Assembly (NCBI GenBank): GCA_036495095.1
Contig: DASXNK010000063.1
Location: 1-48,822, forward strand
Length of the DNA: 48,822 nucleotides
Source of the DNA: Candidatus Dormiibacterota bacterium
GTDB taxonomy: Bacteria > Chloroflexota > Dormibacteria > Aeolococcales > Aeolococcaceae
Direction of reading: 5' to 3'
Below, piece after piece: positions 1 to 48,822 of the stretch; within the stretch, counting starts at the first letter, position 1, and each line of letters begins with the position of its first letter. The notes under the pieces were generated by a model. It made no database searches, was not told where the DNA came from, and saw only the letters and a list, made by a program, of their open reading frames with translations. The position numbers and the translations under genes were made by a program.

Positions 1-1
1 G

Positions 2-790
2 TCCGGCAGGGAGGCCGCCGAGCCGCTCACGCGGCAGAGCCTCGAGCTGCTCACCCGGTACCACGACCGGCTGTCGGCGCAGGCCACCCACGGCGTGCTC
101 CTCGTCCTCCAGGCGCTCGACGCCGCCGGGAAGGACAGCACCATCAAGCACGTCATGAACGGGCTCAACCCCAGCTTCGTGCGGGTGAGCAGCTTCAAGG
201 TGCCGTCCAACGACGAGCTGATGCACACCTACCTGTGGCGCTACTCCACCCGCCTCCCCGAGCGCGGCTGCATCGGCATCTTCAACCGCTCCCACTACGA
301 GGAGGTGCTGGTGGTGCGGGTGCACCCCGAGCTCCTCGCCCGGCAGCGGCTGCCCCTGGAGCTGATGGGCCCCGACATCTGGGAGCGCCGGTTCCGCGAG
401 ATCAACGGGTGGGAGCGCGAGCTCGTCGACAACGGCGTCCGGGTCGTCAAGGTGTTCCTCAACGTCTCCCGCGAGGAGCAGCGGCGCCGCTTCCTCGAGC
501 GTATCGACGATCCCCGCAAGAACTGGAAGTTCTCCGCCGCCGACGTGCGCGAGCGGCGGTGGTGGGACGACTACATGCGCGCCTACTCGGACGCGCTCAG
601 CCACACCAGCACCCGCTGGGCGCCATGGCACGTGGTGCCCGCCGACCACAAGTGGTTCACCCGCCTCTGCGTCGCCGGGCTGGTGCTCGACACCCTCGTC
701 GACATCGACCCGCAGTACCCCCGGCCCAGCGAGGAGGAGCGGCGGGCGCTCCTCGAGGCCCGGGCGGAGCTGGAGGCCGAGACCGGCTGA
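2..790 (+). CDS. Polyphosphate kinase 2 family protein (5' truncated by window edge)
   Basis: PPK2-family enzymes move phosphate between polyphosphate and nucleotides in the cytoplasm. The reading frame is open from base 2, so the true start lies outside the window; the first in-frame start codon inside it, GTG at 95, is inside the P-loop domain and is not the real start. A Walker A-type loop LDAAGKD lies at about 116-136, followed by the family's IKHVMNGLNP and a Walker B-like FNRSHYEEVLVVRV segment. The C-terminal half has the expected lid and helical region (NWKFSAADVRER). At least 262 residues are present. Whether it makes polyP, ADP or ATP (class I, II or III) cannot be decided by eye. 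A 6-bp hairpin follows the stop codon. Confidence 0.9.
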   Translation, partial: SGREAAEPLTRQSLELLTRYHDRLSAQATHGVLLVLQALDAAGKDSTIKHVMNGLNPSFVRVSSFKVPSNDELMHTYLWRYSTRLPERGCIGIFNRSHYEEVLVVRVHPELLARQRLPLELMGPDIWERRFREINGWERELVDNGVRVVKVFLNVSREEQRRRFLERIDDPRKNWKFSAADVRERRWWDDYMRAYSDALSHTSTRWAPWHVVPADHKWFTRLCVAGLVLDTLVDIDPQYPRPSEEERRALLEARAELEAETG

Positions 791-804
791 GCCGGGTTCG
801 GCTC
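789..804 (+). terminator. Short hairpin after the PPK2 gene
   Basis: GAGCCG, loop GGTT, CGGCTC form a 6-bp GC stem beginning at the stop codon. There is no T-tract, as is usual for intrinsic-like hairpins in very GC-rich genomes, so the terminator role is inferred. Confidence 0.35.
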
Positions 805-839
805 GGCTCCTCCCCCAGGTGCAGCTGTCCCGGGGACGG

Positions 840-1178
840 TCACCGCGACCGCGGTCCCGGCGTGCCCACGTAGCGCTGGGCCCGGTCGCTCGCAACCACC
901 TGGCCGTCGCCGCTCTGGAGAAAGCCGGTGACCCAGCCCTCCTCCCACCAGGCGACCAGCTGCCCGGTCATGTCCGACCAGCGGTCGGAGGAGAGCGCCG
1001 ACACCACCAGCACGTCACCGTCCCAGCGGTCGGGCTCACCCACGGCGAGCTCGCCGGCGTGGCCGGCGAAGCGGTCCTCGCCGGGGTCGGCCACGACGTA
1101 CACGTAGGGGCTGCCGGAGCGGTGGAGGATCAGCTCGCCCTGGGGGTCCTCGTAGAGCGAGACCCGTGCCGGCGCCAT
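840..1178 (-). CDS. Hypothetical protein, 112 aa
   Basis: A small acidic, tryptophan-containing cytoplasmic protein that I do not recognise. ATG at 1178 is preceded by AGGAGG at suitable spacing, which favours it over the upstream in-frame ATG at 1256. The sequence has alternating hydrophobic strands (ELILHRSG, PYVYVVADPG, DVLVVSAL) and a WWEEGWVTGF stretch, suggesting a small beta-rich fold. No signal peptide, membrane segment or cysteine pair is seen. It is convergent with the PPK2 gene and stands upstream of, and codirectional with, nothing obviously related. No function is proposed. Confidence 0.6.
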   Translation of the reverse strand: MAPARVSLYEDPQGELILHRSGSPYVYVVADPGEDRFAGHAGELAVGEPDRWDGDVLVVSALSSDRWSDMTGQLVAWWEEGWVTGFLQSGDGQVVASDRAQRYVGTPGPRSR

Positions 1179-1271
1179 CGCCCGTCCTCCTGACCTGGCG
1201 GCACGAACGACCGTTCGTGGCTCCCGGCCAGCATACCAGCGGGGGTGCGGCGGCAACCGCCGCGGCGGCGC

Positions 1272-1742
1272 TCACTCCTCGACCGCGTCGATGATCCGCT
1301 CCAACGAGCCGTCCTCCCGGACACAGGTCTGGAACTGGGCGACCACGTCGGGCCGGGTCACCGGCGGGGCGCCGTCGGAGGGCACCCAGTCGCGCACCGC
1401 GACGATGCGCAGCCGGTGACGCGCCCGGTGCCCGTCCGTCCACTCCAGGTGGTCGCCGCGCTGCATGTGGAGCAGCGGGGTGAACACCCCGGCGTTGTGA
1501 CCGAGGAAGTAGCGCCGCCCGGTGATGCAGGTGTCGATCGCGGCCTCCCCGCTCTGGAGCGGCGTCCGCCCGCTGCAGTCGCTGTATGTGCCGACTCCGG
1601 CGTGAAGGGTCCGGTCGTCACTGGTGAGCACGCCGTTGCTCGACGCGTGCGCAGGGGACGGTGCCAGCGGCAGCAGCGCCGGGGGAACCAGCATCAGCAG
1701 CAGCGGGAGGGAGGTGCGAAGCCGGAGGGCGGGGAGCGGCAT
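1272..1742 (-). CDS. Secreted sortase-like protein
   Basis: Sortases are transpeptidases outside the membrane that cut a sorting motif and join proteins to the cell wall. This 156-aa protein has an N-terminal signal/anchor (LPLLLMLVPPALLPLA) and then a small domain with sortase hallmarks: YFLGHNAGVF with His82, the strand DHLEWTD, and VAQFQTC with Cys140 followed nine residues later by Arg149. The spacing C-x8-R matches sortases of the class E/F type. The domain is short for a sortase (usually about 130-150 residues plus linker), so it could be a minimal or diverged member. ATG at 1742 has GAGG nine bases upstream; a GTG at 1745 is the alternative. It diverges from an exported protein with a sorting-like tail and lies 2.2 kb from a second sortase, which supports a surface-anchoring role. 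Confidence 0.65.
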   Translation of the reverse strand: MPLPALRLRTSLPLLLMLVPPALLPLAPSPAHASSNGVLTSDDRTLHAGVGTYSDCSGRTPLQSGEAAIDTCITGRRYFLGHNAGVFTPLLHMQRGDHLEWTDGHRARHRLRIVAVRDWVPSDGAPPVTRPDVVAQFQTCVREDGSLERIIDAVEE

Positions 1743-1836
1743 CACCGGTTACCTCGCGATGTGGCGGAAACGCAGGGCGCAAGGAGACCGCAGCGCCGGA
1801 ATCGCCACAAGGCTCACATGCGTGCACGCGGCGACA

Positions 1837-1871
1837 CCGATGCGCATCGGCGAGGGATGCATCCGCATCCC
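1837..1871. promoter_or_regulatory. Two adjacent palindromes in the divergent intergenic region
   Basis: A perfect 14-bp palindrome CCGATGCGCATCGG (1837-1850) is followed by a hairpin with arms GGGATGC (1854-1860) and GCATCCC (1865-1871). They lie about 90 bases upstream of the GTG start at 1961 and about 95 bases upstream of the sortase-like gene. They may be an operator or part of a structured 5' leader; no known riboswitch class was recognised. Confidence 0.4.
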
Positions 1872-1960
1872 TGCGCACCCGGGCGGATGGCCGTTGTGGC
1901 GGTGCTCGTGGGTGAGCTTTGCTTCGCGTCGCCCAGGCAACCGCAGGAGGACACATCAGC

Positions 1961-3886
1961 GTGAAGAGAACAGGTCTGCTCGGCACCGCGGGATCGATCG
2001 CCGCCGCGGCGCTTCTCACCGCGCCACTCTCGGCCGCAGCCGAGACCGCGCCCAACCAGCCCGCCGGGAGCGCCCAGGCGTCGGCGGTGCAGGTGTCGCT
2101 GTCACCCACGGCGTTGCTCACCGCGCTCCCCGCGGTGAACGGCGCTCTCCACCGCGCCCTCGCGGGCCACGGCGAGCACGATCTCGTGGTCCGGCTCGCC
2201 GGCACCCAGGCGAGCGGGCAGCTGCTGTCGGCGCCCTCGACCGACCTGCAGCAGGGGCATGCGGAGTCGACCGCGCTCGACGTCGACCTGGCGCCACTCG
2301 GCGACCAGCTGAGCGCGGTGCAGGGGGCGCTGGACGGCGCGCTCTCCACGCTCCGGACGGTGCAGCTGCCCGGCGCCGGGGCGCTCAGCCCCGGGGCGAT
2401 CGGCCAGGGGAGCGGCCTGCTCTCCGGGGTGCTCGGCGGCAACCCGCTGGGGGGCTCGCTGCTGCCCCAGCTCATCAGCCTCGGCTCCGGCCTGGGCCAG
2501 GTCCAGGCGCTGCTGGCCGGCCTCGCCGGCGACGGCGGCCCGGGCGGCGTGCTCCACGGCCTCGACCCCAGGCTCGCCGAGACGGTGAGCGCCCGCTACA
2601 ACGTCCCCGGCCTCCCCGACACCCCGGTGGCCGACGCCAGCCTCGCCGACATCAACCTTCCCGCGGGGGCGCCGCTGCAGCTGCAGCTCGCCCCCTTCCA
2701 CGCCCGGGCGGTGAGCTCCGCCCTCGCCGCCGTCAACCACATCGACGCCGCCCAGAGCTCCGCCGACAACCAGATCACCAGCCTCGACCTCACCCCGAGG
2801 CTGGGGCTGCCCGGAGCCGGCGCGGCGGGTCCGCTGGGCGGCCTGCAGAGCACGGTGACCGGCCTGCTCGACCAGCGCACCGGCCTGCCCGCGGTCGAGT
2901 CGCTGCTCCGCGGCACCACCGGCAGCACCGGCCTGCTCCAGGGCCTGCCCCTCGCCGGCGGCGCCGATCCCGCCGGGGCGCTGCGCACCGTGCAGGGGCT
3001 GACCGCCAGCCTCGGCAGCCTCAGCCCGCTGCTCGGCCCGGACAGCCTGGTCGGGTCGCTGCTCGGCGGCGGCCTGTCCCTCAACTCGCTGATCCGGGCC
3101 ACCGACGTCGCCTCCGCGGCGGCGGTGCAGCCGGCGGGGCCGGGCGCGGTGCAGGCGGTGGCCACCACCCGGGTGGCCGACCTCCAGGTGCTGCCGCTCG
3201 CCGCCTCGCTGCTCCGCGGCGTCCTCGGCGGACTGCCCGCCGGCACCGCCGCCGGCCTCACCCAGCGGCTCGGCAGCCTTCCCGACCTTGCACTTCTGGA
3301 CATCAAGGGCGCGAACTCGAGCGCCCAGAGCAGCCTCGGCAGCGGCTCGGGAAGCCCCCACGGCAGCGCCGGCTTCGCCGAGATCGACGTCCTGGGGGTG
3401 CCGGTCGCCGGCGCCGCCGACGCGCTCGCGCTGGCGCCGGGTACCGAGAGGGACGTGCCCATCCCCGGCACCGGCCTGGCGCTGCTGATCAGCCGGGGAC
3501 TGCCCAGCGTCGGCTTCGACACCCCGCTGCACCGAAGCGTGTCGGTGACCGGTCTCGATGTGCGCCTGGTCGGCGACGGCGCCGGCCCGCTGGGTGACCT
3601 GCTCGGCGGCTCGTCCGGCACCGGCGGCGCCGGCCGTCCGATCGCCGCGGTGACCCTGGCGAGCTCGGCGGCGCAGATCGCGTCGACGCCGGCGACCGGG
3701 ATCTCCGCCACCGCCGCCCCGGCGCTGCTCACCGCCGCGCAGGGGCCGATCTCGCCGTCCACCGGCGGCTTCGGCGCCGCCCTGCCGATGGGCACCGCCG
3801 CCGGCCTGGTGGCGCTCACGCTCGCCCTCCAGGCCGCTCCCCGGCTCGCCGCCCGGCGGCGGCCGGAACGCCCCGAGAACCCGTGA
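1961..3886 (+). CDS. Large exported Ala/Gly/Leu-rich surface protein with sorting-signal-like C-terminus
   Basis: A 641-aa exported protein of unknown function. GTG at 1961 is chosen because AGGAGG lies just upstream (1945-1950); the start is followed by KRTGLLGT and a clear signal peptide (SIAAAALLTAPLSAAAET). The body is rich in Leu, Gly, Ala and Ser, with many LGSL/GLLGG-like low-complexity stretches, and has no recognised catalytic motif. The C-terminus reads SPSTGG (598-603), then a hydrophobic segment (about 604-628), then RRR (633-635). This is the architecture of a cell-wall sorting signal, with PSTGG in place of LPxTG. The downstream sortase gene starts within or just after its stop codon. 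A role as a wall-anchored structural or adhesive protein is inferred from the tail and the neighbours only. Confidence 0.75.
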   Translation: MKRTGLLGTAGSIAAAALLTAPLSAAAETAPNQPAGSAQASAVQVSLSPTALLTALPAVNGALHRALAGHGEHDLVVRLAGTQASGQLLSAPSTDLQQGHAESTALDVDLAPLGDQLSAVQGALDGALSTLRTVQLPGAGALSPGAIGQGSGLLSGVLGGNPLGGSLLPQLISLGSGLGQVQALLAGLAGDGGPGGVLHGLDPRLAETVSARYNVPGLPDTPVADASLADINLPAGAPLQLQLAPFHARAVSSALAAVNHIDAAQSSADNQITSLDLTPRLGLPGAGAAGPLGGLQSTVTGLLDQRTGLPAVESLLRGTTGSTGLLQGLPLAGGADPAGALRTVQGLTASLGSLSPLLGPDSLVGSLLGGGLSLNSLIRATDVASAAAVQPAGPGAVQAVATTRVADLQVLPLAASLLRGVLGGLPAGTAAGLTQRLGSLPDLALLDIKGANSSAQSSLGSGSGSPHGSAGFAEIDVLGVPVAGAADALALAPGTERDVPIPGTGLALLISRGLPSVGFDTPLHRSVSVTGLDVRLVGDGAGPLGDLLGGSSGTGGAGRPIAAVTLASSAAQIASTPATGISATAAPALLTAAQGPISPSTGGFGAALPMGTAAGLVALTLALQAAPRLAARRRPERPENP

Positions 3887-3948
3887 CCCAGGGGAGGGCG
3901 GCGTCCCCGCCGCCCTCCCTCCCTCCCCCTCCCCACCACGAGGCCGCC

Positions 3949-4569
3949 ATGAACGTCCAGCACCCCCACCGATGGGTCCGTCGCGGCAGCTGGGGGCTGA
4001 TGGGCGCCGCCATGCTCATCGCCGCCTACGCGCTGACGCTGGTCGCCTACCAGGGCTACCGGCAACACCACCTGCTCGCCGACTGGGACCGGCTGCATCC
4101 GCCGCAGTCCATCCCGCTCACCGGGTCCACGCCGGCCACGGTGGTGCTCGCCGGCCACCCCCACCTCGCCGGCGGCCGGCCGATCTTCCGCCTGGCGATC
4201 CCCTCGATCCACGTCGAGTCGATCGTCACCGAGGGGATCGACGGCGGCATCCTCAGCAGCGGTCCCGGCCACGACCCCCACACCGGCTACCCGGGCGAGG
4301 GCGGCCTCATCCTGGTCGGGAACCACAACGGCTTCTCGCTGAGCTGGGGTGACCTCCGCCCCGGCGACGAGGTGCGCCTCGACGCCGGCTACGGCAGCTT
4401 CGCGTACCGCATCGCCCGCCGCACCGTCGTGGGCGGGGACGACCGCGCCTACATCGACCGCCCCCGCGACGCCGAGACCCTCGCGCTGGTCACCTGCTGG
4501 CCGCTCTGGCAGGGCGCCTTCGCCCGTCAGCGGCTGGTGCTCGAGGCCACGCCGGTGGCGAGCACGTGA
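3949..4569 (+). CDS. Sortase (class D-like)
   Basis: Membrane-anchored transpeptidase acting outside the membrane to attach proteins to the wall or to each other. One N-terminal transmembrane segment (about residues 16-35) precedes a complete sortase domain: FRLAIPSIHVESIV, ILVGNHNG with His126, and LALVTCWP with Cys183 followed by Arg193/Arg195. TCWPLWQG resembles the TCYPF segment of class D sortases. The 206-aa length is typical. ATG at 3949 has GAGG six bases upstream; an alternative GTG at 3883 overlaps the previous stop as GTGA and would add 22 Pro-rich residues. The gene sits between two exported proteins and overlaps the next by 4 nt, so its likely substrate is the PSTGG-tailed protein upstream. 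Confidence 0.88.
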   Translation: MNVQHPHRWVRRGSWGLMGAAMLIAAYALTLVAYQGYRQHHLLADWDRLHPPQSIPLTGSTPATVVLAGHPHLAGGRPIFRLAIPSIHVESIVTEGIDGGILSSGPGHDPHTGYPGEGGLILVGNHNGFSLSWGDLRPGDEVRLDAGYGSFAYRIARRTVVGGDDRAYIDRPRDAETLALVTCWPLWQGAFARQRLVLEATPVAST

Positions 4570-6026
4570 GGGCACCCCGGGCCGCCGCCGCCGGCGCCAT
4601 CGCCGCCGCCGCCGCCGCCACCGGTCTGCTGACCACCGGCGCCGAGCCGCCGCCGGCTCCCGCCTCCGGGTGCGCGGTGGCGGTGACCGCGGTGAGCCCG
4701 GCGGTCGCCCATCGCGGCGAGCAGGTGACCGTCAGCGGCTCCGGGTTCACCTGCGACGGAGCCGCCGCCGCGCCGCCCTCGGTCACCGTCGACGGCAGGC
4801 CGCAGTCCGTGCTCGGAGACGCCGGCGACGGCGCGCTGGTGATCGAGGCCGGGGACGCCTGGGGAGCGGTGCAGGTGAGCGTGCGCGACCGCTGCGGGAG
4901 GTGCTCCCCGGCGCGCAGCAACGACGACCACCTGCTGCTCGGTGCACCGGCGACCACCGGGGGCACCCGGCTGGTCACCGAGGGCGGCCGTTTCAGCGTC
5001 GCCGGCTCGGGCCTGGACCTCGGCGGCCACCTCGCCGGCGCCGGCGCCACCGCCTGCGGCGAGGCGCTGGACGCGGGCGCGCGCAGCGACACCGCGCTGG
5101 CGCTCACCGCGCCCGCCCACTTCTGCCAGGGCCCCCTGACCCTGCGCCTGGTCGCCTTCACCGACACCGAGCACAGCGCCACCACCGCCGTCGACGTGCC
5201 CGGCGGCGCGCTCGACACCGCGATGACCGTCAGCGGGATCTCCCCCGCCCATGCCGCGGCGGGCGAGCGGGTCTCGGTCGCCGGGTCGGGGTTCGGCGGG
5301 AGCGGGACGGCCCTGCTCCACGGGCGGCCGGTGCCGTCGAGCTGGTTCGACCGGGCGGTCGAGGTGGTGCCGGTCGCGGGCTCGGCGCCGGGTGAGCTCG
5401 AGCTGGTCCGCGCCGACGGCCGCCGCGTCGACGCCGGTGCGCTGGGCGTCGACGCCGCGCCGTCGAACCGGCCCGCGCCCGTGACCTCGACCCCCACGCA
5501 CCTCCCGCCCACCCCGCCGGCGACCCCGTCGCCCGGTGCCGCGGCGGCCGCGGTGCCGGCTCCGCCGCCCGCGCTGGCCCTGCGCCCGGCGCGGAGCAGC
5601 GGCGAGCCGGGGCGCGACCTGCCCTTCACCGTCACCCTCACCGCCGCCGGGGCGCCGGTGGCGGGCGCGGCGGTGGAGGTGGTCTTCGCCCGCGCCCCCG
5701 GCGGCGACGCGTCGGTGACACCGGCGCACGGGGTCACCGACGCCGGCGGGCGCGTATCCGGAGTGGTCCGCCTCAGCCGGCATCCCGGAGAGCACGTCCT
5801 GGTCGCCCGTGCGGGGCCGTCCTCCGACCGGATCACGGTGGCGGCCTGCTGTGCGCCCGCCATCGCCGCCGGCGCCCTCCGCGCCGGGGATGCACCCTCG
5901 AGCGGCGGCGCGCAGCGCATCCTGATCGCCGCGGCGCTGGCCGCTTGTCTAGTCCTCTTCGTCTCCGGCTTCGTCATGAACCTGGTCACCGGCGCGTCCC
6001 GGACTGGGCGGATAAGACTGCAATAA
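4566..6026 (+). CDS. Exported membrane-anchored protein with TIG/Ig-like domains
   Basis: A 486-aa extracellular protein with a signal peptide (about 1-30), a first IPT/TIG-like domain (VTAVSPAVAHRGEQVTVSG, from about 40), a second around 222-290 (VSGISPAHAAAGERVSVAG), a Pro/Thr-rich linker, and a bacterial Ig (Big1/invasin-like) domain at about 350-430 (PFTVTLTAAGAPVAGAAV). It ends in a transmembrane helix (about 455-477) and a short basic tail. Such Ig-like repeats act as spacers or adhesion modules. The GTG start overlaps the sortase stop by 4 nt (GTGA), so it is translationally coupled and third in the operon. No LPxTG-type motif is seen before the last helix, so it is probably held by the membrane helix alone. 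Confidence 0.8.
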   Translation: MRAPRAAAAGAIAAAAAATGLLTTGAEPPPAPASGCAVAVTAVSPAVAHRGEQVTVSGSGFTCDGAAAAPPSVTVDGRPQSVLGDAGDGALVIEAGDAWGAVQVSVRDRCGRCSPARSNDDHLLLGAPATTGGTRLVTEGGRFSVAGSGLDLGGHLAGAGATACGEALDAGARSDTALALTAPAHFCQGPLTLRLVAFTDTEHSATTAVDVPGGALDTAMTVSGISPAHAAAGERVSVAGSGFGGSGTALLHGRPVPSSWFDRAVEVVPVAGSAPGELELVRADGRRVDAGALGVDAAPSNRPAPVTSTPTHLPPTPPATPSPGAAAAAVPAPPPALALRPARSSGEPGRDLPFTVTLTAAGAPVAGAAVEVVFARAPGGDASVTPAHGVTDAGGRVSGVVRLSRHPGEHVLVARAGPSSDRITVAACCAPAIAAGALRAGDAPSSGGAQRILIAAALAACLVLFVSGFVMNLVTGASRTGRIRLQ

Positions 6027-6181
6027 TCCGTTCATAACGCGCTGGACGCGACGCCGGGTTGCGGCTATCCTCTGTGGCGGTTGTCGCAGTGAGGGGCGGA
6101 CCGGCGGACTGGTCCATCCGAGTATGTGCCGAGGGGGGACCACGTTCGGAGACCAGGCATGGCGCTGTGTGGACATCGAGC

Positions 6182-6841
6182 GTGAACGGCGACGCCGCGG
6201 ACGTTCGTGTCCTTCTCGTCGAGGACCATCGCATGGTCGCCGAGGCGATCGCCTCCGCCCTCAACGAGCGCGCCGGCATCCGGGTGGTGGGAACCGCGGG
6301 GTCGATGGCCGAGGCCTGCGGCGGGCTCCGGGGCGTGGACGCCGACGTCGTGCTCGTCGACTACCGCCTGCCCGACGCCACCGGCACGGTGGTTGCACGG
6401 GAGCTGATGGCCCAGCGCCCCGAGGTGCGGGTGGTGATCATCACCGCCGCCGAGGACGAGGCGATCCTCACCGAGGCGCTCGACGCCGGCTGCTGCGGCT
6501 GTGTGCGCAAGAGCGCCGGCATCGAGGAGCTGGTCAGCGCGGTGCAGGCGGCCAGGGCGGGCAAGGTGGTAATCCCGGCGGTGCTGCTGGAGAGGGTGAT
6601 GAACCACCTGCGCCAGCCTGCCGACAGCATCCTCTACGGGCTGACCCCTCGCGAGCTCGACGTCCTCCGGCTGCTCGCCGGCGGATGGACGACGCGCGCC
6701 ATGGCGGACGAGCTCGGAGTCACGTTCCACACCATCCGGAACTACGTCCAGGCGGTCATCCAGAAGCTGGGAGCGCACTCCCGCCTCGAGGCCGTCGCCA
6801 TCGCGCTCCGCGAGGGGGTGGTGGCCTCGCCGGAGCGCTGA
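6182..6841 (+). CDS. NarL/FixJ-family response regulator (receiver + LuxR HTH)
   Basis: Cytoplasmic transcription factor switched by phosphorylation. The receiver domain (about 8-125) has the acidic pair in VLLVEDH, the phospho-acceptor Asp60 in VLVDYRLP and the conserved Lys in CVRKSA. The C-terminal LuxR-type helix-turn-helix begins at LTPRELDVLRLLAGG, with the recognition helix around FHTIRNYVQAVIQKLG. The GTG at 6182 (219 aa) is chosen because the receiver begins a few residues later; upstream in-frame starts (6059, or GTG at 6167) exist and no start has a strong Shine-Dalgarno. It converges on the PAS kinase gene on the other strand and overlaps its 3' end by 100 bp. That kinase is of the NarX-like class that normally partners NarL-type regulators, so the two are probably cognate. 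Confidence 0.85.
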   Translation: MNGDAADVRVLLVEDHRMVAEAIASALNERAGIRVVGTAGSMAEACGGLRGVDADVVLVDYRLPDATGTVVARELMAQRPEVRVVIITAAEDEAILTEALDAGCCGCVRKSAGIEELVSAVQAARAGKVVIPAVLLERVMNHLRQPADSILYGLTPRELDVLRLLAGGWTTRAMADELGVTFHTIRNYVQAVIQKLGAHSRLEAVAIALREGVVASPER

Positions 6842-8700
6842 CCGAGGCCGTCGGCGGCGTGTGATCCGGGTCCGCAGGGGATCCAGTAGCGCACCGTGGT
6901 GCCGCAGCCGGGGTGGGACGAGAGCAGCAGCCAGCCGCCGGCGATCTCGGCCCGCTCGCGCATGCTGGTCATGCCCAGGTGACCGGGCTCGGCATCGTGC
7001 CGCACCTTCGCAATGGTGAAGCCGACGCCGTCGTCGTCGATGCTGGCGAGCACCCCCTCGTCGACGCTCTCCAGGCGGATGCGCACGGTTGCGGCGGCGG
7101 CGTGCTTGCGGACGTTGGCCAGCGCCTCCTGGGCGATCCTGTAGACGACGATGCTGCACTCCTGGTCGGGCTCCGCGGTGAGCTCGTCCTCCACCATCAC
7201 CCGGGTCGGGGTGCCCTCGAGTCCGCGCCGCGCGTGGTCGGCGATCGCCGAGCTGAGCCCGGCGCCGTCGAGCCGCGGCGGCCCCAGCTCGAGGAGCAGG
7301 GCGCGGAGCCGGCGCACCGCGTCGGCGAGGGTGGCGTCGATGCAGCCGATCAGGTCGAGGTCGCGCGGCGAGGTCAGCCGCCGCTTCAGCTGCTCGAGAC
7401 GGATTCCGATCGCCGTCATCGCCTGCAGCGAGTCGTCGTGCACGTCGTAGGCGATGCGGGTGCGCTCCGCCTCCTGGGCGGTCACCAGCTGGCTGAGCAG
7501 GCGGCGCCGCTCCTGGTCGGCCCGGTACAGCTCGGTGATGTCGTTGGCGATGCCGAAGCCGCCCACGATCATGTCGCCGTGGTGGATCGAGCCGAACCAC
7601 ACGTCGAAGGCATGCTCGTCACGGATCACCACCGCCCGCACCTCGTCGCCCTCGAGGGCGACGCGGACCCGGTCGGTGAGGTCGAGCCGGGACAGCTCGG
7701 CGTCGAACACCGAGAGGCCGATCAGCTCGTCGCCGCCCATGCCGAGGTAGCTCAGGCAGCGCCCCGCCGCCATGGTGATCACCCCCCGCGCGTCGAAGAC
7801 GAACACTGCGACCGGGGCGGTGTTGACCACCGCCAGCAGCCGCGCCTCCGCCTCGGTGCGGGCGCGCTCGCTGCGCAGCGCGTGGGCGAGCAGGGCGCGC
7901 AGCCATGCCTCCTGGCGGAGCATGGCCTCGTCGAGCTCCCGGCGGAGGGTGAAGTCCTGGATGTGGAGCAGGTGGTGGGTCACCTCCCCGCCGTGGCGGT
8001 GGAGGACGGTGGCGTCGACCAGGGCGTGCACCGTCGCCCCGTCGGCGCGTCGCAGCTGCGCCTCGGCGCGCCGGCCGGGTTCGAGCGGCCAGGCGACCCC
8101 GCGGGCGGCGACCAGGTCGCACTCGGGCGCGGCGAGCCGGTGTCCGACCAGGTCCGTGCACGAGCGCTGGAGCATCTCGCAGAGGGCGTGGTTCACCTGC
8201 ACGCAGCGACCCGCGGTGTCGACGATCGCCATCCCCATCGGGGCGTCGTTGAAGATGGTGCGGAAGCGCTCGTCGACGTCGCGCCCGGCCTCGACGGTGG
8301 AGATGTCCTCGGTGGCGTCGAAGGCGACACCGACGACGCCGAGCAGCTCCCCGGCCTCGCCGCGCACCGGTGCGCGCGAGAAGCCGATCACCCGGCCGTT
8401 GAGGTCGACCTGGCCGCTCACCGCCTGTGCCGGGCTCCACAGCGCGGGCAGGGCCTGGTCGAGGGCGGCGGTGCGCTGCGCGCGCTCGTTGAACAGCGTG
8501 AGCAGGTTCTGGCCGACGAGCATGGCGGGGTCGAGCCCCAGGCGCTCGAGCATCCGCCCGTCCGCGAACGTGCAGACGCCGGACGCATCGCAGGTGAAGA
8601 GGACCATGGGAGCACCGGCGACGATGCTCCGGAGATCGGTGAGAGGGTCGTGAGCGCTGTCCTCGGAGCGCAGCTCCCTCAGCCGGGGGGGCCTGATCAT
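6742..8700 (-). CDS. PAS-domain sensor histidine kinase (NarX/DegS-type HisKA_3)
   Basis: A 652-aa soluble kinase with three PAS domains: about 22-130 (APMVLFTCDASGVCTFADG), 145-250 (FRTIFNDAPMGMAIVDTAG) and 285-395 (VVNTAPVAVFVFDARGVIT). The HisKA_3 box ERTRIAYDVHDD places the phospho-accepting histidine at 421. The HATPase domain shows the N-box AQEALANVRKHA (523-534), DDDGVGF and GHLGMTSMRERA. No membrane segment is seen, so the PAS domains probably sense an intracellular ligand, redox state or light. The last 45 or so residues follow the end of the ATPase fold (TTVRYWIP) and are encoded within the opposite-strand regulator gene, so this tail is poorly constrained and may be a run-on. Likely partner: the convergent LuxR-type regulator. 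Confidence 0.85.
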   Translation of the reverse strand: MIRPPRLRELRSEDSAHDPLTDLRSIVAGAPMVLFTCDASGVCTFADGRMLERLGLDPAMLVGQNLLTLFNERAQRTAALDQALPALWSPAQAVSGQVDLNGRVIGFSRAPVRGEAGELLGVVGVAFDATEDISTVEAGRDVDERFRTIFNDAPMGMAIVDTAGRCVQVNHALCEMLQRSCTDLVGHRLAAPECDLVAARGVAWPLEPGRRAEAQLRRADGATVHALVDATVLHRHGGEVTHHLLHIQDFTLRRELDEAMLRQEAWLRALLAHALRSERARTEAEARLLAVVNTAPVAVFVFDARGVITMAAGRCLSYLGMGGDELIGLSVFDAELSRLDLTDRVRVALEGDEVRAVVIRDEHAFDVWFGSIHHGDMIVGGFGIANDITELYRADQERRRLLSQLVTAQEAERTRIAYDVHDDSLQAMTAIGIRLEQLKRRLTSPRDLDLIGCIDATLADAVRRLRALLLELGPPRLDGAGLSSAIADHARRGLEGTPTRVMVEDELTAEPDQECSIVVYRIAQEALANVRKHAAAATVRIRLESVDEGVLASIDDDGVGFTIAKVRHDAEPGHLGMTSMRERAEIAGGWLLLSSHPGCGTTVRYWIPCGPGSHAADGLGQRSGEATTPSRSAMATASRRECAPSFWMTAWT

Positions 8701-8841
8701 CGTGACGTCCTCGGATCGGATTGCCCAGTCGCGTGCGAGGCTTCGGCGGGACCTTCATCAAGCCAGGGCCGGCGGGAGGCGGCAAGATGCATTTGCGTCC
8801 CCGGCGCGGCCACCTGTGCGAACTGTCAGCGCCGGCCGCCG

Positions 8842-9210
8842 TCACCCCGCGGCCGTCTCCAGGATGGCCTCGACCAGATGGTGGGCGTTGGCGCCCTTGA
8901 CCACGTACCGGTCGGCCCCGGCGCTGAGGATCCGGGTCATCTGGGCACGGTCGTCGGCAGCCGAGTAGGCGACGATGCGGGTCTCCGGCGAGGCCGCGCG
9001 GATGCCGATGATGGCCTCCAGCCCGCCCCCGCGGGGGATCCGCACGTCGACGACCGCAACCCCCGGGTGATGCTCGCGGACCAGGCGCACCGCCGCCTCC
9101 GCGTCGCCGGCGACCCCCACCACCCGGAGGTCGGGATGCTCGCTCAGCATGTCGGCGAGCGCGTCCCGCACCGCGGCCTCGTCGTCGGCGATCACGACCG
9201 TCAGCGGCAC
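8842..9210 (-). CDS. Single-domain response regulator (receiver only)
   Basis: A 122-aa CheY-like receiver without an output domain, for phosphorelay or protein-protein signalling. Motifs: acidic pair in VVIADDE, phospho-acceptor Asp55 in VAVVDVRIP, conserved Lys in RYVVKGA. The GTG at 9210 lies 10 nt inside the end of the upstream regulator gene, indicating coupled translation; no independent Shine-Dalgarno is evident. It is the last gene of a kinase-receiver-receiver operon. It resembles the receiver half of NarL-type regulators (GGLEAIIGIRAASPETRIV), so it may derive from a two-domain regulator that lost its helix-turn-helix. Confidence 0.8.
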   Translation of the reverse strand: MPLTVVIADDEAAVRDALADMLSEHPDLRVVGVAGDAEAAVRLVREHHPGVAVVDVRIPRGGGLEAIIGIRAASPETRIVAYSAADDRAQMTRILSAGADRYVVKGANAHHLVEAILETAAG

Positions 9211-9686
9211 AGCGGTCGGCCCGGCGCCCGCACCGGCGTCTCGGGACCGCGGTTCACCCGCAGCCAGTAGCCGCTCAGCTGGCGGACCACCTCCTCGAAC
9301 CGCTCGAAGTCCACGGGCTTGACCACGTAGCTGTTGGCGCCCAGCTTGTACCCGCGGACCACCTCGCTCTCCTGACCCGCCGAGGTGAAGAGCACCACCG
9401 GGATGTGGCGCAGCCGCGCGTCGGTCTTCACCTCGGCGAGGACCTCGAGGCCGTCGACCCGCGGCAGCTTGATGTCGAGGAGGATCACCCTGGGGCAGGG
9501 CCGCCCGGCGCGGTCGGCGTGGCGGCCGGTGGCGCGCAGGTACTCCAGCGCCTCCTCGCCGTCGCGCACCGCCGCCACCGCGACCGGGCCACCGTGACTG
9601 CGGAGGCTGTGCAGCATCAGCTCCTCGTCGTCGGGGTTGTCCTCGACCAGCAGGACGTCGACGGCGTCGGTGGCGTCCACGCTCAC
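9201..9686 (-). CDS. Rcp1-like receiver-domain response regulator
   Basis: A 161-aa receiver protein of the type found beside phytochrome-like and other hybrid kinases. Motifs: VLLVEDNPDDEELM, phospho-acceptor Asp71 in VILLDIKLPRVDG, VVLFTSAG, and the conserved Lys in YVVKPVDF. The insert between strands (RATGRHADRAGRPCP) is characteristic of the Rcp1/CheY-like subgroup. GTG at 9686 has GGGGAG upstream and overlaps the end of the MASE1 kinase gene by 4 nt, so the two are translated together. It probably receives phosphate from that kinase and acts through protein contacts. Confidence 0.85.
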   Translation of the reverse strand: MSVDATDAVDVLLVEDNPDDEELMLHSLRSHGGPVAVAAVRDGEEALEYLRATGRHADRAGRPCPRVILLDIKLPRVDGLEVLAEVKTDARLRHIPVVLFTSAGQESEVVRGYKLGANSYVVKPVDFERFEEVVRQLSGYWLRVNRGPETPVRAPGRPLCR

Positions 9687-11311
9687 GGCTTCTCCCCGCT
9701 GTCGCCGATGGTGAAGTAGAAGGTGGCTCCCATCCCGGGCTCGGCCTCGGCCCAGATCCGTCCGCCGTGCCGGTCGATGATGCGGTGCACGATGGCGAGA
9801 CCGGCGCCGTTCCCGGTGAAGTCCGGTCCGTCGTGCAGCCGCTCGAAGAGACCGAAGAGCCGGTGCGCGTACCGCATGTCGAAGCCGATGCCGTTGTCGC
9901 GGACGAAGTACACCGGCGCCGCGCCATTCCCGCCGGCACGCCGCCAGCCCACCCGGACGACCGCGCGCTCACCCGGCCGGGTGAACTTCACCGCGTTGCC
10001 GATGAGGTTCTCGTAGACCTGGCCGAGGAGCACCGGGTCGGCCCGGCACCGCGGCATCTCGTCGACGCTGATGTCGACCGCGCCGTCGCCGCCGGCGCGC
10101 AGCTGCTCGGCGGCGGCCCGCGCCGCAGCCGCCGGGTCGACCGGCTGGAGGATCAGGCGCCGGCCGCCGAGGTGGGCGTGGTCGAGCAGGGCGTCGATGA
10201 GCCGGCCCATCCGCTGCGCGTTGCGGGCGATGGTGGCGAGGTGGCGCCTCCCCTCCGCTGACAGGGCGGCGCCGTCGGCGGCCTCGAGCATCCGCGCGAA
10301 GCCGTGGATGGCGCGCAGCGGAGCGCGCAGGTCGTGGGACACGGTGTAGGTGAAGGCGCCCAGCTCGCGATTGCTCGCCTCCAGCTGCGCGGTCCGCTGC
10401 TGCACCCGCGCCTCGCTCTCACGGCGTCCGCTGATCGCGGCGGCGAGCACCAGCGCGGTGAGCCCCACCGCGGCGCTGTAGAGCTGCAACTGGATGAGGC
10501 GGTCGTTCATCGTCCCCGCGGCGAACGGTCCCCGGCCGTGCACCGTGCACCAGATCGCCACCGACGACACCGCCAGGGTCACGGCGGCCGCTCCGGCCTG
10601 CTCGAAGCGCACCGCGGCCCACACCACCAGGGGGAAGAGCATGTACGCGAACCCCCCGGAGCCGAGGAACACGACGAGGGCGACGGCCAGGGTGACAGCG
10701 GCGAGCGCCGCGCCCTCGAGGTCGCGCAGCCGCAGGCGGCGCGGGCGCCCCAGCGCCGCGTGCAGCACCAGGACCACGGGGGCGAACAGCACCACCCCGA
10801 TGCCGTCGCCGAGCCACCAGGTGGTCCAGACGGTGGGCAGCGTGCCCGACGGAGCCACCCCGCCGAGCACCAGTGCGGCGGTGCCGGCGGAGGCGGCCAC
10901 CACCGGCGCGACCAGGCCGCCGAGGACGGTGAGCAGCACCACGTCGCTGATCCGGGTGAGCGCGACGCGCATCCCGGCGCGGCGCAGCAGCGTGGTCGCG
11001 ACCAGGTACTCGCCGGTGTTCCCGGCGGCGATCCCCGCGGCCACCGCCGGGGCCAGCCCGGTGGTGAGGTTGACGAGGAACGCGGCGATGGCGAGCGCCG
11101 GCCACACCCGCGATCCCAGGATCAGCAGCGCCGCCACCGCCACTCCCGACGGCGGCCAGACCGGCGAGACGTTGGTGTGCCGGAACTGCAGCAGCAGCCC
11201 CAGCCGCGCCGCCGGGTAGTACAGCAGCACCACGAGCACGAGTGCCGCCACCGCCCGGAGCACGGCGGCCGGGTCAGGACGCGCTCTGCCGACTGCCGCG
11301 GACATCTTCAC
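9683..11311 (-). CDS. MASE1-domain membrane sensor histidine kinase
   Basis: An integral membrane kinase of 542 aa. The first 295 residues hold about eight hydrophobic segments with the MASE1 signature region (NVSPVWPPSGVAVAALLILG; WTTWWLGDGIGVVLFAPVV), a sensory domain whose ligand is generally unknown. A short coiled coil leads into the HisKA domain (TYTVSHDLRAPLRAI, His326), then the HATPase domain (N-box NLIGNAVKFT, DNGIGFD, GNGAGLAI). The GTG start at 11311 has GGAG at -6; an ATG follows two codons later. It is the first gene of an operon with two receiver-only regulators, each overlapping the previous one, and no DNA-binding output is encoded in the operon. Confidence 0.9.
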   Translation of the reverse strand: MKMSAAVGRARPDPAAVLRAVAALVLVVLLYYPAARLGLLLQFRHTNVSPVWPPSGVAVAALLILGSRVWPALAIAAFLVNLTTGLAPAVAAGIAAGNTGEYLVATTLLRRAGMRVALTRISDVVLLTVLGGLVAPVVAASAGTAALVLGGVAPSGTLPTVWTTWWLGDGIGVVLFAPVVLVLHAALGRPRRLRLRDLEGAALAAVTLAVALVVFLGSGGFAYMLFPLVVWAAVRFEQAGAAAVTLAVSSVAIWCTVHGRGPFAAGTMNDRLIQLQLYSAAVGLTALVLAAAISGRRESEARVQQRTAQLEASNRELGAFTYTVSHDLRAPLRAIHGFARMLEAADGAALSAEGRRHLATIARNAQRMGRLIDALLDHAHLGGRRLILQPVDPAAAARAAAEQLRAGGDGAVDISVDEMPRCRADPVLLGQVYENLIGNAVKFTRPGERAVVRVGWRRAGGNGAAPVYFVRDNGIGFDMRYAHRLFGLFERLHDGPDFTGNGAGLAIVHRIIDRHGGRIWAEAEPGMGATFYFTIGDSGEKP

Positions 11312-11361
11312 GGGCTCCGGAGATGCTACCCGAGGATCCGCCGACGGCCCTTAAGGACCGG

Positions 11362-11547
11362 TTAAGCGTTCGCCCCGAGCTGGTCGCCGAGGAAGGCGAA
11401 GGTCCGCCTGCGCTCCCTGACCACGGTGTCGCCCCAGGGGTGATCCTCCCACGCCTCGGGGAGCCCGAGCGCGAACCCGAGCAGGTCATCGCACCCTCGC
11501 ACAGCGTCGTCCACGGCACGCGACGGTACAACAGAGCCCTGCGGCAT
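11362..11547 (-). pseudogene. Truncated MmcQ/YjbR-family gene fragment
   Basis: The 61-residue frame contains LGFALGLPEAWEDHPWG and TFAFLGDQLG, closely resembling the N-terminal third of MmcQ/YjbR-family (CyaY-like fold) proteins, which usually run to about 110-130 residues. The frame then stops at TAA-proximal sequence 11362 and no continuation was found in other frames before the MASE1 kinase gene. I read it as a remnant rather than a functional short protein. ATG at 11547 has no clear ribosome binding site. Confidence 0.55.
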
Positions 11548-11577
11548 GTTTCTCGTGCTCCTGGCCGAAACGCAGTG

Positions 11578-11605
11578 CGCGGGAGGCGCCGCAGCGCCTC
11601 CCGCG
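11578..11605 (-). terminator. Strong hairpin downstream of the YCII-like gene
   Basis: A perfect 12-bp stem (CGCGGGAGGCGC / GCGCCTCCCGCG) with loop CGCA lies 35 bases beyond the stop of the minus-strand gene ending at 11640. It has no T-tract. Position after a stop codon and before the YjbR fragment favours a transcription terminator. Confidence 0.55.
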
Positions 11606-11639
11606 ATGGGAACGGGGGGACGTGGTCCCCTCCCGAGAC

Positions 11640-11972
11640 CTAGTTTCTTGCCGACGCCGGGGACAGGTTGGTGAGCTGCTGCTCGACCCGGCGCAGGCCG
11701 TCGGCCATCGAGCGCGCGGCGCCGATCACGTGGCACTCGGTCCGGACGAGGCGGTTGAACGGCAGCGACATCAGGGACTCCTGGAGCTCGTCGGCGGTCG
11801 ACGCCTCGCACAGCAGGGCACAGGCGCGCTCTCCCACGAACGGGTAGACCGCGGTGATGCGCTTGTCCTTGCCCGCGGCGAGCTGCTCGTACGACTCCCT
11901 CACCAGCGCAACCTCCTGCGCCGGGGGCAGCACCGACCCCTCGTTGCCACGGATCAGCACCAGAAACTGCAT
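11640..11972 (-). CDS. YCII/muconolactone-isomerase-like small protein
   Basis: A 110-aa cytoplasmic protein with a dimeric alpha/beta-barrel (ferredoxin-like) pattern: MQFLVLIRGN, a helix with EVALVRESYEQLAAGK, ITAVYPFVGE, ACALLCEASTADELQESL, SLPFNRL. This pattern is typical of YCII-related and muconolactone-delta-isomerase-like families, where the enzymatic reaction is often unknown. ATG at 11972 has GGAGGG upstream; the longer frame to 12062 would add 30 residues that do not look like part of the fold. The gene has its own hairpin terminator and no linked pathway genes, so substrate is not predicted. Confidence 0.65.
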   Translation of the reverse strand: MQFLVLIRGNEGSVLPPAQEVALVRESYEQLAAGKDKRITAVYPFVGERACALLCEASTADELQESLMSLPFNRLVRTECHVIGAARSMADGLRRVEQQLTNLSPASARN

Positions 11973-12262
11973 GTCGGGGACCCTCCATCGTCTGTCGATC
12001 TGTGTCGAGAACCGGCGGGTGCTCTGCAGTCTAGGGGCGCCCCGCGCAGACCGGGTGAACATTGTTCGGGCGTCGTGTTAAGGTTCCGTCGCCGTCCCCA
12101 CCCGGCGGTCCTGTGTGCGACACGGGGCCGCCCGAGCACCACAACCCTGTCTATGACTCGGAATTGGCACTAAACGCGGTAGTTGAAATTTAGGTGCACT
12201 TGGCGTCAACGTGTGAGTCGCTGCGTTCGGTCCGTACGTAGCGAATCAGGGAGGGAGCCCAA

Positions 12263-12493
12263 ATGACGGGTGCACACGACTTCCTCACCATCGGGGAGGC
12301 GGCGGAGCTCTGTGGCCTGTCGCGCTCCGCGTTGCGCCGGGCGGTGGCCCGGGGGCATCTGGCGGCGTGGCACACGCCCGGCAACCACCTGCGGGTCGGC
12401 CGGAAGGACTTCGCCGACTTCCTTCGGGGCCTGGGAGCGGTCGAGCTCGCCGGGCGCGCCGAGCAGCGGAGGACGACCACCACGACGCCGTAG
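12263..12493 (+). CDS. Small excisionase/MerR-like helix-turn-helix protein
   Basis: A 76-aa DNA-binding protein. LTIGEAAELCGLSRSALRRA followed by GHLAAWHTPGNHLRVGRKDF is the winged helix-turn-helix of the excisionase/HTH_17 group, with the wing running to about residue 50. GGGAGG precedes the ATG at good spacing. Proteins of this kind act as recombination directionality factors in mobile elements, but free-standing chromosomal versions are also common; no integrase or attachment site was found nearby. The upstream 200 bases contain one of the few AT-richer patches of the window (12160-12195), probably its promoter region. Confidence 0.75.
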   Translation: MTGAHDFLTIGEAAELCGLSRSALRRAVARGHLAAWHTPGNHLRVGRKDFADFLRGLGAVELAGRAEQRRTTTTTP

Positions 12494-12502
12494 GATCCGG
12501 CC

Positions 12503-12808
12503 TCAGGAGCCGCCGGTCACCGCCTGTCCCCTGCCGAACCCGGCTCCGGGGCCCTGCGGCGGCGGCTGGAACCCCCCGGCGCCGGGGGGCTGCGGGTCCT
12601 GGGGCTGGGCCGCGCCCGGGTCGGTGACCTGGGCGGCGCCGTTCGAGGCCTGGGAGTGACCGGGGATGGTGGCCGCGGCGACGGCGCCGATCCCCGCCAC
12701 CGCGGCGACAGCGGCGGCGGCGATCCCGATCCGCCAGCTGGCCAGCCGGGCGAGGGCGCCGTCCCGGACCTCGGCCGGCGACCCCGGCGCCCGGTGTGCC
12801 GGGGTCAC
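12503..12808 (-). CDS. Small membrane protein with Pro/Gln/Gly-rich external tail
   Basis: A 101-aa protein with a cytoplasmic N-terminus, one transmembrane helix at about 28-47 (IGIAAAAVAAVAGIGAVAAA) and a Pro/Gln/Gly-rich C-terminal half predicted outside (PQDPQPPGAGGFQPPPQG). No family recognised. The GTG start at 12808 overlaps the end of the ferredoxin gene by 4 nt, which makes it the last member of the ferric-reductase/NuoF-like/ferredoxin operon. Linkage suggests an accessory or anchoring role in that membrane electron-transfer unit, but the sequence gives no direct sign. Confidence 0.6.
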   Translation of the reverse strand: MTPAHRAPGSPAEVRDGALARLASWRIGIAAAAVAAVAGIGAVAAATIPGHSQASNGAAQVTDPGAAQPQDPQPPGAGGFQPPPQGPGAGFGRGQAVTGGS

Positions 12809-13014
12809 CGCGACCCCTGGCGCAGGCGCAGGGCGAGCAGCGGGCAGGCGGCGGCGGCGCGGCGCGCGTGGCCGACCAGGGGCCCCGGCACCGGCACCGG
12901 CCGGACCAGGGGGTAGCCCCAGTCGTCGAGCCGGATCAGCTCGGGGAGCAGTTCGGCGCAGAGGCCGTGGCCGTCACAGCGGATCCGATCGACCTCGAGC
13001 GTGGGCCCCTCCAT
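12805..13014 (-). CDS. Small 3Fe-4S-type ferredoxin
   Basis: A 69-aa electron carrier. The cluster motif is C13-D-G-H16-G-L-C19 with a distant C57-P, that is three cysteines and a histidine at the position of the second ligand. This pattern is typical of the small actinobacterial [3Fe-4S] or His-ligated ferredoxins that often serve cytochromes P450. Start ATG at 13014 shares one base with the stop of the NuoF-like gene (TGATG), so translation is coupled. Its place directly after the flavoprotein gene suggests it exchanges electrons with that subunit. No P450 gene is seen in the window. Confidence 0.8.
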   Translation of the reverse strand: MEGPTLEVDRIRCDGHGLCAELLPELIRLDDWGYPLVRPVPVPGPLVGHARRAAAACPLLALRLRQGSR

Positions 13015-14237
13015 CAGGCTGCCTCGCGAGCGCGGACCGAGCATCCGCCCCGCCGGTGGTGGTGGAGGAACTCCTCGTCGAAGACCCGGAGCGCGGAGAG
13101 CAGGAACCCGGCCGCCCCGTCGGGGTGGTGGCAGGCGCCGCGGCCGCTCAGCTCACCCGACCAGCGCCGGAGGCGCTCGAGGTCGTCGGGCTCCGCTCCG
13201 GTGACGGCGAGGCGGTGCATCGCGGCGGCGGCGGCCCGCAGCCCGAAGACGCAGGGGCCGCACTGGCGGGCGCTCTGCTCGGCGAGGTAGGTGATGATCC
13301 GGGCGCTCTCGACCACCCCGCAGCGGTGCTCGGGGAGCACCGCGACCACGCCGCAGCCGAGCGAGTGGCCGCGGTCGCGCAGGGCGGGGGCGTCGAGGGG
13401 CAGCCCCCAGGCCTGCTCGGCCGCCACCCAGCCGCCGAAGTAGCCGCCGAGCAGCACCGCGCGGGCGGGCGCGCCGAGGCCTCCGCCACCGGTCACCGCC
13501 TCGCCGACGGTGCTGCCCTGGGCGACCTCGAGCACCCCGGGTACGGCCACCGCCCCGCTCAGGGTCAGCAGCGCTGTGCCCGCCGCCTCCCCCCGCCCGA
13601 GGTCTCGGAACCACCGGTCGCCGTGGCGGGCGATCATCGCCGCGTGGGCCAGGCTCTCGACGTTCTGGACCAGGGTGGGGCGGCCGTCGGCGCCGCGCTC
13701 GTAGGGTCGTGGCGGCAGCGACGTGGGCAGGGCGACGCCCTCGTTGAGGAAGTGGACGGCCGCGGTCTCCTCCCCGGAGACGTAGCGCGCCGGGGCGGTG
13801 GCGATGCGGGTGCTCCGCCGCTCGGCCTCGGGTCGCTCGGCGAGGGCCCGGCGGAGGGCGGAGACGGCGCCGGCGTGTTCGGCGCCGACGTAGAGCACCA
13901 CCTCGCCGGCGCCGGTGGCGCGGGCGGCGAGGGCGGCGCCGTCGAGCACGAGGTGGGGTCGGGCCTCCATCAGCACCCGGTCCTTGCGGCTCAGGGGCTC
14001 GCCCTCGGCGCCGTTGACGAGCACCACCGGTCCGGAACCACCACGCTCCGCCACCGAGCGCCACTTGCGGCCCACCGGGAAGGCCGCGCCGCCGCGGCCG
14101 CGGAGGTCGCTGCGGTCGAGGAGGTCGATCAGCTCCGTCCCGGCGGAGGGCAGCGGGCCCAGCCGGGAGAGGTGGGCGGCGGCGGTCTCCATCCCGGCGC
14201 GGGGATCCGGGCCGGAGAGCAGGCTGAGACCGGTCAT
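13014..14237 (-). CDS. NuoF-like (51-kDa) flavoprotein with altered Fe-S ligand set
   Basis: A 407-aa protein related to the NADH- and FMN-binding 51-kDa subunit of complex I. It shows the FMN region LRGRGGAAFPVGRKW (46-59), NGAEGEP (75-81) and TLVQNVESLA in the middle. The C-terminal Fe-S helical domain has QCGPC (Cys326, Cys329) and GACHHPDG (Cys369). In true NuoF the motif is CxxCxxC plus a distant C; here the first cysteine is replaced by alanine, so the usual N3-type 4Fe-4S cluster lacks one ligand. No other complex I subunit is encoded nearby. Encoded between a haem membrane protein and a ferredoxin with 1-4 nt overlaps, it probably connects a soluble donor to a membrane haem. ATG 14237 lies in an ATGA overlap. 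Confidence 0.8.
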   Translation of the reverse strand: MTGLSLLSGPDPRAGMETAAAHLSRLGPLPSAGTELIDLLDRSDLRGRGGAAFPVGRKWRSVAERGGSGPVVLVNGAEGEPLSRKDRVLMEARPHLVLDGAALAARATGAGEVVLYVGAEHAGAVSALRRALAERPEAERRSTRIATAPARYVSGEETAAVHFLNEGVALPTSLPPRPYERGADGRPTLVQNVESLAHAAMIARHGDRWFRDLGRGEAAGTALLTLSGAVAVPGVLEVAQGSTVGEAVTGGGGLGAPARAVLLGGYFGGWVAAEQAWGLPLDAPALRDRGHSLGCGVVAVLPEHRCGVVESARIITYLAEQSARQCGPCVFGLRAAAAAMHRLAVTGAEPDDLERLRRWSGELSGRGACHHPDGAAGFLLSALRVFDEEFLHHHRRGGCSVRAREAA

Positions 14238-14818
14238 CGTCCCGCTCCGGAGGCGGTGCGGCGCACCGCGGCCCGCTTCTCGGCGGCGAGCGGGTCGCCC
14301 GGAGAGAGCAGCCGGTAGGCGCCGGCGGCGAGCACGCCGGCGACGCAGACGACGGTGATCCCGGACATCCACAGCGACCCGGCGTCGGTGCCGGTGCCGA
14401 GCCCGTGGAGCACCGCGACCGGCCAGCACCCGTAGGCCAGCCAGTGGATCGCCCGCCAGGCGCGGTGGCCGATCACCGAGCGCAGCAGGCTGGTGGCGGC
14501 GACGGCGAGCATCAGGTCGATGGCGATGACCCCCAGCCCCAGCCAGAGGGTGCGGTAGGAGGAACCGAAGGGCACGGTCGCGGCGACGATGCCGAGGTGG
14601 GTGTAGGGATCGACCACCGCGGTGACGATGTGGAGGGCGAGGAAGACCAGGGCCATCAGGGAGAGGTCTCGGTGCAGGGCGGCGGTGAGGAACCGCGGCC
14701 ACCGGGGGCCGCCGGCCCGCGCCCGGGTGAGCATCCCCAGGGCGATGACGCCGCTCAGCAGCACCATGCTGACCACGCCCGCCGCGCGGGTCGTGTACCA
14801 GAGCAGGGTGGTGTTCAT
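14234..14818 (-). CDS. Ferric reductase-like haem b transmembrane protein
   Basis: A 194-aa integral membrane protein with about five to six hydrophobic helices of the ferric-reductase-like transmembrane domain. Candidate haem ligands come in pairs spaced about 13 residues: His49/His63 (HRDLSLMALVFLALH) and His125/His138 (HWLAYGCWPVAVLH). Such proteins pass electrons across the membrane via haem b. ATG at 14818 has GGAGG six bases upstream. It is the first gene of the operon with the NuoF-like flavoprotein, ferredoxin and a small membrane protein. The NAD(P)H/FAD domain usual in eukaryotic homologues is absent, so the separate NuoF-like protein may supply that function. Confidence 0.8.
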   Translation of the reverse strand: MNTTLLWYTTRAAGVVSMVLLSGVIALGMLTRARAGGPRWPRFLTAALHRDLSLMALVFLALHIVTAVVDPYTHLGIVAATVPFGSSYRTLWLGLGVIAIDLMLAVAATSLLRSVIGHRAWRAIHWLAYGCWPVAVLHGLGTGTDAGSLWMSGITVVCVAGVLAAGAYRLLSPGDPLAAEKRAAVRRTASGAGR

Positions 14819-15048
14819 CGGCGCCTCCGTGGTGAGCTTTTCATCGGACAGCTCTCACGATGGGCCCGCGACCTCCAGCGATCCTGGGTGGTTCCTGGGA
14901 GAACGCTGGGAATCCAGCTCGATGCGGAGGGTCGGCGGCTGGGCGGTCTGCACCATGTGCGGTCCGGAATGCTTGGTGGCGGGCGCCGAAGCCATTCCTT
15001 AACGCACGGGGTAGCCTGATCCGGTCCATCATTGGGGGGGAAGATCAA

Positions 15049-15102
15049 ATGCGGCTGACCACGCGCGTCCCGGATTCGCCACCCGTGCGTGCGGCGCGGT
15101 GA
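15049..15102 (+). CDS. Short leader ORF (17 aa) coupled to the hydrolase operon
   Basis: ATG at 15049 is preceded by a very G-rich Shine-Dalgarno (GGGGGGGAAG) and encodes MRLTTRVPDSPPVRAAR. Its stop TGA overlaps the ATG of the next gene as TGATG. The hydrolase gene has no clear ribosome binding site of its own, so ribosomes finishing this ORF probably initiate it. It could be a regulatory leader peptide or simply a translational entry site. The peptide is Arg-rich (four of 17). Confidence 0.5.
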   Translation: MRLTTRVPDSPPVRAAR

Positions 15103-15788
15103 TGGCGCCGCTGACCGTCGCGGCGACTCCATACCCGTTCCTCCTCGACCCCGCGTCGACCGCGCTGCTGATCATCGACATGCAGCGCGACTTCCTCGAG
15201 CCGGGCGGCTTCGGCGCCGCCCTCGGCAACGACGTGAGCCTGCTCCAGGCGGTGGTGCCGCCGCTCCGCCGGGTGCTGAGCGCGGCGCGGGCGGCGGGGC
15301 TGCCGGTGATCCACACCCGCGAGGGCCACCGTCCCGACCTCAGCGACTGCCCGCCGAGCAAGCTGGCGCGCGGCAACCTCCCCAACGGGATCGGCAGCCC
15401 CGGGCCCAAGGGCCGGATCATGGTGCGCGGCGAGCACGGCCACGACATCGTCGACGAGCTCGTTCCGCTCGAGGGCGAGGTGGTCGTCGACAAGCCCGGC
15501 AAGGGCTCGTTCCACGCCACCGACCTGGAGCTGATGCTGCGCAACCGCGGCATCGCCAGCCTGGTGGTCCCCGGGGTGACCACCGAGGTCTGCGTGCACA
15601 CCACGGTGCGCGAGGCCAACGACCGCGGCTTCGAGTGCCTGGTCCTCGAGGACTGCGTCGGCTCCTACTTCCCCGAGTTCCACGAGGTCGGGCTGAGGAT
15701 GATCGCGGCGCAGGGCGGCATCTTCGGCTGGGTCACGTCGTCTCCGCTCCTGCTCGACGCCCTCGCCGCCCTGGAAGGAGAAGCATGA
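15102..15788 (+). CDS. Isochorismatase-like cysteine hydrolase
   Basis: A 228-aa cytoplasmic amidohydrolase of the isochorismatase fold. The Asp-Lys-Cys triad is visible: Asp26 in LLIIDMQRDF, Lys131 in VVDKPGKGSF and Cys164 in GVTTEVCVHTTVREANDRG. HTREGHRPDLSD and the DKPGKGSF loop are shared with biuret/ureide-type hydrolases, including the second hydrolase of this operon, so the substrate is probably an N-carbamoyl or ureide compound. ATG at 15102 overlaps the leader ORF stop; GTG at 15099 is a weaker alternative. It overlaps the permease start by 4 nt (ATGA). The two hydrolases are paralogous in motifs but clearly diverged, suggesting consecutive or distinct substrates. Confidence 0.82.
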   Translation: MAPLTVAATPYPFLLDPASTALLIIDMQRDFLEPGGFGAALGNDVSLLQAVVPPLRRVLSAARAAGLPVIHTREGHRPDLSDCPPSKLARGNLPNGIGSPGPKGRIMVRGEHGHDIVDELVPLEGEVVVDKPGKGSFHATDLELMLRNRGIASLVVPGVTTEVCVHTTVREANDRGFECLVLEDCVGSYFPEFHEVGLRMIAAQGGIFGWVTSSPLLLDALAALEGEA

Positions 15789-17497
15789 CCACCACCACCG
15801 CCCCGCCGACCGACGAGGCACCGGCGCCGCCCTTCCAGGTGCCGATCTGGACCCCGGGCGACCTCAACGCGTTCTTCGGCCTCGGCATCAACCTGCTCGT
15901 CAACGTGCTGGTGCTGGGATCGCTCGCGGCCGGGGTCGTCCACATCAGCGGTCACGACGTCAACGGCGTGATCCTCCCGGCGCTGGGCATCGAGCTGCTC
16001 ATCGGCAACCTCTTCTACTTCACCCTGGCCCGCCGGCTGGCCCGCCGTGAGGGCCGCACCGACGTCACCGCGATGCCCTACGGGCCGAGCGTGCCCCACA
16101 TGTTCATCGTGACCCTGGTGATCATGCTGCCCGTCTACCTGCGCACCCACGACCCGGTGCAGGCCTGGCAGGCCGGCATCGCCTGGGCCTTCATCATCGG
16201 GGTGATCATCCTGATCGGCGCCTTCGTCGGCCCCACGGTGCGACGCCTCACCCCGCGCGCGGCGATGCTGGGGACGCTGGCGGGCATCTCGGTCTCGTTC
16301 ATCTCGATGCGCCCGGCGGCGCAGATGTGGACGGCGCTCTGGATCGCGCTGCCCACCTTCGCGGTGATCCTCATCGGATTCCTCTCCGGGGTGCGGCTGC
16401 CGCGCAACTTCCCGGTGGGCCTGGCCGCGCTGCTGCTCGGCACCGCGATCGCCTGGATCGGCGGCTACATGTCGCTGCCGGCGGTGGGCGACTCGGTGCA
16501 CCAGATCGCCCTCTCGTTGCCGAACCTCGACCCGGGGCGGCTGATCCGCGGCCTGCAGGGCATCTCCCCGCTGCTCGCCACCGCCATCCCGCTCGGCATC
16601 TACAACTTCACCGAGGCGATGAGCAACGTCGAGAGCGCCGCCGCCGCCGGCGACAACTACAACCTGCGCAGCGTGCTGCTCGCCGACGGCACCGGGGCGG
16701 TGATCGGCTCCGCCCTGGGCAGCCCCTTCCCCCCCGCCGTCTACATCGGCCACCCCGGATGGAAGGCCGCGGGCGGCCGCGCCGGCTACTCGCTGGCCAC
16801 CGGCATCAGCGTCTTCCTGCTCTGCGCCCTCGGGCTCTTCCCGCTGCTCGGCGCCCTCCTCCCCATCCCCGCGATCGTGCCGGTGCTGCTCTACATCGGC
16901 CTGGTGATCGGCGCCCAGGCGTTCCGCGCCGTCCCCCGCGCCCACGCCGCCGGGGTGGTGCTGGCGATGATCCCGAACATCGCGGCATGGGCCTCGGGAC
17001 TGGTCGCGGGCGCACTCTCCGCCGCCGGCACCAGCGCCGACAGGGTGGGTGAGACCGCGCTCGCCAACGCCGGCATCATCAACTCCGGGCTGCTCCAGCT
17101 GGGCGAGGGCGCGGTGCTCGCGGGCATGGTGCTCGGCGCCATCGCGGTGCTGCTCATCGACCGCAGGTTCGTGCTCGCCGGGATCTACTGCTTCGTCGGC
17201 GCGGCGCTGGCGACGGTGGGGCTGATCCACGGCGGCCAGGTGGGCTTCTGGGTGTCGCCGAGCGTCGCGCTCGGGTACGCGCTCACCGGCGTGGTGTGCT
17301 TCGGCTTCAGCCTGCTCGGCGTCCCCGTCCGCGAGGTCGACCCCACCGACTCCAACGACGTCGCCGGCGTCGACGACTCGCCCGCCCCGACGCTGCGGCT
17401 GCCGCAGATGCCGCGACTCCGCGGCCGCACCGCGGAGGTTGCGCTCGCCGGCGAGAGTGTGGCCGTCGCCGTACCCCTGGAGGAGGCGGCGCCGTGA
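15785..17497 (+). CDS. NCS2-type (xanthine/uracil family) permease
   Basis: A 570-aa integral membrane transporter with about 12-14 hydrophobic segments. It has the substrate-region segments of the nucleobase-cation symporter-2 superfamily: [33 protein letters not shown] and [19 protein letters not shown]. Members import purines, pyrimidines or related ureides with a proton. AAGGAG precedes the ATG at 15785, which overlaps the previous stop; the gene ends in a GTGA overlap with the next hydrolase. The cytoplasmic C-tail after the last helix (about residue 520 on) is hydrophilic. Being flanked by two cysteine hydrolases points to import of the compound they cleave, such as biuret, triuret or a ureide. 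Confidence 0.82.
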
Positions 17498-18168
17498 GCG
17501 GGGTGGTGGCCGACCCCTACACCTGGCCGTACGACGGCGACGTCGACCCCGCACACACCGCGCTGGTCTGCATCGACTGGCAGACCGACTTCTGCGGCGA
17601 GGGCGGCTACGTCGACACCATGGGCTACGACCTCGCCCTCACCCGGGCACCCCTGGAGCCGACCGTGCGCGTCCTCGCCGCGGCGCGCAGCCAGGGGATG
17701 ATGGTGGTCCACACCCGCGAGGGTCACCAGCCCGACCTCTCCGACCTCCCCGCGAACAAGCGGTGGCGCTCCGGGCGCCTCGGCGCCGAGATCGGCACCG
17801 AGGGCCCGTGCGGACGCATCCTGGTGCGCGGCGAGCCGGGGTGGGAGATCGTCCCCGAGGTCACCCCGATGCCCGGCGAGGTGATCATCGACAAGCCCGG
17901 CAAGGGCGCCTTCTACGCCACCTCGCTCGACCTGGTGCTGCGCGTCGGCGGCATCACCCACCTGGTGCTCACCGGCATCACCACCGACGTCTGCGTGCAC
18001 ACCACCATGCGCGAGGCCAACGACCGGGGCTACGAGTGCCTGATCCTCTCCGACTGCACCGGCGCCACCGACCCCGAGAACCACAGGGCGGCGCTGCGGA
18101 TGGTGACGATGCAGGGCGGCGTCTTCGGCGCCGTGGCCACCTCCGACGCGCTGCTCGCCGCGCTGTGA
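17494..18168 (+). CDS. biuH: Biuret hydrolase-like cysteine hydrolase
   Basis: A 224-aa isochorismatase-fold enzyme. Biuret hydrolases convert biuret to allophanate and ammonia; related triuret hydrolases act one step earlier. Triad: Asp28 in VCIDWQTDF, Lys134 in [10 protein letters not shown], Cys167 in [11 protein letters not shown]. Segments [32 protein letters not shown] and NDRGYECL are, from memory, strongly like characterised biuret hydrolases; the biuret versus triuret choice needs a proper comparison. GTG at 17494 follows a GGAGGAGG-type site and overlaps the permease stop by 4 nt. The end overlaps the AtzH-like gene by 4 nt. No allophanate hydrolase gene is in the window. Confidence 0.72.
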
Positions 18169-18548
18169 GCGCCGCCGCGGGCGCGCTGCAGGACGAGCGC
18201 GTGGTCGCCGAGGTGCGCGCGCAGTTCGACGCCTACGAGACCGCGCTGCTCGCCAACGACGTCGAGGCGCTCGACGGGTTCTTCTGGTCCAGCGACCGGG
18301 CGATCCGGTACGGCATCGCCGAAACCCTCTACGGTGCGGAGGAGATCGCCGCCTACCGGCGCACCGTCACCCGCGGGGCCTGGGACCGGGACCTCACCCG
18401 GGTGGAGGTGCGCACCTTCGGGAACGACGCCGCAGTGGTGGCGGCGGAATGGTCGTGGGAGGAGCAGTCGGGCCGGCAGACCCAAACCTGGGTGCGGCTG
18501 CCCGAGGGCTGGCGAATCGTCTGCGGACACGTCTCGCTGGCTCCGTGA
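18165..18548 (+). CDS. AtzH/HpxZ-like (DUF3225) protein
   Basis: A 127-aa SnoaL/NTF2-like fold protein with the DUF3225 pattern: [78 protein letters not shown]. AtzH is a small protein of the cyanuric acid/1-carboxybiuret pathway and HpxZ of oxalurate catabolism; in both cases it accompanies an amidase. GTG at 18165 overlaps the biuret-hydrolase-like stop (GTGA). Its presence supports a ureide/biuret role for the whole cassette. The partner amidase (AtzE/HpxY-like) is not present here. Confidence 0.78.
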
Positions 18549-18570
18549 ACGGCGGGTAACCCTGGTCGCG

Positions 18571-18576
18571 CATAAT
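18571..18576 (+). promoter_or_regulatory. Possible -10 element upstream of the Arg-rich protein gene
   Basis: CATAAT, a 5/6 match to the sigma-70 consensus, lies about 85 bases before ATG 18662 in an otherwise GC-rich gap just after the hydrolase operon. No good -35 hexamer is visible at 16-18 bases, so this is tentative. Confidence 0.25.
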
Positions 18577-18661
18577 GGCGGCCATCGCACGTGCATCCCT
18601 GATGGCGATGCGACGCACACAAACGATGCGCGCCCATGTCCGCACCTCCGGAGGCAGTCCC

Positions 18662-19237
18662 ATGGCGAGAGCCCGTCAGACGCCAGCGGCGCCCGCGCCG
18701 CCGTCGCGCCGGCGGCGTGCCGCCGGAGCCGATACGTTGCGCAGCGCCGCCGACGACTTTCTGTCCCGCTTCGGCGGGCTGGTGGACGAGATCGTCGGGC
18801 TCCGCGAGGCGCTCGAGCAGGCGCAGCAGGAGAACCTCCGGCTCCGTGACGAGCTCGCCGAGGGCATCGACCTCTTCCGTGACGCGCGCGCCCTGGTGGT
18901 TCGCGCCGAGGCCCCGGTGCGCGGACGCGGCCGGGGCGGAGCCCGCTCGGCCGCCGAGCCGGGCCGTGGCCGCTCTCGCGCCGCCGCCCCGGCTCGCGTC
19001 GCCGGGCGGACTCGCACCCGCCCCGCCAACGGCAGGGTGACCCCCGCGGCGGTGACCGCCGACGTGGTGCGCGCGGTCATCGGCAGGATGGGCAGCGCCA
19101 CCGCGGGCGAGATCGCCCAGCAGATCACCTCGGCGGGGACGCCGGTGTCGGGACGCGCGATCCGCCACATCGCCAAGGTGGCGGGGGCGGTGGCCCGGCC
19201 CGGCGAGGGCGGGCGCATGGTCTACACCCTGAGCTGA
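18662..19237 (+). CDS. Coiled-coil, Arg/Ala-rich linker and winged-helix-like protein
   Basis: A 191-aa protein of unknown function with three parts: a basic N-terminus and amphipathic helix (LRSAADDFLSRFGGLVDEIVG) leading to a heptad-like coiled coil (REALEQAQQENLRLRDELAEG, about 40-75), a very basic Arg/Ala/Gly linker (about 85-125), and a C-terminal domain (about 128-191) that resembles a small winged helix (VTADVVRAVIGRMGSATAGEI; VSGRAIRHIAKVAGAVAR). A dimeric nucleic-acid-binding protein is a plausible reading of basic linker plus winged helix. ATG at 18662 has GGAGG eight bases upstream; the longer frame from 18575 lacks one. It is separate from the upstream operon by 113 bases. Confidence 0.65.
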   Translation: MARARQTPAAPAPPSRRRRAAGADTLRSAADDFLSRFGGLVDEIVGLREALEQAQQENLRLRDELAEGIDLFRDARALVVRAEAPVRGRGRGGARSAAEPGRGRSRAAAPARVAGRTRTRPANGRVTPAAVTADVVRAVIGRMGSATAGEIAQQITSAGTPVSGRAIRHIAKVAGAVARPGEGGRMVYTLS

Positions 19238-19314
19238 CCGCGGCCCGGGCGCGCCGCTGTGACGATCCTGCCGCGCGGTCAGGGCGGGCGGAATCGCGTC
19301 GGTACAGTGGCCGC

Positions 19315-19992
19315 ATGGGCGCCTCCTCCTCCCCCACCCCCGCGCAGGAGGCTCGCGCCCAGCGGCTCCTGGTCGAGCTGGTCACCCGCACCGGCCTGGG
19401 CCGTGGCGCCTCGCAGCTGCGGGTCGACGACGTGCGCATCGTCAAGGGCAGGACCACCGCGCTGATCGTGGTCGCCGTCTATCACGAGGTCGGCAGCCGC
19501 CGCCGGCACTCGATCGCGATCGGTGCGGACCCCGGCGCCGACGCCTGGGACCAGCTGAGCGACGCCGAGGTGACCGCCCTGCTGGCCCGCGATGCCGCCG
19601 CCTTCCTCGACGGCCACCACTGGCAGCGGCTGATCGGGGTCGGCCTCCGCGCCGCCGCCGCCCTGGGCGCGCTGGCCACCGTCGCCGCGGTGCTGCTCGG
19701 CAGCCAGACCGGGCTCGGCCTCCCGACTCTCGGGTTCGCCGTCCTCGCCGCCACCCAGCTGATCACCGCGGCACTGGGCCGCGGGCTCGACCTCCAGGCC
19801 GACCGGCGCAGCGTGGTGATGACCGGGAACGCCGCCGCGCTCGCCGGCTGCTACCGGCGCGAGGCCGCGACCGGCCCGGGACCCACCGGCGGCCTGGGCC
19901 GGGTGATCACCGCCTGGCGGCGCCTCGCCGTCGGCCGCGCCGCCGCCGATCAGCGCCTCGCCCACATCGCCGCGACCGCCGACCCGAGCTGA
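19315..19992 (+). CDS. Two-helix membrane protein with M48-like motif remnant
   Basis: A 225-aa protein with a cytoplasmic N-terminal domain (LVELVTRTGLGRGASQLRVDDVRIV, then beta strands ALIVVAVYHEV and HSIAIGADPG), two transmembrane helices at about 107-128 and 133-152, and a C-terminal segment LDLQADRRSVVMTGNAAALAG. The last segment resembles the ExxAD..A...G....AL pattern following the second membrane helix of M48 metallopeptidases, but the zinc-binding HExxH is missing (only DGHHW is present). It is therefore unlikely to be an active peptidase. Function unknown. ATG at 19315 has no strong Shine-Dalgarno. Confidence 0.55.
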   Translation: MGASSSPTPAQEARAQRLLVELVTRTGLGRGASQLRVDDVRIVKGRTTALIVVAVYHEVGSRRRHSIAIGADPGADAWDQLSDAEVTALLARDAAAFLDGHHWQRLIGVGLRAAAALGALATVAAVLLGSQTGLGLPTLGFAVLAATQLITAALGRGLDLQADRRSVVMTGNAAALAGCYRREAATGPGPTGGLGRVITAWRRLAVGRAAADQRLAHIAATADPS

Positions 19993-20012
19993 GGCCCCGG
20001 CCCGGGCGCCGG

Positions 20013-20501
20013 TCAGTAGGTGCCGTTGGACCGGTGGAGGCCGTTGCCGCTGGCACCGCCCCCGTTGAGGTCGACGCTGCTCTGCTGGCACTGTCGCAGC
20101 GCCCAGGCGCTGAGCCGCTCGATCTGGGTGAGCGCCGCGACCCGGTCCTGCACCGCGGTGCAGCGACGGGCGGTCTCGATCAGCTCGGCGATCTCGGCGA
20201 GCAGGAAGTCCTCGGCGGCGAGGCTCGCCGCGGGCCGGTGGGCACCGCTCTGGGTGCAGACCGGCAGCGGCCCGGTGTGACCGTTGCCACCGTCGGCGCG
20301 CACCGACACCTCGTGGCCGCAGGCGCGGCAGCGTGCGACGAAACGGTAGCCGTGCTGGCTGGAGCGGCGGCTGAAACCGCCGAGGCAGTGCCCCCGGTCC
20401 TGCGCCGCCGTGGTGACGATGCCGATCGCCTCGATGGCGACCAGCTGTGACGGGCTGGTACGACTGCCGTTCAGACCGTTCAGCCCATCCGCTCGACGCA
20501 C
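20013..20501 (-). CDS. Hypothetical protein with possible zinc-ribbon
   Basis: A 162-aa protein that I do not recognise. Residues around 37-85 contain a HC, a CRAC pair and a later C (GHCLGG, ARCRACGHEV, LPVCTQ), the spacing of a small zinc-binding ribbon. The second half is helical (AAEDFLLAEIAELIETARRC, RVAALTQIERLSAWALRQC) and the C-terminus is Asn/Gly-rich. GTG at 20501 has GAGG seven bases upstream. The gene stands alone, downstream of the pseudokinase gene on the same strand with a 200-base gap in which no other gene was seen. Confidence 0.5.
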   Translation of the reverse strand: MRRADGLNGLNGSRTSPSQLVAIEAIGIVTTAAQDRGHCLGGFSRRSSQHGYRFVARCRACGHEVSVRADGGNGHTGPLPVCTQSGAHRPAASLAAEDFLLAEIAELIETARRCTAVQDRVAALTQIERLSAWALRQCQQSSVDLNGGGASGNGLHRSNGTY

Positions 20502-20702
20502 CGCGACCTCGACCCCCTGGACCGGCGGCGTCGGGTGCGGCCACTCGCCACACCCCGCCTCATCGTTTCAAGACACCTCGCCGCCACCACACATAGCACG
20601 CGGCCCCAGATCCGTCCAGCCGCGCCCCCGGCGGACCGCCCACCCCCCGACGGTACACGCACGACCCGTCCGGTGCACACCGGTCCGGCCTCGGGGTGAC
20701 GA

Positions 20703-22124
20703 TCAGCCCACCGTTCGCACGGTGATCGCCTGAGCGGACGCCGTCCCGGTCGGGCCGAAATGCATGCACAGCCCGTGCCGGTGGACGGAGTCGGCGCCCA
20801 CCGCGTACTCCAACGCGTTGTCCTCGGCGTGCACGTCGCCGCCCCGGACCCGCCACTCGAAGTACTGGCCGCGGGCGCTGACGGCGCCCACCGGGCGGGA
20901 GTGGTACCGGCTGCCGTTGACGATCAGGGTGACGTCGGAGAACGCCTCCGGCGAGGCGGTGCGCTGGGGCACGTCGGACGACAGCCACACCCCGACGAGG
21001 TAGATGCTCCCCCTCACCCGCGGGCCCGCAAACGTGTAGACGAACGAGCCCACGTCCCGGCCGCAGGCGCGGGTGACCGACGCGGGGGCACCCGGGGCGG
21101 GGCGGTCGGGGGTGAGCGCCGGGCCGGCGACGTTCCACCTCGACACCGCCGCCCAGTGCGAGGGATCGATGGACATGGTGCGGGCGGAGTCGTCGACCGG
21201 GGCGACGTGCTCGGAGAGGCGCACCACGTCGCCGGCGAGGCGGGGGGCCAGGATCATCCCGCTGAAGGTCAGCACCAGCGCCGCGGCCGCCGCGCCGTAG
21301 AGCGCGGTGCGTCGCGAGATCCGGCGCCCCGGCGGCGGCGGCGGAGGGAGGGCCGGCGCGACCGCCGCCGGCGCCGGCTCGGCCGCGTCCGGGGTCTCGG
21401 GCGGTGCCCCGGCGAGCGCATCGCGGAGGTCGTGGCCCAGCGCCGCGGCGGGCGCCGGCCGTTCCGCCGAGTCCGGCGACATCGCCCGCTCCAGCACCTC
21501 GCGCAGGGCGTCGGGAGAACCGCCGCCGATCGAGGTGCGCAGGGTCGCCGCCAGCGCGCTGACGTCGGCCTCCGCCGACAGCGGTGCCGGCTGGTCCTCA
21601 CCGGAGTCGAGCTGGGCGACCAGCTGCGCGAGGCCGAGGTCGGCGAGCCGCGGCTCACCCAGGGCGGAGACCAGGATGCACTCGGGGCGGATGCCGCCGT
21701 GGAGGGCTCCGGCGGCGTGCGCCGCCTCCAGGGCCGAGGCGACCGCGGCGCCGGCGCCGGCGACGTCCCGCCAGGCCAGGCCGCCGCTGTCGTGGACCCG
21801 GTCGGCGAGCGAGCCCCCCGGCTCGGTGGTGCTCACGACATAGCCGCGACCGGTGCCGGTGACGCCGGTGGCGAGCACGGTGGTGAGATGCGGATGGGCG
21901 GGGAGGCCCTCCAATGCGCGCAGCCGGCCGCGAAGCTCGCTGCGGGTCTCCTCGTCGAGGGCGGTGACGCGCAGCAGGCGCACCTCGACAAAGCGCTCGG
22001 CCTCGGTGTCCCAGGCGCGGCAGACGACTCCGCAGCTGTCCCGGCGCACCTCCTCGGCCCGCTCGTATCCCGGGATCTCCAGCGACGCTGCGCGTCCCGG
22101 CCGCCTGCTCGCCCGGCGGGCCAT
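20703..22124 (-). CDS. Transmembrane pseudokinase (Ser/Thr kinase-like)
   Basis: A 473-aa protein with an N-terminal kinase-like domain (about 15-240), a Pro-rich linker, a transmembrane helix at about 274-296 and a 175-residue extracellular domain. The kinase motifs are degenerate: the beta3 Lys position reads VEVRLL (Arg49), the catalytic loop reads LHGGIRPECIL (His142-Gly-Gly instead of HRD), and the metal-binding motif reads DLG (162-164). Without the catalytic Asp it should not phosphorylate. Topology matches PknB-type receptors with a cytoplasmic regulator and an external sensor. The outer domain (SIYLVGVWLSS, GQYFEWRV) looks beta-rich. It may bind ATP or an active kinase as a scaffold. 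Start ATG 22124 lies about 29 bases after a predicted transcription start. Confidence 0.75.
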   Translation of the reverse strand: MARRASRRPGRAASLEIPGYERAEEVRRDSCGVVCRAWDTEAERFVEVRLLRVTALDEETRSELRGRLRALEGLPAHPHLTTVLATGVTGTGRGYVVSTTEPGGSLADRVHDSGGLAWRDVAGAGAAVASALEAAHAAGALHGGIRPECILVSALGEPRLADLGLAQLVAQLDSGEDQPAPLSAEADVSALAATLRTSIGGGSPDALREVLERAMSPDSAERPAPAAALGHDLRDALAGAPPETPDAAEPAPAAVAPALPPPPPPGRRISRRTALYGAAAAALVLTFSGMILAPRLAGDVVRLSEHVAPVDDSARTMSIDPSHWAAVSRWNVAGPALTPDRPAPGAPASVTRACGRDVGSFVYTFAGPRVRGSIYLVGVWLSSDVPQRTASPEAFSDVTLIVNGSRYHSRPVGAVSARGQYFEWRVRGGDVHAEDNALEYAVGADSVHRHGLCMHFGPTGTASAQAITVRTVG

Positions 22125-22159
22125 GGTCAGAGCTCCGCTGCCGGTTTGGTGAATGGCGC

Positions 22160-22165
22160 ATTGTA
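22160..22165 (-). promoter_or_regulatory. Candidate -10 box of the pseudokinase gene
   Basis: On the minus strand TACAAT (22165 down to 22160) is a 5/6 match to TATAAT, in an AT-richer patch 36-41 bases before the ATG at 22124. The -35 region is not well conserved. The same 156-bp gap also serves the divergent exported protein gene. Confidence 0.4.
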
Positions 22166-22280
22166 TGCCCCGGACATCGATGACGTCTGACGCACCCTCT
22201 GTCCCGGCCGCCGGATCGTTGCATCACCGTCGCCCCGGCCCAACCGCCCCGCGCTCGGGGACGCCGCATGATTGCCGGTG

Positions 22281-22997
22281 ATGACCGACTCCGGCCGCAC
22301 CGGCCTGGCCGTCGCCGGCGCCGGCGCGCTGATCGCGGTGGCCGCGGTCTCGCTCCTCGTGGTGGTGAGCCGGTCGGCGGGGAGCAACGGCGAGTGGCCG
22401 CGCAGCGGGGCGCAGATCCTCGCCGACAGCCGCGCCAGCCTGCTCTCGGCGCGGTCCGTGCACCTCTCCGGCACCGTGGTCACCGGCGTGCGGACCGACG
22501 TCTACGACATCACCGAGGGGCAGGGGTCGGCGGTCGGGAGGATCACCGCCGACGGCGCGCCGGTGAACGTCCGGGTGGTGGGCTCGGACCTGTACCTGCA
22601 GGGTCGCCAGTTCGTCACCACCCTCGCCGGGCCCGAGGCCGGTGCACGGATCGGCGAGGGGTGGGTGAGGGGGTCGCTCGACGATCCGGCGCTCGCCCGC
22701 TTCGCCCCCCTCCGCCTCTCCGGCCTCGCCACCCTGATGACGGCCGGCGTCCAGGGTGGCGTCGACAAGGGCGCGACATCGGTCCACGGCGGGCTCACGG
22801 TGGGGAGCCTGGAGACCGGCGGCTCGGTCACCACCGTGGCCCTCGACGGCACCCCGTATCCGCAGTCGCTCACCGCGACGGTCGTCACCGACGAGGGCGA
22901 GGCGAGGGCCTCGCTCACCCTCTCCGGATACGACACGCCCCTGCCCGAGGTGACCGCCCCCGGGATCGCCCCGCCCCTCCCCGCGCCCTCGACCTGA
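22281..22997 (+). CDS. Exported LppX/LprG-like protein
   Basis: A 238-aa protein with an N-terminal signal/anchor helix (AVAGAGALIAVAAVSLLVVVSRS) followed by a domain with the alternating pattern of the LppX/LprAFG lipid-binding fold: SARSVHLSGTVVTG, NVRVVGSDLYLQGRQF, GEGWVRGSLDD, ASLTLSGYDTPLPEVTAP. Members sit outside the membrane and bind lipids or act as cell-envelope carriers. No lipobox cysteine follows the hydrophobic stretch, so it is probably membrane-anchored by the helix rather than a lipoprotein. ATG at 22281 is preferred; GTG 22278 and TTG 22272 are in frame. It diverges from the pseudokinase gene. Confidence 0.6.
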   Translation: MTDSGRTGLAVAGAGALIAVAAVSLLVVVSRSAGSNGEWPRSGAQILADSRASLLSARSVHLSGTVVTGVRTDVYDITEGQGSAVGRITADGAPVNVRVVGSDLYLQGRQFVTTLAGPEAGARIGEGWVRGSLDDPALARFAPLRLSGLATLMTAGVQGGVDKGATSVHGGLTVGSLETGGSVTTVALDGTPYPQSLTATVVTDEGEARASLTLSGYDTPLPEVTAPGIAPPLPAPST

Positions 22998-23019
22998 CCC
23001 ATCGGTGAAGATGCCGGCC

Positions 23020-23784
23020 ATGGTGGACGCACCCGGGAGCCCGGCGATCACGGTGATGTTCGACGTCGACGGCACCCTGGTCGACAGCGAGCGGGATGGC
23101 CACCGGGTCGCCTTCAACAGCGCCTTCGAGGAGTTCGGGCTCGCCGACCGCTGGACTGTGGAGGAGTACGGTGAGCTGCTCGGCACCACCGGGGGCCAGA
23201 GCCGGCTGCGCCGCTGGTTCTCGGGTCGCGGCATGCCCACCGCCGACCAGGACGCCCTGGTGCCACGCCTTCACCGGCGCAAGACCGAGCTGTTCGTCGA
23301 GCTCGTGCTCGCCGGGGCGGTCCCGGCGCGGCCCGGGGCGCGGCGGCTGCTCGACGAGCTCGAGGCGGCCGGGGCGCGGCTGGCGGTGGCCACCACCGGC
23401 ACCGCCGCGTGGGTGCGCCCGCTGCTCGACCGCCACTTCGGCCTCGGCCGGTTCGAGACCGTGGTCACCGGCGACGAGGTGGCGGCGACCAAGCCCGACC
23501 CCGAGGTGTACCAGCTGGCGATGTCGCGGCTGGGCGTCGGCACCGGCGGAGCTGTCGCCGTCGAGGACTCGGTGATGGGCCTCGCCGCCGCCCGGGCCGC
23601 GGGGCTGCGCTGCGCGGTGGTGGTCAACGACTACACCCGCACCCACGACCTCTCCGGCGCCGACCTGGTGGTCGACGGCTATGCCCAGCCCGGGGTGGCC
23701 GCGACGGTGCTGAGCGATCCCCACCGGCTGCGCCCGGTCGACGGGCTGGACACCCGGGTGCTGCTCTCCCTCGCCGGGCTGTAG
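23020..23784 (+). CDS. HAD-superfamily hydrolase (CbbY/phosphoglycolate phosphatase-like)
   Basis: Cytoplasmic phosphatase or phosphomutase of about 254 aa. HAD motif I is FDVDGTLVDS, motif II the Thr in AVATTGT, motif III the Lys in ATKPDPEVY and motif IV EDSVMG. The helical cap between motifs I and II is of the C1 type. The natural substrate cannot be inferred from the motifs. Start is uncertain: ATG 23020 puts the first strand 11 residues in; GTG 23005 and ATG 23011 are also in frame and none has a good Shine-Dalgarno. It follows the LppX-like gene closely and is convergent with the DUF488 gene. Confidence 0.85.
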   Translation: MVDAPGSPAITVMFDVDGTLVDSERDGHRVAFNSAFEEFGLADRWTVEEYGELLGTTGGQSRLRRWFSGRGMPTADQDALVPRLHRRKTELFVELVLAGAVPARPGARRLLDELEAAGARLAVATTGTAAWVRPLLDRHFGLGRFETVVTGDEVAATKPDPEVYQLAMSRLGVGTGGAVAVEDSVMGLAAARAAGLRCAVVVNDYTRTHDLSGADLVVDGYAQPGVAATVLSDPHRLRPVDGLDTRVLLSLAGL

Positions 23785-23788
23785 CGCG

Positions 23789-24280
23789 TCAGGGCCCGAG
23801 ATGGGTGACCTCGACGCCCTGGCCGGCGAGGCGCTCGGCGATGATCGAACGGTGACAGGCCCGGGCGTCGGCCTCGACGCAGAGCAGCGCCGTGGTGGTG
23901 CCGGCGGGCAGGGCGTCGATCAGCGGGACGAGGTCGACCTGGTCGAGGATCTCGCGGGTGTAGCGCTCGCGGTACTCGGGGGCGAGCTCGACCCGTGAGC
24001 GCTTCCCCACCCCCTGGCGCGCGTCCTCCCGGTACTGGAGGTGTCGCAGCTCTGTGGTCGGGGCGAGGTCGCGGCGGTGGCGGTACTCGATGCCCGCGGC
24101 GGCGAGCGCCGACTGCAGCCGCCGGGAGTTGGCCCAGGCGTACTCGCGGCCCCGCACGCCGCGGCGCTGGCGGACGTCGATCAGCGCGGCCACGCGCGCA
24201 TCGCGGAGGCTCTCCAGGAAGCTGTCGGCGTCGAACCCGTAGACGCCGACGGTGGCGACCCGGGGCGGTCCGGCGGTCAT
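23789..24280 (-). CDS. DUF488-family protein
   Basis: A 163-aa cytoplasmic protein of the DUF488 family: VATVGVYGFDADSFLESL, VAALIDVRQRRGVRG, the Tyr/Trp-rich EYAWANSRRLQSAL and the C-terminal TALLCVEADARACHRSIIAERL with CxxDxxxCHR-like residues (Cys and His conserved in the family). Function of the family is unknown, though the CHR motif is strictly kept. ATG at 24280 overlaps the stop of the diguanylate cyclase gene as ATGA, so it is translated with it; this pairing is odd because DUF488 has no known link to c-di-GMP. Confidence 0.8.
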   Translation of the reverse strand: MTAGPPRVATVGVYGFDADSFLESLRDARVAALIDVRQRRGVRGREYAWANSRRLQSALAAAGIEYRHRRDLAPTTELRHLQYREDARQGVGKRSRVELAPEYRERYTREILDQVDLVPLIDALPAGTTTALLCVEADARACHRSIIAERLAGQGVEVTHLGP

Positions 24281-24942
24281 TCCAGCTCCTGCGCCTTGGC
24301 CCGGTACATGGCCGCGTCGGCGGCGGCGATGAGCTCGCCGGGCGCCTGCCCGGGCTCGGCCACCGCCCAGCCGAGGCTGGCGCCCACGGTCACCTCCACG
24401 GAGCCCACCTGGACCGGGACCTGGAGGACCCGCCGCAGCTTGCAGGCGATCTCCGCCGCGGCGCCGTCGCGCACCCCGTGGCAGAGGACGACGAACTCGT
24501 CCCCGCCCCAGCGGGCGACCAGGTCGCCGCTCCTCAGCGCGGAGCGCAGCCGCGCCGAGACCTCGCACAGCACCGCGTCGCCGGCGACGTGCCCGTGCCG
24601 GTCGTTGACCGCCTTGAAGCCGTCGAGGTCGATGACGAGCAGGGCGAGGGCGCGGTCGGCGCCCCGCCGGCCGAGGGCGCCGCGCAGCTCCCTCTCGAAG
24701 GCGCGCCGGTTGGGCAGGCCGGTGAGCGCGTCGGTCTCGGCCTCGTGGCGGAGACGGTCGGCCGCGCCCCGCATCAGCTCCAGGAGCTCGTCGCGGAGGA
24801 CGCTCGCAGGCGGCGGCTGTGCGGCCATGCGGGCAAGCATGGCCTCGACGACCTCCTCGGAAACATCCGCCAGGGCCGCCTCGGGCAGGCCCAGCCAGCC
24901 CGCGACCACACCCCGGCCGGGCCGCTCCACGCGCTCGCCCAC
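24277..24942 (-). CDS. Diguanylate cyclase (GGDEF domain)
   Basis: Makes the second messenger c-di-GMP from two GTP. A 221-aa soluble protein: helical N-terminus (about 1-65, GLPEAALADVSEEVVEAML), then the GGDEF domain with TDALTGLPNRRAFE, LLVIDLDGFKAVNDRHGH, the intact active site GGDEF at 146-150 and the inhibitory I-site RxxD at 137-140 (RSGD), so product inhibition is expected. There is no membrane, PAS or GAF segment, so the sensory input must act through the short N-terminus. GTG at 24942 has GGTGG close upstream and AGGAG further back. First gene of a two-gene operon with the DUF488 gene. Confidence 0.9.
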   Translation of the reverse strand: MGERVERPGRGVVAGWLGLPEAALADVSEEVVEAMLARMAAQPPPASVLRDELLELMRGAADRLRHEAETDALTGLPNRRAFERELRGALGRRGADRALALLVIDLDGFKAVNDRHGHVAGDAVLCEVSARLRSALRSGDLVARWGGDEFVVLCHGVRDGAAAEIACKLRRVLQVPVQVGSVEVTVGASLGWAVAEPGQAPGELIAAADAAMYRAKAQELE

Positions 24943-24987
24943 CTGCCACCTGTCTCCTGAGTGCCGTCGCAGGAAAGTGGAGTGATC

Positions 24988-25005
24988 TTGACAGACATGT
25001 CAGGC
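24988..25005. promoter_or_regulatory. Small inverted repeat upstream of the cyclase gene
   Basis: TGACA, four bases, TGTCA form an inverted repeat (24989-25002) about 45 bases upstream of the diguanylate cyclase start. On the minus strand CTGACA could serve as a -35 hexamer, but no good -10 follows. An operator or promoter part is possible. Confidence 0.2.
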
Positions 25006-25061
25006 TCGGCCGTCGCTGCTGATCTCGACGGCGGCCCCTGAGCGCCTCGGAGGGCCTCGCG

Positions 25062-26231
25062 TCAGCCGGGCCCGGCCCTCCGGCGCCGGGTCACCAGGGC
25101 GGCGGCGGCGAGGGCCGCGACGGCCAGCGACGCGGTGACGAGGACCACCTCCCGCCCGCCGGCCTCGCCGCCGGCGGTGGGCGGCGTGACCGCCGTGAAC
25201 CGGAGCACCGGGACCGTCGCCGCGGCCGCGGGCGCCGGCGGCGGCGCCGGGACGGTCGCGGGTGGAGGCGCGGGCGCCGGCGGCGCCGGCGCCGCGGTCT
25301 GCGGACGCACCACCGGGGGGGGCGCCGCGGCCGGCCCCGCCCCCATCGCCGCCAGCCGCATCGCTCCCGCGGGGCTGACGGTCATGTCGTAGGTGACGCT
25401 GCGACCGGGGGCGGAGAGCGCGAGGTAGCTGAGCCAGCCGGTCTGCGGCACCCAGCCCATGTTGCGGTCGGAGGCGAGGTCGTGCTGCAGCTGGGGGCTC
25501 ATCTGCTCCTGCAGCTGCAGGGTGAACCCGGGCGCGATCTGGGTCGAGGCCGAGCTGGGCCGCTGGTCGGTGAGCAGGAACAGGTCGGCGACGGTGGGGT
25601 CGTTCGCGTTGGCGAGCACCTCGAGCGGCACCCAGAGGCGCGGGGTGCGCATGGTGATCAGCACCGGGGTGCCGTCGCCCTGGAACTGGCCGTGCTGCCG
25701 GGCTGCGTTGACGTCGTACCTCGCCGCCATGAAGATCGGGCTGGTGCTCGCGTACGCGAGGATGTGGGCGCGGGTCTCGTCGGGGAGGGTGAAGGCGTTC
25801 TGGGTGCACCACCGCACCACCGCCTGGCCGCTGCCCCGCAGCACGGTGATGTCGAGCGCCTCGATGCGGGTCTTCTGGAGCACCTCGGCCGGCGCCCCCT
25901 GGGCGGCGACCGGGGCCGCCTCGGCGCGGAACGGGGGCGGCGGGTGGGCCTCGCGCTCCAGCCGCTGCAGCGTCCACGCCCCCGCCTCCTCGACCCGGTC
26001 GGGCACCGCCGGCAGTGGCACGATCCAGCCCAGCTGGGGGACGTCGCCCTGGTAGGCGAAGCTGGTGGTGTAGTGCTCGACGCCGTCCTTCCAGGCGACG
26101 AAGGTGGTGGCCTGGGCGAGGCGCACCGCCCCGTTGGGAGCGACCAGCCCGCCGCAGGCCGCGGCCGGGACCGCGGTGACCGCCGCCAGGACCGCCGCGA
26201 GCGCGGCGCCGGCAAGAAGTCGGCGTGTCAT
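25062..26231 (-). CDS. Exported DUF2330-domain membrane-anchored protein
   Basis: A 389-aa protein with signal peptide (RRLLAGAALAAVLAAVTAVPAAA, cleavage near ACGG), a DUF2330 domain over about 25-300 (ACGGLVAPNGAVRL, WIVPLPAV, TFVAWKDGVEHYTT, GWLSYLAL), an Ala/Pro-rich linker and a C-terminal transmembrane helix followed by RRRR. The family is found in exported proteins of diverse bacteria and has no known activity. ATG at 26231 has GAGGG upstream; the longer frame to 26258 adds nine residues with no support. It is codirectional with the SDR gene but separated by 84 bases. Confidence 0.75.
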   Translation of the reverse strand: MTRRLLAGAALAAVLAAVTAVPAAACGGLVAPNGAVRLAQATTFVAWKDGVEHYTTSFAYQGDVPQLGWIVPLPAVPDRVEEAGAWTLQRLEREAHPPPPFRAEAAPVAAQGAPAEVLQKTRIEALDITVLRGSGQAVVRWCTQNAFTLPDETRAHILAYASTSPIFMAARYDVNAARQHGQFQGDGTPVLITMRTPRLWVPLEVLANANDPTVADLFLLTDQRPSSASTQIAPGFTLQLQEQMSPQLQHDLASDRNMGWVPQTGWLSYLALSAPGRSVTYDMTVSPAGAMRLAAMGAGPAAAPPPVVRPQTAAPAPPAPAPPPATVPAPPPAPAAAATVPVLRFTAVTPPTAGGEAGGREVVLVTASLAVAALAAAALVTRRRRAGPG

Positions 26232-26315
26232 GTCGGAACCCTCCCTCTTCCCCGGCACGATGCCGGAGCCGCCACGATACGCTGCCGCGAGTGGGTGTGC
26301 CGGTGGGAACGGGGC

Positions 26316-27203
26316 TTACGCGCCGGTGAGCCGTTCGCCGCCGGCGGGGGTGCGAGGCAGCCCCAGCACCCGGGTCAGCACCGCGTCGCGGACCGGCGCG
26401 GGCAGACGGCGGAGCGTGGCCTGCACGTGGGCGTCGGCGCCGACCAGGTACCGGGTGCGGGGGTGCTGGACGGCCAGCGCCCGCTCGACCACCCGGGCCA
26501 CCCGGTCCGGCGGCATCGCCGAGCGCTCCACCCGCTCGGTGACCCGGCGCATCGCGTCCACGGCGCCGCCGTACAGCGCCGTCGCCGCCGCCGGGAGGGT
26601 GGACCGGCGCCGGTCCAGGGTGGCCCTGCCCTTGCTCCAGATCGTGGTGGCGACCGCGCCCGGCTCGATCAGCACCACCCTGATCCCCCAGGGGGCGACC
26701 TCGACGCGGAGGCTGTCGCAGAACGCCGCCAGCCCCGCCTTCGACGCCGAGTAGGTGGAGAGGAAGGGCACCGCATAGCGGCCGCCGATCGAGCCGATGC
26801 AGACGATCCGGCCCTGGGCGTTGCGCACCCGCGGGAGCAGGGCCTGGGTCACCGCCATCGGGCCGACCAGGTTGACCTCGAGCATCGCGCGCACCGCGTC
26901 GAGGTCGGCGAACTCGACCGGGTCGCCGCCGCTCACCCCGGCGTTGTTGACCAGGCCGTGCAGCCCGGCGGCGCCGACCGCGGCGGAGACGGTCGCCGCC
27001 GCCGCCCGGATCGAGTCGGCGTCGGTCACGTCGAGCAGCAGCGGGGTCAGCCGGGACGAGCAGCCCGCGACCAGGTCGCCGGCGTCGGCCTGGCGCCGCA
27101 CCCCGGCGAACACCCGCCACCCGGCGGCGTCGAGACGGCGGGCGCAGGCGGCGCCGATCCCGGAGGAGGCGCCGGTGATGAGGACGGTGGGAACGTCGGT
27201 CAT
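26316..27203 (-). CDS. Short-chain dehydrogenase/reductase
   Basis: NAD(P)-dependent oxidoreductase of 295 aa, cytoplasmic. Cofactor motif TGASSGIG (10-17), NNAG (86-89) and the catalytic Ser138, Tyr151 and Lys155 (YSASK) are intact. The C-terminal extension (AVQHPRTRYLVGADAHVQATLRRL) is the one seen in SDRs annotated as acting on lipid or retinol-like substrates, but substrate is not inferable. ATG at 27203 has GGAGG eight bases upstream. No pathway partner is adjacent. Confidence 0.88.
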   Translation of the reverse strand: MTDVPTVLITGASSGIGAACARRLDAAGWRVFAGVRRQADAGDLVAGCSSRLTPLLLDVTDADSIRAAAATVSAAVGAAGLHGLVNNAGVSGGDPVEFADLDAVRAMLEVNLVGPMAVTQALLPRVRNAQGRIVCIGSIGGRYAVPFLSTYSASKAGLAAFCDSLRVEVAPWGIRVVLIEPGAVATTIWSKGRATLDRRRSTLPAAATALYGGAVDAMRRVTERVERSAMPPDRVARVVERALAVQHPRTRYLVGADAHVQATLRRLPAPVRDAVLTRVLGLPRTPAGGERLTGA

Positions 27204-27306
27204 GGTCGGTCCTCCAGGTGCCACCGGGGGTGCGGCGGCCGCGGGACGATGATCGGGGGTCGAGGGAGGGGCGGTCGTCGGGCGGCGCCTCTCCCCCGCT
27301 CCCCCG

Positions 27307-28674
27307 CTATCCGTCCCGGTGGCGGAGGGCGTCGACCAGGGTCTCGGCGTCGACGGTGCCGAGGCCGCTCGCGAGATCGTACCCCCGGGTCGCGGTGTAG
27401 CCGGGGATGGGCAGGAGCACCGGCGTGGGCCCGGCGCACCCGCTCAGGCAGAGGCTGACCGCGTTGGTGCCGCCGGCGACGTCGACGATGCCGCCGTCGT
27501 CGTGGGGCGCGAGCCGGTAGAGCCGGTCGTTGAGCGCACCGAGCCGGTGCCCCGCCGCCTGGTCGGCGATGGCGACGATGCCCGCGAACATCGGCGTCGC
27601 CAGGCTGGTGCCCCCGGCCAGGCTCCACCCGCCCACCGGTCCGCTCGCCGAGGGCAGGGTGAGGTAGAGGTCGGCGGCGCCGCTCAGCGCGGCGGTGAGG
27701 CTGACGTCCGGGATCCCGCGCCGGTCCCCGACCACGGCGCGGACCCGGTCCTGGTACTCGGGACGGTCGAAGATCGCCGACAGCCCTCCGCCGCCGGCGC
27801 CGCCCGCGCCATCGTTCCAGACCGTGTCCGGGGCGATCCGCCTGCCGGTGGCGTCGAGCTGGAGGCGGGTGCCGCCCACCGCGGTGACCAGCGGGTCGGA
27901 GGCGGGCCAGGCCACCACCGGGGTGGGGAAGCAGCACGCCGAGCTCAGCAGCTTCAGCGTCGAGCCGGTGTCGCCGGTGGCGGCGAGCACGGTGACATCG
28001 TGGCCGGCGGCGGCGATGTACGCGGAGCGCAGCGCGGTCAGCGCCTGCGCCGAGGGGAAGGTCTGCTCCGCCGAGCCGAAGCTCTGCGAGATGACGTCGG
28101 CGAGGTGGTGATCGACCACGTACTGCTCGGCGCGGATGATGTCGGGGAAGCCGGAGAGCCCCTCGGTCTCCGCGGTCGGCGTCGCCACCACGAGGATGCG
28201 CGCCCCCGGCGCCATCGCGTGGGCCCACTCCACGTCGAGGGTGGTCTCCAGCGCCCAGAGGATCATCTCGGCCCGGTGCGGATCGAAGGCGGGCGGCGCG
28301 CCCGCCGGGTGGATGACGCTGAGCTCGGGGTCGGGCAGGCCGAAGGCGGCGTCGAAGCGGTGGAGGTCGCCGGCCAGGTCCGGCGCTCCGAAGGCGTCGA
28401 CGATGGCGATGGTGCGGCCGTGTCCGTCGAGCCCGCGCTCGAGCAGCGGGTCGAGGTGATATGCGCGCCGCATCTGGGCGGGCTGGTAGCAGGCGACCCT
28501 CAGCAGCGTGCGGCACTGCGCGGTGTCCGGCGGCGCCGCCAGCGTGGCGGGCAGCACCTGCCCGGCGACCGCCGGGACCGGGACCGGAAGCCGCGCGCCG
28601 CCGGCACACATCGCCGACGCCACCGCGAGGAGCCCCACCCCCCCGACGGCGCACGCACCTGGTCTCACACCCAT
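27307..28674 (-). CDS. Sedolisin-family (S53) serine peptidase without pro-domain
   Basis: A secreted acid-type serine peptidase of 455 aa. Signal peptide at about 1-40; catalytic Glu143 and Asp147 (ALETTLDVEWAHAMAPGA), oxyanion Asp235 (ATGDTG) and nucleophile Ser357 in GGTSLATP are all present, and the C-terminal calcium-site segment YDLASGLGTVD is kept. Family members usually begin with a 150-200 residue pro-kumamolisin domain that folds and inhibits the enzyme; here only about 65 residues precede the mature-like start (YQPAQMRRAYHLDPL). Three cysteines near CCFP and others near LCLSGCAG may form disulfides. ATG 28674 has AGGAAGGGG upstream. Confidence 0.85.
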   Translation of the reverse strand: MGVRPGACAVGGVGLLAVASAMCAGGARLPVPVPAVAGQVLPATLAAPPDTAQCRTLLRVACYQPAQMRRAYHLDPLLERGLDGHGRTIAIVDAFGAPDLAGDLHRFDAAFGLPDPELSVIHPAGAPPAFDPHRAEMILWALETTLDVEWAHAMAPGARILVVATPTAETEGLSGFPDIIRAEQYVVDHHLADVISQSFGSAEQTFPSAQALTALRSAYIAAAGHDVTVLAATGDTGSTLKLLSSACCFPTPVVAWPASDPLVTAVGGTRLQLDATGRRIAPDTVWNDGAGGAGGGGLSAIFDRPEYQDRVRAVVGDRRGIPDVSLTAALSGAADLYLTLPSASGPVGGWSLAGGTSLATPMFAGIVAIADQAAGHRLGALNDRLYRLAPHDDGGIVDVAGGTNAVSLCLSGCAGPTPVLLPIPGYTATRGYDLASGLGTVDAETLVDALRHRDG

Positions 28675-28796
28675 CCCCTTCCTCCGTTCGACGCATTCAG
28701 CGCGGTGTCAGGATGATATGCACACCTGGCGGGATCGGTCGCCCTGGAACGGCCGGGACCCGGGGACGCCACGACCGCGTCGATCCGCACGCCAAT

Positions 28797-28829
28797 CCGC
28801 AATCGCCACGATTGCCAGGCGATTTGCGG
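28797..28829. promoter_or_regulatory. Near-perfect inverted repeat in the divergent gap
   Basis: Arms CCGCAATCGCC (28797-28807) and GGCGATTTGCGG (28818-28829) are reverse complements but for one extra base, separated by 10 bases. The repeat lies in the 290-base gap between the sedolisin gene and the divergent esterase gene, where no ORF is credible, and could be an operator for one or both. Confidence 0.35.
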
Positions 28830-28964
28830 CGCGCGCGCCCGCGGCCGGCCGCGGTGAGGGTGACCGGGGTGCCGCGGTGGGCAGGGGGTGACGATGCGGA
28901 GACGCCCCCGCCGGTGACGGAACCGTAGCCGGTCGTCGTCGATTCGGTGACTGCGCAGGTGTCG

Positions 28965-30620
28965 ATGGTCCACGACTGGGAGCATGCGGGCGCCGTGGAA
29001 CACCTCTCCCGCGCGCTCCGGTCGCTGCTCCGCCGCCCGCGGGCGCTGTCCGGCGCCCTCGCCCTCGCCAGCCTCGCCGTGGGCGTGCTCGCCTGGGCCG
29101 CCGGCGGCGCCGCGCTGCAGAACTGGGCGGTGGGCCTGGGCATGGACGAGGAGCGTGGCGCACTCATCGCCGCGCTGCTGATCACCTCCACCGCCGCCGC
29201 GGTGGCCGCGCTGGCCTCGGGGCGCAGCGGTGCTCCCCGCGCCGGTGCGGCGCTCGCCTTCGTCGCCGTGGAGATCGGACCCTTCCTGGTCCGGGGCACC
29301 CGGGTGACCACCACCCCGGGGCTCGCCGCCCACCTCACCCTGTCCGGCTGGTTCGTGCAGCCGCTCGGCATGCTCCTGCTCGCGGGGCTGGCGATCAGCC
29401 TGGGCGCCGCCGGTGGGGTGCTGGCGCGGCGTGACCTCACCGTGCTGTTCCGGCTGGTCCGCCGCCGCAACGCCGCCCGCGCCGCGCTGCCGGTGGCGGG
29501 TGTGCTCGTCTACCTGGGCGCCGGTGCGGGCGCGGTGGCCCTCCAGGACGGCCCGGTGAGCGCCCTCTACGGCTACTCGCAGCCCGCGGTGGTCGGGCAG
29601 GACGGCGCCTCGCGGGTGACTCCCGCGACGCCGCCGCCGTTGCTCGGCCCCGCCGTCCCCGACCCCACCCCGACCCCGGGCGATTCGTCCGCGGGCGCGT
29701 CGCGTCGCGTATCGTCGGTGCCGGCGCTGGTGCGCCGCGGGCCGGCCCGGACGCCGGCGGCGCCAGCCCAGCACCGGGCGGGGGTCAGCAACATCGACAC
29801 CCTCTGGATCGGCGGACGGCAGGTGAGCGTCTACGTCCCCGCGGCGTACGACACCAGCCCGGGCCGGGCCTTCCCGGTGCTCTACTTCCTCCACGGCTAT
29901 CCCGGCAACGCCGGCCAGTGGACCGGCTCGGGAGCACAGCTCCCGGGGGTGCTCGACCAGCTGATCGCATCCGGCGAGATGCCGCCGGTGATCGCCGTCC
30001 AGCCGGACGGGAACGGCCAGGCCCTCAACGACGCGGAGTGGGGCGACGACGCCCGCGGTGACCACGTCGAGCGCTGGCTGACCTCGCTGGTGCTCCCTGA
30101 GGTCGACGCCCGCTACCGCACCCTCGGCGCCCGCTACCGGGGCGTCGCCGGTCTGAGCGCGGGCGGGTTCGGCGCCGTGAACATCGCCATCCACCACCCC
30201 GACCTGTTTCGCTGGGCGGGGAGCTACTCCGGGTACTTCACCGCGCGGCCCGACATCTTCGGCGGCCTGGCGGCGGCCAACAGCCCCGACCAGACCGCGG
30301 CGAAGCTCGCCGCCGACCAGCGGATGCCGCTCTTCATCGGCGTCGGCGACACCGACCGCGAGTACACCGACGCCAACCACCGGTTCGTCGCCCAGCTCCA
30401 GGGGATGGGCTGGACGGCGCTGCGCAGCGAGGTGGTGGGCGGCGGCCACGGCTGGGAGGCGTGGCGCGCCGAGATGGTGGACAGCCTGCGCTGGCTGGGG
30501 ACGCTCTGGGGTGTCGCCCCCGGCGTCCCCCCCGCGGCGACGCCGAGCCCGTCAGCGAGCGCCTCGCCCTCCCCCGCCGCATCGGCGCCCTCGTCACCGG
30601 TGCCGGCGGGCGCTCCGTGA
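28965..30620 (+). CDS. Membrane-anchored esterase (alpha/beta hydrolase)
   Basis: A 551-aa protein with four to five N-terminal transmembrane helices (to about residue 200), a Pro/Ser-rich linker, and an extracellular esterase D/mycolyltransferase-like alpha/beta hydrolase domain: DTLWIGGRQVSVYVPAAYD, LYFLHGYPGNAGQW, nucleophile elbow GLSAGGFG, VGDTDREY and GGGHGWEAW with the catalytic His. The tail is Pro/Ser/Ala-rich. This architecture is known for membrane-tethered esterases of Actinobacteria acting on cell-envelope lipids. ATG at 28965 is chosen; GTG 28947 is an alternative, neither with a strong Shine-Dalgarno. The next gene starts 13 bases later, and the pair is probably one operon. Confidence 0.75.
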   Translation: MVHDWEHAGAVEHLSRALRSLLRRPRALSGALALASLAVGVLAWAAGGAALQNWAVGLGMDEERGALIAALLITSTAAAVAALASGRSGAPRAGAALAFVAVEIGPFLVRGTRVTTTPGLAAHLTLSGWFVQPLGMLLLAGLAISLGAAGGVLARRDLTVLFRLVRRRNAARAALPVAGVLVYLGAGAGAVALQDGPVSALYGYSQPAVVGQDGASRVTPATPPPLLGPAVPDPTPTPGDSSAGASRRVSSVPALVRRGPARTPAAPAQHRAGVSNIDTLWIGGRQVSVYVPAAYDTSPGRAFPVLYFLHGYPGNAGQWTGSGAQLPGVLDQLIASGEMPPVIAVQPDGNGQALNDAEWGDDARGDHVERWLTSLVLPEVDARYRTLGARYRGVAGLSAGGFGAVNIAIHHPDLFRWAGSYSGYFTARPDIFGGLAAANSPDQTAAKLAADQRMPLFIGVGDTDREYTDANHRFVAQLQGMGWTALRSEVVGGGHGWEAWRAEMVDSLRWLGTLWGVAPGVPPAATPSPSASASPSPAASAPSSPVPAGAP

Positions 30621-30632
30621 GCCCGGACCCCG

Positions 30633-32156
30633 ATGGCCGCTGAGGGCGGGCTGCGCCTGCTCGCGGCGCGTCACGCCCCGCCGCCGATCAGCGTCCGGCT
30701 GCTCGCCGCGGCGGCACTGCTGCTGGCCTGGTCGAGCCTGGTCCTGGCCCATCCCGCGTCCTCCTGGCTGGTCGGCGAGTCGCAGCTCGAGCCCGAGGCG
30801 GTGATCCCCATCTCGCTGGGCGTGCTCGGCCTCGCCGTCGGCATCGGCCTGGGCCGTCCCGACACCTGGTGGCTCGGCGCCGGCGTGCTCACCGGCTCGC
30901 TCACCGCCCTGGTCGTGAACCCGGTGCACCCCTGGTACGCGGTCGGCGCCAGCGCGGTGGCGGTGACCGTGCTGGTGCTCTTCGCACCGTCGATCCGGCG
31001 CCCCTGCGCGGCGGTGACCGCGGGCCGGGGACTGGTGCTCGCCGGCGCCGCCGCCCAGCTCGCCCTCGCCGTGCTCGGTGCCCGCACCCAGGCGGGACCG
31101 GTGCCGCTGCCGTTCCTGGTCGGCGGCGTCGCGGTGGCCGGGGCGATCCGCCACCGCCCCCGGCGCCCGCGCCTGCGCACCCCGGCGCGCGGTGCCGTCG
31201 AGGACGCCCAGCACGCCCACGGCCGCAGCCACATCTCCGCGTTCGCCGCCGGTCCCGACAAGCAGGTGGTCGAGCTCGACTCCGGTGCGCTGGTGGGGTT
31301 CCGGGTCGCCGCCCGGGTGGCGGTGACCGCGGGCGATCCGCTGGCCGAGCCCGCCGGGCAGGCGCTCGCCGTCTCCGAGTTCCTCGCCCTGTGCGAGCGG
31401 CAGGGATGGGATCCCTGTTTCTACCAGTCGTCACCGGCGCTGCGTGCCACCTACCGCGCCGCCGGGCTGCGGCTGGTCAAGTTCGGCGAGGAGGCGATCG
31501 TCGACCTCGACGGCTTCACCCTCGCGTGCCCGGAGCGGGCGAACCTGCGCCGCGAGGTCGGCCGCGCCCGCCGCGCCGGGCTGTCCGCGGCGGTGCTCCC
31601 CTGGGCGACCGCGAAGCCGCTGCTGCAGCGCGAGCTCGACGAGGTCTCCCGCTCCTGGCTGGAGCGGCACGGCCAGCGCGAGCTGGGGTTCTCGCTCGGC
31701 CGCCTCGACGACACCGTCGACGCCCGCGCCTGGCTCACGGTGGTCCGCGACCCCCGGGGCTGCATCCAGGCCTTCAGCTCCTGGCTCCCCCTCGGCGCCG
31801 ACGGCATCGCCCTCGACCTGGTCCGTCGCAGCCCCCAGGCGCCCCCCGGGGCCATGGACCTGTGTCTTGCCGAGACCCTCGAGGAGGCGCGACGCCGGGG
31901 CGTGCGCACCGCCTCGCTCGGCTCGGTGCCGATGCGCGACGCCGCCGGCACCGCGCCCGACGGCGTGGTCGCGCACCGCGTCCGCGCCGGCCTCTACCGG
32001 CACGGCGCCGGCGGCTATCGCTACGACTCGCTGGCGCGCTTCAAGAGCAAGTTCGCGCCCACCTGGGTCGATCGCGACGTCGCCTTTCCCGGCAGCCTGG
32101 CGGCGCCGCGGGTGCTCGCCGCCCTCGCCGCGGTGCACTGGCAGGGCCGCGAATAG
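30633..32156 (+). CDS. MprF-like (DUF2156) aminoacyl-phosphatidylglycerol transferase-type membrane protein
   Basis: A 507-aa protein with about five to six N-terminal transmembrane helices (to residue 175) and a cytoplasmic DUF2156 domain (about 195-500), the GNAT-like catalytic domain of lysyl/alanyl-phosphatidylglycerol synthases: FAAGPDKQVVELDSGALVGFRVA, GDPLAEPAGQ, YQSSPALRATYRAAGLRLVKFGEEAIVDL, ANLRREVGRARRAGL and the terminal YRYDSLARFKSKFAPTW. Such enzymes transfer an amino acid from tRNA to a membrane lipid, changing surface charge. Fewer helices than full MprF (14) suggests a reduced form without a complete flippase. Starts 13 bases after the esterase gene, so envelope-lipid modification may link the two. 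Confidence 0.8.
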   Translation: MAAEGGLRLLAARHAPPPISVRLLAAAALLLAWSSLVLAHPASSWLVGESQLEPEAVIPISLGVLGLAVGIGLGRPDTWWLGAGVLTGSLTALVVNPVHPWYAVGASAVAVTVLVLFAPSIRRPCAAVTAGRGLVLAGAAAQLALAVLGARTQAGPVPLPFLVGGVAVAGAIRHRPRRPRLRTPARGAVEDAQHAHGRSHISAFAAGPDKQVVELDSGALVGFRVAARVAVTAGDPLAEPAGQALAVSEFLALCERQGWDPCFYQSSPALRATYRAAGLRLVKFGEEAIVDLDGFTLACPERANLRREVGRARRAGLSAAVLPWATAKPLLQRELDEVSRSWLERHGQRELGFSLGRLDDTVDARAWLTVVRDPRGCIQAFSSWLPLGADGIALDLVRRSPQAPPGAMDLCLAETLEEARRRGVRTASLGSVPMRDAAGTAPDGVVAHRVRAGLYRHGAGGYRYDSLARFKSKFAPTWVDRDVAFPGSLAAPRVLAALAAVHWQGRE

Positions 32157-32162
32157 CCCTCG

Positions 32163-32459
32163 CTAGGGGAGCAGGTTCTGCAGGATGCTGACGTTCTGCA
32201 GCACGCTCCCGCCCTGCAGGAGGCTGCTCAGGCCCTGGGTGGCACCGAGGCCGTTGCCGAGGCCGTTGCCCTGACCCACGCCCTGGCCGGCGCCGAGGCC
32301 ACCGCCGGACGAGCCCGTCCCGGAGGCGCCGTTGTGGCTGCTGCTCTTGCCGTGGGCGCCGTGGCTGTGATGGGCGGTGCCGGCGTGGCCGGTGTGGACG
32401 GCGGCGGTGCCGCCGAGCACGGCGACCCCCGCGGCGGCGGCGATGGTGACGATGCGCAT
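32163..32459 (-). CDS. Small secreted Gly/Gln/Asn-rich protein
   Basis: A 98-aa protein with signal peptide (MRIVTIAAAAGVAVLGGTAA), a His/Ser-rich segment (HTGHAGTAHHSHGAHG) and a Gly/Gln/Leu/Asn-rich C-terminus (GQGVGQGNGLGNGLG; LQNVSILQNLLP). GGGGAGAGGG just upstream supports ATG 32459. The His-rich segment could bind metal. No family recognised. It converges on the MprF-like gene with six bases between stops. Confidence 0.55.
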   Translation of the reverse strand: MRIVTIAAAAGVAVLGGTAAVHTGHAGTAHHSHGAHGKSSSHNGASGTGSSGGGLGAGQGVGQGNGLGNGLGATQGLSSLLQGGSVLQNVSILQNLLP

Positions 32460-32564
32460 GACCCTCTCCCCTGCTGGCGGGCCGCACCCGGTCCGCGTCC
32501 CTGTTCCTACGTCCGGCGCACTCCCGAACCTGCGGCGGGGCCTCCGGCTTACCATCGGTGGCCG

Positions 32565-33092
32565 ATGAACAGGGAGCAGCTGCAGGCCGTGCAGGCGCCG
32601 ATCAAGGCGCGCCTGCGTGACACGCCCGGCGCGGGCCTGGTCACCCTCCGCGCCGAGGGCGACCTCGACCCCGAGGAGATCGCCTGCTCGGTGGCCACCG
32701 GCAGGGCGCTGGTCGAGGCGGGGCTGCATCCCGCCACCGGCGGCGACGGGCTGCAGGCCTGCTCCGGTGACATGCTGCTCCAGGCGCTGGTGGCCTGCGC
32801 CGGGGTCACCCTCCGGTCGGTGGCCACCACCATGGAGCTGCGGGTGACCGGGACGGTCCGTGCCGAGGGCGACCTCGACTTCCGGGGGACGCTCGGCATC
32901 GACAGGCAGGCCCCGGTCGGGTTCAGCGCGGTGCGGCTGCTCTTCGACCTCGACACCGACGCCTCGCCGGAGCAGGTGGCGACGCTGCTGCGCCTCACCG
33001 AGCGCTACTGCGTCGTCTACCAGACGATCGCCGGCGGGGTGCGGGTCAGCGCGGGCCTCGCCGGCGGCCCGCCGCCGGGAGAGAGCGGATGA
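32565..33092 (+). CDS. OsmC/Ohr-family protein
   Basis: A 175-aa OsmC-like protein. The family reduces organic hydroperoxides using two cysteines, or works in other small-molecule chemistry. Cys is present in LQACSGDMLLQALVACAGVT and in ERYCVVYQTI, which agree with the family's two redox positions (Cys in the CSG helix; C in the C-terminal helix). N-terminal strand TLRAEGDLDPEEIACSV and LDFRGTLGIDRQAPVGFSAVRLLFDLDTDA also match. It is the first gene of a two-gene operon with an enoyl-CoA hydratase, overlapping it by 4 nt; the context is unusual for peroxide defence and may mean a different substrate. Confidence 0.78.
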   Translation: MNREQLQAVQAPIKARLRDTPGAGLVTLRAEGDLDPEEIACSVATGRALVEAGLHPATGGDGLQACSGDMLLQALVACAGVTLRSVATTMELRVTGTVRAEGDLDFRGTLGIDRQAPVGFSAVRLLFDLDTDASPEQVATLLRLTERYCVVYQTIAGGVRVSAGLAGGPPPGESG

Positions 33093-33829
33093 TCCGCGTG
33101 GAGCACCGCGACGGCGTCGCCGTGGTCCACCTCGAGCACGGCCGCGTGAACGCCCTCGACGTCGAGCTGCTCCACGCCGCCACCACGACCATCCGCGACC
33201 TCTCCTCCGCCGCCGCGGTGGTGCTCACCGGGCGGGGCGAGGTCTTCTCCGCGGGAGTCGACCTGCGTCGCGTGCTCGACGGCGGCCCGGGGTACGCGAC
33301 CGAGCTCATCCCCGCGATCAGCGACGCCGCCCTCGCCCTGTTCGACCATCCCCGCCCGGTGGTGGCGGCGATCAACGGGCACGCCATCGCCGGCGGATGC
33401 GTGCTCGCCGTCGCCTGCGACCTCCGGCTGATGTCCGGGGGCAGGATCGGCGTCACCGAGCTGCTCGTCGGGGTGCCCTTCCCCGCCGCGCCGCTCGAGA
33501 TCATGCGGCACGCCGCGGGCACGGCGGTCGACGAGATGGTGCTGACCGGCCGGCTCCTCGAGCCCGACGCGGCGCGGGAGTGCGGCCTGGTGCACCACGT
33601 GGTGGCTCCCGGAGCGCTGCTCGACGAGGCCGTGCGCCGCGCCGGCGAGCTCGCCCGCATCCCCGCCGGGGTGTACGCGGCGACCAAGGAGCAGCTGCAC
33701 CGGCCGGCCCGCGAGCGCATCGCCGCGGGCGCCGCCGACGACGAGCGGGTGGGGGAGTTCTGGCACTCCCCCGAGGTCCTCGCTGCGATGCGCCGTTTCC
33801 TCGAGAAGCTCGACCGCCGCAGCGCCTGA
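33089..33829 (+). CDS. Enoyl-CoA hydratase/isomerase family protein
   Basis: A 246-aa crotonase-fold enzyme acting on an acyl-CoA. The oxyanion-hole segments VFSAGVDLR and INGHAIAGGCVLAVACDLRLM, and IGVTELLVGVPFPA with the catalytic glutamate, are present; the second hydratase glutamate is not obvious, so isomerase or another crotonase activity remains possible. ATG overlaps the OsmC stop (ATGA), indicating coupling. A short hairpin follows the stop. The rest of a beta-oxidation pathway is not encoded here. Confidence 0.85.
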   Translation: MIRVEHRDGVAVVHLEHGRVNALDVELLHAATTTIRDLSSAAAVVLTGRGEVFSAGVDLRRVLDGGPGYATELIPAISDAALALFDHPRPVVAAINGHAIAGGCVLAVACDLRLMSGGRIGVTELLVGVPFPAAPLEIMRHAAGTAVDEMVLTGRLLEPDAARECGLVHHVVAPGALLDEAVRRAGELARIPAGVYAATKEQLHRPARERIAAGAADDERVGEFWHSPEVLAAMRRFLEKLDRRSA

Positions 33830-33848
33830 GCGCCGCCCGGTGCGGCGC
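33830..33848 (+). terminator. Hairpin after the enoyl-CoA hydratase gene
   Basis: GCGCCGC, loop CCGGT, GCGGCGC: a 7-bp GC stem starting one base after the stop codon, without a T-tract. Terminator role inferred from position. Confidence 0.4.
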
Positions 33849-33974
33849 CCACCACCAGGCCGTCGAGGCCGGGTTCGCCAGCAGGGGCGCCTTGCTCACA
33901 GGTCTTCACCAGACTTCATCGCCATCCATGACGCGAGTGCCGAGGATGGGGGGATCCGACCCGCCAGGAGGTGA

Positions 33975-34289
33975 ATGATGGACGCCCCAGCCCCGCCTGC
34001 CCCGCTCCCCGGCCCGCGCGCCGAGACCGCCGCCGAGCGCGCCGAGCGGCGCCGCCGGCTGCTCCGCCTGGACCGCTGCCTCGACGTCCTCGAGACCGCG
34101 ATGGAGCGCGACCGGACCGTGGTCGACGAGCACGCCGCCGCGATCCTCTCCGAGGCCACCTCGATGCTCTCCGCGGGCATGGCCGTGGTCGACGCCATCG
34201 AGGTCGTGCTGCTCCTCCAGGAGGCCCACATGCGCCCGCTCAGCCGGCGACCGGAGCGGCTACAGCCCCCGGCCCTCATCCCCGGGTGA
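33975..34289 (+). CDS. Hypothetical helical protein, 104 aa
   Basis: A small helical cytoplasmic protein; most residues from 17 to 85 form amphipathic helices (RAERRRRLLRLDRCLDVLETAMERD, AAAILSEATSMLSAGMAVVDAIEVVLLLQEA). An exceptionally strong AGGAGGTGA lies just before the tandem ATGATG start (33975, 33978), indicating efficient translation. The 3' end overlaps the opposite-strand AllH-like gene by 14 bases. No family recognised; it may act as a subunit or regulator through helix packing. Confidence 0.6.
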   Translation: MMDAPAPPAPLPGPRAETAAERAERRRRLLRLDRCLDVLETAMERDRTVVDEHAAAILSEATSMLSAGMAVVDAIEVVLLLQEAHMRPLSRRPERLQPPALIPG

Positions 34290-35046
34290 TCGCCGCCGCC
34301 ACCCTCGCCCCGGCGCAGATCCCCTGGGCGAGCGCCGCCCCGGAGGTGCCGCCGACGGCGAGCAGCGCCTCGAGCGCGGCCCCCAACGCGCCGCCGCCGC
34401 AGAGGGCACGGAGCAGCCCCGCCGCCTGAGGCGGCACCTGGCCACGCGCCGCGCAGCGCAGCAGCGCGGCCGAGAGCAGGGTGGTCGCCCCCGCCGCGGC
34501 CTCGAGCACCGCGCCCACCGCCCCCGGGTCCGGGGCGCCGAGGAGCGCGAGGGCGGCGAGGGCACCGGCGATGACGTCGTCGCCGGCGGGGGTGAGCCCC
34601 GGGCCCCGTCCGAGCAGGCCGAGCGCGGGGCCAGCGTCCCCGCCGGCGAGGCCGGCGGCGACCGCGGCGGCGGGGACCGCCTCGAGGCCCGTGGCCCCGC
34701 TGGGGAGGGTGGCGAGCAGCGCCGCGGCGGCGGCCAGCCGCCCGGGCACCACCGGCCCGGCGAGCCGGGGCCGGGGGTCGAACCACCGCGACGGTCGTAG
34801 CCGCGGACCGCCGAGGTCGACCTCGCCATCACCCACCCGCACCGTCCCCGGTGGGCCGACCGCGGGCACCTCCCCGGCGACGGCGAGGGCGAGGGGCAGG
34901 CGCACCGACCCGGCTCCGACCACGGCGATCACGTCGACGCCGGCGACGGCGAGGTAGGCGGCGGTCGCGGAGGCTCCGAGCACGGTCGCGGGCCGTGCCG
35001 GCGCGGCGAGCACCGCGGCGATCGCCGTGCTCGCCTCCACGATCAC
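34276..35046 (-). CDS. AllH-like (DUF2877) protein
   Basis: A 256-aa DUF2877-family protein. AllH of E. coli is a subunit of the oxamate carbamoyltransferase AllFGH, which completes anaerobic allantoin use. Family landmarks are LGRGPGLTPAGDDVIAGALAAL, AGATTLLSAALLRCAARG and the C-terminal VGGTSGAALAQGI. No AllF or AllG gene is adjacent, so its partner is elsewhere or its role has diverged. It starts (GTG 35046) four bases after the stop of the upstream cupredoxin-like lipoprotein gene, suggesting co-transcription with it. The ureide cassette at 15-18 kb is not adjacent. Confidence 0.7.
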   Translation of the reverse strand: MIVEASTAIAAVLAAPARPATVLGASATAAYLAVAGVDVIAVVGAGSVRLPLALAVAGEVPAVGPPGTVRVGDGEVDLGGPRLRPSRWFDPRPRLAGPVVPGRLAAAAALLATLPSGATGLEAVPAAAVAAGLAGGDAGPALGLLGRGPGLTPAGDDVIAGALAALALLGAPDPGAVGAVLEAAAGATTLLSAALLRCAARGQVPPQAAGLLRALCGGGALGAALEALLAVGGTSGAALAQGICAGARVAAAITRG

Positions 35047-35050
35047 CGGC

Positions 35051-36004
35051 TCAGGAGACGGTGATCGACCCGTCCATCCCCGGGTGGAAGGTGCAGTGGT
35101 ACTGGTACTGCCCGGCCCGGGTGAACTTGATCTGGTACCTGTCTCCGGCCGCCATCGTGCCCGAGGTCAGCTCGGGGTCGGCGTCGAAGGTGACGTTGTG
35201 GGGCGCCGTTCCGGCGTTGGTCCACTGCACCACGCCGCCGCTGCTGACGGTGATCGTCGCCGGGTCGAACTTGAGGCCGGCGGTCTCCTGCACGGTCTGG
35301 GCCGCGGTCTGGCCGGTCACCTGCTGGCCTGCGGCCGGCGGCGGGGTCGGCACCGCGTTCGAGGAGGAGGCGCCCGCCGCCGCGGAGAGCGAGGGAAGCG
35401 GCAGCGGCTGCCCGGTCACCCTGCTCGCGACCGTGGCCAGCCGGCGGGCGAGGGCGTCGCCGCTGAGCCCGCCCACGTTGAGGCCGATGCCGACCACCAC
35501 GGGCCCGTCCTGGACCGCGATCAGGCCGGCGGTGCCGCTGCTGCTGACGTACGCCGGCCCGAGCGGCTGCAGCCCGGCGGTGACGTCGGCCAGCGAGGTG
35601 AGGGTCGCCTTGGGGTAGACGCTCACCACCAGCGTGGGCCCGCGCCCCGACTGGTAGGTGCACTGTCCCACCGCCGGGTGCGAGCCCACCGAGGTCACCA
35701 GGTAGTGACCAGGGGGCGCCGGGTCGGGGGTGCCGGTCGGCGCCGGGGTCGGTGCGCCCGGCGATGCCGCCGGCACCTCGGCGCCCGAGGGCAGGGCGAG
35801 CGCCGCCGCCACCGCGTCGACCGGCACCAGGCTGCAGGCGTCGGGGGTCACCGCCGGGGCCGGCGGGATGGTGTCTGCACTGATCTCGTCGGGCGACGAG
35901 GAGCAGCCGGTGAGGAGCAGGAGCAGGGCACCGAACGCGGCGCCACGCAGCCCGCCGAGGGTCCGGCCGGCGCGATCGGGGGTCCCTGGTCTCGGTATGC
36001 GCAT
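35051..36004 (-). CDS. Lipoprotein with plastocyanin-like copper domain
   Basis: A 317-aa exported lipoprotein: signal peptide ending in a lipobox LLTGC (Cys at about 34), a middle domain (about 54-195, DACSLVPVDAVAAAL...TYQSGRGPTLVVSVY) seen in actinobacterial lipoproteins, and a C-terminal cupredoxin domain (about 240-317). Type I copper ligands are visible: His in APHNVTF, Cys and His in YHCTFHPGM and Met in the same motif. It probably carries electrons or copper outside the membrane, possibly to a cytochrome oxidase. ATG start at 36004. A sole partner is the AllH-like gene directly downstream. Confidence 0.82.
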   Translation of the reverse strand: MRIPRPGTPDRAGRTLGGLRGAAFGALLLLLTGCSSSPDEISADTIPPAPAVTPDACSLVPVDAVAAALALPSGAEVPAASPGAPTPAPTGTPDPAPPGHYLVTSVGSHPAVGQCTYQSGRGPTLVVSVYPKATLTSLADVTAGLQPLGPAYVSSSGTAGLIAVQDGPVVVGIGLNVGGLSGDALARRLATVASRVTGQPLPLPSLSAAAGASSSNAVPTPPPAAGQQVTGQTAAQTVQETAGLKFDPATITVSSGGVVQWTNAGTAPHNVTFDADPELTSGTMAAGDRYQIKFTRAGQYQYHCTFHPGMDGSITVS

Positions 36005-36043
36005 GGCGGCGGGATGATAGTCGATCGCCGCCGGAGCGAGCGG

Positions 36044-37216
36044 TCAGACCGCCGCAGCAGGCATTCTCAACTGCGCGTAGACGGCCTGCTCCACGCCGAC
36101 CGCCAGCTGCACCACCTGGGCGTCGAAGAAGGGCAGCACCTGGGTCAGGACCCCGCCGGCGACGCCGCCGGCACGATCGATCCAGTAGTAGCAGTTGAGC
36201 AGTCCGGCCCAGTCGCCCGAGCCCGCCGCACGCATGCCCGGCAGGTCCTCGAGGAAGAGGTGCAGACCCAGCCCCCACCCCGCCCGGACCGGCAGCGACG
36301 GGATGTCGTTGGTCAGCTCGGGCACCGCGGAGCGGATCACCGCGGGCAGGGGGAGGCCGCCGAGCGAGTCGGTGAACATGAGGTCGACCGACTCCGGACG
36401 GAGGAGCGGCGCACCGTCGCCGAGAAGGGCGCCGAGGAAGCGCGCGTAGTCGCCGGCGGTGCAGTGCACCCCGTGCCCGCCCGACCAGATCTCCGGCGCG
36501 GTCGGGAGCTCCAGGGGGATCTCGACGAGGCCGCCGTCGGGGGTCCGGGCGTGTGCCGCCATCATCCGCCGCCGCTGCGCGTCGCTGGGCACGAAGGTCG
36601 TGTCGGTGAGCCCCAGCGGCGCGAAGATGTTCTCGGCGAAGTACGCGTCGAGGGGCAGGCCGCTCACGGCCTCGATCACCTGTCCCAGCCAGTCGGTGTT
36701 GATGCCGTACTCCCAGCGGGCGCCGGGGTCGTCGACCAGCGGCGCGCTCAGCGCCGCCCGCATCCCGGTCAGCACGTCGGGCGTCCCGGTGACCTCGTGG
36801 TAGCGCCGCATCCCCTCGTGGAGGAACCAGTAGGCGTTGCCTGCGGTGTGGTTCATCAGCTCGCGGACGGTGGCCTGCCGGGCCGGTCGCCGCAGCATCG
36901 GGGTGTCGCCGTCGAAGCCGGTGAGCACCTGCAGCTCCCCGAAGGCGGGCAGCAGCGAGGCGACCGTCCCGTCGAGGTCGAGCCGGCCCTGTTCGACCAG
37001 CTGGAGCGCCGCCACGGTGGTCATCGCCTTGGTCATCGAGGCGATCCGGATCACCGTGTCGGTGCCCGCGGGCGCCTCGCCGCCCACGCTCAGCCGGCCC
37101 GCGGCGCCCTCGTAGAGGATGCCGTCGCGCCCCACCACGAACGCCACCACGCCGGGGACGGCGCCGCTCGCGCAGCCCTGCTCCAGGAGTCCGTCGATCG
37201 CCGAACCTGTGAACAC
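36044..37216 (-). CDS. Serine hydrolase of the beta-lactamase/penicillin-binding fold
   Basis: A 390-aa enzyme of the class C beta-lactamase-like family (often esterases or DD-peptidases). Motif 1 is IASMTKAM (Ser60, Lys63), motif 2 has Tyr170 in EYGIN. The third KTG-like motif is not obvious. No strong signal peptide is present at the N-terminus (FTGSAIDGLLEQG), so it could be cytoplasmic and act as an esterase. GTG at 37216 has a GAGGGGGTGA-type site; no other start is better supported. Neighbours give no substrate clue. Confidence 0.8.
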   Translation of the reverse strand: MFTGSAIDGLLEQGCASGAVPGVVAFVVGRDGILYEGAAGRLSVGGEAPAGTDTVIRIASMTKAMTTVAALQLVEQGRLDLDGTVASLLPAFGELQVLTGFDGDTPMLRRPARQATVRELMNHTAGNAYWFLHEGMRRYHEVTGTPDVLTGMRAALSAPLVDDPGARWEYGINTDWLGQVIEAVSGLPLDAYFAENIFAPLGLTDTTFVPSDAQRRRMMAAHARTPDGGLVEIPLELPTAPEIWSGGHGVHCTAGDYARFLGALLGDGAPLLRPESVDLMFTDSLGGLPLPAVIRSAVPELTNDIPSLPVRAGWGLGLHLFLEDLPGMRAAGSGDWAGLLNCYYWIDRAGGVAGGVLTQVLPFFDAQVVQLAVGVEQAVYAQLRMPAAAV

Positions 37217-37257
37217 CTGTTCACCCCCTCATCCCGGTCCCACACCACGGTGGAAGG

Positions 37258-38049
37258 CTAGCCCGGCGGTGGCGGGTCGTGCAGATCCACGACCACGGGA
37301 GCGTGGTCGGAGGGTCCCTTGCCCTTGCGAGCGTCCCGGTCGACGTATGCGTCGGCGACGGCGGCGGCGAGCGTGGGGCTGGCGTAGACCAGGTCGATGC
37401 GCATCCCCTGGTTCTTGTGGAACATCCCGGCGCGGTAGTCCCAGTAGGTGAAGGGGCGGTCGTATTTCATCGGACGGGGCACGACGTCCTGGAGCCCGAG
37501 GGCGCGCAGCTCGGCGAGCGCGTCGCGCTCCGGAGCGGTGACGTGGGTGGAGGCGGCGAAGGCCGCCGGGTCCCAGACGTCGGCGTCGGTCGGGGCGACG
37601 TTGAAGTCGCCGCACACCACCAGCTCGCGATCGGCGTCGAGCTCGGCGGCGACGGTGTCCCGGAGGGCGCGCAGCCACTCGAGCTTGTAGACGTACTGGG
37701 GATGGCCGACCTCGCGGCCGTTGGGGACGTAGACGGACCATACCCGGACGCCGGCGCAGGTGCCGCCGATGGCGCGCGCCTCGGGCGGGGTGGTCGGCGG
37801 CGCCCCGGGCAGCCCGGCTGTGACCTCCTCCAGCCCCACCCGCGAGAGCAGCGCCACGCCGTTCCAGCGACCCAGGCCGTGCGACGCCACCTCGTAGCCC
37901 AGCGCCTCGATCTCGGCGAGGGGGAACTCGGCGTCGGCGCACTTGGTCTCCTGGAGGCAGACCACGTGCGGCGCGGTCTGCTCCAGCCACTCCAGCAGCC
38001 GGGGAAGACGCGCCGCGATGGAGTTGACGTTCCAGGTTGCCAGCCTCAC
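37258..38049 (-). CDS. Exonuclease III-family AP endonuclease
   Basis: DNA repair nuclease of 263 aa that nicks DNA at abasic sites and removes 3' blocking groups. The catalytic residues are in place: Asn/Glu in TWNVNS and CLQETKCAD (Glu34), VYVPNG, CGDFNVAP (Asp/Asn), HKNQGMRIDLVY and the final SDHAPVVVDL with the general base His. Length and motifs fit the XthA/ExoA family. GTG at 38049 lies 68 bases from the ATG of the divergent SRAP-like gene, sharing a promoter region, so abasic-site repair may be linked to that protein. Confidence 0.93.
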   Translation of the reverse strand: MRLATWNVNSIAARLPRLLEWLEQTAPHVVCLQETKCADAEFPLAEIEALGYEVASHGLGRWNGVALLSRVGLEEVTAGLPGAPPTTPPEARAIGGTCAGVRVWSVYVPNGREVGHPQYVYKLEWLRALRDTVAAELDADRELVVCGDFNVAPTDADVWDPAAFAASTHVTAPERDALAELRALGLQDVVPRPMKYDRPFTYWDYRAGMFHKNQGMRIDLVYASPTLAAAVADAYVDRDARKGKGPSDHAPVVVDLHDPPPPG

Positions 38050-38117
38050 CGCCCCATCTTGGCAGGTGGTCCGGGGCGGTTTCGGGTCCCGCCCCCGGAG
38101 GGAATCCTCCCGGCAAG

Positions 38118-39086
38118 ATGGAGACGGCCCCGACCACGCCCGTGGATCCCCCCCTGGAGCAGCGCTCGATCGGCGACGAGGCCTTCTACGAGTGGCTGCT
38201 GTCCGACCACCCGATGGCCGCCGCCGAGCGTGCGCGGCGCCGGCGGGAGCACTACCTCCGCCGCGACGCCCAGCGCGCGGAGATCCGCGAGCTCATCGAC
38301 CACTGGACCCCCGAGGTGTCGCAGCGGCTCTTCGCCCTGCGCGAGTCGATGCGCCGCTTCGCCGACCGCTGGGAGGCGGTCTGCGACGAGTGGCTCGAGG
38401 GTGAGACCGTCGACGTCGAGGCGGTGCGGGCGCGGCTGACCCTGCAGCGCCGCGACCGCGGCGACGCCGGCTACCGCTACCCCGACCGCTACCGGGGCAG
38501 CCGTGCCGCGGCGTCGCCGCCGCCACCGGCGCAGGAGCCCTCCGGGCTCCTGCTCCAGCTGGAGCAGACCGCCGACCGCGAGTTCCTCTACGAGCGCTTC
38601 GGCATCGACCCCGGCCCGGTCGCGCCCCGGCTGCGGGTGCGGCCCACCCAGGCGCTGCTCGGGCTGGAGCAGACCGCGCGGGGTGTGGGGATGCGTGAGA
38701 TGCGCTGGCGGCCCGACGAGATCCTCGCCGAGACCGCCCTCGGCGGGTCCGCCGCGGTGGGACCGCGCCGGGTGGTGGTCCCCGCCGACTCGGTGCGGGC
38801 GCTGGGGCGGGAGCAGGGCGGCGGCCGGCCGGCGCTGGCGATCCGCCGCGGCGACCGCGACGTGCTCAGCCTCGCCGGGATCGAGGACGCCGGTGGCGTC
38901 GCCGTGCTGACCGTGGCCGCCGACAGCAGGTTCGGCCGCCGCGGCCAGCGGATGCCGCTGATCCTCGAGCCCGACGAGGAAAGCGAGTGGCTCGATGGCG
39001 GGCTCGACGCCGGCCGTCTCGCCGCCATCCTCGCCCGGCCGCGGTCGTTCGCGGAGCTGAGCGTGCTGCCCGCCGGCGCCGGGTAG
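38118..39086 (+). CDS. SRAP-like protein lacking the catalytic Cys/Glu/His, with helical N-domain
   Basis: A 322-aa protein: helical, charged N-terminal domain (about 15-115), Pro-rich linker (131-142) and a C-terminal domain (about 145-320) resembling SRAP (YedK/HMCES) proteins, which bind abasic sites in ssDNA and form a crosslink via Cys2. Matches: RVRPTQALL (174-181), MREMRWRPDEI (192-202), RRVVVPADS (217-225), SLAGIED (251-257), VAVLTVAAD (261-269), RMPLIL (278-283) and EWLD (290-293). The SRAP catalytic elements are absent: no N-terminal Met-Cys, no EW after VPAD (VRALG instead), and RRGQRMP in place of the usual His before RMP. It is probably a non-catalytic DNA or abasic-site binder. 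ATG 38118 lacks a strong Shine-Dalgarno. It diverges from the AP endonuclease gene. The assignment rests on weak motif matching and needs profile confirmation. Confidence 0.6.
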   Translation: METAPTTPVDPPLEQRSIGDEAFYEWLLSDHPMAAAERARRRREHYLRRDAQRAEIRELIDHWTPEVSQRLFALRESMRRFADRWEAVCDEWLEGETVDVEAVRARLTLQRRDRGDAGYRYPDRYRGSRAAASPPPPAQEPSGLLLQLEQTADREFLYERFGIDPGPVAPRLRVRPTQALLGLEQTARGVGMREMRWRPDEILAETALGGSAAVGPRRVVVPADSVRALGREQGGGRPALAIRRGDRDVLSLAGIEDAGGVAVLTVAADSRFGRRGQRMPLILEPDEESEWLDGGLDAGRLAAILARPRSFAELSVLPAGAG

Positions 39087-39110
39087 GGGCCGCCCCCGAG
39101 GGCGGCCCCT
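39085..39110. terminator. Hairpin terminator between convergent genes
   Basis: AGGGGCCGCCC, loop CCGA, GGGCGGCCCCT: a perfect 11-bp stem overlapping the stop of the SRAP-like gene and lying before the end of the convergent small exported protein gene. It may work in both directions. No T-tract. Confidence 0.55.
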
Positions 39111-39140
39111 GACCGAGCTGCGGGCTCGCCGGTTCCCGCG

Positions 39141-39431
39141 CTACGGGGTCGGCTTGGCCGTGGGCTTGGGGGTGTGGGTGTGGGAGGAGTGCGGGGTCCC
39201 GCTCACCTTCGGCTTGGGCACGTGGGTGGGCTTGGGCTTGGGCACGTGGGTCGGCTTCGGCTTGGGCACGTGGGTCGGCTTCGGCTTCGGCGTGCAGGTC
39301 TTGGTCGCGCTGGGCACGCAGTGGGTGCCGTGCGACACCGCGGCGGACGCGCCGGCCACGCCGGTCAGCGCTCCACCGAGAAGGCCCGCGGAGGCGAGGC
39401 CGGTGGCAACCATGCGTCGGACAGTCATCAT
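39141..39431 (-). CDS. Small exported protein with KPKPTHVP repeats
   Basis: A 96-aa protein with signal peptide (about 5-32), two cysteines (Cys38, Cys46) and a Lys/Pro-rich tail containing three perfect KPKPTHVP repeats (49-72), then PKPTAKPTP. Such cationic Pro-rich extensions are typical of wall-spanning segments interacting with anionic polymers. Tandem ATG codons at 39431; AGGGAAGGG upstream supports them. The corresponding DNA (39216-39287) shows 24-bp repeats that are coding, not an independent element. Confidence 0.65.
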   Translation of the reverse strand: MMTVRRMVATGLASAGLLGGALTGVAGASAAVSHGTHCVPSATKTCTPKPKPTHVPKPKPTHVPKPKPTHVPKPKVSGTPHSSHTHTPKPTAKPTP

Positions 39432-39541
39432 TCTTCGATCCCTTCCCTGGCGAGCGGCGCCCTCTCGTGGTGGCGCCACTCGGTTAACGCCCGAGACCTC
39501 CGATCCATGCACGGTTGCTTAATTGCCTGTGGAGCCTCCGG

Positions 39542-40012
39542 TCAGCTCGCCGCCGGGGCCGCCTGGAGGCGGGCGCCGATGCACCGGCCCATCTGGTCGA
39601 TCAGGCGGGCGGAGACGTCCTCGATGGCCCCGCGACCGAACTGGGCGATGCGGCCGGTCACGGTGAGATCGGTCTCCAGCCGCACCTCCGTGCCGCCCCC
39701 GGGGGTCGCCGCCACGGTGAGCACGAGCCCGGCGCGCACCGAGCCCTGGCCGCCGATCTCGCGGCCCTCGCCCTCGATGGTCACGGTCGCCGAGGTGTCG
39801 TCCTCGGCCACCTCCCTGATGCTGGCGGTGCCCCGGTAGGCGACCTGGACCGCGCCCACCTTGATCTTCAGGCTGCCGCGGAAGGTCTGGGAGTCGACCA
39901 CCTCGGCCAGCTCCGCGCCGGGCACGCAGCCGACCACCTGGCTGACATCGAGCAGGTACGCGAAGACCTGGTCGGGGGCAGCGTCGACGGAGAAGGAGCT
40001 GCTGATCCTCAT
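39542..40012 (-). CDS. coxG: CoxG-like SRPBCC protein
   Basis: A 156-aa START/SRPBCC-fold protein (CoxG family). Segments RISSSFSVDAAPDQVFAYLLDVSQVVGCVPGAE, FRGSLKIKVGAVQVAYRGTA and GRIAQFGRGAIEDVSARLIDQM match the CO dehydrogenase subunit G family, which anchors the enzyme to the membrane or aids assembly. AAGGAG precedes ATG 40012, which overlaps the stop of the XdhC/YHS gene (ATGA). Last gene of the cox operon. The usual C-terminal membrane segment seen in long CoxG proteins is absent: the protein ends at AAPAAS, so this is the short form. Confidence 0.85.
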   Translation of the reverse strand: MRISSSFSVDAAPDQVFAYLLDVSQVVGCVPGAELAEVVDSQTFRGSLKIKVGAVQVAYRGTASIREVAEDDTSATVTIEGEGREIGGQGSVRAGLVLTVAATPGGGTEVRLETDLTVTGRIAQFGRGAIEDVSARLIDQMGRCIGARLQAAPAAS

Positions 40013-40983
40013 CGGGTCTCCTTGGAGAGGGTGAGCGGCGTGGGGACGTGACGTGCCGGGTCGGCGAGGAAGCGGGTGCGACAGCCGGCCGCGCAGAACC
40101 AGTACTCGACGCCCTCGACGGTCGCCCGATGCCGGCCGGTGGCCACGTCGACGGTCATCCCGCAGATCGGGTCGACGGCCTCGGCGCGCTCCGCCGGCGG
40201 CGGGATCTCCGCCGCCGGGGCGGCCGCGGCGCGCCGCTGCACCAGCTCGGCGAGGATGGCGACCGCGATCTCGGGATGGGCGATCCGGCCCAGGTCGAGC
40301 CCGGCGGGGGCGCGCACCCGGGCCAGCGACGCCTCGGCCACCCCCCGGCCGCGCAGCCCCTCGAGGACGCTCTCGGCGCGGCGGCGGGAGGCCACCAGGC
40401 CGACGTAGGCGGCGCCGGTCGACAGCGCCCACTCCAGCCAGTCCTCGTCGTCGTGACCCTGGGTGGCGACCACGATGTAGGAGCCCTCGGTGACCCCGGC
40501 CCCGGCGAGGTCGCCGCCGGTCACGGGCCGGCCCTCGTCGGGCTCCGGGTCGACGGTCACCGTGTTCCAGCCGAGCGCACCGGCCATGCCCGCCAGCGCC
40601 TCGACCGCCGGCGAGCGCCCCACCACGGCGAGCAGCGGGCGGGGGAGGATGGGCTCGAGGAAGACCTCCAGGGCGCCCTCGCTCCGGCAGGTCATCGGCA
40701 GCGCCACCAGCCCGTCGTCCGCCGCCTCCTCCGGGGCGCCGGGCATGGTGCCGAGGACGACGAGCCGGGGCGTTCCCTCGCGGAGGGCGCGGAGCGCCTC
40801 ACGCACCACCGCCGGGCCGGAGCAGGCGCCCCCCACCCAGCCGTGGAGGACGCCCCGCGCGTCGATCACCGCGGAGCAGCCGGGCTTCCCCGAGCTGGGC
40901 GAGCGCCGCCGCACCACGGTGGCGAGCACCAGGGGCTCACCCTGGCGCCGGATCCGGTGGGCGAGATCGAGGACATCGACCAT
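40009..40983 (-). CDS. XdhC/CoxI-family molybdenum-enzyme maturation protein with C-terminal YHS domain
   Basis: A 324-aa protein. Residues 1-60 carry the XdhC/CoxI N-terminal domain (LATVVRRRSPSSGKPGCSAVI, GWVGGACSGP) and about 110-255 a Rossmann-type C-domain (LLAVVGRSPAVEALAGMAGALGWNTVTVD; YVGLVASRRRAESVLEGL; IAHPEIAVAILAELV). These proteins insert or sulfurate the molybdenum cofactor. A C-terminal YHS domain follows (AVDPICGMTVDV, EYWFCAAGCRTRFLADP), with a CGM and a CxxxC pair suited to metal binding. Such a fusion may add copper or metal handling, which fits the Mo-S-Cu site of CO dehydrogenase. It starts 18 bases after coxL and overlaps coxG. Confidence 0.88.
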   Translation of the reverse strand: MVDVLDLAHRIRRQGEPLVLATVVRRRSPSSGKPGCSAVIDARGVLHGWVGGACSGPAVVREALRALREGTPRLVVLGTMPGAPEEAADDGLVALPMTCRSEGALEVFLEPILPRPLLAVVGRSPAVEALAGMAGALGWNTVTVDPEPDEGRPVTGGDLAGAGVTEGSYIVVATQGHDDEDWLEWALSTGAAYVGLVASRRRAESVLEGLRGRGVAEASLARVRAPAGLDLGRIAHPEIAVAILAELVQRRAAAAPAAEIPPPAERAEAVDPICGMTVDVATGRHRATVEGVEYWFCAAGCRTRFLADPARHVPTPLTLSKETR

Positions 40984-41001
40984 GATCCGCTCGGCCTCCC
41001 G

Positions 41002-43355
<2,354 letters not shown>

Positions 43356-43359
<4 letters not shown>

Positions 43360-43871
43360 GTCCTGGCCCCCGCTGCCACGAGCTCGGCGGGTGCCGGTGC
43401 GGCCGCCGCCGCCCGCTGGGCCGCGGCGGCGTGCAGCACCGCCTTGACGATGTTCATGTAGCCGGTGCAGCGGCAGATGTTGCCGCTGATCGCCCAGCGG
43501 ATCTCGTCGTCGGTGGGATTCGGATTCTGCTCGAGCAGCGCGGTCGCCACCAACATCATCCCCGGGGTGCAGAAGCCGCACTGGAGCCCGTGCTCCTGGT
43601 GGAAGCCGTCCTGCACCGCGCTGAGCCTGCCGCCCTGAGCGAGGCCCTCGACCGTGGTGATCGCCCGGCCCTCGGCCATCGGCGCGAGCACAGTGCAGGA
43701 CTTCACCGGGCGGCCGTCGAGCAGCACCGTGCAGGCGCCGCAGCTGCTGGTGTCACAGCCGACGTGGGTGCCGGTCATCCCCAGCCGGGTGCGGATGAAG
43801 TCGACGAGCAGGGTGCGCGCCTCGCAGTCGGCGCTGCGCTCGGCGCCGTTGACGGTGACCGTGACCTTCAC
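43356..43871 (-). CDS. coxS: Aerobic CO dehydrogenase small (2Fe-2S) subunit
   Basis: A 171-aa electron-transfer subunit with two [2Fe-2S] clusters. The plant-ferredoxin-type cluster is bound by [11 protein letters not shown] and the later Cys in VKSC; the second by [11 protein letters not shown] and NICRCTGY. The C-terminal tail is Ala-rich. GTG 43871 overlaps the coxM stop by 4 nt; stop overlaps coxL start. The position between coxM and coxL is the usual order M-S-L. Confidence 0.95.
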
Positions 43872-44743
43872 GCCCCAACCTCCTGTGCCTGCCGGATCGC
43901 GGCCCGCAGCCCGCGCTGGACGAAGACCCGCACCACGTCGCGCTTGTACTCCGCGCTGCCCCGGACGTCGGTCCGCGGCTCGCTCGCCGCCGCCGCCAGC
44001 CGCGCCGCCTCTGCGATCACGTCCTCGGTGGGCCGTGCGCCCTGCAGCACCGCCTCTGCGGCGGTGGCCTTGATGTTCTGAGGGCCCACCGCGGTGAGGC
44101 CGATGCCGGCGCTGCCGATCGTCCCGTTGCTCATCTCCACCTGCACCGCCACCCCGACGGTGGCGAAGTCGCCGACCTTCCGCTCGAGCTTGAGGTAGGT
44201 GCCGCCCACCCGGCCCCGCGGCCGCGGCACCCGCACCTGGGTCAGCACCTCGGTGGCATCGAGCGCGGTGGTGAAGGGGCCCTGGAAGAAGTCGGCGATG
44301 GGGATGACCCGCTCGCCGCCGCGGCTCAGGGCGACCACGCCGGCGTCGAGGGCGAGCATCACCGAGCCCCAGTCACCGGCGGGGTCGGCGTGGGCGAGCG
44401 AGCCGCCGAGGGTGCCCATGTTGCGGATCAGCGGGTCGGCGATCTGTGGCGCCGCCGCCGCCATCGTGGGGTAGCGGGCGCGGATCACCTGCGCCGCGCC
44501 GAGGACGCTGTGGCGGACCAGCGCTCCGACCGCCAGCCACATCGCGTTTTCCTCCACGTAGGTGAGCTCGGAGAGGTTGCCGAGGTCGACCAGCAGCGCC
44601 GGCGAGGCCAGCCGCAGCTTCAGGAGGGGGATGAGGCTCTGCCCGCCGGCGAGCGGCCTGGCCTCGTCGCCGCGCTGGGCGACCACCGCGAGGGCCTCGT
44701 TCAGCGTCTGCGGGACGGCGTACTCGAAGGCTGGTGGGAACAT
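43868..44743 (-). CDS. coxM: Aerobic CO dehydrogenase medium (FAD) subunit
   Basis: A 291-aa FAD-binding subunit that passes electrons from the 2Fe-2S clusters to a quinone or other acceptor. FAD motifs AGGQSLIP (33-40) and [15 protein letters not shown] (about 111-125) are conserved, with NMGTLGG and the C-terminal domain [24 protein letters not shown] 44743 is the first gene of the cox operon. The upstream gap contains a perfect palindrome (44893-44904) and repeated TCGGATGA that may control the operon. Confidence 0.95.
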
Positions 44744-44843
44744 GGCTGGGCGCTACCTCCTCCACGGGCGGTGGCGGGGCCCACGATGGCAGCCCCGCGC
44801 CTGGAGAAGGGTCCTCCTCCGGCGCCCACCCGTCACCACCGAG

Positions 44844-44928
44844 TCGGATGAATCTGGTGCGCCCGGCGTATGAAAACCGGCGGCGCGAGGCCACCCGATC
44901 GGGTACACGCCCGCCACCGATCGGATGA
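44844..44928. promoter_or_regulatory. Candidate cox operon control region with palindrome and repeated octamer
   Basis: The 261-base gap upstream of coxM holds no gene. It contains the octamer TCGGATGA twice (44844-44851, 44921-44928) and the perfect 12-bp palindrome ACCCGATCGGGT (44893-44904). On the minus strand an AT-richer TTTTCATACG patch (around 44865-44880) could include a -10 element. These may bind a regulator of CO oxidation. Confidence 0.35.
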
Positions 44929-45004
44929 GGTGGGACCCGGAGTGGGGGAGCGGACGGGCCACGGCGGCCCGCCCGATCCCCGCGGGATGGGAAGGGTGCC
45001 GGGG

Positions 45005-45295
45005 TTACTCGGAACCGGTGGCCTGGTGGTCGGCGGCGGGGTCGGAGGGGTTGTCGGCGTGACCGCCGGGGCCGTCCGGCGCGGCCCCCTCGCCGGCCGG
45101 GTCGGGCTGCTCGGGCCCCTCGGCGGCGGTGGCCGGCGCCGGGACGGTGGCCGCGGCCTTCACCGCGTGGATGGTGGTGGTGGTCGTGGCCGACGCGGGG
45201 CCATGGGCCGCGATCGCGTAGCCGCCGATGCCGGCGGCGACGAGGGCGCCGGCGGCGCCGAGGAGGAGCGGGCGGACCCGTGGGAGAAGCGACAT
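45005..45295 (-). CDS. Small membrane protein divergent from a two-component system
   Basis: A 96-aa protein with one N-terminal transmembrane/signal segment (LLLGAAGALVAAGIGGYAIAA) and an acidic, Pro/Ala/Gly-rich external tail (PEQPDPAGEGAAPDGPGG). GGAGG nine bases upstream supports ATG 45295. Not recognised. It shares a 150-bp divergent region with the OmpR-type regulator gene; the three 9-bp repeats there suggest it is a target of that regulator, as small exported proteins often are. Confidence 0.6.
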   Translation of the reverse strand: MSLLPRVRPLLLGAAGALVAAGIGGYAIAAHGPASATTTTTIHAVKAAATVPAPATAAEGPEQPDPAGEGAAPDGPGGHADNPSDPAADHQATGSE

Positions 45296-45371
45296 GGACG
45301 GAGCCTCCGGTGATCGATCTCGCAGCCCTGGCCGGTCGGCCGGCTGCCCTGTGCCCAGCATCGGCCGGTGA

Positions 45372-45424
45372 CCTGACCGGGCCCTGACCGGAGGCCACCG
45401 ACCGGACGTCAGACTCCGGTCAGG
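45372..45424. promoter_or_regulatory. Three-copy CCTGACCGG repeat, probable response-regulator operator
   Basis: CCTGACCGG occurs at 45372-45380 and 45383-45391 as direct repeats one helical turn apart (11 bp), and inverted (CCGGTCAGG) at 45416-45424, between the small membrane protein gene and the regulator gene. Tandem sites spaced about 11 bp are typical for OmpR-family dimers, so autoregulation and control of the divergent gene are inferred. Confidence 0.5.
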
Positions 45425-45445
45425 TTCCGGGGGCACGATGGCGGC

Positions 45446-46153
45446 ATGCGAGTGCTCGTGGTCGAGGACGACCTCCGGCTGGCCTCGACCCTGCGCCGGG
45501 GCCTCGAGGAGGCCGGCTTCAGCGTGGACCTGGCCGGCACCGGGGACGAGGCCGCCGCCGCCACCGCCGCGACCCCGTTCGACCTGATCGTCCTCGACGT
45601 GATGCTTCCCGGGCGCGACGGCTTCGCGGTCTGCACCGAGCTCCGCCGCCGCCGGGTGCGGACCCCGCTGCTGATGCTGACCGGGCGCGACGCGGTGTCC
45701 GACCGCATCCGCGGGCTGGAGGCGGGCGCCGACGACTACCTGGTCAAGCCCTTCGCCTTCGGCGAGCTGCTGGCGCGGCTGCGCGCGCTGGGGCGCCGCC
45801 ACCTCGCCGACCGCACCGCGGTGATCGAGAGCGGAGGCATCCGCCTCGACACGGCGGCGCGGACGGTGACCGTCGGCGGCCGTCCGGTGGAGCTGCGGAG
45901 GAAGGAGCTCGCGGTGCTCGAGCACTTCATGCACAACCCCGGCCGGCTGCTCACCCGGACCCAGGTCGAGGAGCACGTGTGGAGCTACGACTTCTCCGGC
46001 GGCTCCAACCTGGTGGAGGCGTACATCGCCCGCATCCGCCGCAAGCTGACCGACGCCGGCGCGGAGGATCCGTTCACCACCGTCCGGGGCTCCGGCTACC
46101 GCTTCGAACCACGCCCGTGCGCGACCTCCTCCGACGAACCCGCGTCCGTCTGA
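45446..46153 (+). CDS. OmpR-family response regulator
   Basis: A 235-aa transcription factor: receiver domain (1-115) with acidic pair in VLVVEDD, phospho-acceptor Asp51 in LIVLDVMLPG and Lys in YLVKPFAF, and an OmpR/PhoB-type winged helix at about 125-225 (VELRRKELAVLEHFMHNPG, RTQVEEHVW, VEAYIARIRRKL, RGSGYRF). ATG at 45446 has no obvious Shine-Dalgarno in a repeat-rich leader. Its 3' end overlaps the kinase start by 37 nt, indicating coupling. The upstream operator repeats fit autoregulation. Confidence 0.93.
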   Translation: MRVLVVEDDLRLASTLRRGLEEAGFSVDLAGTGDEAAAATAATPFDLIVLDVMLPGRDGFAVCTELRRRRVRTPLLMLTGRDAVSDRIRGLEAGADDYLVKPFAFGELLARLRALGRRHLADRTAVIESGGIRLDTAARTVTVGGRPVELRRKELAVLEHFMHNPGRLLTRTQVEEHVWSYDFSGGSNLVEAYIARIRRKLTDAGAEDPFTTVRGSGYRFEPRPCATSSDEPASV

Positions 46154-47520
46154 CCCTCGCGGTCGCCGGCGCGTTCCTGGCCGTGGCCGCGATCGCGGCC
46201 ACGGGTCTCTGGCTCGGCTTCGCCCACGTCGAGTACCAGGCCGTCGACACCAGCCTGTCGAGCCAGGCGCAGACGCTGCTCTCCGCCCTGCAGGACGCCA
46301 ACGGCAGGCTGAGCTTCCAGGGGGGCGAGGCCCTCCCCGGGGAGACCCCCGAGGGCATCGCCGTGGGCGCGCTCCTCGAGGACGTGCACGGCAGGGTGCT
46401 GGACCGGTCCGGGGCCCCGCCCGGCGCCGCCGCCGTGGCCCCGGCGGCCGCCGCCGCGGTGCGGACGCGGGCGTCGGTCTTCACCACCATCGTCGACGCC
46501 GGCCGCGCCGAACGGGTGCTGGCCGTGCCCGTCGACGCCGGCGGCACCGTCGCCGGGGTGGTCGCCGTCAGCCGGCCCGTCCAGGAGCTCCGCGACACCC
46601 TGCTCGTCCTCGCGCTGCTCCTCTGCGGCGGCGTCGTCCTGCTCACCGCGGTGGTGGCCAGCCTCGCCTGGCTGCTCGCCGGCCGGGCGCTGCGACCGGT
46701 GCGCCAGATCGCGGCCACGGCACGGGATCTCAGCGAGCACGACCTGCAGCGGCGAATCACCCTCGACCTGCCCGCCGACGAGCTCGGCGAGCTGGCCGCG
46801 ACCTTCAACGGGATGCTGGCTCGCCTCGACACCGCGTTCACCACCCTCCAGCAGTTCACCGCCGACGCCGCCCACGAGCTCCGCGCTCCCCTCGCCCTGC
46901 TCCGCGCCGAGCTCGAGGTGTCGCTCGCCCGGGTGCGCACGCCCGAGGAGTACGAGGCCAGCCAGCGGATCGCGCTCGCCGAGGTGGAGCGGCTCGCCGC
47001 CCTCGCCGACCAGCTGCTGCTGCTCGCCCGGGCCGACGCCGGGGCGCTCCAGCCCACCGTCGAGGAGGTCGACATCGGCGACCTGGTCGAGGAGACCGCG
47101 GAGCGCTGGCGGCCGCTCGCCGGCCGGCGCGGCATCGAGGTGACCGCGGAGGTCCACCAGGAGGGCGCCCTCCCCGGCGACCCCCTGCTGCTCCGGCGGC
47201 TGCTCGACAACCTCGTCGACAACGCGGTGCGTCACAGCCCCGACGGCGGCCGGGTGCGGGTCGGCGTGGTCCGCGGCGACATGTGGGAGGTCACCGTCTC
47301 GGACGGCGGCCCGGGCGTGCCCGCGGAGCTGCGCGCCACCCTCTTCGAGCGGTTCGCCCGGGGCGACACCGCGCGCGGCCGGGCCACCGGCGGCGCCGGC
47401 CTGGGGTTGGCCCTGAGCCGGGCGATCGCCGGACTCCACGGCGGATCGATCGCGCTCGACCCCGACGGCGGGCCCGGTGCTCGCTTCCGGGTGCGCCTGC
47501 CCCGGGCTGCCCGCCTCTGA
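46117..47520 (+). CDS. Membrane sensor histidine kinase (HAMP)
   Basis: A 467-aa kinase with two transmembrane helices (about 11-33 and 160-188) around an extracellular sensor of about 125 residues, then a HAMP domain (about 188-240), HisKA with AAHELRAPLALL (phospho-acceptor His253) and HATPase domain (N-box LVDNAVRHSPDGG, DGGPGV, GGAGLGLALSRAI). GTG 46117 lies 37 bases inside the regulator gene. Stimulus unknown; topology and partner class are those of envelope-stress or metal-sensing systems such as CutS/TcrY-like kinases. It forms a pair with the OmpR-type regulator. Confidence 0.92.
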   Translation: MRDLLRRTRVRLTLAVAGAFLAVAAIAATGLWLGFAHVEYQAVDTSLSSQAQTLLSALQDANGRLSFQGGEALPGETPEGIAVGALLEDVHGRVLDRSGAPPGAAAVAPAAAAAVRTRASVFTTIVDAGRAERVLAVPVDAGGTVAGVVAVSRPVQELRDTLLVLALLLCGGVVLLTAVVASLAWLLAGRALRPVRQIAATARDLSEHDLQRRITLDLPADELGELAATFNGMLARLDTAFTTLQQFTADAAHELRAPLALLRAELEVSLARVRTPEEYEASQRIALAEVERLAALADQLLLLARADAGALQPTVEEVDIGDLVEETAERWRPLAGRRGIEVTAEVHQEGALPGDPLLLRRLLDNLVDNAVRHSPDGGRVRVGVVRGDMWEVTVSDGGPGVPAELRATLFERFARGDTARGRATGGAGLGLALSRAIAGLHGGSIALDPDGGPGARFRVRLPRAARL

Positions 47521-47552
47521 GCACCGCCCGGGTCGGGTACAACCGGCGGGGC

Positions 47553-48491
47553 ATGGATCTCGCCGTCACCGCCGCCGACGTCCGCGACGCGGCCCGCCGG
47601 CTCACCGGACGGGTCCATCGCACCCCCGTGGTCGCCCTCGACCGCCTCGGGCTGTGGGTGAAGTGCGAGAGCCTGCAGGGCATCGGCGCCTTCAAGATCC
47701 GCGGCGCCACCAACGCCGTCCTCGCCCTCCGGCCCGCCGGCGTGGTCACCGCCAGCAGCGGCAACCACGGGATGGCGGTGGCGGCGGCGGCGGCGGCGGC
47801 GGGCATCCCCGCGGTGGTGGTCATGCCCGCGAACGCGACCGCATACAAGCGCGAGGAGGTGGCCCGGTTGGGCGCCGAGGTGGTGATCAGCCCGCCCGAG
47901 ACCGAGGCGCGCAACGCCGCGGCGCTGGCGGTGGCCGAGGCGCGAGGCCTCACCCTGATCCCCGCCTACGACCATCCGCTGGTGATCGCCGGCCAGGGGA
48001 CCTGCGGCCTGGAGATCGCCGAGCAGGCCGGCGACGCCGCCACCGTGATCGTGCCCCTCGGCGGCGGCGGGCTGCTGTCCGGGGTCGCGGTCGCGCTGCG
48101 CGACACCCGGGGGGCGCGGGTGCGCATCGTCGGCGTCGAGCCCGAGGACGGCGACGACACGGTGCGCTCGCTCCGGGCGGGGCGGCGGGTGACCGTACCG
48201 GCGCCGAGGACGATCTGCGACGGCGCTCGGAACACCACCCCGGGGGAGCTGACCTTTCCGCTGGTCGCGGCGCTGGTCGACGAGGTCGTGGCGGTCACCG
48301 ACCCCGAGGTGGTCGACGCGGTCCGGGCCCTCGCCACCGCCGGGCTGGTGGTCGAGCCCACCGGCGCCCTGGCGGTGGCCGCGGCGCTCCGGGGGGCGTC
48401 CACCACCGGGGGCGGGGCCACCGTCTGCGTGGTCACCGGGCGCAACATCGCCCCCGAGGAGCACGCCCGGCTGGTGCTGGGGAGGGTCTGA
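47553..48491 (+). CDS. PLP-dependent threonine/serine dehydratase family enzyme
   Basis: A 312-aa fold type II PLP enzyme. The Schiff-base Lys48 is in GIGAFKIRGA; TASSGNHGMAVA binds the substrate carboxylate; GGGGLLSG is the phosphate-binding loop; and the C-terminal segment VVEPTGALAVAA is as in serine racemases/threonine dehydratases. No regulatory ACT domain is present, so a catabolic threonine/serine or hydroxyaspartate lyase is likely. ATG 47553 follows a CGGCGGGGC leader without a perfect Shine-Dalgarno. It follows the kinase gene with a 32-base gap but is not functionally related. Confidence 0.9.
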   Translation: MDLAVTAADVRDAARRLTGRVHRTPVVALDRLGLWVKCESLQGIGAFKIRGATNAVLALRPAGVVTASSGNHGMAVAAAAAAAGIPAVVVMPANATAYKREEVARLGAEVVISPPETEARNAAALAVAEARGLTLIPAYDHPLVIAGQGTCGLEIAEQAGDAATVIVPLGGGGLLSGVAVALRDTRGARVRIVGVEPEDGDDTVRSLRAGRRVTVPAPRTICDGARNTTPGELTFPLVAALVDEVVAVTDPEVVDAVRALATAGLVVEPTGALAVAAALRGASTTGGGATVCVVTGRNIAPEEHARLVLGRV

Positions 48492-48493
48492 GG

Positions 48494-48822
48494 ATGCAGG
48501 GCTCGGAGCTGTACCGCGGGCCCCTCGACGAGTTCGTCGGGGCGCGCACCGAGCTCGCCCGCCGGCTCCGCGGCGACGGCGACCGCGAGGCCGCCACGGC
48601 CGTCGCCGGGCTGCGCAAGCCCTCGCTCGGCGCCTGGGTGGTGGACCAGCTCGCGGCCGGGGCGCCGGACCTGGTGCGCGACCTGCTCGCCGCCGCATCC
48701 GATGCCCGGGAGGCGCAGCGGCAGGCCGCCCCCGAGGCGCTGCGGGAGGCGAGCGCCCGGGTCCGCACCCTGCTCGACGAGGCCGGTCGCCGGGCCCGGG
48801 GGATCCTCGAGCAGTCCGGCCA
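48494..48822 (+). CDS. Hypothetical coiled-coil protein (3' truncated by window edge)
   Basis: Starts at ATG 48494, two bases after the dehydratase stop, with GAGG close upstream. The 109 visible residues begin QGSELYRGPLDEFVGARTEL and continue with LRKPSLGAWVVDQLAAG and a long charged helix rich in Arg/Ala/Glu, a pattern known from actinobacterial hypothetical proteins of unknown function. The gene continues beyond the window. Coupled to the dehydratase gene by position only. Confidence 0.65.
   Translation, partial: MQGSELYRGPLDEFVGARTELARRLRGDGDREAATAVAGLRKPSLGAWVVDQLAAGAPDLVRDLLAAASDAREAQRQAAPEALREASARVRTLLDEAGRRARGILEQSG

Follow-up and report, generated by a model that had tools for sequence, protein, structure and literature searches.

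The SRAP family (PF02586), represented by YedK and HMCES, was described on the basis of a cysteine that is absolutely conserved (PMC3765255). This residue, Cys2, is invariant in SRAP; in YedK it forms the extreme N-terminus after removal of the methionine and is needed for the cross-link, and the acid-base chemistry is carried out by Glu105 and His160, both of which are needed for catalysis (PMC9436759). In the window (the whole analysed stretch of DNA, 48,822 nucleotides of contig DASXNK010000063.1 of a Candidatus Dormiibacterota bacterium), a gene lies back-to-back with an exodeoxyribonuclease III (ExoIII) gene and encodes a fusion of an unnamed helical domain to an inactive SRAP domain (Table 1). 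The positions and lengths of both genes and the spacing between them, as given in a preliminary description of this DNA, proved exact upon recheck. The 322-codon frame is intact and its GC3 of 0.96 is like that of the coding genes of the window; the alternative GTG start would shorten the product to 314 aa. We lean towards reading this product as a SRAP pseudoenzyme, in which a dead SRAP fold joined to a plasmid-type domain serves as a non-catalytic binding or adaptor protein, with ExoIII as a chance neighbour.

Table 1. Positions of the features of the locus and of its relatives in other genomes
Feature	Position	Strand	Remarks
Exodeoxyribonuclease III gene (xth)	37258-38049	-	263 aa, canonical; TIGR00633
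Intergenic region	38050-38117		68 bases; separates the start codons of the two genes
SRAP-like protein gene	38118-39086	+	322 aa from ATG; alternative start GTG 38142
N-terminal helical domain	38145-38528	+	residues ~10-137; homologous to actinobacterial plasmid proteins
Degenerate SRAP domain	38547-39083	+	residues 144-322; PF02586 match at residues 213-315
Relic of fused gene	L005 1370-1701 (G020, contig 206)	-	other genus of the same family
WP_219945853.1	L093 1158-1559		Iamia plasmid, 133 aa
WP_156819923.1	L186 3551-4477		Pseudonocardia plasmid, 308 aa
WP_330335760.1	L187 3947-4375		Streptomyces plasmid, 142 aa

SRAP homology and the active site

The strand pattern of SRAP proteins had been recognised by eye in the preliminary description, and the profile search bears this out: the frame matches PF02586 with an E-value of 5.4e-9 and 36.3 bits, above the curated cut-off of 27.1 bits, over profile positions 93-203 of 214, and is thus a true homologue. 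Residues 144-322 share both the fold and the sequence profile of SRAP, YedK and HMCES, including the motifs RPTQ, RW, RR-VVPAD, AGI, RMP and WL. An AlphaFold2 model of residues 136-322, which reached a pLDDT of 83.9 and a pTM of 0.83, was built with an alignment of canonical SRAPs that favours the SRAP fold, so that it demonstrates compatibility with this fold and not an independent discovery of it; the PF02586 match is independent of the model. When this model was compared to the PDB with Foldseek, 17 matches were obtained at E<=1e-3 and all 17 were SRAP structures, the best being YedK in several complexes (E 1.7e-8, TM 0.67-0.74) and the others 1zn6, 2f20, 2bdv, 2aeg and the HMCES-SRAP structure 6oov, with the next match following at E 0.69. 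Within the PDB the predicted structure resembles those of the YedK/HMCES type only, with a deviation from YedK of TM 0.69-0.74 and rmsd about 4 A. With a pI of 5.7 the SRAP part is mildly acidic, a point against DNA binding, though canonical SRAPs range from about 4.8 to 11. In the genome to which it belongs, which is 96.6% complete, no second SRAP was found.

The active site was compared in an alignment of 27 rows, consisting of the SRAP-like protein and 26 SRAPs (25 from viral contigs and one from a verrucomicrobial genome). At the position of Cys2, a cysteine in 26/26 of the others, the protein has Leu145, preceded by 144 residues. Likewise, Gly3 and Arg4 are replaced by Leu146 and Gln147, the Asn of YNxAP by Arg173 and the catalytic His by Gly276, and the Asn of NAR falls in a gap, each of these residues being kept in all 26 other rows. 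The FYEW motif, found as F-x-E-W in 26/26, has become Val226-x-Ala228-Leu229, with Ala228 in place of the catalytic Glu that every other row retains. The earlier statement that the N-terminal Cys, the EW and the His were missing therefore holds against all 26 aligned SRAPs, which do possess them. The protein further differs from SRAP, YedK and HMCES in an N-terminus that is about 140 aa longer and in a C-terminus that lacks the tail carrying the VN motif. Those SRAP copies of the same class and phylum whose sequences were inspected have a normal MCGR start and active site. Since the AP-site cross-linking centre is gone and an extension of about 140 residues replaces the free Cys2, the protein should be unable to capture abasic sites covalently, and its sequence together with the established chemistry of SRAP predicts that it does not form such a cross-link.

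The residues that hold the fold together have been retained, namely the Pro of APxQ, the Trp of RWG, the Arg of RC, the Pro of PAD, the Gly of AGL, the Thr, Arg-Met-Pro and the Trp of WL. This confinement of the losses to the pocket, next to preserved structural residues, argues for a kept fold. Among the papers searched for inactive SRAP paralogues, none described one.

Relatives, selection and the question of decay

In a genome of the same genus (G001), the ortholog is represented by a fragment at the edge of a contig, which shares 75% identity over 61 residues and is followed by coxG and xdhC frames, as in the window. Comparison with this fragment gave a dN/dS of 0.26 with a synonymous excess (Fisher p 0.0003), so the fragment is under purifying selection, a statement that covers 61 codons given that the material consists of one complete copy, this 61-residue fragment and one relic. 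The relic was detected in G020 and consists of a piece of the N-terminal domain, 58-60% identical, that runs straight into a piece matching QRMPLILEPDEESEW, about 215 middle codons between the N-domain and SRAP C-terminal pieces being missing; its last piece, matching LDGGLDAGRLAAILARPRSFAELSVLPA, lies in another frame after a 1-base frame change. Each of these pieces outscores 2000/2000 shuffles. The presence of the relic in another genus implies that the fused gene predates the genus and was lost or broken elsewhere. A SRAP match of any kind was found in 19/110 genomes of the class. In most genomes of the family no copy of the SRAP-like gene was found, and as the searched genomes are drafts, absence from the incomplete ones is weak evidence.

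The clear relic in this sister lineage, the lack of a detected copy in most family genomes and the loss of every catalytic residue would all be expected of a former SRAP fusion that is relaxing towards a pseudogene on its way to loss. We regard such a decay as doubtful, in view of the intact 322-codon frame with its normal coding composition, the dN/dS of 0.26 within the genus and the restriction of the losses to the pocket and the tail with sparing of the structural residues. Together, the kept fold residues and the selection on the fragment point to a SRAP pseudoenzyme and not to an obvious pseudogene.

On the side away from ExoIII, the gene is flanked by a cluster of the CO-dehydrogenase/xanthine-dehydrogenase type at 39542-43581 (-), which encodes CoxG, an XdhC that ends in a YHS-like part, and the large subunit of a molybdopterin dehydrogenase. 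A small secreted-looking protein with KPKPTHV-type repeats at its end and no Pfam match is encoded at 39141-39431 (-) and is absent from the corresponding place in G001. Another protein that looks secreted, encoded at 35051-36004 (-), carries a plastocyanin-like copper-binding domain at its C-terminus.

ExoIII and the intergenic region

The preliminary description had proposed that the protein is a non-covalent sensor of abasic sites or ssDNA that recruits the adjacent ExoIII, the two forming a dedicated repair pair. Such a pair would fit the SRAP ancestry of the protein and its divergent adjacency to an AP endonuclease. Moreover, active-site Glu, His or Asn mutants of YedK and HMCES show less cross-linking and have not lost DNA binding (PMC9436759), so by analogy a dead SRAP could still bind. 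The neighbouring ExoIII is indeed a full member of the TIGR00633 equivalog (E 4e-78, 262 bits versus a cut-off of 99), with relatives in 26/32 family genomes. The conservation of the divergent arrangement was assessed at 24 other ExoIII loci of the family, 23 of which came with 1.5 kb of upstream sequence; neither the SRAP-like gene nor its N-terminal domain was present upstream of ExoIII at any of these 23. Even in G002, of the same genus and with an ExoIII that is 87% identical, a different gene stands opposite, threonine-dehydratase-like as judged by eye and not by profile, and in G020 the relic sits on contig 206 but ExoIII on contig 22. An apparent SRAP remnant opposite ExoIII in G025 (L039, E 0.014) was dismissed as chance, as it overlaps a membrane-transporter-like ORF.

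The two genes of the window are divergent and not co-transcribed, and in no other genome examined is ExoIII linked to a SRAP-like gene. Adjacency without conservation is not evidence of joint function, and we therefore reject the pairing on synteny; ExoIII is, from the gene order compared here, probably a chance neighbour outside any system to which the SRAP-like protein belongs. Sensing of AP sites is weakened further by the loss of Arg4, of the Asn of YN and of the FYEW wall of the pocket, which leaves a sensor that recruits ExoIII very unlikely.

The intergenic region contains an inverted repeat, CCATCTTG at 38054-38061 and CAAGATGG at 38114-38121, the latter running into the start codon; the two copies face each other and have no other copies in the window. 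CAAGATGG also precedes ExoIII in G002. The repeats could be -10-like elements of two promoters, in which case GTG 38142, and not ATG 38118, may be the start codon of the SRAP-like protein. A hairpin in this region was discarded, the predicted folding being no stronger than expected by chance (z -0.92). Many ExoIII genes of the family (L031-L051, within the final 60 bases ahead of the start) carry TTGACG together with CATCCT or TATCCT in immediate proximity to the start codon, a pattern in the sequence that suggests short-leader or leaderless transcripts.

The N-terminal domain and a putative binding function

The extension in front of the SRAP part had been called a new helical domain. It is real and predicted to be helical, with helices at residues 21-30, 32-61, 65-95 and 100-115 and a pLDDT of 71-90 at residues 41-80 in a full-length single-sequence AlphaFold2 model, which was poor for the SRAP part and was used solely for these helices. 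It is, however, shared with other proteins, as homologues exist on actinobacterial plasmids. Residues ~10-137 gave no convincing match in Pfam, NCBIfam or PADLOC. WP_219945853.1, which Iamia sp. SCSIO 61187 carries on a plasmid, matches the domain over its full length, with 0/2000 shuffles reaching the score, likewise when the EWLLSDHP stretch is left out, and with this protein as query the Pseudonocardia and Streptomyces homologues were found. Common to the homologues is the signature EWLLSDHP-x-A-x2-ER-x-RR, followed by Y-x-YP and PPP; in the SRAP-like protein the middle element reads RYP. These plasmid proteins thus share the EWLLSDHP...YxYP...PPP helical domain with the SRAP-like protein and differ from it in being plasmid-borne and in lacking a SRAP part, none being present in the Iamia, Pseudonocardia or Streptomyces proteins. 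The domain represents an unnamed small family that spans plasmids of the Actinomycetota and the Dormibacteria lineage of the window.

Several other origins of the domain were considered and set aside: phage and viral contigs contained no matches, a comparison spoke against a distant relationship to SRAP, and a link to defence systems found no PADLOC match. Weak matches within the class and phylum were ascribed to chance, being single short stretches in unrelated proteins (sigma-factor-like, enoyl-CoA-hydratase-like and others).

The domain occurs without SRAP on plasmids: in Iamia its gene comes after parA and a small hypothetical gene, and in Pseudonocardia it lies C-terminally behind another N-terminal part without assignment. 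This invites the reading that this domain carries the function, in the maintenance of plasmids or mobile elements, with the dead SRAP as an accessory DNA-binding or oligomerisation module. The plasmid contexts differ, however, with a Phd/YefM antitoxin gene nearby in Streptomyces, the examples are very few and match no family of Pfam, NCBIfam or PADLOC convincingly, and the C-terminal SRAP part is itself under purifying selection, so that we deem a function led by the N-terminal domain distinctly unlikely.

In the pseudoenzyme that we favour, the SRAP beta fold would have been retained while the whole AP-site cross-linking centre was lost. The fold might then act, without catalysis, as a scaffold for binding nucleic acid or a partner, and the N-terminal domain, one of whose relatives on plasmids is encoded shortly after parA, may provide a second contact. 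Non-enzymatic binding or scaffolding would be the most likely function, and it is here that the main uncertainty of our interpretation lies. A more far-reaching version, which we put forward as tentative and rather improbable, is that of a new class of SRAP pseudoenzymes, in which a non-covalent reader of DNA or lesions is combined with a helical domain shared with plasmids into a damage-response or plasmid-control factor. The proposed non-catalytic binding of DNA damage would liken it to ImuB-C and other non-catalytic SOS components (PMC3765255), to which a sequence relation is not expected. If our interpretation is true, a naturally dead SRAP whose fold is under selection, and for which no active paralogue was found in the genome, would point to a use of this fold beyond covalent capture of AP sites, and the protein would offer a natural test for non-covalent roles of SRAP.
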